From: Tribonema minus
Taxonomy: Eukaryota > Sar > Xanthophyceae > Tribonematales > Tribonemataceae
NCBI GenBank assembly: GCA_017506865.1
Contig: JAFCMP010000124.1
Location: 1,178,001-1,242,000, forward strand
Length of the DNA stretch: 64,000 nucleotides
Reading direction: 5' to 3'
Shown piece by piece: positions 1 through 64,000 of this stretch. Under the pieces are notes generated by a model. It was not told where the DNA came from, did no database searches, and was given only the letters and a program-made list of their open reading frames with translations. A program made the translations under genes and the position numbers. The first letter of the stretch is position 1. Every line of letters starts with the position of its first letter.

Positions 1-41
1 GACGAGACCCAAGACCTGTGATTTTGATATTTGCAGAAGTG

Positions 42-310
42 CCTACTTCAAGTAGTTGAAGTTGTGATGCGGCCGCGACGTCGGCGTCCAACGAATAATC
101 CGCGTCCGCGCGCGGTCTGCAGTCACCTGCATGTGACAAGACATGCCCTGCAAAATTGATGTTGCCAGCTATTGATTGATGGTGCCATCGGTGCACAGGT
201 GCCTACTGCAAGTAGTCAAGGTTGTGAGGCGCGCACGCCGCCGTGACGTCGGCGTCCGTGAACATCTCCGCATCGCGCGCGTGGTCAGCTGTCACCTGCA
301 CGCCATGTTA
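42..310. repeat. Two-unit tandem repeat, about 158-bp period
   Basis: The stretch from about 42 to 150 recurs from about 200 to 310. Both units start with GCCTACTNCAAGTAGT, run through a GC-rich CGTCGGCGTCC block and end in a GTCACCTGCA-type motif. The copies differ by substitutions and small indels. No convincing exon was found here. The neighbouring minus-strand sequence holds decayed copies of a gene M exon, so this may be duplicated intron from the same gene. Confidence 0.6.
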
Positions 311-494
311 CAAACGCCTAAAAAATATATATGCCTAAAAAAAGTAATACGCATAGGCATACTTCAGCCGCGCCGTGCTGTTGTTGCCGGCTGCAAGATG
401 TTGCAGCGGCGTGCACGACGTCAGGGGCCCCAACGTACTGCCAACTTTGAGCACGCGCTTGGCTGCCAACTTCAAGTGCTGCGCACCAGCACCA

Positions 495-1150
495 CCGCTG
501 TCCGCACGCACCCCCCAGGCCCACACGCCCCCAAAACCACCGTCGTCAGCGTCTCGCGGACAAACCCTAACCCTAATCCTACCCCTAATCTAACTCTCAC
601 TCTAGTCTGCTACTGCCTACTTCATGTACTTCAACTGTGATTTTCATACTTCTAGTTGAAGTGGGCTGTGTGCCTCGTCTTCTTCCTGAACATCAGCGAC
701 AATGTGCGTCATCAAGTGCGCGGCGCCCTCATGGCCCATGCCGCACCCACACCAACGGTGTCTCTGACAGGCCGCGACTGGTCTCCACCTTGCCGACTGC
801 AACTACTTGAAGTTGCCCACGCGCCTCACCTTGCTGAGCATCAGCGACCCCGCACTCTGATCCGCGCGTGACCCGGGCGCCCGCGCCACCACCATCACCC
901 TCACTGCAGCGCTACTGCCTACTGCAACTACGGGCGCGGCGCCCACGTCGCCATCTTCACCGCCATCACTGTTACAAACCACCTCACTGCCTACTGCAAG
1001 TACTTGTAGTTGACTCACCTTGCTGAGCGTCAGCGACCCCGCGCTCTGATCCGCGCGCGCCCCGGGCGCCCACACCACCACCACCACCACCACCACCACC
1101 ATCACTGCAGCGCTACTGCCTATTGCAAGTACGGGCGCGGCGCCCATGCC
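495..1150 (-). repeat. Decayed tandem copies of the last visible gene M exon
   Basis: On the minus strand, the 3' half of the exon at 1209-1399 (ending in ADQSAGSLMLSK and a GTGAGT donor) is repeated with its donor near 1022 and again near 835, a period of about 187 bp. A more diverged partial copy lies near 495-575, and the 5' half (RGLSE-like) recurs near 765-785. The copies keep the TGCTGAGCATCAGCGACC signature on the plus strand. The copy near 1060-1100 has lost its 5' half to a CAC trinucleotide run. Whether any of them is spliced in cannot be told from sequence. Confidence 0.65.
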
Positions 1151-1208
1151 ACCACCATCACCATCACTGCAGCGTTACGGCCTACCGCAAGTACTGAAGC
1201 TGACTCAC

Positions 1209-4200
1209 CTTGCTGAGCATCAGCGACCCCGCGCTCTGATCTGCACGTGCCCCGGGTGCCCACGCCGCCACCACCGCCGTCAGCTTCTCTGACAGGCCGC
1301 GGCACTGATCGAGCACGCGCATCGCACGCGCGCGCGCCGCAGCCTCATCATCCGAGCTTCCCCCTTCGTCCGTGTCCACGCCGCTGCCCTCGGCCTCGCC
1401 TGAGGCACGGGGGGGGGGGGGGGGGGCGGGTCGAGGGGGTGGGCAAGGCTGGTTGGAGGAAAACACTCGAAGTAAAATACTTGAAGTTGCATACGATGAA
1501 GTGAAATACTTGAAGTAATGCTGTTGCTCAGGGCTATGCGGACCACACTGAGGGAGGCTACTGAAGTGGGGACGCAATGGCGGCTGTCCGGCCGGGGGCC
1601 AGTGAGCAGGCCGGACTGCGCTGCCGCCACCTCCATGACCACGCAAGGCATTTGAAGCATGCCACAACTCCCCAGCGTCCGTGCCCCTGCTTGTTCTCTG
1701 CTTTCCTTGTCTTTGTCGGAGCAGATGTCCAGTGCAGAGATGTACTCGGCTACCGGAGCGCTGCGCCTGCGAGGGACACGCACACACCTTCGTCACTGGC
1801 GAGCTCCAGAGGCGCGGCCGCGCTTGCGCCGTTGCCGCCGCCGCCGCCGCCGCTGCCGCTGCGGCCGCCGCCGCCGCCGCCGTTGCTGCCATTTGCCTTG
1901 CCCGGTCGCTTGATCATTGCTGGACTGGTGTCGCTCACAACCAGCGCGTGCTCGGCAGAAGCAGGGGCGGCGGAAGCGGCGGCGGCAGCAGACCGTGCCG
2001 TGCCGCCATCCGACGCGTCGCTGTCGGCGAGGTTGTAGGTTGGAGCGCTGCTGGCGGGCGCCGTGGTGGGTGTGCCACCTGTCAAGGTTGCAGTTACAGT
2101 TGAAGTTACTCTATAGTGCAGGTTATGTTAGGGTACGGATGCAGCTGGGGTAGAGGGGGGTACATGGTAGAACGAGAAGCGCCGAGGCGGCTGCGCAATG
2201 CGCCGCTGTCAGCAACGGCGCTTTGACTGTTGGCAGGCTTGGCAAGCACTGCAATCTGATCAAAGCGCTGGATTGACAAGGGCCGACAGCCTCTCATTGG
2301 TGCTGCACGGGTTCAGTGACGTTGACGCTGACAGCTCGGATGAGCCATGCCACCGCTCAATTGTGACATTGGGTTCCAAGCAGGTGTCACGATTGACAAG
2401 ATCTACTTAGGGTTAGGGTTAGCAGCGGCACCGCTACGGGCGGCATCTGTACAATCCGCTAACCTTGTGCTTAGACAAGTGCCGAACAGGCAGAGGGTCG
2501 GGCAAAGTCAACAATACAATGCGTTTGATAATGCCATTTTCAAATGATTTCGTAACGTCAACTTCAACTTCAATTCACCCAAGGCGCATCTCACGGCTCC
2601 ACCATTCACTGCACGCAGCGCTGCGTCCGGTGCCGCTGTTTCCAACAGCTTTGAGTCCACCTTTGAGTCACCGGCAGAAAGCGTATCTGGGCTGCTGCCA
2701 ATCGCCTGTTGCCATATGCTGCGCACAGCGCTGCGTCCAGCGCCTCCGCCTATGTCAACTTGAAGGCAAAATGCAACGCACCAACAGATGGCTGCTGCCA
2801 AACGCTTGCGCCGCCATGCACTGCGCCCAGCGCTGCGTTTGGCGCCAAAGCTACACCCAGCTCCAACATCAACCTCGACTCTCCAACCTCAACTTCAACT
2901 CACCGACAGAAGGCGTCTCCGGGCTGCTGCCGAACGCCTGCGCCGCCGTGCGCACCCGCGCACGCGCCTTTGCTTCCTCGCCGCCGCCCCTGACCGGCGT
3001 CTTTCCCAATCCATCGCTGTCGCTGCCGCCGCCGCCGCCGCTGCCGTCGCCGTCGCTGCCGCTGCTGCTGGCGAGCACATTCTTGCGCAGGCGCCGCCGG
3101 GGCGGCTGTCCGTTGGCGCTGGGCGCTGCCGCAGCGGGTGCTGCGGCGGCGGCAGCGGCGGCGGCGCGCTGTGGCGGAGGAGGCGGCGGCGCAGCCTCCG
3201 CTGCACGATGAAGAAGGGGCGTCATCGAATACAACGGGTAGCGGGAGTGCGTTGGTCAGACGGGTTTACAGAGCAGCGTGTGCGCTGTCTGTTTCACAGA
3301 ACTTGTGCCAGAGCGCCCTGCCCATTAGGGTTAGGGTCAGCATTAGGGCTTTATCCTAGGAGTGGGCTAACCCTAGGGGGGTTGGCATTAGCGCTAGAGC
3401 TAACCCTAACCCTACGTTTGACCCAAGTCTCCGCGCCAAGCCAGTTCAGACAATGAGCACTGATTATGAACCTAACGCCTCGGGCATCCATTATCACCAA
3501 TGGCATAACCGCCTGCCGCAAGAGTATATCACCACATATACATAAATTGTACATGGTTTCATCATCGTCTTCGACAAATTGTGGGTAGTCACACCGCCAA
3601 CAGACAAAATAAGGTAGTACCCCACCACTGACTTTTGGCATCGTGGACACTGGTTGCAGCTGCATACCACAAGGACTGCTCGAGAGATGGCTTCTTCATC
3701 GCCGCCTTGCATCCTCAAAACAAGTCTCCGCAGACACGCCTCGCGCTGCTGGTCTGTCACTGTTACTGTAACTACTGTTAAACTGTTACAGTTACATTAC
3801 AGTTACATTTACTACACCATCAGCGCACGTGCACAGCGGCAGCACGCCCCACTGACCTTCCACGTCCGCGCCGGCGCCGTCGCGCTGAGCATCGACATCG
3901 TCGTCGCTCGCGTCCGTCAGCTGCAGCTCGTGGTTCTCATCCTCCTCCTCTTCGCCGTCCTCCGCGCCGCTCACAAACTCCTCCTCCTCATCAATATCAT
4001 CCACATCGCGCACCGCACGCCCCCCCCGCCCCCCCCCCCGTGCCGCAGGGGGGGGGCGTCTGCCCCCCTTGGCGGCGGCGGCCTTGCGCGCGCGGCGCCG
4101 GCCCGAGGAACTTTCCTCTGCGGACTCTTCTTCGTCGTCGTCGGACGAGCGCGCGATGAAGTCGTCGCTGAGCTCGTCGGAGTCCGCGTAGGCGTCGGAT

Positions 4201-5925
4201 GCGCGCTTGCGCTTGCGCTTGGCGGCTGCGCGGGGGGGGGCGGCGTCAAGTGGGGTATGTATAGTGTGTACGGGATGTAGCTATAATGAATCGTACGCGC
4301 ATGATCAAAAACATTACCTGAGCATGTCTATATAGTTTGTCATGAAGGCATCGTCCGAGCATGCGTTCGCGTCTGACGCGCGTTTGCGCTTGCGCTGCGC
4401 GGGGCAACGCCAAGCGGACTCACATGTGCGTATGCATGTATGCATATGTGTAGGCGGGTATGCAGAAGCGGCGAGCGAAGATGATCAGAGGGGTATCTCT
4501 GATGCATAATCCTGCGGAGACCCCGGACTTGAGGTTGGGGTAACCTCAACTCCAACCCTGACCCTGTGCGTGTGAGAATTGCCACGTGCTGCTCAGTGAA
4601 TGAAAGGTGGCGTCAAAATAAGGTGAAAATAGGGGCGTGGCAAGCTGACCAGGCGCAAAGCGCGGCGCGCCCCCCTCCCCCCAGGCTCCAGGTGAGTTGC
4701 TGTGGCGAAGTTCACATGCAGGAGCGTCACTGCTGATTATAGTGGTACAGTGATAGTGGAACAGCTAACTCTGAACACGCTGCGCTGCGCCTGTGCGTGG
4801 CCAGCAGGCGCCTGAAGGTGTCGGTGAGCTCCGTACGTATGTACTTCGAAGTATGCGCATGTGTAGCGGGTGGGCAAGGTGTTACAAGCAAGTCATTTCA
4901 CGGGGACAGTCGCATCGAATTGCACTTTTGCAGTCGATTGCCAGCGCCCATCCTTGACAAGCGGGGTACGCCACGCCGTCACTGCAGCAGGTTTGAGCAG
5001 GGTCACAGTAGCCCTGATCTTAGGGTTAGGGTTAGCCTCGCATCGCCCGTCCTGACTAGTCGCTTCGTTCGCGCAGTACATCCAAGGCGCTGGTCGCAAG
5101 AAGTAGCCCTGACCCTAGCCCAGACCCAAAAGCAGTGTTCAGCGTACACACACACACTGGCTAACAGAAGTACCTGCCACGAACCAACCCTGATCCTGAC
5201 CCTAAGTGCACAGTGCACCCTGAATGAATGACTGGCAATCATTTCATCTAGGGTTGGTTGTTTCCGGCCATGTGGTTGTGATAAGCGGTTGGTAGGGGCC
5301 AAATCAAACCCTGACCACCCTAAGCTCTAATCCTAGCACAAAGTGGCTGGCAGCCAGGTAGTACAGCCACGTCAGTCGTGACCATTTTCGAGTAAGCTGC
5401 ACACGCACACGCCGTGAACAGTAAAGCAAAGTGCACAGCGCCCGTTGCGGCAGTTACGGCAGTTACTGGCCTGGCATGGCCGCAACCCCCCTGTCCCCCT
5501 TGCAGCACCCCTTCCCTCGCAGCACCGCCTTCTGTTCTCCGCCCCGATATCGATGTTGGCTGCCTTGCACGCACCGCTGTCTTCGCGGTGCGTGCAACAA
5601 CGGGCCTCGCCGAACACGCGCACCTCAAACGTCCACTATAGCGGGAGAGTCGCTCACTTCTGACAGAGCGAACCAGCAGAGAGCACAGCGTCAGTTACGC
5701 ACCTGGCGCTGCCGCCGCGCCCCGCCCCCGCGCCGCCCCCGCCCCCCTCCCCCCCCCCCTGCCGCCGCCGCCGCTGCCGCCGCCGCGCCGCGCCCGCGCC
5801 TCCGCCGCCCTCTCCGCCTTCACCCTGGCAATGTTAGCCTTCTTCTGCTTCTCGGTGAGCGGCGCCTTCGTCTGCAGCCAGCCGCCGCTCGGCTCTGGGC
5901 GCGGCTTGGCGCGCATGGGCACCAC
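1209..5925 (-). CDS. Gene M: acidic/basic low-complexity nuclear-type protein (partial)
   Basis: I do not recognise the family. Five minus-strand exons fit together by splice site and phase: 5925-5703 (enters phase 0, leaves phase 1), 4225-3857 (1-1), 3200-2904 (1-1), 2078-1788 (1-1) and 1399-1209 (1-0). The first exon has a Lys/Arg/Ala helix (LTEKQKKANIARVKAER) then Gly/Arg runs. The second starts with a KRKRKRASDA basic patch and becomes strongly acidic (DDDEEESAEE, DIDEEEEF, EDGEEEEDENHE). The third and fourth are Ala/Pro/Gly/Ser with SDSD acidic spots. The fifth carries MRVLDQCRGLSEKLTAVV. Basic patches plus acidic Ser/Asp tracts suggest a chromatin or RNA-associated nuclear protein; that is inference. 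Both ends are missing: no start ATG was found upstream of 5925, and no stop downstream of 1209. Several exons have decayed copies beside them. Confidence 0.6.
2560..2903 (-). repeat. Ladder of gene M exon 3' ends
   Basis: The 3' end of the exon at 2904-3200 (FGSSPETPSVG then a GTGAGT donor, minus strand) recurs at about 2785-2815 and 2670-2700, with a weaker copy near 2600-2660, at a spacing of about 100-115 bp. The copy near 2680 keeps a reading close to IGSSPDTLSAG followed by a GTGACT donor. These look like unequal-crossover copies of an exon/intron junction. Confidence 0.6.
4319..4394 (-). CDS. Duplicated KRKRASDA exon of gene M
   Basis: A minus-strand segment with an upstream CCCCGCGCAG acceptor and a CTCAG/GTAATG donor repeats the start of the neighbouring 4225-3857 exon: RKRKRASDANACSDDAF against KRKRKRASDAYADSDELSDDF. 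The homologous frame is not the frame expected from the phase-1 exon before it, so this is either an alternative exon or a decaying copy. It ends before the acidic part of its parent exon. Confidence 0.45.
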
Positions 5926-5929
5926 CTGC

Positions 5930-6105
5930 GCCCCAGTTAGGGTTAGGGTTAGGGTGAGGAAATGCGGTGAGAGTTAGGGTTGGGGTTTGGAGAAGCCAGC
6001 TGCCGCTGCGCTCCGGCTGCGGGTTCGCGCGCATGGGCACCACCTGCGTGCCAGTTCGGGCTAGGGTTAGAACTGACAGTTTTAACCATTAGGGTTAGGG
6101 ATAGG
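5930..6105 (-). repeat. Partial copy of first gene M exon with telomere-like repeats
   Basis: On the minus strand the acceptor and first 15 or so codons of the 5925 exon (VVPMRAKPRPEPSGGWL) recur at 6043 as VVPMRANPQPERSGSWL. The copy then runs into CCCTAA-type repeats (plus-strand TTAGGG at 5938-5957 and near 5970). The same kind of repeat lies just upstream of both acceptors, giving CTAAC followed within about 15-20 bases by a GCAG acceptor. The second copy has no visible donor and is probably dead. Confidence 0.55.
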
Positions 6106-6109
6106 TGCC

Positions 6110-8150
6110 ACTTGCGGTGTTATGAAGGGTTTGTGGTCGGGGGTGTCGTTAATGTGATATAGTGATGGTATTTTATTGACGCCTGTCTGTCGCTTCCTGT
6201 GCGTCAATCAATTGTTGACCAGAAATCATGCAATGCAAACATGCCACACGAAGGAAGCAAAGGTTGAGATTGCCCCCCCCCCCATTTAGATAGCTGCGCC
6301 GGGATGCACACACCCCGTGCAGCGCACTGCAGCCCAACAAATAGCAGGCCTTTGAGTACCCGGCTGCGACTGCAACTCCTAGCTCTGACCCTAAGCAACA
6401 GTGCGCAAAGCTACTGCAACGGGACGCGCCCCGCAAGCCAGTGAGCTCCCATGTGAATGGGGGCGGCGTCTACTTTAAGTATGTGATTCCCGGATGGCGA
6501 TGATGCTCAGTGCACTCGCATTCATGCCGTGGCGGTAGTGAGAATGGCAAGGAGCTCGCGCGCAAAACTGACGCAAAGGAGTGCGTGCAGCCCAAACGCA
6601 CAGCAGCGCGCATCGCGCTGTCCTCGTGTGCGTGAACGCTGCGTCTGTTGCCGCCAAGTGAGGTCGGCCCGGTGTATCCGCATGATCTGCCGCTGTGAGT
6701 AATGTGTGTCGCATGAACTGTGCCTGTGAATCGTGTACTGAAGCAGCGTACTCCCCAGTTCCTAGCTCAAGTTAGTCTCCTGTCATGAACACCTGAGCCT
6801 GGCAATGACACGGTGTTCATGTGGCGTGGCTTTTGACTTGCCCCCGTTGTGGTACTGTGCTGTCCATGGCGCAAGCCACGTTGTTCAATGCGCGTGTCAC
6901 AGCCGTTGCAGCTAAGCAGCAACAGAGAGCGTTGCACGTGCTGCATGTCTCTGCAGCCCCAGCTTGCAGGTGTGAGAGGCTCTTGTGAGCCCCAGGAAGG
7001 TGAACCTTAAGCACCATTCCGCAAATGCTTTGTCTTCGCCGACTTTAAGGTAAACGGCAGCGATAAGGGTCTGCTGAGTTCTGCTGCAACGAGTGGATCA
7101 CTTGGCGTCAGCACTTGCACCGGCTGTCGGCACGACAAAAAATCAGGCACCAAAGTCAAATGGACATGCGGCCTCCCCAATCTTATCCTGATGATGTCCC
7201 GAATGCATAACTGTTTGTAAAGCTCAGACGTTCAGCTCCATGGTACCTGAAACCAATATTCCTAATTCATTTCATTACGAAGCATCAGCAGAGCAGCAGC
7301 TTAGTGTGGATGGTGCACCAGACAAGCCAGAAATACCATGTATTGCATCGATCATCTCACCGGGACCTGTTGCCGGGGAGGCGTGGGCAGCTCCTCGTCG
7401 TCAGAACTAGTCTCATGACCCAATGCCATGCTTGCGAACGGATTGGCGCTGCCCTGACTCATGACGCTGCCCCCGCGCGCGCCAACTTTCAAAAAAAATA
7501 GTTCTCTCTAGAGAGAGAAGTGTCCCTGCCACCACCGGAGCAGAGCAGACTACAACTCTCTGAGCAGCACCAGCCAGCGTCCACCGTCAACGCAGATCAG
7601 CTCTGCCCGTAGCGTCGTCAGGATGTGGGGACTTCAAGTTTTTTACTTCAACAGTTTACTTCAACAGTGAGATGAACTAAGCAACAACCGTTACGCACGA
7701 TCTTTGAACGTGGGGGTTTTGAATGCCACAGGGCGGGGACATGCGACACCTGCCACATTGATAGTGGAAGCACCAAGCGCGCCGAAAGATCTACTAGTAA
7801 GAACTCTACCGCCCTAGTAGGTACAGCCTTAAGGTAATTACTGATAGTACATAGCTAGCAAACTTTTGCCCCCCCGGCCAGCTCGCCAACATCGAAAGGT
7901 GTGGCAGCGCCATGAAGTGGAGGTGGGGGCTGCTTGTCTGGCGCGCCTAGCATGTTTCACCAGCCATGGTGCATCTGGCGCGCCGCAGCAGCACCTGCCA
8001 CAGTTCAGCCGCACATTTGGAGCCCCTTATCACACAGCACCAGCAGGCCAGAGGAGCATTACGTTCGAGCTCGCGGCATCGGCAAGGACATGGAAAGCTT
8101 TGCAGTCGCCTCTCAAGCAGCACGAGCAGCTACTTCCCTCCCCTCACGCC
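6110..8150. other. No recognisable gene
   Basis: This stretch is roughly even in base composition and contains only short, unrelated reading frames. A C-run lies near 6273-6283, and ACTTCAAG/TTACTTCAAC motifs sit near 7630-7670. I found no splice-flanked exon, transposase or RT remnant. Confidence 0.4.
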
Positions 8151-8156
8151 ACCCAA

Positions 8157-9000
8157 GGATACTATCTCCGGGCCTTTTGGCACCGTTGATTGTCATACCA
8201 ATTGCTCTTCGAGCTGATCCGTGGCTGAAGCAGAAGGAGTGGGGCTCATGCAGCTGTGCGCAGCTGCTGCAGACTACGCCTGCTCGGCCGTCGCCAGGGC
8301 TCGTGCCTTCTCCGCCATGTGCCGACCAACCTGCGCTTGAAGTTCGCCACCAAGGACACTATCCCGGGGCTTCACGGCACCCTGGATTGTTGACCCTACT
8401 CCTATGGAGTGTTGTTCGTGTGGCGGCAAACCGCAGCTTCTGCTGGCACCTCTGGCCCCGACTGCTGCATCGGCGACTGTGGACATCAGACCTGCGCTGC
8501 CTCCACCAGCACTTGCCGCCGTACACCGCATATGCTGCCCCAGCACCTCACATCTGGACACTATCTTGGGACCTAGCGGTACCCTTGATTGTTGTTACAC
8601 ACACTCTTTCAGAGTCTTGTCCGTGGGGAGGGTCAGCGATGCGGCGACGGTGCAGGCAGGTGGCGGCTTCGCCTGCTTGGTGGCCTACGCCGACGCAGCG
8701 ACCGAGTGTCAAGCCTGCTGCCTGCTGCGCCAAGATCATCAACGCGAACACCAACACCTGCAACCACACCGTCGAAGACTGGAGCCTATCCGCCGCCGTC
8801 CCTGCCGCCGGCGATGGCGCACGCCTTCACTTCAACCCACAACCGACACAAGGACACTATCTTGGGGCCTCGCGGCACCCTTGATTGTTATCATACAACT
8901 CTGCGGAGTGTTGTCCAAGGCATGTGGTTAGAGAGCGGCGCCTGTGCGCGGCGACGGGGCAGGCGGCGGCAGCTGCGTGGCGGGAGCGGCGTGGAGGAGC
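8157..9000 (+). repeat. Four diverged direct repeats, 190-295 bp spacing
   Basis: A block of about 40 bp reading AGGACACTATCTTGGGGCCT then a GGCACCCTTGATTGTT motif starts near 8157, 8349, 8562 and 8857. Each is followed by a TNNGGAGTGTTGTCC-like stretch and a variable GC-rich segment. In one plus frame each head reads close to DTILGPxGTLDC. The frame is not shared by all four units, so coding is not established. Spacing grows from about 192 to 213 to 295 bp because the variable parts differ. Confidence 0.55.
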
Positions 9001-9124
9001 AGGAGCAGGAGCAGCAGGAGGAAGGAGTTCGCAGCAGGGGTTCCAGTGTGCGGCCGGGGACACCGGGGGGGGGTAACACTAGCAAATAGAAGGGCGGGTT
9101 TTAGTAGATATGCTTGCTTGAGTG

Positions 9125-9530
9125 ACAGCATCAGCCTTTGCAGCACCAGTGCCTGGCACTTAGTGATTCATGACCATTGTCCTCAGTTCTGGGCGCTGCT
9201 ACCAGTAGCCCAGGCCTGCACAAAGCTGTTCACGGTCAGGACCATTTTGGCAGAGACACGGGAGGCCTCAAAGTGGGTCTAGTCATGTAGAGGCAGTAGC
9301 TTAGGCACTTTGGTGCAGCATGATAGTGGGGACCGATCGGGGTTTGGGTGGGGTTTGTTGGGGTTGGTCGGACTCTTCGTAGCAACAGCATTGATACCCT
9401 TAGCACCAGTGCCTGGTGCCCAGTGATCGTTTTGCCTAGAGGCGTGATTCAGACGTGTCAGCATGGTCCTCAGTTCTGGGCGCTGTCAAAGACGACCCAG
9501 GCCTGCATAAATCTTTTTCAAGACGGGACA
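9125..9530 (+). repeat. Two-unit repeat, about 260-bp period
   Basis: The sequence from about 9130 to 9250 (AGCACCAGTGCCTGG, then CTCAGTTCTGGGCGCTG and CCCAGGCCTGCA) recurs from about 9390 to 9520 with indels. The second unit leads directly into a retroposon-like tail ending at 9709. The pair may therefore be the body of a non-autonomous element. Confidence 0.5.
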
Positions 9531-9709
9531 AGTGTGCCTCACGGCTGGGCAGCCCTAAGTAGGGTTTGGTTGTGGGGTGTTGGTGGTAGTGTGAAGAGGG
9601 GAAGCCTGTTTGCGTTTGAGTCTCTCTTCGGAGAAGGAATGTTGCATTGAGTGCACATCCAAAGAGAGGGCTTTTCGCGCCCCTTGCGAAGCGAAATTGA
9701 TAAAAGTAC
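9530..9709 (+). mobile_element. Non-autonomous retroposon tail, family 2
   Basis: This roughly 180-bp sequence is repeated in reverse orientation at 25552-25740. Both copies include the GTGCCTCACGGCTGGGC, GAATGTTGCATTGAGTGCAC and GGGCTTTTCGCGCCCCTTGC blocks and end in GAAATTRATAAAAGTAC. The tail resembles that of the LINE at 16.7-21.25 kb (GGGCTTTTTCGCGCCCTGAG, then AATTAATAAAA and GTAC), including a short GGGC/GCCC hairpin. That suggests it uses the same retrotransposition machinery. Confidence 0.6.
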
Positions 9710-9754
9710 ATAGTATGGGGGGGGGGGCACATGGACGACACCCGTATTTGGGCC

Positions 9755-10130
9755 AGCCTGGCCCAAATATCTCGTGCGGCAGGTAGGCCACGTCATCAGC
9801 TGAGAACTGCGCTGCTGCCGCACCCGAAGCGGCACATTGTGCCCCAAATCAAAGCGCCCCTAGTGGCAATAGGACACTAACACACGCCAGCAGAGCGATG
9901 GGCGAACGGCGTGATGCCTACGGAGCATGCTTATACCTGCGTCGATGCGCTGCCACTCGCTGCAGCTCCCCAGGTGAGGCGCCATGCACGTGCACCCTCA
10001 ATACGCTTGTTGCGCAACTGTCAGCTGCCGCTTGCACGCTGTAACGGTGTGCTCACGGTCGGGCAACGCAGTGCAGCCAGTCGCACTTGCAGCAGCACAT
10101 CTCCTACCGCCTGAAAAGCACCGCAAGTGC
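9755..10130 (-). repeat. Inverted copy of the LINE upstream region
   Basis: About 375 bp here match, in reverse orientation and at well over 90% identity by eye, the sequence at about 16740-17117 just before the LINE body. Identity starts at the near-palindrome TTTGGGCCAGCCTGGCCCAAA and runs to the GCGGTAGGAGATG block. In the LINE copy this sequence is upstream of, or part of, the open frame. Here nothing of the LINE coding region follows. Confidence 0.75.
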
Positions 10131-10198
10131 TTGTGCAGGTCATGCTAAAAATTCGTGATCGGGTACACAACACAGCAATTCCTCACGGCTGTTGGGTC

Positions 10199-10500
10199 AC
10201 TGCGGAGTGCACGACGATTGAGACCTTTGTTCAAAACCAAAACACAAAACACGGTGAAAAACGCGGTGAAAAACAAGAAAACACGGGTGAAAACACGGCA
10301 CAAAACACGCAAGAAATCCCACCATCCTTGAAAAAGTGTCTTTTCGGCTCGATGGCGATCAAAAGGCGCGTGTTTTGCATCGTGTTTTGCGTGTTTTGTG
10401 CCGTGTTTTCTGCCGTGTTTTGACCGTTTTCACCGTGTTTTTCACCGTGTTGTGTGTGTTTGTTTTGAGCAAAGGTCTCAATCGTCGTGCAATCCGCAGT
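10199..10500. mobile_element. 302-bp hairpin (MITE-like) element
   Basis: The left arm starts ACTGCGGAGTGCACGACGAT and is matched by the reverse complement of the right end, with few mismatches over about 100 bp (then TTGAGACCTTTG and AAACACGGTGAAAAACGCGG). Each arm also contains a short-period ACACGG-AAAA repeat. There is no coding capacity. Long terminal inverted repeats around a short core fit a miniature inverted-repeat element. No clear target duplication is visible. Confidence 0.75.
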
Positions 10501-10977
10501 ACATAGCAGATCATTAGATATTCCTATGTGAGTGTGCAATGCATTTCTTGTCGGCGAGTCTTGCATGCATTTGTGTCAGGGTTCTCTAGAGAATGGTAGC
10601 CTGGTCAATGACGAAGCAGATGTTGAATTCGCCATTGACCAAGGGTTAAAGCAGAGCATATTGCAGCAAGGTGAAAGCCGATTGCCAAGGGGCATATGTG
10701 CTTGAGGCAGACTGCATGATCTTGTACTGGTTTTGGATTCTGCACCTCAGAGTGAACACGCTGTGCAATCTGGCCTGGAGTAGTCACCTATGTAATACAG
10801 TAAGCTCTGGATGCTACAAATGACTGTGGGAACATTTACCATGGGGCTGTTGCACTCCATTCGCGAAGGTATCATGTCGTTTTCATATAGTGTGTTGTGT
10901 TCTTTGCAGTACGCATTGTGATGCCGCTGCCACATGGTCTGTGAACTCATGCTTTGGAATCAGCAGCATACATGATA

Positions 10978-11125
10978 ACCCATCGCCTGTTGGCTTCTGT
11001 GCGTGTAGTGTCAGCAAGTATGACCTTGGCAGGTGTTCACGCGTTCATGTGTATTCAATGACCCATCGCCTATTGCCTTTATTGTGTGTGGCGTGTCGGC
11101 AAATGTGACCTCGGCAGGTGTTCAT
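10978..11125 (+). repeat. Two-unit tandem repeat, about 82-bp period
   Basis: ACCCATCGCCTGTTGGC through GACCTTGGCAGGTGTTCA (10978-11040) recurs as ACCCATCGCCTATTGCC through GACCTCGGCAGGTGTTCA (11060-11124). The repeat lies upstream of the first exon candidate of gene E. No frame is shared. Confidence 0.6.
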
Positions 11126-11263
11126 GTACAATGCTGCATGCAGCTTTGCATGCGCGATGTTTACGCAGCTTGACCTCGCAGCAGTGGCTAATCTGTAACA
11201 TTTACGCATCAATCTTTTCACATTTTTCGCACTTTGTTCTCTGTTTTTGTGATGCCTTCGCAG

Positions 11264-14200
11264 GATTGCAAGTAGGGCTTACTTTGTATGGCGAGCCACT
11301 GAATGCAAATGTTTACATCAATGGCCAGAGCAGGTGAGGTAGCACGTGAATACAGACTGTGGTGTTTGATCTCAGTCAGCGCTTCTGTGGCTGATAGACA
11401 ACTCTTTCGCTCCACAGCGCCTACGTGCACGCTCTGAATGATGCTCCACTTTTCTTTTTGCGTGCAGCAAATGAGTCCTCTGTAGCTGTGACCAGTTACT
11501 TGCTGGGACCCATGTGCAAGCATGTGAGCATTATATGCTTCTAAGTAGATTAAGTTACGTAGTTTAAAATAGTAAATGCGCTGCTTTGAGGTATGCAGTA
11601 AATATGCTGCACCTGCAGTGCTCACCTGCAGTGCTCTCGCTCGTTCCCAGATCGTTAGCCACACCTGTGCTGGTTTCTCGAATCTCTGCTGAGCGTCGCT
11701 GTTCGTGTGAGTTTTGCAAATTTGTCTTGCGTATCTGCATGCCCATAATGCCAATTGCTCAACCCAGAAGCGCACGACAACTGTTGCGGTGTACGCGCCA
11801 TTGCAAGTAGAGTGTCATGTGCAGCTTTCCAGGCAGATTTGCACGCGGGGACTGCCAAAGAGCGCCGCTGTCACTGCCTGTGCTACAACACCACCTTCAC
11901 CTGTGAGGTGCTCTCGCGAACCGTGACGCTCAAGGTTCAGCTGCATTGGCAAATCACGCCTCGCGCCGCTGCCCACTGGCAGGCCACCGCAGGAAGAAAT
12001 GGCGCGCTACCTACCGGCGTTCAGCTCTGGGATGTGCGCTGTGCACGCTGGGCGATGGAGCCAAGGCGCGTGCAAGCGCGCCGCAAGCGCTTGCGCTTCC
12101 GTGGCAAGGCAACTGACCGCAGTGGCAGGCGCAGCGTCTTGGGCACGCCTTGGCCAAATTACGGCTGCATCAGGTTGGCGGCGTACTGGTGCGTTCCAGC
12201 ATGACGTTGGTCATAGAGCATCGCCATGGCCATGCCATGGCAATTTGGTACCAGATACCGATCTGGGATAGCGGCAATGCTGTCGTTGAGTCTTTATCGA
12301 TGGCACCGGTGCTGGAGCGCTGCTGCTGCTGCTGCTGCTACACGTCAGATGTGTAGCACTAGACGCAGTTGCGTACCGCCGCCTCTTGGCCCTCCTGCGC
12401 GCACGTGGACACAGCAGCTGCAGCAGTGCTCAATACTAGATGAAGCAGCCCTGAGAGCACTGAATGCGCCTGCAGCCTAGCCCCGCGGCCTTCCCCCCGC
12501 CCCCTCTCGCTGGCATGTGCGCCTTGTCCACCCCTTGAAAAATACTCTGACTTGTGACGTCAGCGAGGTGGTGCACTGCCGCTGCTCCGTTGCGGCTCGC
12601 CACAGGGGTTGCCGCAGAACACTGCCTCTTTGGAGCGTCGCCGCAGCTGCAGATTACAGCAGCGCTCACCACTGCAGCGCTCACCACTTAAGCAGCACTC
12701 AACGCTACAGCTGCAGCAGTGCTCAATTTGCAGCTGCTGCTGCAGCGCTCACCACTGCAGCAGCGCTCGCCACTAGATGAAGCAGCGCTGAGCACTGCAG
12801 GCGCAGCAGCGCTCAATGCACGCCCACGTCCCAGCCGCACGGCCTGCACAGTCCACGGTAAATTTGCAGGTGACCTGTTGTTGACAATTTCACCCTCACC
12901 ATAGCCGTCCCCCTACTTGCATACACAGGATCGGACTGACATTTTGGCCACGACGCATTCGGCGCCGCTTCAAGCAGGAAGTATTACGGGCAACGCGCGC
13001 TCAATGCAGGCACTGCCATTGCCCGGGTCTGGTCGACGCCCCACTTGATGAAAATGAGGTAAGCAATTGCGATGAGCTTATGCCAACATTTCCTCAGTGT
13101 GCCGTTCAGCATGCACATCAATGTGCATTATGCGCATGAACACTGGCAGCAACCATGTGTGAAGCACGTGCAATAGAGATCCGACCTTGACCACTGACGA
13201 CGCTCCTTGTCAATGTGTTATTCGCACTCCAGGTTGGCAGTTCGGCACTGCCTGTGGTGGTGAGCGGTGGGTGATGGCAGGTTGTGAAGTAAGCAATCCT
13301 GATAGCAACCTTAGGGCTTGGACGTGCTTGCGAGTTTTTGAGTCGTTGCACATGCTTTTTTTTTTGTGGTCCGCTCTGATGCTGCACCATTGTGTAACGC
13401 AATTAAGTGAATGTATGCACACGATTGCTTCGAAGTCTGACTTTGCTGAAAATTGAACATCCTTTTGAACACAAGGCTCATGGAGTACGTCCCTTCTGCA
13501 GTCGCCGGGGAAATGTCATGCGTCGTGTGCAGAAAACTCACTGAGCCTGCCTGTGTGCTTGCGACAAGGGGCGTTGTTCATAATAACGGCGGCTGCTGCG
13601 GCGCGGCCGGTGCAACATCTATGTACCGCTGACGACAGCAGCAGCGACAGCAGCGCTTGCAGCGCAGCGCACGCATTGGCAGTTGCACCGGCATGGACAC
13701 CGAATGCAGCTGCTTTGGGACCTAGTGGGCAACAGCTGCGGTGGAGCCAGCTACAAGGACGGACAGCCTTTGAGGCAACCTGGCGACTACAGCGGCCATT
13801 GCACTCAGACAATGCTGCAGTTTGCACGCGTGACTCTGCCCCTCTCGTGCGATGGCAGCAGCCTGCAACCCATGTTGCAGATGAACAAAGTTGACATGGT
13901 GCTTTGAGCACTGACATGGCGCAGCCAGCAAGTTGAAGTACGGTACTTGCAACCCCGTTGCAAATGTCAGGTCCTCGCCATCTCGACAAGCGTTGGGATT
14001 GATGCAGTGCTGTGGCCAATTAGCATATAGCCCTCGGCCAATAGCACGCAACCTACAGTAGCAGTCTATGTCCTAGCCCGTTCCTCAGACTTTGGGGGAC
14101 ATGGAACACTTATGTAGAGAAACAGGCTCGCAGCAGCACATCGGGCAAGACCGCAGCCTGAGCGCTTTGCAAGTACAATACATCTCTTGCATTGGCGTTC

Positions 14201-15497
14201 CAACTCTGTTTGCATGCAGGTTTTCTCTCAAGTTTTGCGCGGTGCTATTATGTCATGTGTCATGTCATGTCATGTGTCATGCATGTCTTGAAATGGTTTT
14301 TTCTGTGTTCTGACTGCTGCACGTGTGATGAGCCAGTTGTGACAGTAATTATGATCTCACTTCATTCTCTGAGGTCCGTTGAGCAATCCCAGTGGTTCAG
14401 GAATAACTGTGCCACGTCAAATTATTCAGGGCATTTGCACCTGAGCGCTCAGTCACGCCGCTGGTGATTTTTGTGTGTTATTGTGCAATGGATTCCTGCT
14501 TGGGGATGTATTCATTTTATTCATTTTTTGGTTTGCGTTATGTATTCATTGACATCATTTCGCCATCAATGCATCAACGTTTTACAAGCAAGCCGCACTG
14601 CGCCCACTTCTTTCAATTATTTTAAAAATACTTCATTGATGTCTTTGGTCATCAGTACATCAACGTCAAGCAGGCGGCACAGTGCCCATTTAAACAAAAA
14701 AGAACTTTAAATACTTTTTGTAAAAAGCAGGCGTGTTTGCAGACACAGGGTATTACACAGACGTACCAGCAGCCATGTTTCAGCTCATCTACATTGCTTT
14801 GAAGGCAGCAGTGCACGCGAGTGAGACGCATGCGTCAGATAATTGCGGACCTTTTGCTGCCTATGCAAGGCACCCATCATGAGCAGTGCACCATTGCACC
14901 ACCAATAAAGCACACCAAGCATCAACAGTGCGACAAACATGTAGGAGACAAACATCCAAAGTGTTGTCTTGCACAGTGGAGAGTCGAGTATTTGTTAATT
15001 CCAGCAAGTAGTCACTACGACCAGTGCCACGCGCTGCCATATGCAACTGACACAGCTGCAGGCGCGCTGCATGAGCTAAGGTGCTCACACTGCACTGGTC
15101 GCACACATGGCGGACATTGAGCAGCTGCAGTATGCCGATGCGTCTTACAATTCTCAAAATCTCAGCATAACTTGTTGAATCTGCGCTCGATCATCACAGC
15201 CAGATAGCAGTCGAAGCTGCGCCTGTGTATGCGCTCTGCGCGGCGGCACACCTGCTGCTGCGCTGCCTGTCAGTGCGCGTCATCGCCAAGGCCCTTCGCG
15301 CTTGTGAACCGAGCATCTTGCGCCACGCCTGCCACTGCAAAGGCGCTGCTGCTGATCAGGCCACCTCGCTTGCTGTCACTGCCAGAATGTTCGCCCTGAG
15401 CCGCCTCCAGTGGCCCGCATGCTTCGACCCGCAGTGCGCTGGTGCGCCAGACCGCCGCCGGCACCACATGCTTGCAGCACGCACCACTGCTGCCGCC
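11264..15497 (+). CDS. Gene E: exon series of unknown function (partial)
   Basis: Four exon candidates have good splice edges. 11264-11333 (CTTCGCAG acceptor, CAG/GTGAGG donor) encodes LQVGLTLYGEPLNANVYING and leaves phase 2. 12929-13058 enters in the matching phase 2, encodes a basic stretch (WPRRIRRRFKQEVLRATRAQ) then a small Cys/His cluster (CRHCHCP) and ends at GAG/GTAAGC in phase 0. 13502 onward is open in phase 0 to 13894 and is Ala/Ser-rich. 15211-15497 (AGCAG acceptor, GCC/GTAAGG donor) encodes an Ala/Leu/Cys-rich segment with HACHCKG. The first two junctions match by phase; the rest are ordered only by position. No start or stop was found and I know no homologue. Intervening sequence includes other coding-like pieces near 12150-12350, so the gene may be partly decayed. 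Confidence 0.4.
12415..12830 (+). repeat. CAGCAGCGCTCACCACT minisatellite
   Basis: A motif of about 18-20 bp, built on GCAGC(A/G)CTCACCACTGCAG and GCTCAATNCTAGATGAAGCAG variants, repeats irregularly from about 12657 to 12825, with a detached block at 12415-12470. It lies between gene E exon candidates. Reading frames across it are low-complexity Ala/Ser and are not evidence of coding. Confidence 0.6.
13900..15205. other. Intron-like or intergenic sequence
   Basis: This stretch is AT-richer than the flanking exons and includes a TCATG/TGTCATG microsatellite at about 14250-14290. I see no exon with both splice edges, no repeat shared with the rest of the window and no transposon remnant. It would be intron if the gene E exons belong together. 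Confidence 0.4.
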
Positions 15498-15499
15498 GT

Positions 15500-16734
15500 A
15501 AGGTGATGTGAGCTTCGGCGCTAAGTGCGCTGCGCTGCTTGCCTTCCTTGCCAATCACACGCGCTGCTGGTATACGCGCAGTGTGCCGCATGTATACCGA
15601 TGTCAATGCAGGTGTGCCGCATGTATACCGCCGTCAGTGCAGGTGCCGCCGTTGACGTTGCACGCAGCGCACATGCCGCGTGCAATGCTCGCTGCCCACG
15701 CGCGTGTACGCACCCTTCTCAATGCTGAACATGTGGCTGTTCTGCTGCTGCTGTCGTGCACGCCCCCATCATATACTGCGCTAACCAGCTGTCTGAAACG
15801 CAAGACAATAGGCAACAATAGGCAACAACCCTAATGAGCAATGTCGATAGGTGTGTTGAGTGACATGTACGCCACATCACATGCATTGCCGTGTTCACAA
15901 AAATTCAACTTCATGGCGTGATCAGAATGGACTGAATGCATGCAGGTGCATAACAACCCCTTCTTCAAAGGTAACGAGTGGTACACACGAAAAACGAGAA
16001 ACTGGTACGGCTGCAAGCTGAGGGCGCCACATGTGCATAATGCACATGAGTGCACAAGGGAAGAAACTGTTCTTTGGCAAAGCTTCCTTGCTTGCAGTTA
16101 TGTATGCTTCAAAGTTTGGTATCTTCCTCTGATGGCATCAAGAAACACAAGTGGCTTCAAAGTCCAAAATCTTCCTCTGATGGCACGATACACAAGTGCC
16201 ACATGTACACGTGGCTGTGAACGAAGTACGAGTGATGTGGGCGGGCAGATGGTCAGAATTGATACATTGCGCGCCACAAGCGACCTATGCAACGCATTGC
16301 ACGGCACAAGCGACCTATGCAACGCCTAGCCTAGCTTTCATGATCCCCACATCAAGAGTCGAGCAGGTTCCCTGCCTTTTTTATGCACCAACATCATTAA
16401 TATCAAGCAAATCAGCATCGCGCACTCACCTTTCCTTGCCAGTATGAAGCCATATGATGTTTCCAAGCGCCATCATGCTGCATTTGCAAGGTTCTGCAGC
16501 ACATCTTCATCCATCATGGTCAAAATCTTCCCTTTCGTCAGCTACGAAGCCCGTTCAATCTCAGCTCCAACGACCTGCAAGCAGCAGAAAAGCAACAAGC
16601 ATCAGACAGCGGCTGCTGCCGAAGCAGACAGAGTATCCTGAGGGCACAAGCATCAGCAACGCATGAATAAGCATGTACAAGAGGCCATGTCCGTGTTGGC
16701 TGCTTAAATGTGTCGAGGCAGGCTGCACAAGCAC
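15500..16734. other. No recognisable gene
   Basis: Only short frames are present. Small internal duplications are visible: GCCACAAGCGACCTATGCAA recurs near 16270 and 16305, AATCTTCCTCTGATGGCA recurs near 16125 and 16168, and GTGCCGCATGTATACCG recurs near 15583 and 15613. A frame from 16444 to 16641 has no splice or start support. Confidence 0.35.
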
Positions 16735-19700
16735 TTGCGGTCTTTTCAGGCGGTAGGAGATGTGCTGCTGCAAGTTCGGCTGGCTGCACTGCGTTGCCCG
16801 ACCGTGAGCACACCGTTACAGCGTGCAAGCGGCAGCTGACAGTTGCGCAACAAGCGTTTTGAGGGTGCACGTGCATGGCGCCTCACCTGGGGAGCTGCAG
16901 CGAGTGGCAGCGCATCGACGCAGGTATAAGCATGCTCCGCAGGCATCACGCCGTTCGCCCATCGCTCTGCTGGCGTGTGTTAGTGTCCTATTGCCACTAG
17001 GGGCGCTTTGATTTGGGGCACAATGTGCCGCTTCGGGTGCGGCAGCAGCGCACTTCTCAGCTGATGACCGTGGCCTACCTGCCGCACGAGATATTTGGGC
17101 CAGGCTGGCCCAAATATGGGGTTCGGGCACATGGAGAAGGACGTAGGGGAGGATCCCGAGATGCCATTTGGCGGCGGCGGCGTTTGAGGGGTTTGTCGTT
17201 GAGACACGTTCAGACTGTCACACGTCGTCATGTAGATTCCGGACAGTGGGCACGGCTAGTGGAGCACGCCACACGACTACTGGCGGACGCCACAGACAGT
17301 GCACGTGAGGCGGCACGGGTGCGCCTCCACCATGGTGCCGGGGCGTTTGCTCATCAGGTTTCTCAGACTCTAGTGCAGCGCGGCTACAGGCTGCTGCACC
17401 TGCTAGCAGCAATGGCCTTTGGTAGGCAACCGGAGGGAACCGGTATGCCGCCTGCGGCCCGGCTGGCAGCGTTGCTGTCTGGCGACTTTGCGGAGCTACT
17501 GAGAAAGACGCTGTCAGCAGCAGCGGCGCTGCGGGCCCCCAAACCAAACAACGCAGCTACGGCGTCGGCACAAACGAACTTCGATGCCGACTGGACGGAG
17601 GCTGACTCCAGGCAGCAAACAGCATGCGCTGCCCTCTCAGGCAAGCGACGGGGGGTAGGCCTGGCTGCCGCACGACTAGAGGCGCGTGAAGCATGCGCCC
17701 CAGCAGACGAGGTCACGGCACAGGTGCTGGCAGCAAAGCACCCTGAAACTGGCACCCGGCCCGGGGTAGTCGATACGCCAATGGAGCAAGTGCGCGGCCT
17801 GGTACGCGACGCCCGGCGGCACTGCTTGCACGGCGCAGGGGTGGCAACGACCGCCGGGCCCGCTGGCAGCGGCAGTCCCGTCTTCGAATCGGGTCAGGCG
17901 CATGATCGCAGCGATAGGCCTGAGGATGCTGCCAGCGCAGCCGGACGGCGCCTCGAGGTGGAGGCGACAGACATACTGTCGACCTTGTCCGCAGCAGGGG
18001 CGGGGAAGGCAGGAGGGCTGGACGGCCTACGCTATGAACACCTCTTGATGGCCGCTGGGCCTGGTGCACCAGTGAAAGCAGCCACCCGCCCCGTGGGCAG
18101 TGCCTCGCCAGGACTAGCTGGTGATTCAGAATCGGATGTGATGGAACCGGCATTCGCCCATCACCTGGCCAAGGTGTTCACGACGCTGCTTGTTGAGCCC
18201 GAACTGCTGCCGGAGCAATCGCAACGGCTTCTCCGCGCCGCGGCCCTCTCAGGCATAGGACAGAAGCGGCGTCCGATCGCCTGCTCCAGTGTCTGGCGCA
18301 GACTCCTCGGGTCCACAGCGGCACGGGGTGTCAAGGGCAAAATATCGGGGCTGCTGGCCTCCATGTCGCAGTTTGGCGTAGGATACCGGTCTGGCGTCGA
18401 GCATGTGGCAGCGCGCGCGCGCGTGTGGCACGAGCTGTATGGCACCACAATCCAGCTGGACTGTGAGAACGCATTTAACAGTGTGGATCGCGCCGCCATT
18501 GTGCGGGGACTTATGCTCTTCTGTCCGGAGCTGCTCCCGCACTTTGAGTCCGTATACTGTGGTGACACTGCCCCAGAGATGCGAGTGGAGGTGAACGGTG
18601 AAGCTCGCATTATCTGCTCCCACCTAGGGTGCCAGCAAGGGGACCCTCTAGGGCCGCTGTACTTTGCAGTGGCAGCGGCATTCCTACTCTTCTACCCTGA
18701 TGGAGTGAGTGCGACGCCCGGCAGTATGCCGGCCTACGGCCACAGCACAGCGGAACCGCCAGCCCCGCACTGCGCTTTCCTGGATGACCTCAACGTGCTG
18801 CAAGCTGCCTACTTCGACGATGCAGCGGCCGCTGGGGTGGCAGAGGTGATCCGTCGGCTTGCGGCAGGGGGCCTACGCGTTCGACCAGACAAGTCGCTGG
18901 CCATTGCCATGCGCGGCACAGTGTTTGATGAAGCGGCCAGAGCACGCCTGCGCGCCCTTGACATACCGTTTGTGGACGCCACCATGCCAGAATCCAGTCA
19001 GGGCTTTACGTCGGTCGGGGTACCGGTAGGGCACCCAGCCTATGTGCATGCTGCCATGAGCAAGCATCTTGTTGACGCAGGGACATGGCGATTGTCGTGG
19101 CAGCTAGCTGGGATGGCGCGGCATCACCTACAGGCAGCACAATTCATTCTGCGCAGGTCACTGACAAAGCGCATGGGCTTCTTAGCTCGGGTCGTTGACA
19201 CGGCTTTGAGTGAGACATGGCTGCACGCATTTGACGGGTTCTGTGCATGGACGCTTGAACGCATGCTGCACCTGCACGGCTGCGCTACCGCGGCAGTCAT
19301 GAAGTCACACCTGCTGGCCGCCTGCACTGCTGGTGACAATGAGGTAGCCAGCAGTGGCAGCGTGCTGGTATTGCCGCGCTTGGGCCCGCCAGAACTCACG
19401 GACATCGCAGTGCCACTGCGGGCGTCACGGTTGCCGGAGCGACGAGGCGGTCTGGGCATGCCGCTTTTGGGGCTACTGGCACCAGCCGCATACACGGCCC
19501 AGGCATGCACAACACTGCGGCCTGCAATAATTCATGCCACTGTGGCAGCAGGGGCCCTGAGGCTCGGCACTGACGAACACGGCGCAGTCACCTGGTTCGC
19601 GCAGCACTCATGCGCAATACGCGAGGACCAGGGACTGCCGCCAATCATCGAGGCCGTGCGACGCTCTACGCGAGCGCTGACAGCTGATGGCGGCGAAAAA

Positions 19701-21254
19701 TCACGCACAGCTGTGGCCGAGCAGCTCCCAGCATCGTTGCTACGGTGGGCAGCGGATACAACGGCCGCAGCGTCGACGCTCCCCACTGCGGTGCAAGCGA
19801 TCTACGCCGCAACTGCCGTCACGGAGACGGGGACCACTGAGCCAGCCCCACACACCCACGGCATTGTGCCTGGCGCCGAGGCGGCCGCTGCGGCGGCGAC
19901 CGTACCTGGCCCTCAAGCCGCTGCCGCGGCTGCCTCTTCCACGCCCGCTAAAACACAAACTAGCGCGGAAGAAAGCAGCTGCAGCGGCGGGCAGGAGGAC
20001 GACGACGACGACTGGGAGGCCTATGCTGACGAGATCTGCAGAAAGGTAGTGCCCCGCCGCCGGCGCGGTCACTTCACGCACGGACTACAAGCCGGCCTTT
20101 CAAATGTTCTTCGACGTCAATACGAGGACTGCCTGGTGGAGGACCTAGAGGCTGCCTCGGCTGGTGCCGTGGGCAAGCCGACGCAGGCTACACTTATTGG
20201 TGACTTGCGTGACACCAGCCGCCGCCGCCAACAGGCTAGCGCGCGGGTCCTGGCGCAGCTGCGCAGCCAGCGTGCGTCCGGGGCAATGGCGTGGATGAGC
20301 GTGCCACCCGCTGCCAATGACCGCCCGGGTGCGGCGCCCATGTCCAGTATGGCAGCAGCCACGATGATTATGGTTGCGATCTTTATAGACGGGTGGGGCA
20401 TACAGGGCGAGGTGTGCCCATGGCGGTGCAGTGACGTGAGCCCCACCTCCACGCATGCGATCAGCTGCCCCAGCCAGCACATACGGGGGCACAACGCGAC
20501 ACACACTGCCCAAAAGCGGTGCCTACAGCGCATCTTGAGACAGCACCATGTCTCTATTGTCCGCAATGAGGACGCTAGCGTCTTCAAGGTACCGGGGTAT
20601 CGGGCGGACACAGTCATTGACCCAGGGTGTCTGCACTTTAGCAGTGCATACCGTAACAAGGGAATAGTGCTAGACACAAGTGTGCGCGCACCCACAGCGA
20701 GCTCGTACCTGACAGGCAAAACAAATGCCTCGAACACGGACGGCTATGCTGCTGGGGTGGGGGAGGACGCGAAGGTCAAGCACCACACCGGCACCTTGAC
20801 GTCATCTTGGGCTTTTGTGCCATTCGTGCAGGAGTCGTACGGACGGCTGGGCAAGCAGACAAGCCTTTTTGTTAAGGAGTTGGCAATGCACTCAGCACTG
20901 TGCTCAGGGGGGGGGAAGGCAGATGTGTTACGCAAGGCCGGGTTAGCTAAGCGTCAGATCCACATTGAGCTGAGCATATCGCTGGCGCGGGAGTTGGCGG
21001 AGCGCGTCATGGCATACACACGTGGAGCGCGAATGCTGGGCTGTGTTGCGGCGCCGGTATCCAAACTCCTAGGGCACAGCGCAGACTAGGCTGCTGCGTT
21101 GACGCAAGCTTTTCGATTGCATAGGCAACCCGGCCTCCCTTGGGCCTTTATAAATACAAGTCCATACGTACAGCAATTGCTTAAGCTTCAAGTTAGATGC
21201 CATTCATCTGGGCTTTTTCGCGCCCTGAGCAAGAATTAATAAAAAAAAAAGTAC
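16735..21254 (+). mobile_element. Apparently intact non-LTR retrotransposon (LINE) with RLE-type endonuclease
   Basis: The body runs from an uncertain 5' end (somewhere between 16735 and the CACATGGAG block near 17130) to an A-rich 3' tail at 21250 followed by GTAC. The 3' UTR of about 160 bp carries a GGGCTTTTTCGCGCCCTGAG hairpin-like block and AATTAATAAAAAAAAAA. Tails of the same kind occur at least six more times in the window. The sequence upstream of 17117 has an inverted copy at 9755-10130, and the 17130-17240 segment recurs in two short derivatives. One frame covers nearly all of the element and no LTRs are present. An uninterrupted frame over 4 kb suggests recent or current activity. 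Confidence 0.8.
17013..21089 (+). CDS. Reverse transcriptase with C-terminal restriction-like endonuclease
   Basis: One open frame of 1358 codons encodes the LINE protein. The N-terminal 400 residues are Ala/Arg-rich without a recognisable APE endonuclease or zinc finger. RT blocks follow: IGQKRRPIACSSVWRRL (about 415-432), LDCENAFNSVD with the first catalytic Asp (about 483), QQGDPLGPLYF (about 540) and FLDD in place of YxDD (about 588), then a long thumb/linker with Ala-rich and acidic DDDDD parts near 990. The C-terminus has a Cys/His cluster (CPSQHIRGHNATH, near 1152) and RADTVID...VLDTSV (about 1197-1222), resembling the PD-(D/E)XK-like RLE of site-specific LINEs. The frame is open from a TTG at 17013; the first ATG is about 50 bases later and the true start is unknown. 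The class assignment is firm; the clade is not. Confidence 0.85.
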   Translation: MGHNVPLRVRQQRTSQLMTVAYLPHEIFGPGWPKYGVRAHGEGRRGGSRDAIWRRRRLRGLSLRHVQTVTRRHVDSGQWARLVEHATRLLADATDSAREAARVRLHHGAGAFAHQVSQTLVQRGYRLLHLLAAMAFGRQPEGTGMPPAARLAALLSGDFAELLRKTLSAAAALRAPKPNNAATASAQTNFDADWTEADSRQQTACAALSGKRRGVGLAAARLEAREACAPADEVTAQVLAAKHPETGTRPGVVDTPMEQVRGLVRDARRHCLHGAGVATTAGPAGSGSPVFESGQAHDRSDRPEDAASAAGRRLEVEATDILSTLSAAGAGKAGGLDGLRYEHLLMAAGPGAPVKAATRPVGSASPGLAGDSESDVMEPAFAHHLAKVFTTLLVEPELLPEQSQRLLRAAALSGIGQKRRPIACSSVWRRLLGSTAARGVKGKISGLLASMSQFGVGYRSGVEHVAARARVWHELYGTTIQLDCENAFNSVDRAAIVRGLMLFCPELLPHFESVYCGDTAPEMRVEVNGEARIICSHLGCQQGDPLGPLYFAVAAAFLLFYPDGVSATPGSMPAYGHSTAEPPAPHCAFLDDLNVLQAAYFDDAAAAGVAEVIRRLAAGGLRVRPDKSLAIAMRGTVFDEAARARLRALDIPFVDATMPESSQGFTSVGVPVGHPAYVHAAMSKHLVDAGTWRLSWQLAGMARHHLQAAQFILRRSLTKRMGFLARVVDTALSETWLHAFDGFCAWTLERMLHLHGCATAAVMKSHLLAACTAGDNEVASSGSVLVLPRLGPPELTDIAVPLRASRLPERRGGLGMPLLGLLAPAAYTAQACTTLRPAIIHATVAAGALRLGTDEHGAVTWFAQHSCAIREDQGLPPIIEAVRRSTRALTADGGEKSRTAVAEQLPASLLRWAADTTAAASTLPTAVQAIYAATAVTETGTTEPAPHTHGIVPGAEAAAAAATVPGPQAAAAAASSTPAKTQTSAEESSCSGGQEDDDDDWEAYADEICRKVVPRRRRGHFTHGLQAGLSNVLRRQYEDCLVEDLEAASAGAVGKPTQATLIGDLRDTSRRRQQASARVLAQLRSQRASGAMAWMSVPPAANDRPGAAPMSSMAAATMIMVAIFIDGWGIQGEVCPWRCSDVSPTSTHAISCPSQHIRGHNATHTAQKRCLQRILRQHHVSIVRNEDASVFKVPGYRADTVIDPGCLHFSSAYRNKGIVLDTSVRAPTASSYLTGKTNASNTDGYAAGVGEDAKVKHHTGTLTSSWAFVPFVQESYGRLGKQTSLFVKELAMHSALCSGGGKADVLRKAGLAKRQIHIELSISLARELAERVMAYTRGARMLGCVAAPVSKLLGHSAD

Positions 21255-21404
21255 ATAGTAGCCCCAATCGCCTTAAATTTCAATGATTGCTCTGTCGTTC
21301 AACGAACTTCAAGGACCAAGTGCGCGCGCCCCGACCACTGGACCAAGGTGAATCTAGGTCCTGGAGTGGCCCAGATGATTCCATCAAGCTTGTATGTGGG
21401 GGTG

Positions 21405-21723
21405 GGGTGGGGTGTGTCAGGGGTTGGAGTGTTTGGGGGGTGTACGAAGCGGGATATGCAATCTTGCAAGGGGCCTCTACACTGTTCTATTTGACTACTG
21501 TGAACTACAGGCTATGTGCATGTGTAAGCGAGGACCGCCTGTGCAGGTTGGTTTCTGAGAAACCATATCTCCCCGCGTGCCACACTGCAACGAGCGCAGT
21601 TTACCGATAGTGCACCACCATCAAAGTCAGCCGTCCTCCCGCGGGAGGACGAGGAACCGGTGATGCTGTCTCCGAGCACCGAGGAAGAGCTACACAGGTA
21701 AGGTACCCTCATCTCATATGTAC
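21405..21723 (+). repeat. Composite GT-rich repeat, copy 1
   Basis: The order is a GGTGGGGTGGGG-type tract near 21400-21440, a central part with GAGGACCGCCTGTGCAGG, a 20-bp palindrome (CGTCCTCCCGCGGGAGGACG, near 21640) and an end reading CACAGGTAAGGTACCCTCATCTCATATGTAC. Related copies lie at 22950-23370 and 26390-26880. Copy 1 is interrupted at its terminal GTAC by retroposon tails in reverse orientation; the other two copies are not. Confidence 0.55.
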
Positions 21724-21740
21724 TTTTATTAATTTCATAT

Positions 21741-21924
21741 GTACTTTTTATTAATTCTCGCTCAGGGCGCGAAAAAGCCCAGATGATTGGCATCTAGCTG
21801 TAAGGAATCTACATGTCGTATGACAGTCTGAAAGTGTCGCAACGACAACCACTCAAACGCCGCCGCCGCCAAATGGCATCTCGGGGTCCTCCCCTACGTC
21901 CTCCTCCATGTGCCCCCCCCCCCC
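21741..21924 (-). mobile_element. Short LINE derivative: 5' head joined to 3' tail
   Basis: Read on the minus strand, it begins with a G-run and CACATGGAGGAGGACGTAGG, matching the LINE near 17130. It continues through CGAGATGCCATTTGGCGGCG and a CATGTAGATTCC block (LINE 17220-17240), then jumps to the LINE 3' tail (GATGCCAATCATCTGGGCTT, GCGCCCTGAGCGAGAATTAA) and ends at GTAC. All RT and endonuclease sequence is absent. The element is about 184 bp and non-coding. A second tail-only piece lies at 21720-21740. Confidence 0.75.
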
Positions 21925-22199
21925 TGGATTCTGCCATGTGTACATGAAACGTAGTACATTTTGATGTTAGCAGCCACTTGCGTGCACATATCCCACCACG
22001 CGCATGTTCTGCACGTCCCTCCAATAATCATAACCACGCCGATTTCAAGAGTCAGAAACACCTTCCGACTCAGTGACTTGGCATGCGTGAAGTCCGCATT
22101 GCATTGCGTTGGTGCATACACTCGGCGAGCTCACGCGGCAAATAGAGCTCAGCGCAGCTGCCGCAGCGTTGGGTTTGTATCGCACCGTGCGCCAACGAA

Positions 22200-22650
22200 G
22201 TTCAAGTTTATAGATACACGTCTGCCTGAGACATATGCACGTGTGTAAACACCTCGGAGTCCACTGCCTCCGAGTCCACTACCGCCGGTGGGCTCAACCT
22301 CGAGTGACTCGGAGGCAGGCGGCAAGAGGAGGCAGAAGAGGTATGAGAAGGGGGCGCAGTGGAGGTGCTGGCCCAGGGGTTCCCACAGGTGGCGACTGTG
22401 TCAAGCGACCCGCCGGCGGACTTCGACTCCTGCCCCGGGGCCATACCACCGCAACCACAAACATTAGCTAAGCTATGTTTATGCATGTCATTGAGTTGTG
22501 TGTGCCAATTTGCTGCCTTCCGTTGAGGCTGAGCGTAGTAAGGGAAGCAGCACGTGCACTGCAGCGCCAGCACCTCAGAGTCTTCTTGACTCAGTCTGCC
22601 AGACTGAGTGGCACCGTCCAGCGAGCGTAGGCACATAGGTAGCTGCAGCA
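22200..22650. other. Unassigned sequence between repeats
   Basis: A minus-strand frame of 195 codons spans 22208-22795, but its N-terminal third (minus strand) is a short LINE derivative, so it is not a real gene as a whole. Small direct and inverted GACTCGGAGGCAG/CCTCCGAGTCCAC motifs occur near 22253-22320. I see no splice-supported exon. Confidence 0.4.
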
Positions 22651-22656
22651 GAGTCC

Positions 22657-22851
22657 GGGGGGGGGGGGGACATGGAGGAGGACGTAGGGGAGATCGATCC
22701 CGAGATGCCAGGCGGCGGCGGCGGCGTTTGCGAGACACTAAGTCTTTCAGACTGCCACAAGACAATGTCATGTAGATTCCGTACAGCAGCTTCAATTAGA
22801 CCATCATCCGGGCTTTTTCGCGCCCTGAGCGAGAATTAATAACTATAGTAC
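22657..22851 (+). mobile_element. Short LINE derivative: 5' head joined to 3' tail, second copy
   Basis: This is the same structure as the copy at 21741-21924 but in plus orientation: a G-run, CATGGAGGAGGACGTAGGGG, a GGCGGCGGCGGCGTTTG block, CATGTAGATTCCGTACAGC, then CATCATCCGGGCTTTTTCGC, CCTGAGCGAGAATTAATAA and GTAC. It is about 195 bp and has no coding capacity. Two copies with the same internal junction indicate a family that propagates as such, not two independent deletions. Confidence 0.75.
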
Positions 22852-22949
22852 TAGCTGGTAGGCTTAGCATAGAAGCCCCATCCACGGTGCCCTTCCGAAT
22901 CGTTGCCTTGAGGGGTAGGGTCAGGATCACAGAGGGGTCAATTCAAGGG

Positions 22950-23372
22950 TGTAGGTACATGTGCAAGGGGATTTTTTTGTGAGCTGGTGGGTTGTGGGGT
23001 TTGGGTGGAGGAGGGTTGGGTGGGGGGATGGGGGATTGTGGCTCTGCGAGGCGGAACGTGCTGTCGGCGTAAAGAAGGCCCTGCTTCTATATTGTCTCTA
23101 CACATATATATGTACATGCACTGTACTAATGTGCTCTACGCATGCATATCTATATGTGCTCTATCCTCTATTCAGCGTCTAGAGTCTATATATGCAAGAG
23201 GTAGAGGGCCGCCTGTACAGGTATAACGGCTGACACACTGCGATCGAAATCCAGTTTACCGCTAGGGCATGCCTCCGATCAAATCGTCCGAGAACGTGGA
23301 TCAGAGGTGCCGTCGCCGCGCCGCCGCGAAAGTGCTGTACAGGAGGGTAGTACCCTCATCTCATATGTACAT
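22950..23372 (+). repeat. Composite GT-rich repeat, copy 2
   Basis: It opens with a TGGGTGGAGGAGGGTTGGGT-type tract, then an AT-rich zone with ATATATATGTACATGCAC and TATATATGCAAGAGG, then GAGGGCCGCCTGTACAGG and an end TACCCTCATCTCATATGTAC. It is related to 21405-21723 and 26390-26880. The terminal GTAC is uninterrupted here. Confidence 0.5.
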
Positions 23373-23578
23373 TTCATAGATATTGGTGTTCGTTACGGCT
23401 TCCTTCACGCTGCACGCCTCACCACACCCAAACACCCTGTGTTTTCGCAAGGCTGCCACAAAAGGCAAAACCACTCGCAAATCATGATCGACAATGTCAC
23501 CCCCGGTAGAACGGTGATTGCGGCAGATTGCCACATACGTGCACACGTGCGTATGCAAGTAGGGTCCGCGGAAACGAC

Positions 23579-23935
23579 GCTTTCCAGGATGATCTCAACG
23601 TGCTGCAAGCTGCCTAAGTATTTCGACGACGCAGCGGCCGCTGGGGTGGCAGCCTGAGAGGTAATCCGCCGGCTGGCGACAGGGGGCCTACGCGTCCGAC
23701 CAGTCTGAGATATATGCGCGGCATGGTGTTTGATGCTGAAGCGGCCAGAGCACGCCTGCGCGCACTGTTTGTGAGCGCCACCATGCCAGAGTCCAGTCAC
23801 TGACAGGCTTTTACATCGGTCGGGGTACCGGGCACTCGGCCTATGTGCATGCTGCCATGAGCAAGCGCCTTGTTGACGCAGGGACATGGCAAATGAGTCA
23901 AAATGAATGTCGTGGCAGCTAGCTGCTGAGTCACG
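23579..23935 (+). mobile_element. Decayed LINE fragment (RT palm region)
   Basis: This matches 18777-19115 of the intact LINE, from the FLDDLNVL block through the TFDEAARARLRAL and PVGHPAYVHAAMSKHLVD regions. Compared with the intact copy it has several in-frame stops and frame-shifting insertions (for example a TGA after GGTGGCAGCC near 23655), so it is dead. Both ends are truncated. It lies just downstream of composite repeat copy 2. Confidence 0.85.
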
Positions 23936-24287
23936 GTCACCGTGCTGGAACAGTAACAGTCTGACAGTTACTGTTACAGCAGGCGCGGCCTCGGCGAGTG
24001 CACACGTACTACATACGCAGTCTACTAGTATCATTATGATGTGCCGATGAAGTAGTCGAGGAAGTCCGGCAGCTGTGCTGCTACCCAATGGCATTCCGGC
24101 AGCCGCCAGGACGAACACCATGTTCACCTTGAAGGCATTCTGAATCAATTTCTTCAAGAATTTCTTGAGGTCCAGCATGAACTGCCAGTGACCAAGCGCC
24201 GCAAGTTGAAGCTCATACGCGAGTTTGCCGGGCCGGGCCATGATGGCCGCTTTCTCCGCTCCTACTGACTCAGAGACAGCTACGGTA

Positions 24288-25055
24288 CCGTAAAGTCTAT
24301 AATTAAGCCCATGGGGCGACATTTTTATGAGTTTCCGAGCTCTCCTAAAATGATGCCCCACCCTTTTTATTTGCTCATGGAAATATCCCCCCCCCCCCTT
24401 TTTTGCATATGCATATGCAGCACAACGTGCTCTCTGCGCATGCGCATGCTGCAGGGATGATCAACTCAGTGACTCATGCTACACTACATCTGATTCCCCA
24501 CATTATTTGGGCCCATAGAACAACGCGAAGCAGCCATTACCAGCAACGTGCAGAGCAGTCAGAAAGGCAACAATCACATAAACAGGCAGCAAATACACAG
24601 ACGCATAATCGCTGTCGCTTTCAGACTCTATCTGCACGACAACCTGCTGCGTTGTGGGGGGGGACGCTGAGCTGAGGCTGTTGCGGAGACCGAACTGGCC
24701 CGGCTAGGCAATTGCGGAAGACGTCCAGCATGCTGCGTTGCTTGCCTTGAAGTTCCTGTACCTCACGCAAAGCTTTGGTCATAGCTTGGCACTACCGCCA
24801 GCTCCTGATGGGTCAGCCATCGTGCTTTTTGAACCGCCACTTCAAGTTCAGTTTGAACCGGCTTTTTGAGGTTCGAACGCGCTGAAAAACGGCAAGGCTG
24901 GCGATGCCCGTCACTTCATGATGGTGTTAGATAAGCTGTAATGGCTCAACTATTAATCCGCCCCACCCTTTTTTCCTCCATATATTAATGACGCCCCCCC
25001 CTTTTTTCGCTCTCATAAAAAAGTCGCCCCATGGGCTTAATTATAGACTTTACGC
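24288..25055. mobile_element. 768-bp element with 44-bp terminal inverted repeats
   Basis: The left end CCGTAAAGTCTATAATTAAG, continuing to CCCATGGGGCGACATTTTT, is matched by the reverse complement of the right end (GCGTAAAGTC...) with about two mismatches over 44 bp. Both ends are flanked by TA (24286-24287 and 25056-25057), a plausible TA target duplication as in Tc1/mariner-like elements. Just inside each end lies a direct GCCCCACCCTTTTT block plus a C-run/T-run, in the same orientation on both sides. The 550-bp core shows no transposase. It is probably non-autonomous. Confidence 0.75.
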
Positions 25056-25551
25056 TAACCCATACTGCCCAGCTGGTTCAAGGAGCTCCGCCAGGAAGTC
25101 TTTCGCTGTAGAACCTCCGACGACGAGTCGCCGCAAAGTTAGAAACGATGGGCCGCTGCTGTTCTGCAAGTGGCGTCAGGCGCCCCCGCGCCATGCAACT
25201 GCCAGAAGGCATCCCCGGCGGACAGCCGCGCAGCCTCCCGCATAACGGTCTGAAGCCACCGTCACGGCCCGGGCCCGGCGTGAGGACGGCAGCAATTTGA
25301 AACTCATGCCGTCCCAGCTTCAGAAGTTCAAGTTATTGCGTAGCGCATCCTGCAGGTGGCTGTAGCGCAGCCCCGGGCCGATGGGCCTGCTCCACTGTAA
25401 GGGCTTGCTCGCTGGATGACCATGGCAATTGAGTTAATAAATAATCGTCTTTCAGACTGACTGAATGCCCTGAGGCGCCCCTGTAAGTTAGGCTGTAACA
25501 GGCTGAGTTCTGCTGGCATATCGGCTGCTTTCACCACTAGCTACAGTAACT

Positions 25552-25740
25552 GTACTTTTATTAATTTCGCTTCGCAAGGGGCGCGAAAAGCCCTCTCTTT
25601 GGATGTGCACTCAATGCAACATTCCTTCTCCGAAGAGAGACTCAACCGCAAACAGGCTTCCCCCTCTTCACACTACCACCAACACCGCACAACCAAACCC
25701 TACTTAGGGTTGCCCAGCCGTGAGGCACACTTGTCCCGTA
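25552..25740 (-). mobile_element. Non-autonomous retroposon tail, family 2, second copy
   Basis: This is the reverse-orientation copy of 9530-9709: GTACTTTTATTAATTTCGCT, the GGGGCGCGAAAAGCCC block, GTGCACTCAATGCAACATTC and CCCAGCCGTGAGGCACAC. On the minus strand it ends in AAATTAATAAAA followed by GTAC. A further GTACTTTTATTATATT start lies immediately after at 25744, indicating a second tail in the same orientation abutting this one. Confidence 0.65.
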
Positions 25741-25854
25741 ACTGTACTTTTATTATATTCCACTTGTGGCTGTGGAAATGCCATGTTGTAGGTGTGTCGC
25801 CTTGTTCTCACTCTTGGATGTAGCATGCAAAGCTTGCACGCCACACCCCGCCCC

Positions 25855-26317
25855 CCACATCACCCCCAACAAAGCACCCGCAAGCGACTGTCCCCCACAT
25901 ACTAGCAGGGATACCAAACAAAGCTACAAGACTCTCCCCCCACAGACAGACCCGTCTTAAGGCCACCCAGCTCCACGCAGACTCCACCTCAAAGTTTTCA
26001 TGCAGGCCAAGTTCACCATAATGGGCCCTGAACTGGAGATTGTGGCTATCTACGTGAACCCCGATATCATAAAGATAAGCAGAGGGAGTCACTGGGCGCC
26101 AGGCGCTGACGCTAGAAAAGAAAGGCTATATAACTAAGCAAAGCATCGCCTCCTTGATGAGCGGGACGGTGGTTCACCGGGCCTCCCATATCACCCCCAA
26201 CAAAGCATCCGCAAGCGACTGTCCCCCACACACTAGCAGGGATACCAAACAAAGCTGCAAGACTCTCCCCCCACAGACAGACCCTTCTAAGGGCCACCCA
26301 GCTCCACGCAGACTCCA
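25855..26317 (-). repeat. Direct repeat pair of about 135 bp
   Basis: 25855-25990 and 26187-26317 share CATCACCCCCAACAAAGCA, GCGACTGTCCCCCACA, ACTAGCAGGGATACCAAACA and ACTCTCCCCCCACAGACAG, with about 6-8 differences. On the minus strand both copies keep an open frame of about 45 codons (ESAWSWVALRRVCLWGES in both) with very few residue changes. The frame is not obviously a gene, and the second copy leads into composite repeat copy 3. Confidence 0.6.
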
Positions 26318-26389
26318 TAACTGTACCTCTTCCGGGTCGCTCGCTTCCGGAGTCCATTCCCTCCTGACTACGGGGCGCTTTCTTTTGTT

Positions 26390-26880
26390 GTGTTGGTTTT
26401 TGATGTTGTTGTTTGTTGTGGTGGTTTTGGAATGGGGGACGTATGAATGGGGTGTGTGTGGGTGGATTGGTGGGGTGTTGGTGTTGTGGGGTGGGATGGG
26501 TCTGGCGAGGCGAGACGTGCTTGGAGCCCGAGAGAGAGCGAGAACTTCGCTGTACTACAGGAATCCATATATGCACTCATCTAGATTAGTGTATTGTCTA
26601 TGTATGCACTCTAGATAAGTCTCTATATATATACGCATACTTCTCTATACATGCACATCTAGCAACATCTGTGTATGCACTATAGGGAGTATCTATATAT
26701 GCACGTCTTAGCTGAGGCCAGCTGTGCAGTCCTCTTTGGTACGCGCTGCAAACGAGTCGCAGTTGAAGCGGTCACAGCCACCCTCCGATCGAGTCATCTC
26801 ACGATGGATCGGAGTGCTGCCTCTCGCCCGAAGAGGTAGCCGCACAGGTAGGTTGTCCTCACCTCATATGTACACTGGGA
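26390..26880 (+). repeat. Composite GT-rich repeat, copy 3
   Basis: A GTTGTTGTTTGTTGTGGTGG-type tract is followed by GGTGGGGTGTTGGTGTTGTG, GGCGAGGCGAGACGTGCTTG, several TATATATGCACTC/TGTATGCACT units, GAGGCCAGCTGTGCAG and an end GCACAGGTAGGTTGTCCTCACCTCATATGTAC-like (26845-26875). The order matches copies 1 and 2. A run of GGAACGGAACGG units follows near 27040-27085. Confidence 0.5.
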
Positions 26881-27249
26881 TATATACAGTTTCCTTTCAA
26901 GTTCTTTGCGCTCTTGAGGCTTTCGCCAGCTGCACGTCCCACCACGATTGAATGATGCACAGGTGCCGCGAAGGGTGGCCTCTCTCGCAAAACCATTCAA
27001 AAAACAAGACCCACTCTCTCAACGATTTAGTTTCTCGGGAATGGAGAACGGACCGGAACGGAACAGACCGGAACGGAACGGTCCCGGGACACGGAGCTTT
27101 AGGCGTGCGCACAGACCAGCAGCTGTCAGGCACAGCGCTGCCACGAAAACAGCACTTCAACTTTTTGTTCAACTTGATTCAGACCAGGTCCTCCTCGTGA
27201 ACTGTCACAGTGACAGTGTCGACGGAGTCTCAGACTGCTGTTCGCAAAA

Positions 27250-27445
27250 CCCTTGATGTCTAGACGACGCCGTCGCGACAGGCTGGCGTAAGGTCCTGTC
27301 GTCTCGACGACGCCGTCCTGACAGGCCGGGCGCATATTACTGTCGTGACGGTCTAGACGACACCGTCGCAATACCTGTCAGTGAGGCGCGGGTAACTTCC
27401 TGTCGTCTAGACAACGCCGTCGCGACGGACTGTCGTCTAACTTGA
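27250..27445. repeat. Tandem hairpin repeats TGTCGTCTAGACGACGCCG
   Basis: About four units (starting near 27256, 27298, 27343 and 27402) carry the core GTCTAGACGACGCCGTCGCG followed by ACAG and a variable 12-20-bp spacer. Each core contains the self-complementary CGTCTAGACG, and its GACGACGCCGTC part is also nearly palindromic, so every unit can fold. Unit length varies between about 40 and 60 bp. Confidence 0.6.
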
Positions 27446-27815
27446 AGGTGTGGAGACTTTCAGATGTGTTCCTAGGCTTAACCTGTGAGTCTTTAGCCGC
27501 TTGCAGCTACCGCTAATGGAGCGAAGTTCAACCAGGCATGCAGAAGCGCGCTGAGCCTCTTCAAGTTGAGCCTATAGTACTATTATACTACTAGTATAAT
27601 AATAGTAGTAAGAGGAGAAAATTAGTAAGATAGTATTACGCGCCCGCATACTATTAGGTAGCGCGAAGTGCCTGTGTGCAAGGTGACACTACTAAGTAAG
27701 TGATATCGGCCTTTGATCGGTCGAAAGTAAGTTGAGGAAGGCCGATAACCGACGTTACGGTACGACTCGGAGCTACTGGTAGTACAGTCATGAACCAGAT
27801 GCAATAGCAGTGCTT

Positions 27816-27951
27816 GCTGGCTTCGTCAAGGCCTCAAGCTGCAGGTCCTGGATGACGGTTGGTCAATCATGCTTGCGCAACCTGCTGGCTTTGTCAAGGC
27901 CTCAAGCTGCAGGTCCTGGATGACGATTGGTCAATCATGCTTGCGCAACCT
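27816..27951 (+). repeat. 68-bp tandem duplication
   Basis: 27816-27883 and 27884-27951 are identical except for about two substitutions (GCTGGCTTCGTCAAGGCCTC against GCTGGCTTTGTCAAGGCCTC, and GACGGTTGG against GACGATTGG). This is a recent head-to-tail duplication with no clear function. Confidence 0.8.
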
Positions 27952-28177
27952 GAAACTGGGAACCCTGTCATCTGCGCGATAGTCATTGCAAAACTTTACC
28001 CGCAAGTTTGCGGGAGTTTGGACAATGACGATTATCATACTGTATCACACACTGTGGCAATGACATATGGCACTGGCAGATGAGGCCTAACCCGATGAAC
28101 AGCGCATGGCGAGTAGCTTTTTGCCAGGATTTGCAGCAGTCAACCTGGATAACAACTTGAACTTCGTTGAACCCTCA

Positions 28178-28625
28178 GGGGCAGAATTTTTTGTTCGGGC
28201 AACCCTGTCTTTGAAGAAAGCAACTTGAACTTGAACCCGGTATTAATAATTCTGTATTATGCCTGTCGTGCACGAGGCCCGAAATCCCTCAGGCTACTAG
28301 TAGGGGGCAGTTTGGTCACCAATTGCCATGTAACTTCAAGTTGATGAAACTTCTCCACAACGGTGATGACACAATTCTGGGAAGTTGGCTTCAATTTCAA
28401 GTTGATGTTGAACTTGAAGTTGAAATTTAAGTATGCAGCATAAATGGTACCACTGGTTGAAGTTTCATCAACTTGAAGTTACATGGCAATTGGGTGACCC
28501 CCGAAATGCCCCCTAGGGATTACGGGCCTCGTGCACGTGCATGCACGACAGGCATAATTATTATTATACCGTCACACGGTGTTGCTTTCTTCGAAATCCG
28601 GGTTGCCCGACAAAAAATTCTGCCC
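28178..28625. mobile_element. 448-bp long-hairpin (MITE-like) element
   Basis: The left arm starts GGGCAGAATTTTTTGTTCGG and is matched by the reverse complement of the right end. Arm identity continues through GAAGAAAGCAAC, a TATGCCTGTCGTGCACGAGG block, the CAATTGCCATGTAACTTCAA block and GTTGATGAAACTTC, about 190 bp per arm with small indels. The core holds CTTGAAGTTGAAATT motifs. There is no coding capacity. It differs from the other hairpin elements at 10.2, 24.3 and 31.6 kb. Confidence 0.8.
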
Positions 28626-28629
28626 TCTG

Positions 28630-31310
28630 GGCCAGTGGCAGGCTGTTCAGAGTTTGTCCGACTTCTGCGCAGTTTGTTGCCGACACAAGATGAAACAAAC
28701 ATCTGTACCGCGCGCACGCATGCGGGGGGCCCCGGGAGTACTACGGCTTGTCAGATTATTGATAACAGCGCACGGCAAACTACTAGTATAGTAGGCTTCG
28801 TCAGCTTTACGGCGTTTACCAAGTACAACTTCAAGTTGAAGCAAGACCTGCCAGTGGTCCAGCCTACCAGCGGCGCACATGAACGAGTATGCGCTGCCAT
28901 TCACGTTTCAAAAAACTTGCCCTCAGGCTGTTGAAAGGTTTGGAGTCACTGGCAGTAGTTCGGTTGCAGTTACTGTACCAGTGTATCAGGTGAGCGGGGA
29001 TGCTGCCAGTGGCACCGTGACTCCGCAGTAACTGTTTCAAAGTTTCGGCTTTGACCAGTGACTTTGCCGACGGGAAATTATAGATTGAATACAGCTGCCA
29101 GTGCAGCAGGATACTATTAGTTATGGCAGTGCAACTTGAAGCGTCAGGCTGATCTGTAAACCAACTGCCTTGAAAATGTCAATGCGCCCCTCCGCGCTGT
29201 GCTGACAATTAAGCACCCCTTAATTTGGCCTCCCGCCCTGCAGTTCTTGACTTGAGCTACTTCAAGTTCCCGACAAGATTGAGTCAAGAGCAAATTCAAG
29301 TTGATATCTGATTCAGCCTGAGCAGGAATGTGGTGATACGGCTTAGGGGTGGATTGGGCCCTAGCCTACTATTAGTAAGGGCTGTGCCTCTGGCAGAGCC
29401 TTAGGCAGGTAGTACATAGCCTCAGGACCTGGTGTGTGGTTCAAGTTGGAGTTAAGTCTGACCAATTAACTCATGACTGCAGTAATGTCCACTGGCAGGA
29501 GTCATGTCAGGAACGATTGTGGTACCAGTAGACACAGCCTGAGGGTCCTAGTGCTCACTCGCCGCTTCAGTACCCTTCCAGCAGCACAGCTGCCTGCAGC
29601 AGCAGCACGTTGGAGACCCGCCGTATTGTCATCCAAGCCCCAACTTGAAGCCGTCCTAGGCTCTCTCTGTGTCCACTAAAATAGACTTCCGGTGAGCGCC
29701 TTGCGTGTCCATTCACGTCAATCACATCACATGAAGTTCTAACTGGAGCTTGAATTCCTGATTTGCTCTTCCTGGACCACTGGCAGCTTGCTATAGCTAG
29801 CATTTATGACAGCTTAAGACGGTAGCCTGCTTCAACTTGGCACCCGAAGACAGGCCACCACCGTGACGCGGAGGTTAACCTGCCCCTCGCGAACTTCAAG
29901 GCAGCAGCCGCTGCGTGTGATCGGTGTTATTACTTTCACCCTGAAACGCGTCTGACAGTAACTTGAAGGGGCGGCGGATGGGCGGGCCAAAACACGTACA
30001 GCGGTCCTGCACCAACCGTGAAGTGGCGTGCGATGTTAGTGTTGCAGCGCTCCATCGTTTCGCTAACCCTTGATCAAGCTAAGCAATACGTGCTGTTGAT
30101 GTCTAAGGGCCGTTCTGTGCTGGCGTTTTTTGCGTGAATATGGATCAAGACCTTCGTTGAACATGTGAATGCTGTGGCGTGGCATATTGCAGATGGATTA
30201 AGTGAATGAATCGGAAACCAAGCCAATCGCGCGCAGCTTGTGATGAGGGTCGCTGGCCATGCATCACTCAGCACGCCCAGGCTTGGCGAGAGTGGCTGTG
30301 CTGCGCCATGACAAGTCGACTATCAGAATTCGAGGCGCTGCTGACTCCGCCACCGTCACGAGCAGTGTGCTGAAGGGCTGCACCTGCACTGGTCGCTAAC
30401 GCTGCGAGTGACGTTGCGTTGGCCATGTATGCAGTGTGAATAATAGGGCGCTGTACCAAATGCGGATCAGAATTCACACCTGGATTCACGGCGCCGCCAA
30501 CTGGCTGTGCAGAACGGGTCTAAGCAGCCTGAGCAGTGGGAGGCACATTCCAAAGTTCACCAGCCTGAGACTGGCTTTATTCTGCAGTGGATGGATCATC
30601 AACGAGGCATAAATGCAGGCAGGCGGGCCATGCTTAAGCTTTTTGAGCCCTAGAGCACTTTGCAAGGTAGACGTACTGTCTCAGGCTGTCACCAGTCTAC
30701 GTGCCTTGCACTATCACGTCACACATGCACCTTTGACCTGGCCAGGTCATAGTATTAGGCGGAGATTCCTTAGGGTGGGCCACATGATACTAGTAGCTTG
30801 TGACAAAGTTCCACGCAGTGTGGAAAGTAATCGCATTCAGCGTTGTGCTGGCTTCTTGATTTTTAGCACACAGTGTGCAGCCACACATTGACTGTATCTG
30901 CCTGTGATTATCATCATGATAACCCTACCACATGCCAGTGCTCTCACTTATTCTTTGCTCAAAAGCTCAACACACATGTGCAAGCTTCTTTGCAAGGAAG
31001 GGGGAGAGGATCTAGCTTTTAAACTAGAGCAAAGCAATGCAATTTTGCCTAGGCATGCCTCATGACTGTTGGCCACACTCGGGTCGTCAATTTTACATCG
31101 TGGTCGTACCTGCACAACTGTTGTGTCTTACTGGTTGACCTACTAGGCTACAGTTCAGAGTGTCTTTGCATTTGAGCTCACGAAGACTCTATCGGATAGT
31201 GAAGCATGCAAGATATAGACAGCTCTTGTCACTTGACATTTCACGCGGGTTTGTCATGACAATCAGCTTCATATGCGCACCTGTATGCAGGATAACATTC
31301 CATCATGGCT
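28630..31310. other. No recognisable gene
   Basis: There are short frames only. The ACTTGAAGT/ACTTCAAGT motif is frequent (near 28830, 29120, 29265, 29640 and 29960). A frame at 31321-31614 is Ser/Arg-rich and reaches the hairpin element at 31.6 kb. I could not assign an exon with both splice edges. Confidence 0.35.
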
Positions 31311-31614
31311 AAGCTAAGCCATGTCACCAAGAAGGGCTCAAGTGGGTCAAGCTGCAGAGGCAGTTGCAGACTCTGGAAGCACTGGTAGAAGCAGCGCGCA
31401 GCCTACTGGCAGCACTGCTTCTACTGGCAACTCAAGCGCCCAGCGCAGCCCTCGCGTGCAGCGGGTGACGGTGTGTCACCTCCCAGGCTGCGCTCCCGCC
31501 GGGAAAAGCCCCAGACTCGGAGCCACGCCACTGGCACTGCCAGACCGGTGCCAATGCGCCCAGCGGCGCTCAGACAGCGCCCGTACGGCTCGCAGCTGCG
31601 GCCATACCGGGTGA

Positions 31615-32022
31615 GGAGAGAATTATTTGGGGCAATCCCCCAATACTAAAAGGCACCACAGGACATTTATTCAATGATCGAGTTGAAGATTGCACAACCA
31701 TGTGACCGAACATTAACAGTTCGCTTCAGCTCGCTCTGCGGACAATAGTGCAACTTTCAAACTTCAAATTGGACAAAGTTGACTCGAGGCGCTACTGTAA
31801 TTGAAGTATAACTTCTGATTGAAGTTTAACATCAACTGTCCCGCTCAATATCGACCATCATCTTCAATTTGAAGTTTGAAGTATGCATTATCATCCGCAG
31901 AGCGAGCTGAAGCAAACTGTTGATGTTCGGTCAAATGGTTGTGCAATCTTCAACTCGATAATTGCATTAATGTCCTGTGGCGCCTTTTAGTATTGGGGGA
32001 TTGCCCCAAATAATTCTCTCCC
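31615..32022. mobile_element. 408-bp long-hairpin (MITE-like) element
   Basis: The terminal inverted repeats begin GGAGAGAATTATTTGGGGCA and stay well matched for about 130 bp per arm: CAATCCCCCAATACTAAAAG, a CACAGGACAT block, GAGTTGAAGATTGCACAACC, GTTCGGTC-type and GAGCTCGCTCTGCGGA-type blocks. Weaker pairing continues to a loop near 31780-31850. No reading frame is conserved. It inserted next to, or into, a Ser/Arg-rich coding-like stretch ending near 31614. Confidence 0.85.
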
Positions 32023-32029
32023 CAAGAAT

Positions 32030-35000
32030 TCTAATTTGTGCCCAGTCTCACGTTCAAAACATCCGCAGCAGCACTGAGTCGGCTGAAGGAGCAAAGCTCG
32101 CAGGAACAAGCTAAGGGCTGAGAAGGTAGCACGAGAGCTTAAGATGCTGGGTGAGACGGTTATATCGTGTCAGTTAACCAGTGACGGCATAGCTGGATCC
32201 GACTCGCAGACCCCCCGACCCCAGTCGCACGTGCAGTTGTGCCCACCGTGCCACGCGCACTGCGGCACCGGTGGTGCCAGCGAAGGCGGCGGCATTGGCC
32301 GCTGCGTTGTCTGCGCCTAAGAATCCCCCCCAGATATTATCTGTGCCATGCGCGCCAATTGAGACGGCAGCGCCACTGGTGCCAGCAACTGTGCCAACTG
32401 CGCTGGTACTACCTAGCTACAGATGTGCAATGTGCACAGACCACCGCGCCATCATGATTCGCACTGGCGGCGCTGCTCGTTGATTCTGCCTCAGTCACCA
32501 TGAGTGTGACACCGGTAGTACCCGTCGTCGCGCTAGTTGCGCCGGTGTCCCCAGTTGCCAACAGTGTGCCTCAGGCGCAAGCAGCGCCAGTCGCACCCAT
32601 TCAACAAGTCGGTCAGCGCGCAATGGCGCCCCCTCAGTCCCCGGTTGCTCCGGTAGCTCACTGACAGACTGCACCAGTTGCACCGCAGGCTGGTAGTGTA
32701 GTGCAGCTTCGGGTTATAGCAGCTGCATCAGTGGTGCAGCAGGCTGCTATGCAGCGTCAGACACCAGTTGTATCGGTGGGCAGTGAAGTTGTTCCTAGAG
32801 ACCCCCGGACAACAACATGGAGTATGCCACTGTGGCGCATTCACATAGGGATCGTGCGCGCTGCTCATGACGCCCACGCCGAGGCTGCTATGCGAGAGCA
32901 TTGCACCAGCGCATTCAGGCTCTGACACAACAGATCTGTGAGTATAGCCGATACCCTAGACCAGATCCAGACTCACGGTAACGGTGTTTTAAATCACCTC
33001 AGTACGTCACTGCGTACCCAAGAGGCTGAGATGGCAGAGGTAGAGCGTAAGTATGGTCTTGCCACTGGCACCCGTGAGATGCGCAGTCATCGCTTTGAGT
33101 CTGCACAGTATGGGACTTTATTGACTACCGCGCTCAGACATCACAATGATGGGAACTTCACTCACTTTGTACATGATGAAGGCCCAGACAGTGGTGAATC
33201 TGAACTGCCACGGCGCTTGCGCGGCATCCGGTCTGTCTCACACGTTTTGGAGGGGAAATGTTCAGCATTCTATTTGCCCGACTCCAGAGTGCTGCAGACA
33301 GCACCAACGCGCAAAGTGCGCGCACCTGCTCCAGCAGCACATCACCTCGCTTCAAGTGCACAGGCAGTGGCAAGTCCACACTAACTTCAACCGTTACACT
33401 TGTTAAACTTAACAAGCCAAGAACAGACCTCAGAGGTATTGAAGGCAGTGGTGAAGAAATTATAACTCAGATTGGAAGGCAGAAGGCCTCCATCAGAGTC
33501 TTGGAGCGAAGCTGCGACATGCGTGGCGTTCCTCAATCGGCTTATTCACTGGCAGAAGCACTCATGCAGAGTTCGAGCAAGTGGCAGTACACTGACTCAT
33601 CGGATCTTACTCACCCAGTGCTGAATGAACATACACGAAATATGGAAACCCTTTCGTTCAGTGACCTCAGGCTGACGTAGGCGCCGATGATACAGTGTCT
33701 CACTGATGCTTGTAAGTATCTGTACCTTCGTGCAGCAGATGAAGCAAATTTGCAGAAGTTTCATGAGCTGAAAAGACTTTCTGGTAGTACCAGCCCCGAC
33801 CTCTGGGGTACCTAGTAGGCAGTATGAAGTTTGTCAACGAGTTGCCTTTGTGTTGTTGTCAAGAGTTAATGGCATGCATGACACCTGGGATTTGTAATAA
33901 TAATAAGTTACCGAAGGTAGTGGCCACTGCTCAGCAGAAGTGACAGTGGCAAGCTGTTTCCTAGAAGTATACTCAAAGAAAGCTGCGAAACATGGTGGGC
34001 GCCTCTGAGGGCACTCTCATTTCACAACCTTCTGAGCAAGGCCACAGCAAACGTCCATGGGACGGCGCTGAGAACAGCACTGACGAGTCAGAGTCAGATT
34101 CAGAGTCTGACTCCTGCCAACAGCGCAGTAAGGACTTGAAGTGCAAGGTAGCTGTGGCAATTGCTGCCGTAGCTGCGCTCACGCCAAGAGAGCGCAATGT
34201 CTTGTTCTCAAGCTAGCTACCAAGACAGTAGCACTGGCAGATACTATCATAGCCCTAATCTCCATAGTGCTCAGTGGTAAAGTTGCCACTGTGACAGAAT
34301 TGCAACTAGTCACTGATGACATCTGTCATCAAGCATGAGACATGCTCACTGAGCAGATGACTCAGAAGTTGCAATCAGTCATTCTACGGCACAAGACACA
34401 TGCTCGGAATGAAGTTGTGAGAGATGGCACAGATAGCATTTTTGCAAAAAAAGGGGGAGAACTTCTTGAAGAGGGAACCCTGAAATGTTCAAAAAAGTAC
34501 ATGTTTTTGAAATAACACGCAAGGTCACTCAAAATACTTATAAATGGTTTTGAGCTCGACACAGACTCAAATGCAATATGCAGCAAAGAGCCACAAATGA
34601 GGTCAGTCCCTGGAATATAGCGTTCTTTCTCTTCAGTGGCACAGCAGCCCTTGGCCAAGACAGTACCATGGGAAGAAAGGGCCTGAGTACACAGGCATTC
34701 TCAGTGAGATTTTATTCTCGTGCTGAGTACGGCTGGGCAACTTGAAGGCGCATTAGCCGCTAAATTGGTTCCCAAAGAGCTGATTTGAAGCGGCACGGCA
34801 TCTCAAAGGGTCCACAGCTGAGCGTTTGACTCACCTTGTTGTTGATGCTGATGAGGCAGTGTAGTCGCCAACGACAGTTGATGCAGCCTCAGGCAAGCAT
34901 ATTCCTAAGCTGAAATAATTGCCCAGACCCAAAGTTATGTTTACCACCTCTGCAAGTTGCAGAGAGTGCATTGGTCTTGTCAGATTATGGCAGTTGCTCG

Positions 35001-37100
35001 CATTTATATGTTAGGATCATAATGGCCTAATCAAGACAGGCATCCACAATGACCGAGAAGTGGGGTTCGCAGCTGCTGGTGGCGGACGCGGCGGGGGGGG
35101 GGGGGGCGGGGAGGGGGGGGGTGGCAGGGGGACCACGTGAAGGCGCTGGTGGGGCTTGTCCAGTGTCATGATGCAGATGGCAGAAGTGCGTGACCAGCAG
35201 CAAAGTTGCAAACAAAGTAGTACGCAAATCTGCTACACAGATGCACAGTATGAGGCAAGCCCAGCAATAGATCTTACTCGGTTGCAGATCTTACTGGAGA
35301 AGCTACCCAGACTGCCAGTGCCCAAATCATCTTTTGAGGTGAGATGGTACAGTTACTGTACCAGTCTCATGCAGGCTATAAGCACGACCACTTGCGGCTT
35401 CCCCCTGTCCCTCATAATCTTCAAGTGCAATATACTTGGGGGGACTCGCAGGTTGAGTTACAACTGAGGCCGAGGACTCCCTCTTCCTGAAGAGAGGAGC
35501 CGGACTGCATCACGGCGCTGGCATCACCCCCGTGTTTAGCACGTGCAATGCTGCTGCTACTGTCAGACTGCAGAGCAGCGCCTACACTACTGCCAGGCTG
35601 CGGCGTGGCACCGGCGCTACGTCCACGCGCAGCGCAACACCACTGTCAATAGCCAGCTGTGGCTTGGTGTTGTCGCTGTGCCCACACGCTGGACGCACCA
35701 TTCTGACTTGCGGCGTTGTGCTGGCATTATGCGAAAACTCCGCGCACGCGCCGCTGCAGCCATGGCCGACGGCACGGGCCAGGCGCAGACGCCATGTGCC
35801 ACATGCCTTGTAGTCTGCGTCCTTAAACCGCCAGACTTGTGTCGCGATGCAGCAGTCAGCAGCGCCACTAAAGAGCGCCTTCGCCACCGCCACCACCGCC
35901 GGCAGTGCTGCCGCTGTTGCTTGTGGCGCGGTCGCTGCTGCTGGGGTAGCAGGTACTTTCGCCGCCACTGCGGCAGCGGGCAAGTGAGTTGGCAGGCGCA
36001 CCGCGTCTGTCTGCCGTTCCTGGCTGGATTGTGGGAGCTGGACAGTGTAGAATGGCATGGGGTTTTGAGGTCATCGGTGTACAGCGAGGTTTCTGGCGGC
36101 TCGGGATTCAGTGAGAGGCTCGCCATCTGCCGCGCCTTACCGCTTGTAGATGATGTGCGCGCCCTGGACGTAACGCAAACTTTCAGCTGCGTTGGCGGCG
36201 CCGCGGCCACGCGCAGACGTAGCTGATGCGTGGGCCGCTGCTGCCGGCTTGGAGTGAGCGGGCTTGAAGAGGAAGTTGCACTGGCAGAAGCAGGTGGGCT
36301 CAGGCTGAAGTGGGGCCTGACGCACGGATATCAGACTGGTGCGCGCACCATTGAATGGTTGCTAAAGACGGCACCATAGTTTCTGCTGGTGAATGCATTG
36401 TTGAGGGGGGCGCAGCGGGCGTTCAAATTGGCAATGCGCTGGCGCCGCCGCCTGTGGAAGATGCTGCCACAGTACGTACGGCAGCCTCCTCCCCCCTTTG
36501 GTCGCGCAATACTGCTGCGTTGGCGTCAGGTGCAACAGTGCGCCGCGCCAATGCATTGTCCAACATCAAGTTGAAGCTGCGGCGCTGCGAATTGCGTACG
36601 CGCTCCGCTGCCGCATTGCAAAGTTGGGGACTGCAAAACCCTGCTGCGTTCAGGTCCTACCGAGCGCGCTGGTGCGCCTTGCAATGCGGCTGTGCTTGAG
36701 GAGGTAATGGTGAAGCGGTACATACAATGGGCTGGGCAGTGGGCTGCCATCGCAATCTTTTAAGGCGTGCCGGACGCACTCATATTATCAAACAGCGGTA
36801 GTTGCCGTGAGCGCGCTCCTCAATTACGACCGTGACGTGTCAGCCATACTGGCAGCGATGTTCGCATGCTGGATGATGCGTGCTGCTGCTGCTGCACAGT
36901 GTGCAACTGCAGCGGCTGCTGCTGAGCAGCTGCGGCAGCCACAAGCGGCGCGCTGTGCATGCTGACTGTCATCTGGGGCGAGGCGTCACTTTTGCCCACG
37001 CGACGCTTGTGCCCCTAAGTGCTCCCCCCATCAGACCCACTGCAGGGCTGGCCTGCAAAGTATCTACAGTGAAAAGTAGTGGCAAGTGAGCAAAAGCAGT
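32030..37100 (+). pseudogene. Decayed coding-like stretch, origin unresolved
   Basis: Plus-strand segments with coding-like composition follow each other without a continuous frame: Pro/Ala/Val/Gln-rich sequence near 32240-32700, a mixed segment near 32940-33380, another near 33380-33680, a Ser/Asp-rich one near 33990-34220, and Ala/Arg-rich ones at 35540-36230 and 36390-36700. Splice sites are weak and no domain is recognisable. This could be an old gene or an old mobile-element body. It looks broken in many places and I do not propose a product. A G-run of about 30 bases lies at 35088-35120. Confidence 0.3.
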
Positions 37101-37548
37101 CATGTTGAAGCTACAAGCGCAGTCTTACATCATGGCGTTACATCAGACGTAGGGGGTTTTGGCAGAACTGCCCCAAGCGAAAGAAGAAAGTTGAAGTGAC
37201 ACGCACAGATTACTTCAAAAGCTTTTTTCCGTTACTTCCGTTGTTGTAGTTTGTGTGTAAACGTTTGTTTGGGGGTGTGTATGACGACGGCAAGTACCAG
37301 TGAGGCGAACGATCGCACACACATGAGCGTTTGAAGGCCTTCTGCTCCAGCTCGACTATGAGCTCAGAGGTGGGGCACTAATTCGGTTAAATTACAATTG
37401 CTCAAGCGGCGGCGGGGCCTGCTGCAGTCGTTTGTTGGTCGCAAGAAGCAGATACATCGTGAAATCGATGTCTCGCGCTCGTTTCAAAACAGTGATGCGT
37501 TCTTTGGCGGCTCACCCATGATTTCACTAACTTCAGTCTCATGACGCC

Positions 37549-40500
37549 ATGTTGTCTACCAAACGGGCAGAGGCGGCCTGGAGATTGGGTGGCGGCGGGA
37601 AGCGGGTCAGGACGCAAAGCCAATGGGTTTTACCTGCAGTTACGGTGAGTGCGGATCGCATTATAATAAGATATCACGACGTTCGCGAATCATGACAATC
37701 TCTGTACGCAGCCTTCGACGGGACCAGATTTGATAATAGTGACTGCTTCCAGCACACCATGCACCAGAAGAATGCTTCAGGGTTTGACCATATGCGTACG
37801 TAGTGGCTTTGCTGGAGATCATGTAAAGCACAATTATCTACCCTGCAGCTTCTTGTGTTTTGGCGTTGCGTTGATGTCTGAGACAATCAGCTAGCACCGG
37901 CCAGCACCCATGAAATCTGGATTGAAAGCCTTCTTCTTTCCACTGCATCAGTTTTGGATATTTGTTTTCTGAACGTCACGTCACTCAGCGTTTTGACGTC
38001 ACACCAGCTGTTGTTTTTGGTGGGGGGGAGCCAGCCGCATGACGCGGACAGGACATGTGCACTTGTTGCGGGCAGCTTCTTGACATGTCTGCCGCACACA
38101 GCTGGGTCATGTGTATGATCCAGTGAATGCGCTTTTTGTGGCGTGTTCGAAGCGACAGCATGTGTAGCGCTGCAACTGAAGCCATCAAGTATCAAGATCG
38201 CAGAAGTATTTGTGTTTACACTTTTAGATCTGTGAATGACAAGCAGTACAGGCTTGGAATACCTGTCCATCCAGCTCCCCTGTTGGGTCATCTTTCAAGC
38301 AAGCTGTGTGTCCTGTGGACCCTTTTTTATTTGCCATACATGTTGGCTCTCGGATGGAGCTTTGATGCTGCTGTTCACATCAAACAGGCGCAACATTGTG
38401 TTCGTGCTCAGCACTGTCTGCGCTCTGTCACCGTTCATGATGCTGCCATTACGCACTGCTCAACCTGAGTGATTTGTGCGGCCGTCCTTGTGGACATGCA
38501 GGCCAGCTACCGTGTCCGCATAGAGGGGATCGCGCAACGCACGTGCGGCGACCGCGTGCGAGAACTGGTGCGACCGCATGGCGCTGTTGTACGCCTCATC
38601 GTTGACATGTAAGTGCAGTCAGTGCTTGTCAGCCACTTAAATCGGCGCTTGTGTAGGGTCGGGTGGCCCAGTGTCTGGTGCGTGCACAATTACTTCTTCT
38701 GGTGCGGCAATGTACCTCAAGCACGGTGACGCTTCACATTCAGCAGTAGATCTCTGGGTGTAGTCATGCACTCCGTATCAGCCGCCCTTGGCTTGTCAAC
38801 TACGCGTTCATGGCTGGTATCCAAGTGCTCTGCCGCCGCTCACAGCATTCTTGAAGCTCCATTTGAGTTAGGTGGGCAGTGACTGGGAGCTGGGATGCTT
38901 GCGTGTCAAAAATACAAACCGTCAGAAGATTGTGCTTCGCTTGAGGATCACTCAGCTATGCCAACAAGTTATATTACGAAGACCCACAGGCACAGCTTGT
39001 ACATCATGGGCTTGTCTTTGCAGTGGATTGGTGAAATGCTCATCTGCTTGCATGCCCGCAGGATGGATAACTCCACAACGTGTGGAGCCATGTAATCATC
39101 AGACTTGAACTTGCAAGTGTTTGCATCTGTGCACGATGCCTATCGACAGAGTGTTTGCATCTTGCATGCGCCATGTCTGCAGGAATGCCCTAGGCGTGCC
39201 GGCAGGGGGTGCGACAGTTGCATACGCAACGCCAGAGGATGCCAATGCTGCGGCCAAGCGGCTGAACAGGATCACAGTGGACAGCGGTGAGACTTATTGC
39301 ACACTGCCAACAAGGCATCTGACGTTTTTACATACTTGCAGGGTTTGGGTCATTGGGGCTCATTGTGCACCTTCAGTTTAGGAGTTAGGAGTATTACAGA
39401 GTTTATGAATTAAGGGCCGTCCGTCTGACAATGCACCTTCCCTTCGCAAGTGGACTGACCATGCGCGTCCTCATGGGGCCGCTGGTGTAGCAACCCTCCT
39501 CCCTGAAAGCCTCTGCCTTGCTCTGTGCGCACTCCGACAGTACCAAAGCTCAGCTCACATCCTCAATCTCGTATTGCTGCCTTATGTGACTACAGCCACT
39601 TGCCGAGTACGTGAAAAAGTTGCTGACGACCACTGTGCGGCAAGTGGTTCGTCAGCGACGTTTGTTTTTGACAAGACTGAGGGTTAACACAATGTGACTC
39701 TTTGCAGCAGTGCTCAAAGTTCAGCCGGACAGTTTCATGCTTCAGCACCCAGCGTTGACATCTCTTCTGCTGCGGGTTCCGTTGCTGTTGCCGCTTGCTC
39801 CCAGCTGTCTGGACCGTCTATGAGCTTGACAACACTGGCGCCACAAGCGTGAGTTCAATGCTGTCATGACACGTTATCATATGTCCAGCATGAAGCATGA
39901 GAAGCACCTGATATGTACCTTAGCCTGCTGTCAATCACCATTCAGCAGAACGATGCAGCCTGTCTGCGATCACCCCGTATGCATCAACACAGCACTACAT
40001 AGCTCGCCTATGAGTTCTGATCTGTTGACCCGCCTGCTTGGTCGAGATTTTGCACTTCAGAGTTTGATGACCTTGGGCGCTGTCACGATTCGCGTTGAGC
40101 CAATATTGGTGGTCTGCAATTTATGCAGATGTGCACCACTTCCTGCTCGGTCAACACCTGGCGGATGACGCTTGGCGCTCACTCATTACTCCCTGCCATC
40201 TTGTGGTCCGCAGACTGCGGGAGCCGCCTCCTCTTCAAGCACTGTCGCCCCTGCGGCATCGACCACTGATGGTAACAGCGTGGCGGCGGCGGCAGCAGCG
40301 GCAGCAATGACGACAGCAGTGGCATTGGCAACAGAGGCGATGGCAACGTGCCGACTGTTGCTTGAAGCCTGGCGCTCGATCCTCAGGCTGGCTTCAATAA
40401 CGTCGTCCTCGTCCCTGCCCCCGCTGGCCGCATCGCTTCCTCTGCACTTCTGCCGAGCGGCCACATGGGTTTCGCTGGTGCGGTGCAGGTCAGTGCTATC

Positions 40501-43500
40501 GCGAAGAGCACTCAGGGGAAGGGGCAGATAAGCTGCTCATTTGTAGCCGCAAGGGCTGCGCCCGCATGTTTTGACATGGCACCGATTTGCTCCACATTGT
40601 ACATAGTGTATATTGAGGTATCATGTACCATCATTAGGCTCGAACGCAGGTGGTATAATGTGGTTGACGTCACACAGCACAGTTGCCAGCTCATTTGTCT
40701 CTGTATTCGTGTGCATTGATTGCAGTCAAGTTTTCAACAGTGCACAGTATAGGATGAACTGCGGTTATCTCAGCGGTAACCTGTTTAAATTCTGGCAGGT
40801 AATTACGCACAGATGCCTGCATGACATTGCCAGCATCTGTACGAGTGGAACTGCGGATGTGCTGCTTGTCACAGCATACTTAGGTCGCGGTGTTGTAATG
40901 CCTGCTCTTTTCGGAGTTCAATCAGCAACATCTGGATTGGCAGGCACGTACCTCACAATAAAGGCAGACAACCCCCCCCTGAACCAGTGTGGCATATTGC
41001 GGGCGGCGTTGGTGCACTGCTGACATCTTTACGTCTAACGTCAATTCACCCTTGTCATATGCTTGCAGCATGAGGAGGAGCACGGCACGAAGCGGTCAGG
41101 CAGCCCGCCCCTTGATGACCTGGAGCGGCGGGTCAAGCCCCATGCCTCATTCAATGCTGCGGTCAGTGCTCGATGCCTTGCGCAAAATCAGATTGTGGTT
41201 GTTCTTGCACCTCAACAACCGTTTATTATGCATATTTTTGTTTGCTGACTGATATGGCACAAGCTGTAGGTAAGAGTTACTTTGGCAACAGGTGGTCATG
41301 ATCGTCCAGTACTTGCAAGCTAGTAGCACAGGCGGTAACGTTCTATCAAGTCGTCAGTGGCGGTGACATGCCGGTCGATACCCTTTGTAGTTGTGAACGT
41401 TCACGTACTTGACATCTGCCACCATTATGCAGCGGGCATTGTATTTGTAGCTTGCACGCCACAATCATTGCATTCCGTATTTGCATGCACATCTCTTGTT
41501 CGTGGCGCCTTGGAGGATACACCTGCGTATCCTCGCTTTTACGTTCACCTTCGTGCTTGTCTTTCAGTCATAGTTCCTGCTTTGGCAGCGCGGACATGGT
41601 GATGCTCAACTAAGTGTTGCTGATTGGTTGCACAACTTGGTGATGACATGAAACACTGTCACTGACTTCTGAGGACCGACACATACATGGCATCAGCTCG
41701 CACTGAGCCCCTCACCAATCTCTTGCCACCTTGGATGATGTTCAGGCCGGCAGTGAGTCCACAGCATGTGCTACCGGCACTGCAGTCAGCACTGACACCA
41801 GCAGCAGTGACAGGGACAGGGACAGCAGTGACTTGCTCTTCATCGTTGCATGCTATTACCCTCTTTGAGCCTTCGACGTGTTCCACACCTCAGGTGGCAT
41901 GCAAGCACCAGATCTCATTGATTGCCCTTTTGAACATGTGTCCCACAGACTGCAAGCGGGTCAACATCGAGCGCTGCTGCCTCCAACAGTACAAGCACTG
42001 GCGTGAGTGACAGCGACTTAGGCAATGACAGCAGCTTCGGCAACGGCGGCGGCAGCAGCGGCGACGGCAGCGGCAGCATGGGGTCTGCTGCCAGCAGTGG
42101 AGCGCCTGCTCCTGGTACCGACGCTGCATTTGTCCCTGGCTCTGGTGGCTGGATTTTCATCCCCACGGTCCCTCTCGTAGGCGGGCTTGAGGCTTCCGAC
42201 GGTGCGGCGCAGGTCAGTGTTCTTGCTGTTTGAAAGGTAAACCATTGTGCACTCACAGCATTTAACATTTTACGCGCGCTGTCTCAAGGCGATGAGGTGA
42301 CGACTTCAGTGGCGTGTATGAACGCATAGAGCACTTCAACCGATGGCTCATTCTCTGTCACTCTTTTCAATGGCGGGTAGCATTGGTGGCGCTGCTGATG
42401 CACTCCATGACTAACTTCAACTGTATTTCGTTTTGTCGTATCTTTGCAGCCTGAGCAGGACTGCGGCAAGAAGCGGACTCGCAGCCCAGCCCTCGATGAC
42501 GTTGAGAGGCGTGTGAAGACCCACGCCTCGCCCATCACTGCGGTCAGTGGAACATGCTTTGCACATTGTACTAATTTCTAGCATGTCCAGAACCATCATG
42601 GTGAGGTTTGTATGTAGAGGCACGATGTTAGAGCCGTCTGACCTCGAAACATGGATCTGGTCGGTTAGCAGTCGATGGAAAAACGAGTTGGTGCTGCTCG
42701 GGCTGACCGTGCTTATATCAAGCCCACCTGCCGCTCGCCGCTTCATGACTGAACGGAGGTTTTGGCGTAAGTGTTCATGACTGCTCAAGCAGCAATGAAG
42801 CACACGTCACGGCCGCTGCAGCTTTCGTTCTTTTGCTTGCCGGCATCATTCGCTGCCAACTTCAATTAGTGGACCACCCCTATCTTCAAACCCTAGTTGG
42901 AGGGCTGAATTTCGCCCAGGGTTTGACCTAACTCTACTTATGCCCCAGGACAATGTAGGAGCGGTCACAGTATAAGAGAGCAGTGAGGCTGGCGGGACGG
43001 GCCTGCCCTTATGGTACAGCCGCCCCTTGCGTTGCCGCAGAGAGTGACTATCCAGCAAGCTCAAGTGATTGTCAGCGGTGCGCGTTTTGCAATTTTGAAA
43101 CTTGAGGAGCCTACATGTCATCGCTTCTACGTTGACACGCCGTCAGTGCGTGAATCACTCTCCCGCTTTGCTAGTCAGACGACGCCATGCTTGCTACTGT
43201 CTGCACTCAACGCTTTAAGCTGTTGATGCTGTGCTGACATGCCACGTGTTTTGCTCCCCATGTACAGTGACTTGATCAAGTCTAACGCGTTCATGGCATC
43301 AGCTCGCACTCAAACACTGCCGCCCTTTTAATTTGCAGGTAAGCAGCATATCCACGGCAAACGCTACCGGCACTCCCGCGGCTAGCACTGACTACAGCAG
43401 CGGAAGCGTCTGCAAGGGCAGTGACGGCGGCGGCAGCACTGCTGACATTGGCAGCAGTGGCGGCGAAGCCACCAGTGCCGGCGGCAGGGGCGAACGCGGC

Positions 43501-45822
43501 GATGTCGATGGCGGTGGCGGAAGCGATGAGAGTAGCGGCGAACACGGCGACAGTACCGGCAGCAGCAGTGACGGCGGCACGCATGATGCTGTTCGTGATG
43601 GTGCGCTCGCTGCCGACGTGCCTGCTGCGGCCCAGGTGAGGTTATGAGCGGCAAGTTTATGAGCGGTAACGAGAAACTGAGAGTCACAACACAGTGGCGG
43701 CAGCATCTATAAAACCTGGATTAGGGTTTAGGGTGTCGATTAGGGTGGGGTTAGGATTAGGGTTGGGGTTAGGGTTAGGGTTAGGGTTAGGGTTAGGGTT
43801 AGGGTTAGGGTTAGGGTTAGGGTTAGGGTTAGGGTTAGGGTTAGCCATGCACCTCCTGCCTTCACATTGCCCTCAACATTGTCAACTAAGCTTTGACACG
43901 GTTTTGCCTCTCAGTGGGCTCAGTAAGTTGGTGCTGTGCACTGCCTGCTTGCGCTTCTCCCTGCAGCAAGTTTGTGTAGAGCTTACAACATTTGTGCTGT
44001 TTATGTTTGCCCTTAATATCTCAAGCAGTACATGTGAGTACACCCCCCCCCTTCCCCCCCCCCCCCCGGCTGCCCCCGCTCGACAAGTCTACTGCCAGGC
44101 ATAGCCTGGTAAACTGATCCTTGGTCGACTTGCTTACGGCTGCAGCCTGCAAGTGCATGATTGTATGCTGTATTTTACACAGTTGCCATATGTGTTAAGC
44201 AGCGAGAACCATTTGGTGACTTCAATGAGCTTGCGCACATTGCGTACATTGTCTGCATTCGCAACCCACAGGCGCAGCGATCCACCCTGCTTCACGACAA
44301 ACCTTTTTGTCAGCTCACGACACTGTGTGCTGCCTGTGACATTGTAGCTCCTTCGGTGTTTTGGTCAAGACTGACAAACTTTGGCATTGAGTCACCCCGG
44401 ACCTTTCACCCCTTGATGTTGTTCAGGGCGGCAGTGGTGCCAGCTCTGTGGCCACCGTCACCGGCGCCAGTGGCAGCTGCATCGATGGAGGCAACAGCAG
44501 CAGTTGCGCCAGCGGCGGCGGCGGTGGTGACGACAGCAGTGGCAATAGCGGCGGCGGCAGCACTCGGGGCGGCGGCAGCGGCGGCACTGATGACAGCGGC
44601 GGCGGAAGTGACAATGACAGCGGCGCTGGCACTGAAGGCAAGGGAGACGGTGCCGGCGGCGACGGCAGCGGCGGCGGCAGCGGCGGCAGCGACGAAGAAG
44701 GCGGCAATGATGGCGGCGATGGCAGCGGTGGTGGTGCGCAAGCTGCTGCTGCCATTGCCCCAGCGCTTCCTGCTGCCACTGCTGACCGTGATGGTTCAGC
44801 TGAGGTGAGCTTAGAAGATGACGATGGGGAAAAGCGAGTGGACTTTGATGATGTGGTGGTGCAATGACGATAGTCATGGTCGGATGTTTTCCACATTAGC
44901 ATCACTGAGTGACTAGGCACCATTGGCCACATGTCAAGTCTGACACACTAGTCAGCAAACTGAACTGAGGCTTTTTCGTGCAAGTCCACACTGAAGTGCT
45001 GAACAGCCTTCAGAATGCGGTTAAAAATCTGTGCTGCCGTGTTGGTGCTAGCAGGTTACCATCGTGAGCCTGCAGGGCAGTCGTGCCATCACTCACTTTT
45101 GAAGGGCGTTGCCGGTAACTCTGCTGGCATGTGCTGTTCTTCTGCTGGCAGTCTGCACATTGCGTCAACGCTACTTCTGTACGGTACGCATGCAAGCACG
45201 CAAGCAATGCACCTGCTGCCATGGCAATATTGAAAAAACAGTTGCTGTGCACCAGTAACCCCCTGGTCATATCCCCCCTCCCCCCCCGCAGGGCCCTGCT
45301 GCCGGCACCAAAGCAACTGCGTCTGCAAGCCCTGCTCAGCCCACGCCTGCAGCGCCTGCGCCGGCAGTGCTGCTGCCGGTAGCGCTGGTGCTGCAGCAGC
45401 TGCCAGGCGCCAGCGCTCTCGGCGCGGATTACGACCCCATGCACGTTGAAGTTCCGCCCGCACTGCGCTTCGACCGTGTCAGTATCTTGGCCAGGGCGAA
45501 CCAGAGGGCTCGGAAACTGGAGAAAGATGCCAGGGCGGCTCGCGCCCGCGCAGAAGCGGTCGAGCTGAGAATCAGCCAGGCGGAGCAGGTCATCAGCGCG
45601 CAAGTCCTGTATATCGCCGCTGCGGATCAGCGAGTCGTGGCTGACGGCGCCCTGCTACAGCAGGCTGACCGGCGGTTTCAGCGGCGCATGGCGGCCGTGG
45701 CGCACGCGCGGCAGGAGGTGACTGGCCACGGGGAGAAGTACGAGGGCATGAGTGCCGCCGAGGGGCGCACCCTTCAGCTGGACGAAAGCGGCGGCACTGC
45801 CAGTCTCTCTGCGCGCTGCTGA
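37549..45822 (+). CDS. Gene A: RRM-domain protein with repeated Gly/Ser/Asp modules and C-terminal coiled coil
   Basis: Exon candidates in order: 37549-37644 (ATG, donor ACG/GTGAGT, phase 0); 38502-38608 and 39183-39286, together one RRM; 39342-39388 (possible last RRM strand); 39708-39848 (Ser/Ala); 40214-40488, 41069-41161, 41746 onward, 41949-42212, 42450-42542, 43339-43635 and 44427-44804 (repeated modules, nearly all phase 0-0); and 45292-45822 (Pro/Ala-rich, then coiled coil, stop TGA). RNA binding is inferred from the RRM; partners and pathway are unknown. Not every junction works: the Ser/Ala exon at 39708 needs a phase its neighbours do not supply, and 40214-40488 is 275 nt, which breaks its frame. 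The locus may therefore be one gene with dead exons or two or three fused paralogues. Gene B at 56-61 kb is a paralogue. Confidence 0.5.
38502..39286 (+). CDS. RRM domain of gene A, split by an intron
   Basis: Exon 38502-38608 (107 nt; CATGCAG acceptor, ACAT/GTAAGT donor) encodes the first half: YRVRIEGIAQ (RNP2-like strand) and DRVRELVRPHGAVVRLIVD (helix 1 and strand 2). Exon 39183-39286 (104 nt; CTGCAG acceptor, AGCG/GTGAGA donor) encodes GGATVAYATPEDANAAAKRL, giving RNP1-like strand 3 and helix 2. The intron is phase 2 and the following one phase 1, exactly as in gene B, whose second RRM exon is also 104 nt. RNP1 lacks the usual aromatic residues (GGATVAY), so RNA contacts may be atypical. 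Confidence 0.75.
40214..42542 (+). repeat. Intragenic tandem duplication of exon modules in gene A
   Basis: Three exon types recur in order. TASG-type: 40214-40488 and 41949-42212, sharing an ACTGC(A/G) start, Ser/Ala then Gly/Ser/Asp-rich sequence, a hydrophobic VPxxP stretch and a GCAG/GTCAGTG donor. KR-type: 41069-41161 and 42450-42542, both 93 nt, with 18 of 31 residues identical including LDD-ERRVK-HAS and a KKRTRSP-like basic patch. STA-type: 41746 and 43339, both starting in a TCCAC(A/G)GCA-GCTACCGGCACT block and both preceded by the intron motif CATGGCATCAGCTCGCACT. Periods are about 1.4-1.75 kb. The first TASG copy has a frame break and a stop, and the 41746 copy lacks a donor, so copies are unequal in health. 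Confidence 0.7.
43339..43635 (+). CDS. Gly/Ser/Asp-rich exon of gene A
   Basis: This is a 297-nt phase 0-0 exon with a TTTGCAG acceptor and a CCCAG/GTGAGG donor. It encodes 99 residues of Gly/Ser/Asp with scattered Ala and Thr (GSDGGGSTADIGSSGGEATS) and ends DVPAAAQ. Such composition predicts disorder; there are no domains. It is a related copy of the segment at 41746. Confidence 0.6.
43768..43843 (+). repeat. Interstitial telomere-like array, about 12 TTAGGG units
   Basis: About twelve perfect TTAGGG units lie in tandem, preceded from 43722 by degenerate units (TTAGGGTTTAGGG, TTAGGATTAGGG). They sit between the gene A exons ending at 43635 and starting at 44427, so presumably in an intron. 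Reading frames through it (Gly-Leu repeats) are artefacts. Shorter TTAGGG pairs occur at about 556, 2408, 3326, 5024, 5938, 51413 and 57894. Confidence 0.9.
44427..44804 (+). CDS. Long Gly/Ser/Asp-rich exon of gene A
   Basis: This is a 378-nt phase 0-0 exon (GTTGTTCAG acceptor, GCTGAG/GTGAGC donor). It encodes 126 residues dominated by Gly, Ser, Asp and Glu (GGGGGDDSSGNSGGGS, GGSDEEGGNDGG) and ends in an Ala-rich helix and ADRDGSAE. The other two frames are Ala-rich and are not chosen, because only this frame fits both splice sites. It is probably a disordered acidic linker before the coiled-coil exon. Confidence 0.65.
45292..45822 (+). CDS. C-terminal coiled-coil exon of gene A
   Basis: The phase-0 exon opens after CCCCCCCGCAG and ends at TGA, 176 codons. 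The first 45 residues are Ala/Pro/Thr-rich. From about residue 60 it is a strongly helical Ala/Arg/Glu/Gln segment (RARKLEKDARAARARAEAVE, then ISQAEQVISAQVLYIAAADQ and ALLQQADRRFQRRMAAVAHA). The block AQV-IAAA-R-D-A-QAD-FQ is shared with gene B exon 60435-60714, which ties the two genes together. It is probably a dimerisation or scaffold segment. Confidence 0.7.
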   Translation, partial: GPAAGTKATASASPAQPTPAAPAPAVLLPVALVLQQLPGASALGADYDPMHVEVPPALRFDRVSILARANQRARKLEKDARAARARAEAVELRISQAEQVISAQVLYIAAADQRVVADGALLQQADRRFQRRMAAVAHARQEVTGHGEKYEGMSAAEGRTLQLDESGGTASLSARC

Positions 45823-45829
45823 AATTGGG

Positions 45830-46855
45830 ATGTGATCATGAGCATACCTGAGCTGTTGAGTACTAAAAGCTATGAGCATCTACACCGTCGCAGCGGTTGT
45901 TGCAAGTCGCTGACGGTGTCCCGCTCCTCTCAGCCAAGCGATCAGCGGTGATGCTGCCAGTACTTAGCAGAGACCTGAAGCACTACGTCTGCGTCCGCTA
46001 TGGGTCGAGTGCTTAAAGAATTGCTCACGAGCAACATGGTAAAAGCATAGTTTGTTGTCACAACTCGCATGATACATACTGTGTCAGTGCAAAGAGTTGA
46101 TTAAGTCGGCGCAGGTGTTAGAACATTCCGTGAGACTGAAGCCTCAATCGTAGAACCGGGTGCCGTAATAGGGCAGTCACATACACTATTCAGATGCAAT
46201 GAGGCCATGACCCCCGAGTCGGGGTCCACATGCTGCTGCCCCGGCTGTGGAGCGAGGACGACATCGGGACCGGACTACAGAACCAGGATGTGCACAGCTA
46301 CCCCTGAGGACTGTCCCCTCGTCGCTGCCTCTCAGAACGTTTTCGACAGGGACTGTGGCACTCGCTGGACTATCGTCATGAGGGGGGTGTTCGCTTGCTG
46401 CGACATCCACCACAGAGTCCCCGGGTTCTCTAGGGGGCGGGCAGCCGCCGAAGAGGAAGCCGACGATTCTGAGTAGGACTAGTGGTGGGAGTGACAGTTC
46501 ACAATTCCAAGTAAGTTTCTATGAATGGAATTTTAAGTAAGTTACACGACATGTGCAGCAGCTCACACTCACATTGTCATGTCAGCAATCATGTGTAATT
46601 GTCTTGTTACATGTCGCCTGCGAGCAAGTTCGTGCATTACGGGGGCTTCCCTCGGTGCGCGCCCGCCGCACACAGTCACTCGTCTTACCTTCTGTTGATC
46701 ACGTGCGTTTTCAGCTTCCCTGACGCAGCGGCAATGAGCACCATGATGCGCAATGAATCAAAATAATCAGCGAGGCAACAAGAAGGCACGAACAGTATGT
46801 TGACGACAGAAGAACTCGCTGTATATGACAAGGCCAGATATCACCCACTTTACTG
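45830..46855. other. Intergenic region between convergent genes
   Basis: This lies between the gene A stop (plus) and the beta-helix gene stop (minus). Frames of 75-89 codons on both strands near 46186-46476 overlap each other and have no start or splice support. No repeat is shared with the rest of the window. Confidence 0.4.
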
Positions 46856-46858
46856 TAA

Positions 46859-48153
46859 TCACGAAGTGGGGGCCGGCTCAACCTCTGGAGGGTGCAACGT
46901 ATCGCGCTTGCGAAGGCCTAACCAGGAATTTTGACGAATGGGGCCGGCAGTCGTCTTTACTTTGCGGTATACGAGGAACGCCTGAGTGAACGCTGCGACT
47001 AACAATATCACATTAAGCGCTATGAGCAGGTTGCCGATGGCGTTCTGGCTGTACTCGTCGACGTACTTGACCTGTATCAACAGCGAAGTGAACATACTCG
47101 CAGCGATAATGCTGTACCCCAGTCTGTAGAGTGACTCCTCTCCCCTCTCCTCGTGAGGTCGAACGGACTCATAGACCACACCGGCGAGCGAGGCGAAGAC
47201 GCACGCCACCGCGGTCTGTCCTGCCGTGCCGGGCATGATGAAGACAAGCAGGCCGGCGAGAAGCAGCCGCCGCAAGCACTCCGCGCACTCCCAGTAGGAG
47301 GTCTGAGGTGAGTACGGCTTGCGCAGGAAGGACGTCGCTGACGCCAACGCAGAGCGCTCGCGGACGTCGGCGGCGCCCAGCCTTATCATCCAGGCGAATA
47401 TCGCAGGGATGCCGAGCGGGTACACCAGCAACATGATCGCGGCATAGGTGACGTACGCCGTGTGTTCCGGCGTGCGGCACTGGATCGTGTAGTCCGCGCG
47501 CAGGTACCACGTGCCGTCGGGGCCGTCGTACTCGAGGTAGTCGCAGGCAAAGGTCTGGAAAATCGTCAGGGAGACGCCCGAGTAGACGAGGAAGGCGAAC
47601 ACCAGCAGAACGTGCAAGTCCTGCTCACACACGCGCTGCAGTTTGGCGCCGGCGGATCGCGGCCTGCACCGGCGGTACGCGCGCGGAGCGAGGATGACGC
47701 CGGCTATACCCAGCGGGACCAGCGTCGTCAGGAGCAGTCTCTGGTAGAAGCTGAGGTGCAGCACGCACCCGGGAGAAGTCAGCCACCGCAGGTCCAGCGA
47801 GATCAGGTCCATGACCTGCAGGAAGTCGAGGTACTGCAGCGGCAGGGCGACGCCGGTAATGCTGACGAACTGCGTCAGGATCTGCATCACGATGACGGGG
47901 GTCCGCAGGTGTCTCGCTATGATCAAGCATGCCCGCGCTAGCTTCAGCGTGCCGCTGGCGGCGGCGAAGGTGCTCGTGGCGTCGGCGCCTTCCCCCAGTC
48001 CCGATGCCGCTGCGACCAAGACCCAAAGCCCCAACGCCACGACGGCGAAGAGGACGACCATGCCGACGACGACGGCTCCTACGATGCCGGCCGTGCATTC
48101 CACGCACTTGTAGCCGGTCACCGCCGCGTAGCCGTCCGCGCACACGGCGCAGT
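46859..48153 (-). CDS. Membrane-spanning terminal exon of the Pmp-like gene
   Basis: The last exon (1295 nt) follows a pyrimidine-rich acceptor (TTCTTTCTCTTCGCTTCGCAG, about 48154-48174, read on minus). It starts in the Cys-rich stalk (CAVCADGY, YKCVEC), then has hydrophobic spans such as IVGAVVVGMVVLFAVVALGL, LLLTTLVPLGIAGVILA, VLLVFAFLVYSGVSLTIF, YAAIMLLVYPLGIPAIFAWM, LLLAGLLVFIMPG and IGNLLIALNVILLVAAF. An amphipathic YWECAECLRRLL stretch precedes the sixth, as in related algal multi-span C-termini. The tail is short and Pro/Glu-rich (HPPEVEPAPTS). Confidence 0.85.
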
Positions 48154-51100
48154 CTGCGAAGCGAAGAGAAAGAACGAATGAGGAACGGACCGCTGGCGGT
48201 TGCAACACCATTCAGCGCCACTCACATGGTCCCCGATATCCCGCAGCGCAGTACGCGTCCGAAGACCAGCCCAAGCTCCACACTCCAGCCTCCTGAGTCC
48301 AGACTCCGATTGACGTGGCGCCCGTGCCGCCCACACAAGCTTGGCGGTTCGGACACGCCCTGATGATACCGGGAATCATGGTGTCGTTCTCTCTCCAGTG
48401 ACCCGGCGAAAGCGGCAGGGTCGGTAGCGTCGCGCCGACGGCGGTGCAGTTCACCGTGTCAGCCGTGCACGCCACGCATGCGGGCCCGACCGCATCTGTC
48501 CCGCTGTACGTGCCGGTGCCGCAGCACGGCCTGCGTACAACAACGAGCATGTGAAATGTGCAGCGGCAGAAACTTAGCGCTCTCGAAACTTTGTGTCAAA
48601 AAATGTTGCAACATGAAACTCGACCACAAGCTTTTCCACATGATGACCGTCGCGGATTCGCTGTGGCAGATGCGCAAGAGGAAGATCATGACTGCATCAA
48701 TCTTTGCAGCGCTCTGCTCTGCATCTCTCAGTAGGCGAGGCTTTGAACACGTCCTCGACGCCGACGGGAGCAACTTCACCGCGCAGGCACTAGGCAGAGC
48801 GCGCGCCAAGCTACCGCAAGACCTGTTTCTCGAAATGAACAGGTCTATCCAAGCTAGACGTTTTGACGATTCTCCTCGTGTCTTTGCCATCGACGGGTCC
48901 AAAGTGCACATCCACCCATGTTATGCTGAATCGGGTTACAGGCGACAGTTGAATATCGTAGTACTCACCAGTTGGCATTGAATCCAGAATTCGCGTCCAA
49001 GCACGACGACCCGACGCCGGTATGGATCCCGCCGGCATAGCAACAGTGCGCACTGTTGCCCTCGAAATCCGAGTCGGCCACAGCGATGGTCAAGGTGTCA
49101 TAATCTCCGGCCTGAAGGATGGCGCCGCCCCCGCCGGCTAACGCAGAGTTGTGGGAGAAAACACACTGGCTCACGTTGAAATTATGAAGCTCCTGATGAA
49201 TAGCGATTGCGCCTCCGAGCGCAGCCGTGTTGCCGTCGAATGTGCAGTTCAAAAGCTGGCCAATCAATGTCCTAAATGGTACTCCAGCCATGGTCACGGT
49301 GACATATGAGGTCGATGAAGTCGTCGAGCTTCGGGAGGTACTTGAGGTTGTCACACTCGGCAACAAGCTGGAAGCGGAGCTTGATAATGATGTCGTTTGC
49401 GTCTTTGAGATCAGTAGGATACCACCACCATGTCCGGCTTGTGCACCTGCACAGCAACACCGCAATGACATCAATCATCGTGCGGCTGGCTCATGTGCGC
49501 TGTAATCACGCCGCAAACGTCTGGACATTACCTGCAGCATTGCCGATGAACTTTGAGTTTGTCACATTCAGGATGCCGATGATAATGGCGATCGCTGCGC
49601 CCCCTCCTGCAATCACAGCGCAACAGCGAGACAGGTCACGCTTGAAGAGCAGTACATACAGCGAATCTTGCGATACGCAGAGCAAAAGTTTGCACTCGGC
49701 GAAGGCGTTTCAGCTGTGAGTACACCTGGGACAGCGCTGACCTCCAGCACAAACGGCGGTGCACGCATGCAACACCAACCTGCTCTGTTGTTGATCAAAT
49801 CGGAGTCGGCCATCGTCAGCTTCCCTCCTTGGACATACAGCCCGCCTCCAGTCCGACCTGCAAAATACACAAGGACCGTCAATGTGGATTAGGCTCACCG
49901 TTTACATCCAAAAGCAATGAAGGCCACCGTCGTTGCATGAAAGTACGCACCAGAATGTGGTCGACTGCACCGATCTCACCTGCTTTGTTTCCCTCAACAG
50001 TCGAGTTCATCACAGATAGGTGTGAGAGAACACTTGCATAAATAGCTCCACCTTGTTGCCCTGCACAACAAGTACAGGGCATGAGTGCGATGTCAGATAT
50101 GACCGTGGCAGTGAGTGACTTCGAAACCAGCCACCAAAGCGCGTGATACGGAACACTTAGCGATCGGACAACGCAGAATGGCAGCTGCGATGACACCTGC
50201 ACTACGCACTCAGTGCTTGGAGAACGCAGATTGGCAGGAACCGGTGACGCGACATTGACTTACCTGCTACATTGTCGGTAAAAGTGGAGTTACTGAAGGA
50301 CATGTCGATATCAGCATACACGGCTCCTCCGAGAGCTGTATCGCAGGCAAAGCATGTTGTTCAGTTAGCACAAAAATGTGGGAAGCACATGCATAAATAT
50401 GGGCTCCTGCCAAACAGGGCGCAGTAGACGTCCGAGACCTCGAGTTGCGGTTGTCCAGCTGAGGCTGTAGTCGTATCCTCCGGTGAGGTAGCGACAACGG
50501 CAGAACGCAGCGCATGGCTCCAGCGCTCCCCATGCTGCCGCAATCTCCGTGCAAAACATCACCGGCTCGGATATTATGCAAAAGTAACATCAAGCACACG
50601 TTGTCAAGTAGATACGGAAGAAATGCGCAAAAAGTGAGAGAGCAATATTCATTACATGACGCCATGACATTGTACTCACTTGTTGCTCGATTACCAGAAA
50701 ACGTTGACGCTCGCACTATGGCCGTGCCCCTTCCTCCGATGTCGATGGCTCCACCAAAAGAAGCCGTGTTGGTCCTGAAAGTCGAATTCAGCAATATCGT
50801 ATTACCATGTTGGTGAGATATGGCACCCCCGTTACCATGTGAGCCATCAGCATAGTTGTCGATAAACGTCGACCCGCGCGCGACGACAACGCCGCCTGTA
50901 TTGGATATGGCGCCTCCATTGCTGGAACCGGTATTATTGGATAGGAGGCACGACTGTAGGGTCAGCCGTCCGTTGCTCTCAACGAGAACTGCCCCTCCTG
51001 ACGAGTAATTTCCATTCGTCAGGTGCATGCTGTCGAGCGTGACGTCGGCTCTAGCGGAGACGCGCATGAGTCGGTGGCCGCCTTCGCCTCTCATGACACT

Positions 51101-51352
51101 GGAAGGTGCGGCACCACTCATGCGCAGTGCGGTCCAACGACCCACAACAATCTGCTGCCGGATCGTCACGTCGCCTCGCCATGTCACGGTAATGTTCGCG
51201 TTGGCACAAGCTGCTGCAGTCGTCAAGGCAACAACGCTTTCGGGGCCGTCCACCACAAAGTATTGAAACGCCTTCTGACAGGTGTCCGAAACATCTCCGG
51301 CAGCCGCCGCCAGATAAACCACTATCAGCCATGCTATCACCCCACAGGCCAT
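46859..51352 (-). CDS. Pmp-like beta-helix protein with Cys-rich stalk and multi-span C-terminus (complete, 8 exons)
   Basis: The spliced CDS joins 51352-50680, 50335-50264, 50060-49980, 49857-49780, 49606-49532, 49446-48969, 48530-48226 and 48153-46859, 3057 nt or 1018 residues. Every junction is GT-AG with matching phase. The start is GCCATGG, then a signal peptide (MACGVIAWLIVVYLAAAAG). Residues 30-480 are right-handed beta-helix turns with GGA(I/V) and N-S-F-NxA motifs as in chlamydial-type polymorphic membrane protein repeats. Residues about 486-600 are Cys-rich (PCCGTGTYSG, CVACTAD, CAVCADGY, CVEC), like GCC2/GCC3 modules. About eight or nine membrane spans follow. It is probably a cell-surface adhesion or sensing protein; that is inference from family architecture. 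Exon 6 inserts a Ser/Thr-rich loop. The intron at 48531-48968 carries an antisense transposase fragment. Confidence 0.85.
48553..48959 (+). mobile_element. IS4-type DDE transposase fragment inside an intron
   Basis: A plus-strand frame encodes a helical region (FHMMTVADSLWQMRKRKIMT, SIFAALCSASLSRRGFEHVL, ALGRARAKLPQDLFLEMNRS) followed by RVFAIDGSKVHIHPCYAESG. The FAIDGSKV block is the strand bearing the first catalytic Asp of IS4/DDE_Tnp_1-like transposases known from eukaryotic genomes. The frame stops soon after, so the second Asp and the Glu are missing: only the N-terminal third is present. It occupies almost all of the 438-bp intron 48531-48968 of the minus-strand Pmp-like gene. No terminal inverted repeats were found. 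Confidence 0.65.
49532..50335 (-). repeat. Four single-coil beta-helix exons in phase 1
   Basis: Exons 50335-50264 (72 nt), 50060-49980 (81), 49857-49780 (78) and 49606-49532 (75) each encode one beta-helix turn: LGGAVYADIDMSFSNSTFTD, QGGAIYASVLSHLSVMNSTV, TGGGLYVQGGKLTMADSDLI and GGAAIAIIIGILNVTNSKF. All start by completing a Gly/Thr codon and end GCAG/GT, so each is a symmetrical 1-1 exon that can be gained or lost without frame damage. Introns are 85-344 nt. Confidence 0.85.
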
Positions 51353-51498
51353 GGCGCCTCGAGTACACGCTGCCCACCAATTCAGCGAGTGAAATTTCTG
51401 AAAGGTCCGCTAGGGTTAGGGTTCGCGAACGATGAAACCTACCGAAAGTGCGCGACGCAAGTGACACGCACGATAAGTACTTTGCAGGCAAATAACCA

Positions 51499-52037
51499 TC
51501 AGTGTACGCTCTGCGATGCGCGCCACGCATCGAACTCCTCAGGCGTTGGGGCCAGGCTCAGCAGCTCCTCAAGTTTTTCATGCACTTGCTGCGGGGAGAG
51601 CCTTCCCTGAAGCTGCCCGTACACGCTGTGAATCCCTTCCAGCTCGGCGACCGAGGGCGTATACTGGACACCCAGGGCGCCCAGCTGCGGCCACGACATG
51701 GTCTCGCGGCCGGGGCCGACGACCTGCATGCGCGCTAGGTCATACACTGTAGCGATGCGCTGCGTGATCTGCGCCTTGAAGTGGCGCTCGAGCGTATCCC
51801 GTTGGTCTCGTTGACCACGCTCACAATGTCGACGGGATTCTGGATACACTCGCCAATGACATCGTCCCAGTAACCGGATCCGCGCTGCCCCGCCACGTCG
51901 ACGAACTGGTTGCAGGACCTGTGGTCGTCGTCGGCCTCGTCGTACACTCTGAGCTGCGACCACGGGCACGCATGCCCGTCGGAGGGCTGCACGCTCTCCG
52001 CGCAGGCCTCCCGCGCCGCCGCTACTCTTGTGTACAT
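51499..52037 (-). pseudogene. Gene D: broken hypothetical protein
   Basis: From an ATG at 52037 the minus strand reads MYTRVAAAREACAESVQPSD, then an acidic/aromatic part (YDEADDDHRSCNQFVDVAG, GSGYWDDVIGECIQNP). Near 51797 the coding-like frame changes by one base, from VNETNG to RDTLERHFKAQITQ, and continues as LARMQVVGPGRETMSWPQLG and PQQVHEKLEELLSLAPTPEE to a stop at 51499. High third-position GC on both sides of the change argues that both halves are, or were, coding. The family is unknown. It lies 146 bp upstream of the Pmp-like gene on the same strand. A single-base assembly error would restore one protein of about 180 residues. Confidence 0.5.
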
Positions 52038-52268
52038 GGCAAGTACATATGGTAAGCATGTGTACCTTGGCATATAGAAGTATACCTTTCAATGAGCATG
52101 GCATGCGAAGGAAGTAAGTGCTTAGATTGCTCTCTCAGGACCAAGTCCGCGGCAACACAGCTGTGCTGGGGTGTGTGCCGTCGAAGTGTCCAGTCAGTTA
52201 CGACAATGTGAATTCACTCACACACGCGCGAGCTCTCACATCACTACGCGTGCACTGTGTTCGTGCAG

Positions 52269-52614
52269 GTGCGGCAGCGGACCGGTGCGACGATGCTCGT
52301 CGCGAATCCTGAGGCGCACCCGCTTCGCGTGGCCGTCTTAACAAGCGTCAGTCAACAATGCTCTCGCCAGGGAGCGCGCAGCCTCCGCCGCCTGCATCCC
52401 GGACCTCAAGGCATTTGCGAGGAGCGGGCAGCAGGTGGCGCAGAGCACCAGGGCGCTGCGCGACGCGAGCGACGTCGTGTGGTCCGAGAGGCAGATGCAG
52501 GCGTCTGGTCCTGCGCTGGCCAGCTCCTTCCGCACCGAGGTGATCACGTTGAGCGCTGCTGCCGAGCGTGCGCGCGCGCGCGTGCGCAGCCTCAAGACGG
52601 GCAGCCGCAAGTGA
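52269..52614 (+). CDS. Gene C: terminal coiled-coil exon
   Basis: This is an exon-like block after a GTGCAG acceptor. Its second part reads NNALARERAASAACIPDLKA, then ARSGQQVAQSTRALRDASDV and SFRTEVITLSAAAERARARV to TGA at 52612. Ala/Arg/Ser/Gln helical composition with nearly all codons ending in G or C supports this frame. The first part (VRQRTGATMLVANPEAHPLR) resembles the start of gene B's last exon but sits one base out of frame with the coil. The block length of 346 nt has the same remainder as gene B's 340 nt. Upstream exons of gene C were not identified. Confidence 0.45.
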
Positions 52615-52619
52615 TCACC

Positions 52620-53585
52620 CTGGGGACAGTCTTCTGCTGCGGTTGCCATCGGCGGATGCCACTGCCTGGGGAGTAGGTGAGTTCCGCCAAGACGACCATG
52701 TCTTTTTACTGCTTCAGTGGAAGTCTTGGGAGGACAGTGGGATGTTGTAGCAGGAACAGCAGACAGATGCTTACACAGGTGCCAGCGCTGCACAATGACA
52801 GAGTGAACCACCATGAAATGACATCATTGAGAATGACATTGTGAGTTTCCCCCCTCGTGATGACCGCCTCAACGCGTGGCAACTTTCGCTTTTGCCGCCG
52901 CAGTAGGTGGACTATTCATGTGCTTGCCACCGCCTTTGCATCAGCAAGGCTTTTGACATCAACAGATCCATGTAGATGCAGTCAAGTATGTACTGGCCTG
53001 CAAACAAACATACTTACCTAAGCACCCACTTCCACTGCATTTTACATTCTCGGTTGCTGATTTTCTATTTTGTCGCAAGCTGACTCAGCACGCCTTGTTG
53101 CCCCTGCCTTTTGTTGTCCTCTGCCGCCACGAACATCTCCGATGTGCCGACTCCAGAACGCACCTGTATTACATCTCCCAACCCACCCTCTGAGCCTCAC
53201 ACACAAGCACGTGGGCTCTGCCAGCCAGCACCGCCACTAACTCAAGCATCACTTTGGCATCAGACGGGTAGAACAGCCAGCAACCAAGGGACTTAATACA
53301 GTTACAGCAGGTCTGGTGTAATTTCAAAGAGCGTGTCGAGCTGCGCAGTGTCACAAAGGAGTGTCAGTGCCGAACAATAACGGTCAAAAGCCTTCAGAAC
53401 TCAGACCAGTGACTCTCGCAGTGAATGATTGAAGTCCAAGGGCGGCAGCATCGCGGTGTGTTGTGAAGTTGTGTAGATGTGCAAACGTTGCTTTGACCGT
53501 GCCTTTCTTGCGTATCGCACGCATTAGTACCATATTGGCGGTGTGTATGGTGGGCCCTGACATTGCGGCACCACTTCTCGGGCCC
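52620..53585. other. No recognisable gene
   Basis: There are short frames only, with no splice-flanked exon and no repeat shared within the window until the duplicated block that begins near 53590. Confidence 0.4.
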
Positions 53586-53589
53586 CCGC

Positions 53590-54640
53590 CTTCCTGAGCC
53601 TGGGACTATTCTGCAGTAGACTTGATGATACAAGAGCAGGGGCGGAGGCGGATGGGCAAATGACTATATGCGTGACTTTTCAGCGTGGTCAAGTGCGATG
53701 CTTGTGCTGCCTCACTGTTTGGTTGCAATTCATGTCAGCAGGGGGGTAGAGTGAGTGCCATTGAAATGACACATGAAGCTTTCAATCTTGCAGAGTGCCT
53801 TTGAATTGACACATGAAGCTTTCAATTGTGCAGATAACAAAGTACACAATGACCATGCTCTGGTTGTGTGTGGCTTGTTCAGCTGCAGCAAGCTCAGTCA
53901 GTTGTTGCAACAATAAGCGTTCTTCTTGGCTACTGCTTTTCAAAGTGCTTTGAAGTATGGTGCTAATGTCTGTGAAATCTGCCTCCCCAACGCAGCCACA
54001 CAATGCAATGCCTGGTGTGAACAGTGCTGCAGTCAATGCCTCACCTTTTTAGCTGACATCACAAGTGTGCCTTTTGACAAGGATGGCTTTGACAAAGCGG
54101 TGCACACGTGGAGTGAATTCCTCAAGGCCTAGTGGGGGCCAGATGTTGAGTGCTTTACGTGGCCATGTCACATGTACATTGGACTACGCTGCGCCCAAAA
54201 GCGCGGAGACTGGTGCGCCAAAACATCTCAACAGTCGAGCTCCGCCCGTGTGCGTCATGATGCGCTTCAATATTTCTTGTGCCAGCAACAATCTCAGGTC
54301 AGTGAGAATTTGACGCTCGGCGTACTGGCCTTGCAGCACGTGCGCCCCCCCCCCCCCATTTGAGTGCAATACTGGAATGCCCACCGCTTGAACAAAGAAT
54401 TTTTTGCGCTTGATCAGGCGCGCCCGTATGACTCCCGCACCGATGGCACCAAGATCCATGATGACGTCAAATGCTGGGGTGGCGCTTGCTCCTCCCGTGC
54501 ACCAGCAGCTGGGCCCATTTCACATTCAGCAGCGTCTGTTACACCCATCAGGATGAGCTTGCTGTGGATGCATATACGCTTGTGTCCAGCACTATTTGTC
54601 CTTGTTATACTATACACTGTTGCAGTGCATAATTGATGTA
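53590..54640. repeat. Segmental duplication, copy 1 (direct; copy 2 at 63050-64000)
   Basis: About 1 kb is shared in direct orientation with 63050-64000, including ATTCTGCAGTAGAC, GTGCGATGCTTGTGCTGC, GCAGATGNACAATGAC, CAGTTGTTGCAACA, GAACAGTGCTGCAGTCAAT and the LINE-derived end. Divergence is moderate, with several indels. The block contains an exon-like plus-strand piece after a TTGTTCAG acceptor (LQQAQSVVATISVLL) that in copy 2 continues into a Cys-rich frame. An antisense LINE end occupies its right half. Confidence 0.7.
54184..54620 (-). mobile_element. LINE C-terminal fragment, antisense, copy 1
   Basis: On the minus strand, two overlapping frames resemble the end of the intact LINE protein: HLTSSWILVPSVRESYGRA (LINE TLTSSWAFVPFVQESYGRL) and ERQILTDLRLLLAQEILKRI followed by GARLLRCFGAPVSALLG (LINE KRQIHIELSISLARELAERV, GARMLGCVAAPVSKLLG). 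A frame break and a C-run insertion separate them. The sequence following the protein end differs from the 17-21 kb element, so this is another subfamily. Confidence 0.75.
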
Positions 54641-55021
54641 GTTAGGGGGACCAAACCCTAGTTGCAGGGCAACAAGTTCAAGTTCAAGGCGTTGCAGGGA
54701 TGGCACTGGCCATCTGCATTGCCGCCAGCCGGACAGCATGTAGTATTCTCGGAAGGTGGTGAACCACTTGCAGATGGCCATTAGAGTGGCCCTTAAAACG
54801 TCGTTCTGAAATCTCGTCCATGTGTAGTTCCAACAAGGCAGCATTCTCATGGCTGTCGCAGCCGGGCACCCCCCCTTCAAAGGATTTGAAAAAAAAACGC
54901 TTGAAGTTGACGTAAATTGAACCTCGTTAGCAACCCACCGAGCTTGACAGCACTTCGCTAATCAGCGAGGCTGTTGTACAGCTTTGATCAGACTCACTCA
55001 TCACCGGCCATCGCCCAGGCC

Positions 55022-58000
55022 ATGAGCTCAAAGGTAAGTCCGTGGATCCAGACCACCCAGATCAATGACCGCTTCTGTGAGGACCGTTATGTAAAAGATG
55101 GCCGCCTAGGCGAGGCACGCACGATGTTTAGGATGCTAGGCGACGAATATAGCTAGAATATTATCATAGAGTCGTTCTCTGTTATTGCTAGCGCATGGGC
55201 TGCGATTTCGCGATGCAGGTAACTTCAAGCTCACCTTGCAATTTTGCTGCCCATGCCCCCTTGGACAGAAGCACAAATGCGACGGGACCTCGGGCGGCGA
55301 CGGCAAAGGGAGCAGCGGGCAGGGAGGCGCGCCAAACAGCACTCCTGTGGTCAGTACATAGCGCAGTACGCATGCGTTACAACACTGGATGTGTAGATGT
55401 ACTCGATCAAAAGTCTCGGAGAATGCAGCGAACTCCCACACATTTGCAGGCATTCAGACTTTATTCCGCATATGCTGGAGAAGGAACTCGACGCTGACCA
55501 CTCCTAGCAGCTTCATCTGTGCGATTTTGCGGTCAACTTTTGATGTTTTAGTGCTGTGGCTGATGCTCTTGGCATCAGGGGATGAGAAGGAGTACAGAAT
55601 GTTTCCTCACCAAGTACTGCCAGGAAAGCTCAGGAGCAATGTGGCTGCAACGTACGCGTCCTCTGCAGCGCTGAGTGCAAACTACTCATCCAACTAATTG
55701 AGTTACAGTATTATGTATGGCGTCTACATTAGCAGATCCTTGAGGTGCGTCCAGCGTGCCTACACTCTCAGAAGCTTCACTGATAAGTAGCTGATAACTA
55801 GAGACTTGACGTGCTTACAGTCCTGAAAAAGGGTGATTTTAGCACTATTGCTCACTCCGTAAACGCGTTGACTACAGCACGCACAAGCCCCAGATATAAA
55901 TCCTCGGTCCCCCACGGACCGTGCATCTGAACATCAAGGCGCGTCAGTTTGCGCGTGCAAAGCATCAGATCCGCACACATTTGAACAGTCAATATGTGCA
56001 CAACAGGGCCGGCGCCAGCTGCATCAACGACAGCCACATTGACTTCGATGAAGTGTTATGCCTCGCCAACACTACGCGTTGATGCAATAGTCATGTGCTC
56101 ACAGCGCGACGCTTTTGACGCTCACCTCACACGACCCCTACATACTAGCAGTACGTCATGATTTGCCTTGCAGCTACAGCGCCGAGAATCAATACTTGCA
56201 CGCTGCAGACCTTACTTCAAGTCTCTGCGTCACCTGAACCACGCACGTGCGGTATGCATTTCCTCCAAATGAGCACACACAGGTGATGGTTTTTCAGATG
56301 CGCACGCAGATGCCGTACTTTCACATGCTCGATTACATTACATGGCCTTGTTTACGGCGGCTTGAATGGCGTGGTTGCACCTGAACCATACATGGCTGGC
56401 CCGCTTACTGCCCGTGGATGCAGGTCTCGGGATCCCGCGTGCACATATCGGGGCTGCAGCCATATGCGACGGAGGAGCAGCTCGGAGGTCGTTTTGGTCG
56501 ATTTGCGCAGCGTGGTCCGGCGGCTGTTGAAATCAGCAGGTGAAGAATCAGCAACGCGCTCGTACGACATCGCATGGTATCTGTGTGTGATTATACAATT
56601 ATCGCCGACAAAGTTGGTTTTGTGCGATGCGGAATGCCGCACAGTACAGGTGCACTTATAGCAACCAACCTGCACTTGCTTCAATGCTAGCTACCATTCG
56701 AAAAACGCAGCCGCATTGACTGCGTGTCTAAGTGGCAATAGACGCTTTGCAGGCAAATGCTACGCTTCGGTCAGGCTGTTTACGACGCTGTGGAAATTCG
56801 TTCAGTGTTCAAACTGAACCAGCCACAAAATGTCACTTGTGTATTCTGTTAACAAGGAAATGGGTATGATGCGCGTCCCGGGCGGGGGGGACAGAGGGGG
56901 TACCCCGGGTAATACAAGCAGTTTCTCGCTGCAGCTACCAAGCGAAGTGGTCGTGCATGCATACTCCTATGAAACCACAAGTCATTAGCAAAAATGTCCA
57001 CTGAATGACTCGGTTTGACACACACTTGAAGTAGGCGCCCTTTTCTCTTTGCTGCAGCACACGCATGTGTACATGCCGTGCATCGCAGTTGCCTGCGCAT
57101 CACTGCCGGAGCTACAATGCTATCAAACACACTTGAATTGAAGTCACTCGTCTTATGAAGCTACTGTGCACGCAGCCAAACTGAGGCGGTTCCTTGCATT
57201 GATGTTATGGCCCCCTTCGCCTCCACACACCCATGTTGTACCTTTGAGGTATGTGTGCCCCCGTGATGCAGAGTTGCTGTGGTCTTGCTTTCTGTGACAG
57301 GGATTTCAAGGGGGACTGTGACGGCAGCGCCACCATCATCTTTCAAACGGCGCAGGAGGCCATAAGCGCAATCCAGGCTCTCAAGGACGTTGAATTTGAT
57401 GGAGGTAAGGCTTGCTACGCGCAGAGGTTGATAGTGTGCATTGAGCCATGTGCAATCATTGACAGTGCCCAGATGCAAACGTCTGGTCTGTCTCAAGCCA
57501 CCGCAACTTCAGCAATGATGCAGTTGAAGTTCAGACGCACGTGTTCGCAACGCATATGTGTGAAGTAGTTTCATACCAGCTTGCACCGTACTCCAGCCTG
57601 CTGATCTTCTACATGAGCAGTCGCTGTCAAACACCATTTGCGCAGAACCGCACTGGGCTGGGCAATCCTGGAGAACATCTGTGACAGCGGGCGGCAGCAG
57701 TGCTCAAGCGACATTGCGTGCAGTGCACGACTGCACTCGGAAGTCCACAACAGCAGCGTCAGCTGAACTGTGTTCACCCAATACTCTTGACAACAGTAGC
57801 CGAGGCAACCGCTCACCAAGTGCTCAGTGGCAGCGCTCCACACAAGAGCTTTCCCACGCTAATAACTTCCGCCCTCAGCCAACATTGTAACTCAAACCCT
57901 AACCATTCATTCAACCTGGCCCTAACCCTCAACCGAAGTTATGTAACACGCCCGGCGAGCCCTCAGCAACGCTTACTGAACAGGCTGACATCTGTGAAAA

Positions 58001-61000
58001 GCTGCATCGCTCGTCCTGTATGTGCATGTCAGCGCACAGGAATTTATATGATAGCAGCAGCGTGCGGTGAGTACGGGTTGTCGAACATATGTACCTTGAA
58101 GTAGTGCTGGTGAATTATTGATTTGATGAACGGCTGCCTGCTTGCCTTGCTCCCCAGCTATCGTGTGATCAGAAATGCATGACAGCAGTGCCGGTCATAC
58201 GCTCGAGCCAAAAGACCTCATGGCCTCATGTCACTCTGTGCATACACCCTCACCGCCGTGATGTCTAGGACAGGTTACCTTTGTCGTTTATTCCTCATAC
58301 AGCGCCGCGGCTGCAACGACTTCATTTCAAGGACAGCAGAAACTGTGCCGTAGGTCCACAAGAGCGACTGGGCCCGGCCGCCACCGCTTCCATTGTGCCA
58401 TAGACTTTCAAACAACCTTGCCTGTGCGGTAGGAGTATGTTTCTACTGCTGCTGTACATTCGTGTTGCATGATACGTCATGTTGTTATGTTATGAGCAAT
58501 TTTTGCTGGGGTTGAGAGAGTTTGCTGGTCGTGGCACCTTTATCTGACATGATTGGTCGTTGCACTGCCCTCTGCTGGTTTCTCTACCTCCGCTGTGCAG
58601 CCCGGTTGACGATGTGTCGGCTGGACGCACAGGGTGGCCTCGCATCGGTAAGTGCCACATGTTTTGCTCGAACAGCAGGCCGTGGTTTAACTCTATGTAC
58701 TATACATTTCACACACTTCTTTTATCTCACGCTCTGAGCGAGAATTAATGAAGTACGCAGTTCACAAACGTGTCTATTCTTTGGAAGCACAAAGATGCCA
58801 GCAGTGTGCCTGAGGTCGAGGGTGCATTCCTGTGTACGTGCTGCCAAGTACTGAGTCGTTTCCTACAGAGTCCACTGTAGACGGTGCATGGAACATCTAG
58901 GGCCAGCCATCAAGGTATGGTCGCTATTAGGACTAGGGTTGGGCGAGCTATAAAGCAGTTGCTGAACACTTGTGCCGCACAATACCATGATTTTGTTTGG
59001 AAGGTAAAGTGAGGTTAGCAGCTAGGGTTAAGGTGGGCTACCAGAACAGTTCGTTCACCCATGGTGCGGCGACAGGGTGAGTTTTTAGGGATCCGGTTCA
59101 AAATCTATGACCCAAGCTCGAAGTTCTGAATGTACAAGCTTATGCAGTAGTGCAGTGCTGGGCTTGCTCGACATTACTTTTTAGTCTCTTGCAGCACTCT
59201 GATTTTTCTTGGCGCTGAATGCTGCAATAGCAAGTATACGACAGGGGCAGAACAAGTAGTTGAAGCATGTCCTTATACACGGAGTGGAGGTATGCACAAA
59301 TTCTGAACCTGAGAATCGGTGCACTAAGGGCACCGTGAAAACCGCTTGCACACATGCCCACATGCTGGAAGATGCAGTCTCTTCCACAGGCTGATATGCT
59401 CCTACTTCATCGCGATTGGCGCTCAGATGCACATTACATTTCAAATAATCAAGCATGACCCAAGAGTTACTACAGCAGCTGCTTCCTCTAAATCTCTGCC
59501 CTAACTTATCAAGTTGTTGAGCTTAAGAGGTGCTGCGCCCTGACAGAGCGAGCTGCAGCAGCTTTTGGCATGTTGAACTTGAACGAGCCTAACACGTATG
59601 CACAGGTGCTGCATCTTGCTGTTGCTACTAGTTCATACTAGGCTGCTGCGTTGACGCAAACTTTTTGATTGCATAGGCAACCCGGCCTCCCTTGGGCCTT
59701 CATGAATACAGGTTCACAAGTATCTAGTACATGCAGCGCTTCACATGTCACTCATCCTCCCAATGGTTCAATCATCTCCGTTTCTGATCTAGCAGGCCCC
59801 TGCAATACCAGTTGTCAGTACTGCTGTCGACTCTGTGCCGCTACCTGCATCGCCAGCACCCGCTGATGGCGGTGCCGCATCTGCTTCGGTAAGTACATAG
59901 CAATGACATGTTGAAGAAGACATGCAGCATGGCTCCAATTCCTACATACTTCTATAAGCACATGAATCCGCGTGGCTCCAAGTCCTACATATAAGCACAC
60001 AAATCCACCACCTACTGGCTAAACTTGCATAGCTCTTAATGCACTTCTGGCAAAGCCTTCATTAGCCCGCAACAGCAGCGCGGTGTTACTTCTGCTTCTG
60101 CAAAGCTCTATTGCTTGTTGAGCTTGCCTGCATGAAAGGACCGTTTTGCATGTAAACGCATGCCTTGAAGGTTGATTGGTAGCTGGCACCAAACCTTGAG
60201 CCTCTTTGGCGTACTTGCATCGGCCATTGGTCCACTTGGTGCCAAGCTCGCCAGGGCTAAGGCTAGTCATGAGATGGGCAGTGCCAGTCAACTCATGCTA
60301 CGTTTCTCTCACCGACTGCACCATCCAAGTACTTTATTTAAAATATTGCATTAACAATGTACTGAGCAGAATACTGAGCATCGGCGTGCAATTAATGTTG
60401 TTCATCGCACGATGTCATTTGGGCTCTATCACAGAGACCTGCGGCGGCACCGTGCCCAGAACTGTCGGACGTGGCGCGGCAGGCAAGCCGCTACGGTAGC
60501 AGCGCACCAGGCAGCGCAGCTCGTCCAAGCACAGGTTTCGGCGATCGCCGCTGCGGAGTACCGCGCTGAACAGGACCGAGCGTGCGTGCACCAGGCTGAC
60601 CAGGCCTTCCAGCAGAGCTCCGACGCCGCGACACAGGCCCAGTACACCTTGTTCAGCGGCCTCATGGATTACTGCAGCGATGCTTTTATACTGGCCCGCG
60701 CAGCTCAGCAGGAGGTGAGAAACAGCATAGGCTGCTGAGAAGTTGTCAATGAGTAAGAGAGTGCGGTATGCATGCGCGAGCCGTCCGATTCATGCAGCGA
60801 GCAGCGTTGTCAGCCGCCGTCATTATGTCATGATGTTGATGTGACGTTGGTGGAGCGCTACCACCTTCGGGATTATGACTGTGATCACAGTACTGAGCAT
60901 GCTCTCATATCCATGCAGTCATGTGCGCAACTTGGGCACTGCATGTGATGCTGTGCTTGTAAAAAACCCACTTTGAACCATGTGGACATACATAGCTTAC

Positions 61001-61454
61001 ATGTGTTCAGGTGTCAAGTCTGCACTGATCAACTGCAACCCCTCTCGTCCACGAGCAGTCTGGCATGACCTCACATTTTTGCACTTTGCACTGCGTACAT
61101 TTTTTGTCCGACAGGCACACAACCCGACGGGCGCTAGCCGGCCGATCGTCCCGACGACGAATGAACGCGCGCTGCGGACCATGGAAGATCGGCTGAACTC
61201 GATGTTGGCGGCCTCCCACTGCTGCTTGGAACGAGCGCAGCAACAACTTCAATGCGTTGATGGCAGTAGCGCAACAAGCCGTGGCCACGACGCAGTCCCT
61301 GGGCATTGCGGCCACAGCGGGCTGGGATGCGATCGCCCAGCAGCAGGCTCAGAACGCCGCAGCCGCCGATGGTGAGAGTGCCACTCAGGCAGCCGCCGAT
61401 GCTGCGGATTGTGCCAACAAGCGCGCCCGCCTTTCGGCTAGTGACCGCTCGTGA
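55022..61454 (+). CDS. Gene B: RRM plus coiled-coil protein, paralogue of gene A
   Basis: Exon candidates: 55022-55033 (ATG AGC TCA AAG / GTAAGT, tentative); 56174-56251 (phase 0-0, LQRRESILARCRPYFKSLRH); 56424-56539 and 57301-57404 (RRM halves); 57688 onward (Ser/Ala/Thr-rich, starts AGGSSAQAT in phase 1, open to a TAA at 57890); 59796-59888 (APAIPVVSTAVDSVPLPASP, phase 0-0); 60435-60714 (coiled coil); and 61115-61454 (coiled coil and stop). Domain order and intron phases match gene A; RNA binding is inferred. The last two exons are 280 and 340 nt, each one base out of frame if entered in phase 0, so they contain a one-base break. Whether the RRM part (ending at 57890) and the coiled-coil part are one transcript is not proven. 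A LINE 3' fragment lies in the intron before 59796. Confidence 0.5.
55852..56040 (-). CDS. Unidentified minus-strand exon candidate
   Basis: A minus-strand frame ending in TGA at 55852 reads VAVVDAAGAGPVVHILTVQM, LMLCTRKLTRLDVQMHGPWG and EDLYLGLVRAVVNAFTE. Its residue mix is balanced, unlike the low-complexity shadow frames around it. A CGAAG acceptor-like site lies just upstream on the minus strand, with a weak pyrimidine tract. It is antisense to the putative first intron of gene B. I recognise no family. Confidence 0.3.
   Translation of the reverse strand, partial: NVAVVDAAGAGPVVHILTVQMCADLMLCTRKLTRLDVQMHGPWGTEDLYLGLVRAVVNAFTE
56424..57404 (+). CDS. RRM domain of gene B, split by an intron
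   Basis: Exon 56424-56539 (116 nt; GATGCAG acceptor, AGCAG/GTGAAG donor) encodes SRVHISGLQPYATEEQLGGR (RNP2-like strand 1 and helix 1) and GPAAVEISR. Exon 57301-57404 (104 nt; TGTGACAG acceptor, GGAG/GTAAGG donor) encodes GSATIIFQTAQEAISAIQAL, RNP1-like strand 3 and helix 2. The phase-2 intron sits at the same place in the fold as in gene A, and the 104-nt exon length is identical. The RNP1 aromatic positions are again Ser/Ala instead of Phe/Tyr. Confidence 0.75.
59638..59722 (+). mobile_element. LINE 3'-UTR fragment
   Basis: About 80 bp match 21087-21155 of the intact LINE: CTAGGCTGCTGCGTTGACGC, TTGATTGCATAGGCAACC and GGCCTCCCTTGGGCCTT, with a handful of differences. It begins at the LINE stop codon and ends before the tail hairpin, so it is a truncated piece. 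It lies in the intron before gene B exon 59796. Confidence 0.85.
60435..60714 (+). CDS. Coiled-coil exon of gene B
   Basis: The exon has a TATCACAG acceptor and a CAGGAG/GTGAGA donor. The coding-like frame reads RPAAAPCPELSDVARQA at first, then, one base out of step, AAQLVQAQVSAIAAAEYRAE, CVHQADQAFQQSSDAATQAQ and FILARAAQQE. The second part aligns with gene A 45292-45822 (VISAQVLYIAAADQR, LLQQADRRFQRRMAAV). The 280-nt length confirms the one-base excess between two phase-0 splice sites. It is decayed or contains a sequencing error. Confidence 0.55.
61115..61454 (+). CDS. Terminal exon of gene B
   Basis: After a TTTTTTGTCCGACAG acceptor the phase-0 frame reads PTGASRPIVPTTNERALRTM and EDRLNSMLAASH. 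From about 61235 the convincing frame is one base away: NALMAVAQQAVATTQSLGIA, AIAQQQAQNAAAADGESATQ and CANKRARLSAS, ending TGA at 61454. The tail is an Ala/Gln-rich helix with a short basic end. Upstream, the second frame is closed by a TGA near 61193, so the change must fall between there and 61240. Confidence 0.5.
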
Positions 61455-61860
61455 CAGCCGTGATGCTGGTGGCAGCAGGTGACAGCGGAAGGGCCAAATG
61501 CGGAAGCAGTGGCAACGGCGGCGGTGTCATGGTGGTAGCAAAGACTGCCTATGACCAATAGTGACGGCGGCAGAACTGATGACGGCGACAGTGGTGCGTT
61601 CGGCGGCAGCAGTGATTGTGGTGACTGCGATGGGCAACAGGAACAGCGGCAGTAACTTAACGGCGATGGTGACAGCAGCGTTTGCGGCAGTAGCGGTTAG
61701 CGGCAGCGGTGACTCCAGCGGGCGATGGTGGCAGCGGCAACAATCATGTCATTGTGGTGACATGGCGGCGGCGGCGGTGGCGGTAGTGGTAGCGGCTGAG
61801 AGGCTCCACCCAGCACCATGCGTAGCTCTCTTCGGTGTGATCAAGGCTCATGTAGTATGA
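61455..61860 (+). pseudogene. Decayed Gly/Ser/Asp-rich module downstream of gene B
   Basis: Repeated GGCGGCAG, GACAGC and GGCAACGGCGGCGG units resemble the Gly/Ser/Asp exons of gene A (for example 44427-44804), but no frame stays open beyond about 100 codons, and stops interrupt the Gly/Ser frame. It lies just after the gene B stop. It may be an extra, dead copy of the module. Confidence 0.4.
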
Positions 61861-62825
61861 AGTAGCGGACGTCTCATGTTCCCACTTCACTGCGCAGCTC
61901 GCACCCCTTCTCGCTGCCCCTCCTCCCTGGGTCTCAGCAGCAGACAAAAAAGAAGTGGGTTCAAGGCTTTGCCTGCATGTGTTGCTGCTTGGGACTGATG
62001 CAAGAAGTACGCCAGTCACCGCAGCGCATGGCTGGGCATTGGTTGTGTTTGGGATGTACTTTTGTCACAGATTGACACTTGAAATACGTTCAGCAACCAA
62101 TACTTGGCACAGGTTTTGGCATCATCAATCTTCAGATGCCAGAGAGTTGCCTGTTCTTCTGTCTCTCTGCATCTGCAAACGCAAGCCCTTTAGTTGTTGC
62201 TGACCGTTGCTTGCTTGCTGGCTTGACTAGCGACTGTTTGTGTCGCCATGATGAATTTGCACGAGTTGTGCGGCCCTGCAGGCACACTTCACAAAACCGC
62301 ATGCAACTGAGAGGGGGCCTGCGCACTTGAGTGCATTGGCTGCGCACCGTCTGTGGTGATGATACGTACGATGTGCAAGCTTGCGCAAGCTCCTGTTGGG
62401 CGAGCAGAGCGGCATGAGGGCAATCACAGTGATGTGTCGGCAGGCATCAGGTATTGCAAGTACGTGAGAGTGTGGACGTCTGCATACTGTTGACCTGACG
62501 ATGCTGGGCGAGGGTATATCATATGCAACTTAGATAGGTAAGGGCGCAGCATATGCGACCGCGTTGTCATGAGCCGGCCACGAAAACACATGCCATGTAA
62601 TACTATGACACTGAGTCTCTGACCACGCTGCACTGACACTGTCATGAGACCTTGAGATCAGCAGCGCGCAAACGATGTTGCTTGCGGTATGCACGCACAA
62701 CCTCAATGCCGTCCTGACCAAAAACTGCAGCTCAATCGATAGCGTGATGACCGCTGCGCACTTGACAAAGCGCAGGAGCAGCTACCCACAACATGACATC
62801 TGAACTTCAATGCACGAACTCTAGA

Positions 62826-62903
62826 GTACACTTGGCAGTGATACAGCGTGCTCAAAATGATCAGACACTTGGCAGTGATACAGCGTGCTCAGAATGATCA
62901 GAC
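62826..62903 (+). repeat. 39-bp tandem duplication
   Basis: ACACTTGGCAGTGATACAGC, continuing to ATGATCAG, occurs twice head to tail, with one A/G difference in the middle. It is a recent slippage or unequal-exchange product. Confidence 0.85.
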
Positions 62904-63299
62904 AGGCCTGCGTGATGCCAACCTTCATGAGATTTGCGCAGCAGATCTATAGTGCATTTGCAAGGTGCACCCTGAATTTGTCTGTAATTTCTTACCCCTG
63001 CGGAACTGGGGATTCATCCCTCCAAGCGACTCTCTTTTGGTCCCGCCCGCCTATTCACGTCTGGAATTGTTCTGCAGTAGACCTGGTGATAGAAAGCAGG
63101 GGGACGGTGGTTGGGCAAATTACTACTTCGAAGTACATGCGTGACTCTCACAGGGTGGTCATGTGCGATGCTTGTGCTGCTTCATTTGTGGCTGTGTTCA
63201 TGCCTTTTTAGATTGCTCATCACAAGGACGTAGAGTGACACATGAACTTGTCAATGTTGCAGATGCACAATGACTGTGCTCTGGTTGTGGCTTGTTTCA

Positions 63300-63441
63300 G
63301 CTACAGCAGGCTCAGGCAGTTGTTGCAACACCAAGTGCAGTTCTCGCTGACTGCACTTCAAAATGCTTTGAGTGCGGTGCTAATGTCTGTGAAATCTGCC
63401 TCCACAATGCATGCCACACAATGCAGTGCCTGGTGTGAACA
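63300..63441 (+). CDS. Cys-rich terminal exon candidate
   Basis: After a GCTTGTTTCAG acceptor the phase-0 frame reads LQQAQAVVATPSAVLADCTS then KCFECGANVCEICLHNACHT and MQCLV to a TGA. The spacing Cx2Cx4Cx2Cx4CHx4C suggests a small zinc-binding tail, although it matches no family I can name. In the duplicate at 53880 the same acceptor and LQQAQ start are present, but the Cys part is out of frame. The preceding exons are unknown. Confidence 0.4.
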
Positions 63442-63654
63442 GTGCTGCAGTCAATCCCTCAGCTTTTTAGCTGAGATCACAAGTGTGCGTTTTTGACATG
63501 GATGGCTTTGACAAAGCGGTGCACACGTGGAGTGAAGTCCTCAAGGCCTAGTGGAGGCCAGATGTTGAGTGCGTTACGCGGCCATGTCACATGTACGATA
63601 GACTGCGCTGCGCCCCCAAAGCGCGGAGACTGGTGCTGCAACTCATCTAAGCAG

Positions 63655-63995
63655 TCAAGCTCCGCCCGTGTACGCCATGATGCGCTTCAACATTTCTTGT
63701 GCCAGCAACAATCTCAGGTCAGTAAGAATTTGACGCTCGGCGTACTGGCCTTGCAGCACGTGCGCCCATTTGAGTGCAATACTGGAATGCCCACCGCTTG
63801 AACAAAAGAATTTTTTGCGCTTGATCAGGCGCGCCCGTATGACTCCCGCACCGATGGCACCAAGATCCATGATGACGTCAAATGCTGAGGTGGCGCTTGC
63901 TCCTCTTGTGCACCGGCAGCATGGGCCCATTTCACATTCAGCAGGGATGAGCTTGCTGTGGAAGCATATACGCTTGTGTCCAGCACTATCCGTCC
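63655..63995 (-). mobile_element. LINE C-terminal fragment, antisense, copy 2
   Basis: The minus strand encodes YAERQILTDLRLLLAQEMLK and RIMAYTGGA, like the LINE end (KRQIHIELSISLARELAERV, MAYTRGARML), and upstream TSAFDVIMDLGAIGAGVIRA in a shifted frame. It is nearly the same as the fragment at 54184-54620 and was copied with the duplicated block, not inserted independently. Confidence 0.75.
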
Positions 63996-64000
63996 TTGTT

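Follow-up and report, generated by a model that had tools for sequence, protein, structure and literature searches.

IS4-type DNA transposons that carry a Fanzor gene are already known from algal giant viruses and virus-derived DNA. The elements ESvi-1B and ESv-2 of Ectocarpus and EsV-1, in which an IS4-type transposase is found together with Fanzor1, have an 8-bp target duplication (Bao and Jurka 2013, PMC3627910), and the accessible part of that paper also gives the TnpB/Fanzor motif D-x(125,275)-[TS][TS]-x-x-C4-x(5,50)-RD. Endogenous giant viruses of Ectocarpus have likewise been described as carrying an IS4 transposon that includes a Fanzor gene and makes an 8-nt duplication; in the accessible sections of that report (PMC13236599), both EsV-1 and a Porterinema insertion are named as having similar transposons, and the Ectocarpus element is said to be restricted to the viral insertions, with none in the rest of the algal genome. 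In the available text of PMC11208158 Fanzor is named only in the reference list, the term 'IS4' is absent from the available text of PMC10711439 and PMC10432273, and a 2015 paper, in its accessible portion, places IS4EU among the superfamilies that it found in animals alone.

In the literature searched we found no report of an IS4-Fanzor element inside a host intron, a result that is not proof of absence. Transposon remnants of the ordinary kind occur in introns as truncated, antisense pieces between intact splice sites. Here we describe an intron of the alga Tribonema minus in which such a piece takes up nearly all of the sequence. The explanation that we favor for the whole, at a probability of roughly 90%, is the cut-and-paste insertion of an IS4-Fanzor element into an existing intron, followed by deletion.

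A Pmp-like gene with a transposon-filled intron

The window, that is, the whole stretch of 64,000 nucleotides that was analyzed, lies on contig C124 of a 158 Mb genome assembled in 554 contigs. The following features are relevant here.

46203..46527, plus strand: second piece of the same element type, comprising the last part of the Fanzor-like gene and the element 3' end, then GAATTTTA
46859..52036, minus strand: block of the Pmp-like gene shared with paralogs; last exon open over 432 codons, two exon frames further upstream with Chlam_PMP repeats
48531..48968, minus strand: intron of the Pmp-like gene, 438 nt, donor GTGAGT at 48968, acceptor CGCAG at 48531; splice positions common to six of the seven paralogs examined
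48531..48560, minus strand: acceptor-side remnant of the host intron, 30 nt, sense CACATTTCACATGCTCGTTGTTGTACGCAG; aligns with paralog introns
48553..48560, plus strand: putative 8-bp target site GAAATGTG; one copy left, unbroken in the C379 paralog intron
48561..48948, plus strand, antisense to the gene: 5' end of an IS4-type transposon, 388 nt, similar to the copy L020 on contig C379 and beginning at the element terminus CAGCGGCAG
48613..48948, plus strand: first 112 codons of the transposase, stop-free, reaching 17 residues past the first catalytic Asp; weak NCBIfam IS4_1 match
48949..48968, minus strand: donor-side remnant of the host intron, 20 nt, joint ambiguous by about 3 nt; aligns with paralog introns

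The Pmp-like gene carries Chlam_PMP repeats (PF02415) in two exon frames, with E-values of 7.2e-07 and 4.6e-05. Pairwise dN/dS of its last exon against seven paralogs ranges from 0.14 to 0.21 (for C279 over 327 of the 432 codons, with the frame broken in the alignment). From its open last exon and low dN/dS the gene looks maintained, these values not being proof of selection on the window copy itself.

On the minus strand the junctions of the intron read exon ...CCAACTG / GTGAGTACTACG ... TTGTACGCAG / GCCGTGCTGC exon. The exons joined across 48968/48531 form a single open frame, while read-through from the upstream exon into the intron meets an immediate TGA (by eye). Both splice sites and the 30 nt before the acceptor are retained, and the 438-nt intron should still be spliced out. 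The initial annotation had given this intron with the same coordinates and splice sites, and had found almost no other sequence than transposase between them. That description is accurate for the 388 of 438 nt (89%) that are transposon, at 48561-48948, and overlooks the 30 nt on the acceptor side and 20 nt on the donor side that are host-derived and can be aligned with paralog introns.

The plus-strand product of 48613-48948 reads MKLDHK...FAIDGSKV...GYRRQ. When it is aligned with a sister copy, the FAIDGS aspartate falls where the DDE domain match of that copy begins, in agreement with the earlier description of an N-terminal transposase piece running up to the first catalytic Asp. Only this one catalytic residue is retained, the piece ending before the Y-(2)-R-(3)-E-(6)-K signature. 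At the nucleotide level, 48561-48948 is 90.9% identical to the C379 copy L020 over 341 nt and 88.5% over a further 61 nt, the former value marking the match as more than chance. At the protein level the piece is 45% identical to the sister transposase L020:2491-3651. Profile searches with the 112-aa piece alone, a check that the initial annotation had itself proposed, were ambiguous: there was no transposase match in Pfam, a PHROGs search brought no gain, and the NCBIfam IS4 model NF033592 matched weakly (15.6 bits, E 0.0064). The identification of the fragment as IS4 rests on the longer genome copies.

It seems conceivable that the antisense piece has a function, for instance as a silencing template against related elements that is transcribed with every Pmp-like transcript, or that it is otherwise maintained. 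The start codon of the transposase is indeed covered in antisense, all 112 codons are open, and most changes relative to the C379 copy are synonymous (dN/dS 0.13). However, a low ratio may date from before the truncation, when selection acted on active elements, and the value fits divergence during such activity; most of the catalytic domain is missing, and three residues of the window piece, at positions 20, 26 and 69, are found in no other row compared. A functional piece is thus very improbable to us, and the insert is most likely a passenger that lacks function.

Structure of the element in sister copies

The C379 relative of the insert is 3736 bp long. Its transposase frame is interrupted by a single in-frame TAA, and a long Fanzor-like frame comes after it in the same orientation. 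Downstream of the TAA, the transposase matches PF01609 (E 2.1e-13) and is 47% identical to the neighboring uninterrupted sister transposase, L020:2491-3651, which matches the same family at E 1.8e-16 and the NCBIfam IS4 model NF033592 at 119.8 bits, above the cutoff of 115. An IS4-family DDE catalytic domain was found in both. The signature of the IS4 family is Y-(2)-R-(3)-E-(6)-K, and it is present as YALRWRVETSFRRLK and YKMRWKVETSFRRLK (by eye in the transposase alignment). The IS4-type identity proposed in the initial annotation is therefore confirmed by way of these sister copies and not by the fragment itself. Two copies on C379, L020 and L022, are 94% identical over 3.5 kb. Even so, the in-frame TAA of the transposase occupies one and the same position in both, and the 186-nt stretch compared there shows no difference.

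The ends of the element could be fixed by comparison with contig C279, which holds the same duplicated block as C379 without the 3736-bp element. The empty site in C279 reads GC-GAATTATG-TGAGTTC, and C379 reads GT-GAATTTTG-[3736 bp]-GAATTTTG-TGAGTTC. The ends are therefore CAGCGACAGAAACTT... and ...AAGTTTCTATAAATG, the 5' terminus being CAGCG, and the target duplication is 8 bp long. Short terminal inverted repeats, CAGCGACAGAAACTT and CATTTATAGAAACTT, accompany the duplication; they are imperfect, agreeing at 11 of 15 positions by eye. A third 5' end, in the near-identical loci L023, L024 and L025, starts CAGCGGCA after unrelated DNA. The initial annotation had suggested a search for full-length copies and their ends, and the 3736-bp C379 element is a relative with both ends fixed. 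The target sites assigned to element ends are listed below.

Window intron: GAAATGTG
C379: GAATTTTG
L024: GACCTGTT
Window 3' piece: GAATTTTA
L022: GATGCGTC
C509: GAAACCCC

All six of these distinct sites begin with GA, a regularity noticed after the fact; the count leaves out six weaker end-like rows (window 26617, 26687 and 61644; L021, L026 and L027), judged not to be at element ends, none of which has GA at the target edge. A word resembling a splice donor, GTRAG, occurs at most 16 nt past the 3' end of the element in three of four loci (L020, L022 and window 46528). This was also noticed afterwards, and the word is present in 2.2% of 16-mers in the window.

The frame downstream of the transposase in L022 encodes 816 aa, with D523, ST at 733 (a distance of 210), CPGC...C...C and RD at 774, an arrangement that agrees with the Fanzor1 motif D-x(125,275)-[TS][TS]-x-x-C4 zinc finger-x(5,50)-RD. 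A relative in L051 has the same motif (SSKYCPTKC...NRD) and reaches E 0.021 and 15.4 bits against PF07282, below the cutoff of 26.3. The L022 frame had no match to PF07282 and none in PHROGs or NCBIfam. Among PDB sequences L051 had no match, and the single L022 match was a chain named mL180, at E 0.71. Going by the published motif, we label the L022 protein Fanzor-like.

The second piece in the window, some 330 bp outside the Pmp-like gene on its 3' side, is of the same type: alignments from 46203 to the two C379 copies show 93.8% and 92.8% identity. We considered a single origin for 46203-46527 and 48561-48948 and did not find it supported. The order of the pieces is permuted and their outer flanks differ (GAATTTTA versus GAAATGTG), which makes two separate insertions the simpler account.

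The intron is older than its insert

A DNA search of the genome with positions 47600-49400 gave 40 matches. The paralogs examined are the seven with at least 900 bases of match to the long last exon, on C509, C468, C479, C279, C379, C59 and C290; shorter matches were left out. Six of the seven have an insert-free intron at the equivalent position, its donor GTGAGT and its acceptor CAG, and these introns are 79, 80, 81, 81, 81 and 85 nt long. The donor pattern used, TG/GTGAGT, is able to find that donor only, and a separate alignment shows the same donor independently. In the seventh paralog, on C290, the acceptor is kept and the donor pattern gave no match. The window intron accordingly has the conserved position and the splice signals of a spliceosomal intron of the Pmp-like family. 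The empty introns belong to paralogs and not to orthologs, and the genome search yielded no allele of the exact window locus with either a full element or an empty intron.

Because six of the seven paralogs hold the same intron without the insert, the insert did not create it. The intron is older, and the transposon lengthened it. The initial annotation had asked for a shorter form of the intron, and the 79-85 nt versions in the paralogs are such a form; it had also offered two origins, of which creation of the intron by the insertion is contradicted by them. An Introner-like event of this kind, bringing or recruiting splice sites, is suggested by the large share of transposon in the intron, and some DNA transposons do make introns (PMC9860276, in its accessible part). 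Here, however, not only do the insert-free introns speak against it, both splice sites also lie in host-derived sequence alignable with the paralogs, and we give this origin next to no credence.

The other proposed origin, a fragment that landed in a short intron, was right about the short pre-existing intron and probably wrong about the fragment. At the boundary 48560/48561 the C379 paralog reads GCATGTGAAATGTG followed by ACTTACG, and the window reads GCATGTGAAATGTG followed by CAGCGGCAG. Since the 5' end of the insert is the exact terminus of the element, it is most likely a real insertion that was cut short later. On its 3' side the insert breaks off inside the transposase gene, at 48948, with about 30 nt of intron missing relative to the C379 paralog and with CTG shared at the joint, the latter noticed after the fact. 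One element end and one target copy are left in the window intron; the second copy is gone, and the duplication is not visible at this locus.

The same arrangement could in principle result without any whole element having transposed, if repair of a double-strand break in the intron had taken up a 388-nt fragment in a single step. Capture would account for the breakpoint inside the transposase gene, the loss of about 30 nt of intron and the CTG common to the joint, and its product would look similar in every respect apart from the exact terminus. But it is this terminus, at the other end of the insert, that is rarely expected of a random fragment, and the 8-bp sequence adjoining it starts with GA like the other five assigned target sites. 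We therefore consider one-step capture unlikely.

According to the favored reading, insertion followed by deletion, a complete IS4-type DNA transposon with a Fanzor-like gene would have inserted by cut-and-paste, antisense, at the 8-bp target GAAATGTG within a spliceosomal intron, about 80 nt long, that one member of the duplicated Pmp-like family already had. A later deletion would then have removed the element from transposase codon 113 to its 3' end, and with it the other copy of the target and about 30 nt of the intron next to it. The CTG common to the deletion breakpoints is what microhomology-mediated joining would leave; this manner of joining, like the division into two steps, is one that we infer.

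The locus offers a clean before-and-after case of intron lengthening, in which the empty intron is supplied by paralogs and the element ends, target size and cargo by sister copies. It also cautions that an intron built almost wholly of transposon need not have been made by one.

Genomic surroundings and known systems

Homology between the window and the paralogs stops at 46856-46859, beside the stop codon, in six of the seven and at 46906 in C290, and its other limit is 52036 in C379 and C279 and earlier in the remaining paralogs. These sharp stops mean that the gene copy in the window lies in different surroundings from its relatives. The copy has been moved or re-flanked, with stops at 46856 and 52036, while several paralogs share flanks. 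The Pmp-like block was also considered as a mobile unit and rejected, several paralogs sharing further flanks with each other. Four of the eight Pmp-like loci (on C124, C379, C468 and C479) lie less than 50 kb from a contig end and are perhaps subtelomeric. On C379, C509 and C279 elements occur within about 15 kb of the Pmp-like gene, these three being one duplicated block and not independent cases.

Marker searches of the assembly gave 10 matches to the NCLDV major capsid protein (PF04451) and 8 to the late transcription factor Pox_VLTF3 (PF04947), with none of 14 control genomes matched. Both markers are above cutoff on C179, C90, C112, C21 and C223, from which we conclude that the assembly holds giant-virus sequence, integrated or free. 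Among the matches listed, 20 of 33 Fanzor matches have a transposase match 0-2.5 kb upstream of them in the same orientation; these 20 pairs are spread over 11 contigs, and some are broken copies. The pairs were drawn from 42 of 52 transposase and 33 of 88 Fanzor matches, additional fragments of loci already listed and 16 short C-terminal places having been set aside, and the counts are lower bounds. Eleven of the 20 listed pairs are on C179, C90, C112 and C21, and none of the 20 is on C223; a shared contig does not place an element inside viral DNA. The other nine are on C379, C59, C509, C514, C401, C279 and C335, and neither these contigs nor C124, which carries the window, had a match to PF04451 or PF04947.

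In a transposase tree of 14 rows, which is unrooted and covers part of the copies, the window piece and two C379 relatives stand next to copies from C112 and C21 (support 0.88). A second lineage at Pmp-like loci (C379, C279 and C509) stands apart from the window group. The two lineages at these loci thus group with, or between, lineages from marker-bearing contigs, in a tree that gives no direction of movement. Two scans of viral contigs with short peptide patterns (two patterns, then six), weak in scope, confirmed no viral relatives of the element. It may be that IS4-Fanzor elements have passed between giant-virus DNA integrated in the genome and ordinary host genes, the stub in the intron being one such crossing; we hold the chances of this to be even. 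The presence of transposons of giant-virus type in or beside genes with introns makes it testable, within one genome, whether mobile DNA moves between endogenous giant viruses and host genes.

Like ESvi-1B and ESv-2, the element has an IS4-type transposase followed by a motif-bearing protein, inverted ends and an 8-bp duplication. Those elements are described, in the accessible part of PMC3627910, as single-copy and virus-borne with 18-bp inverted repeats, whereas here the terminal repeats are imperfect and there are many copies, some of them in or beside intron-bearing genes. The element of PMC13236599, so far as its accessible sections describe it, shares the IS4 transposase, the 8-nt target duplication and the Fanzor gene; it differs in that here nine of the 20 listed pairs, and the window pieces, are on contigs with neither giant-virus marker family. 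As in Introners (PMC9860276, accessible part), DNA transposon sequence fills most of the intron. Introners are the nearest known alternative for such an intron, and they are excluded by the paralogs: the intron pre-dates its insert and the splice sites are host sequence, in contrast to an intron that an insertion creates.

Compared with ordinary transposon remnants in introns there is no difference in principle; the host intron was short, and the remnant now makes up 89% of it.
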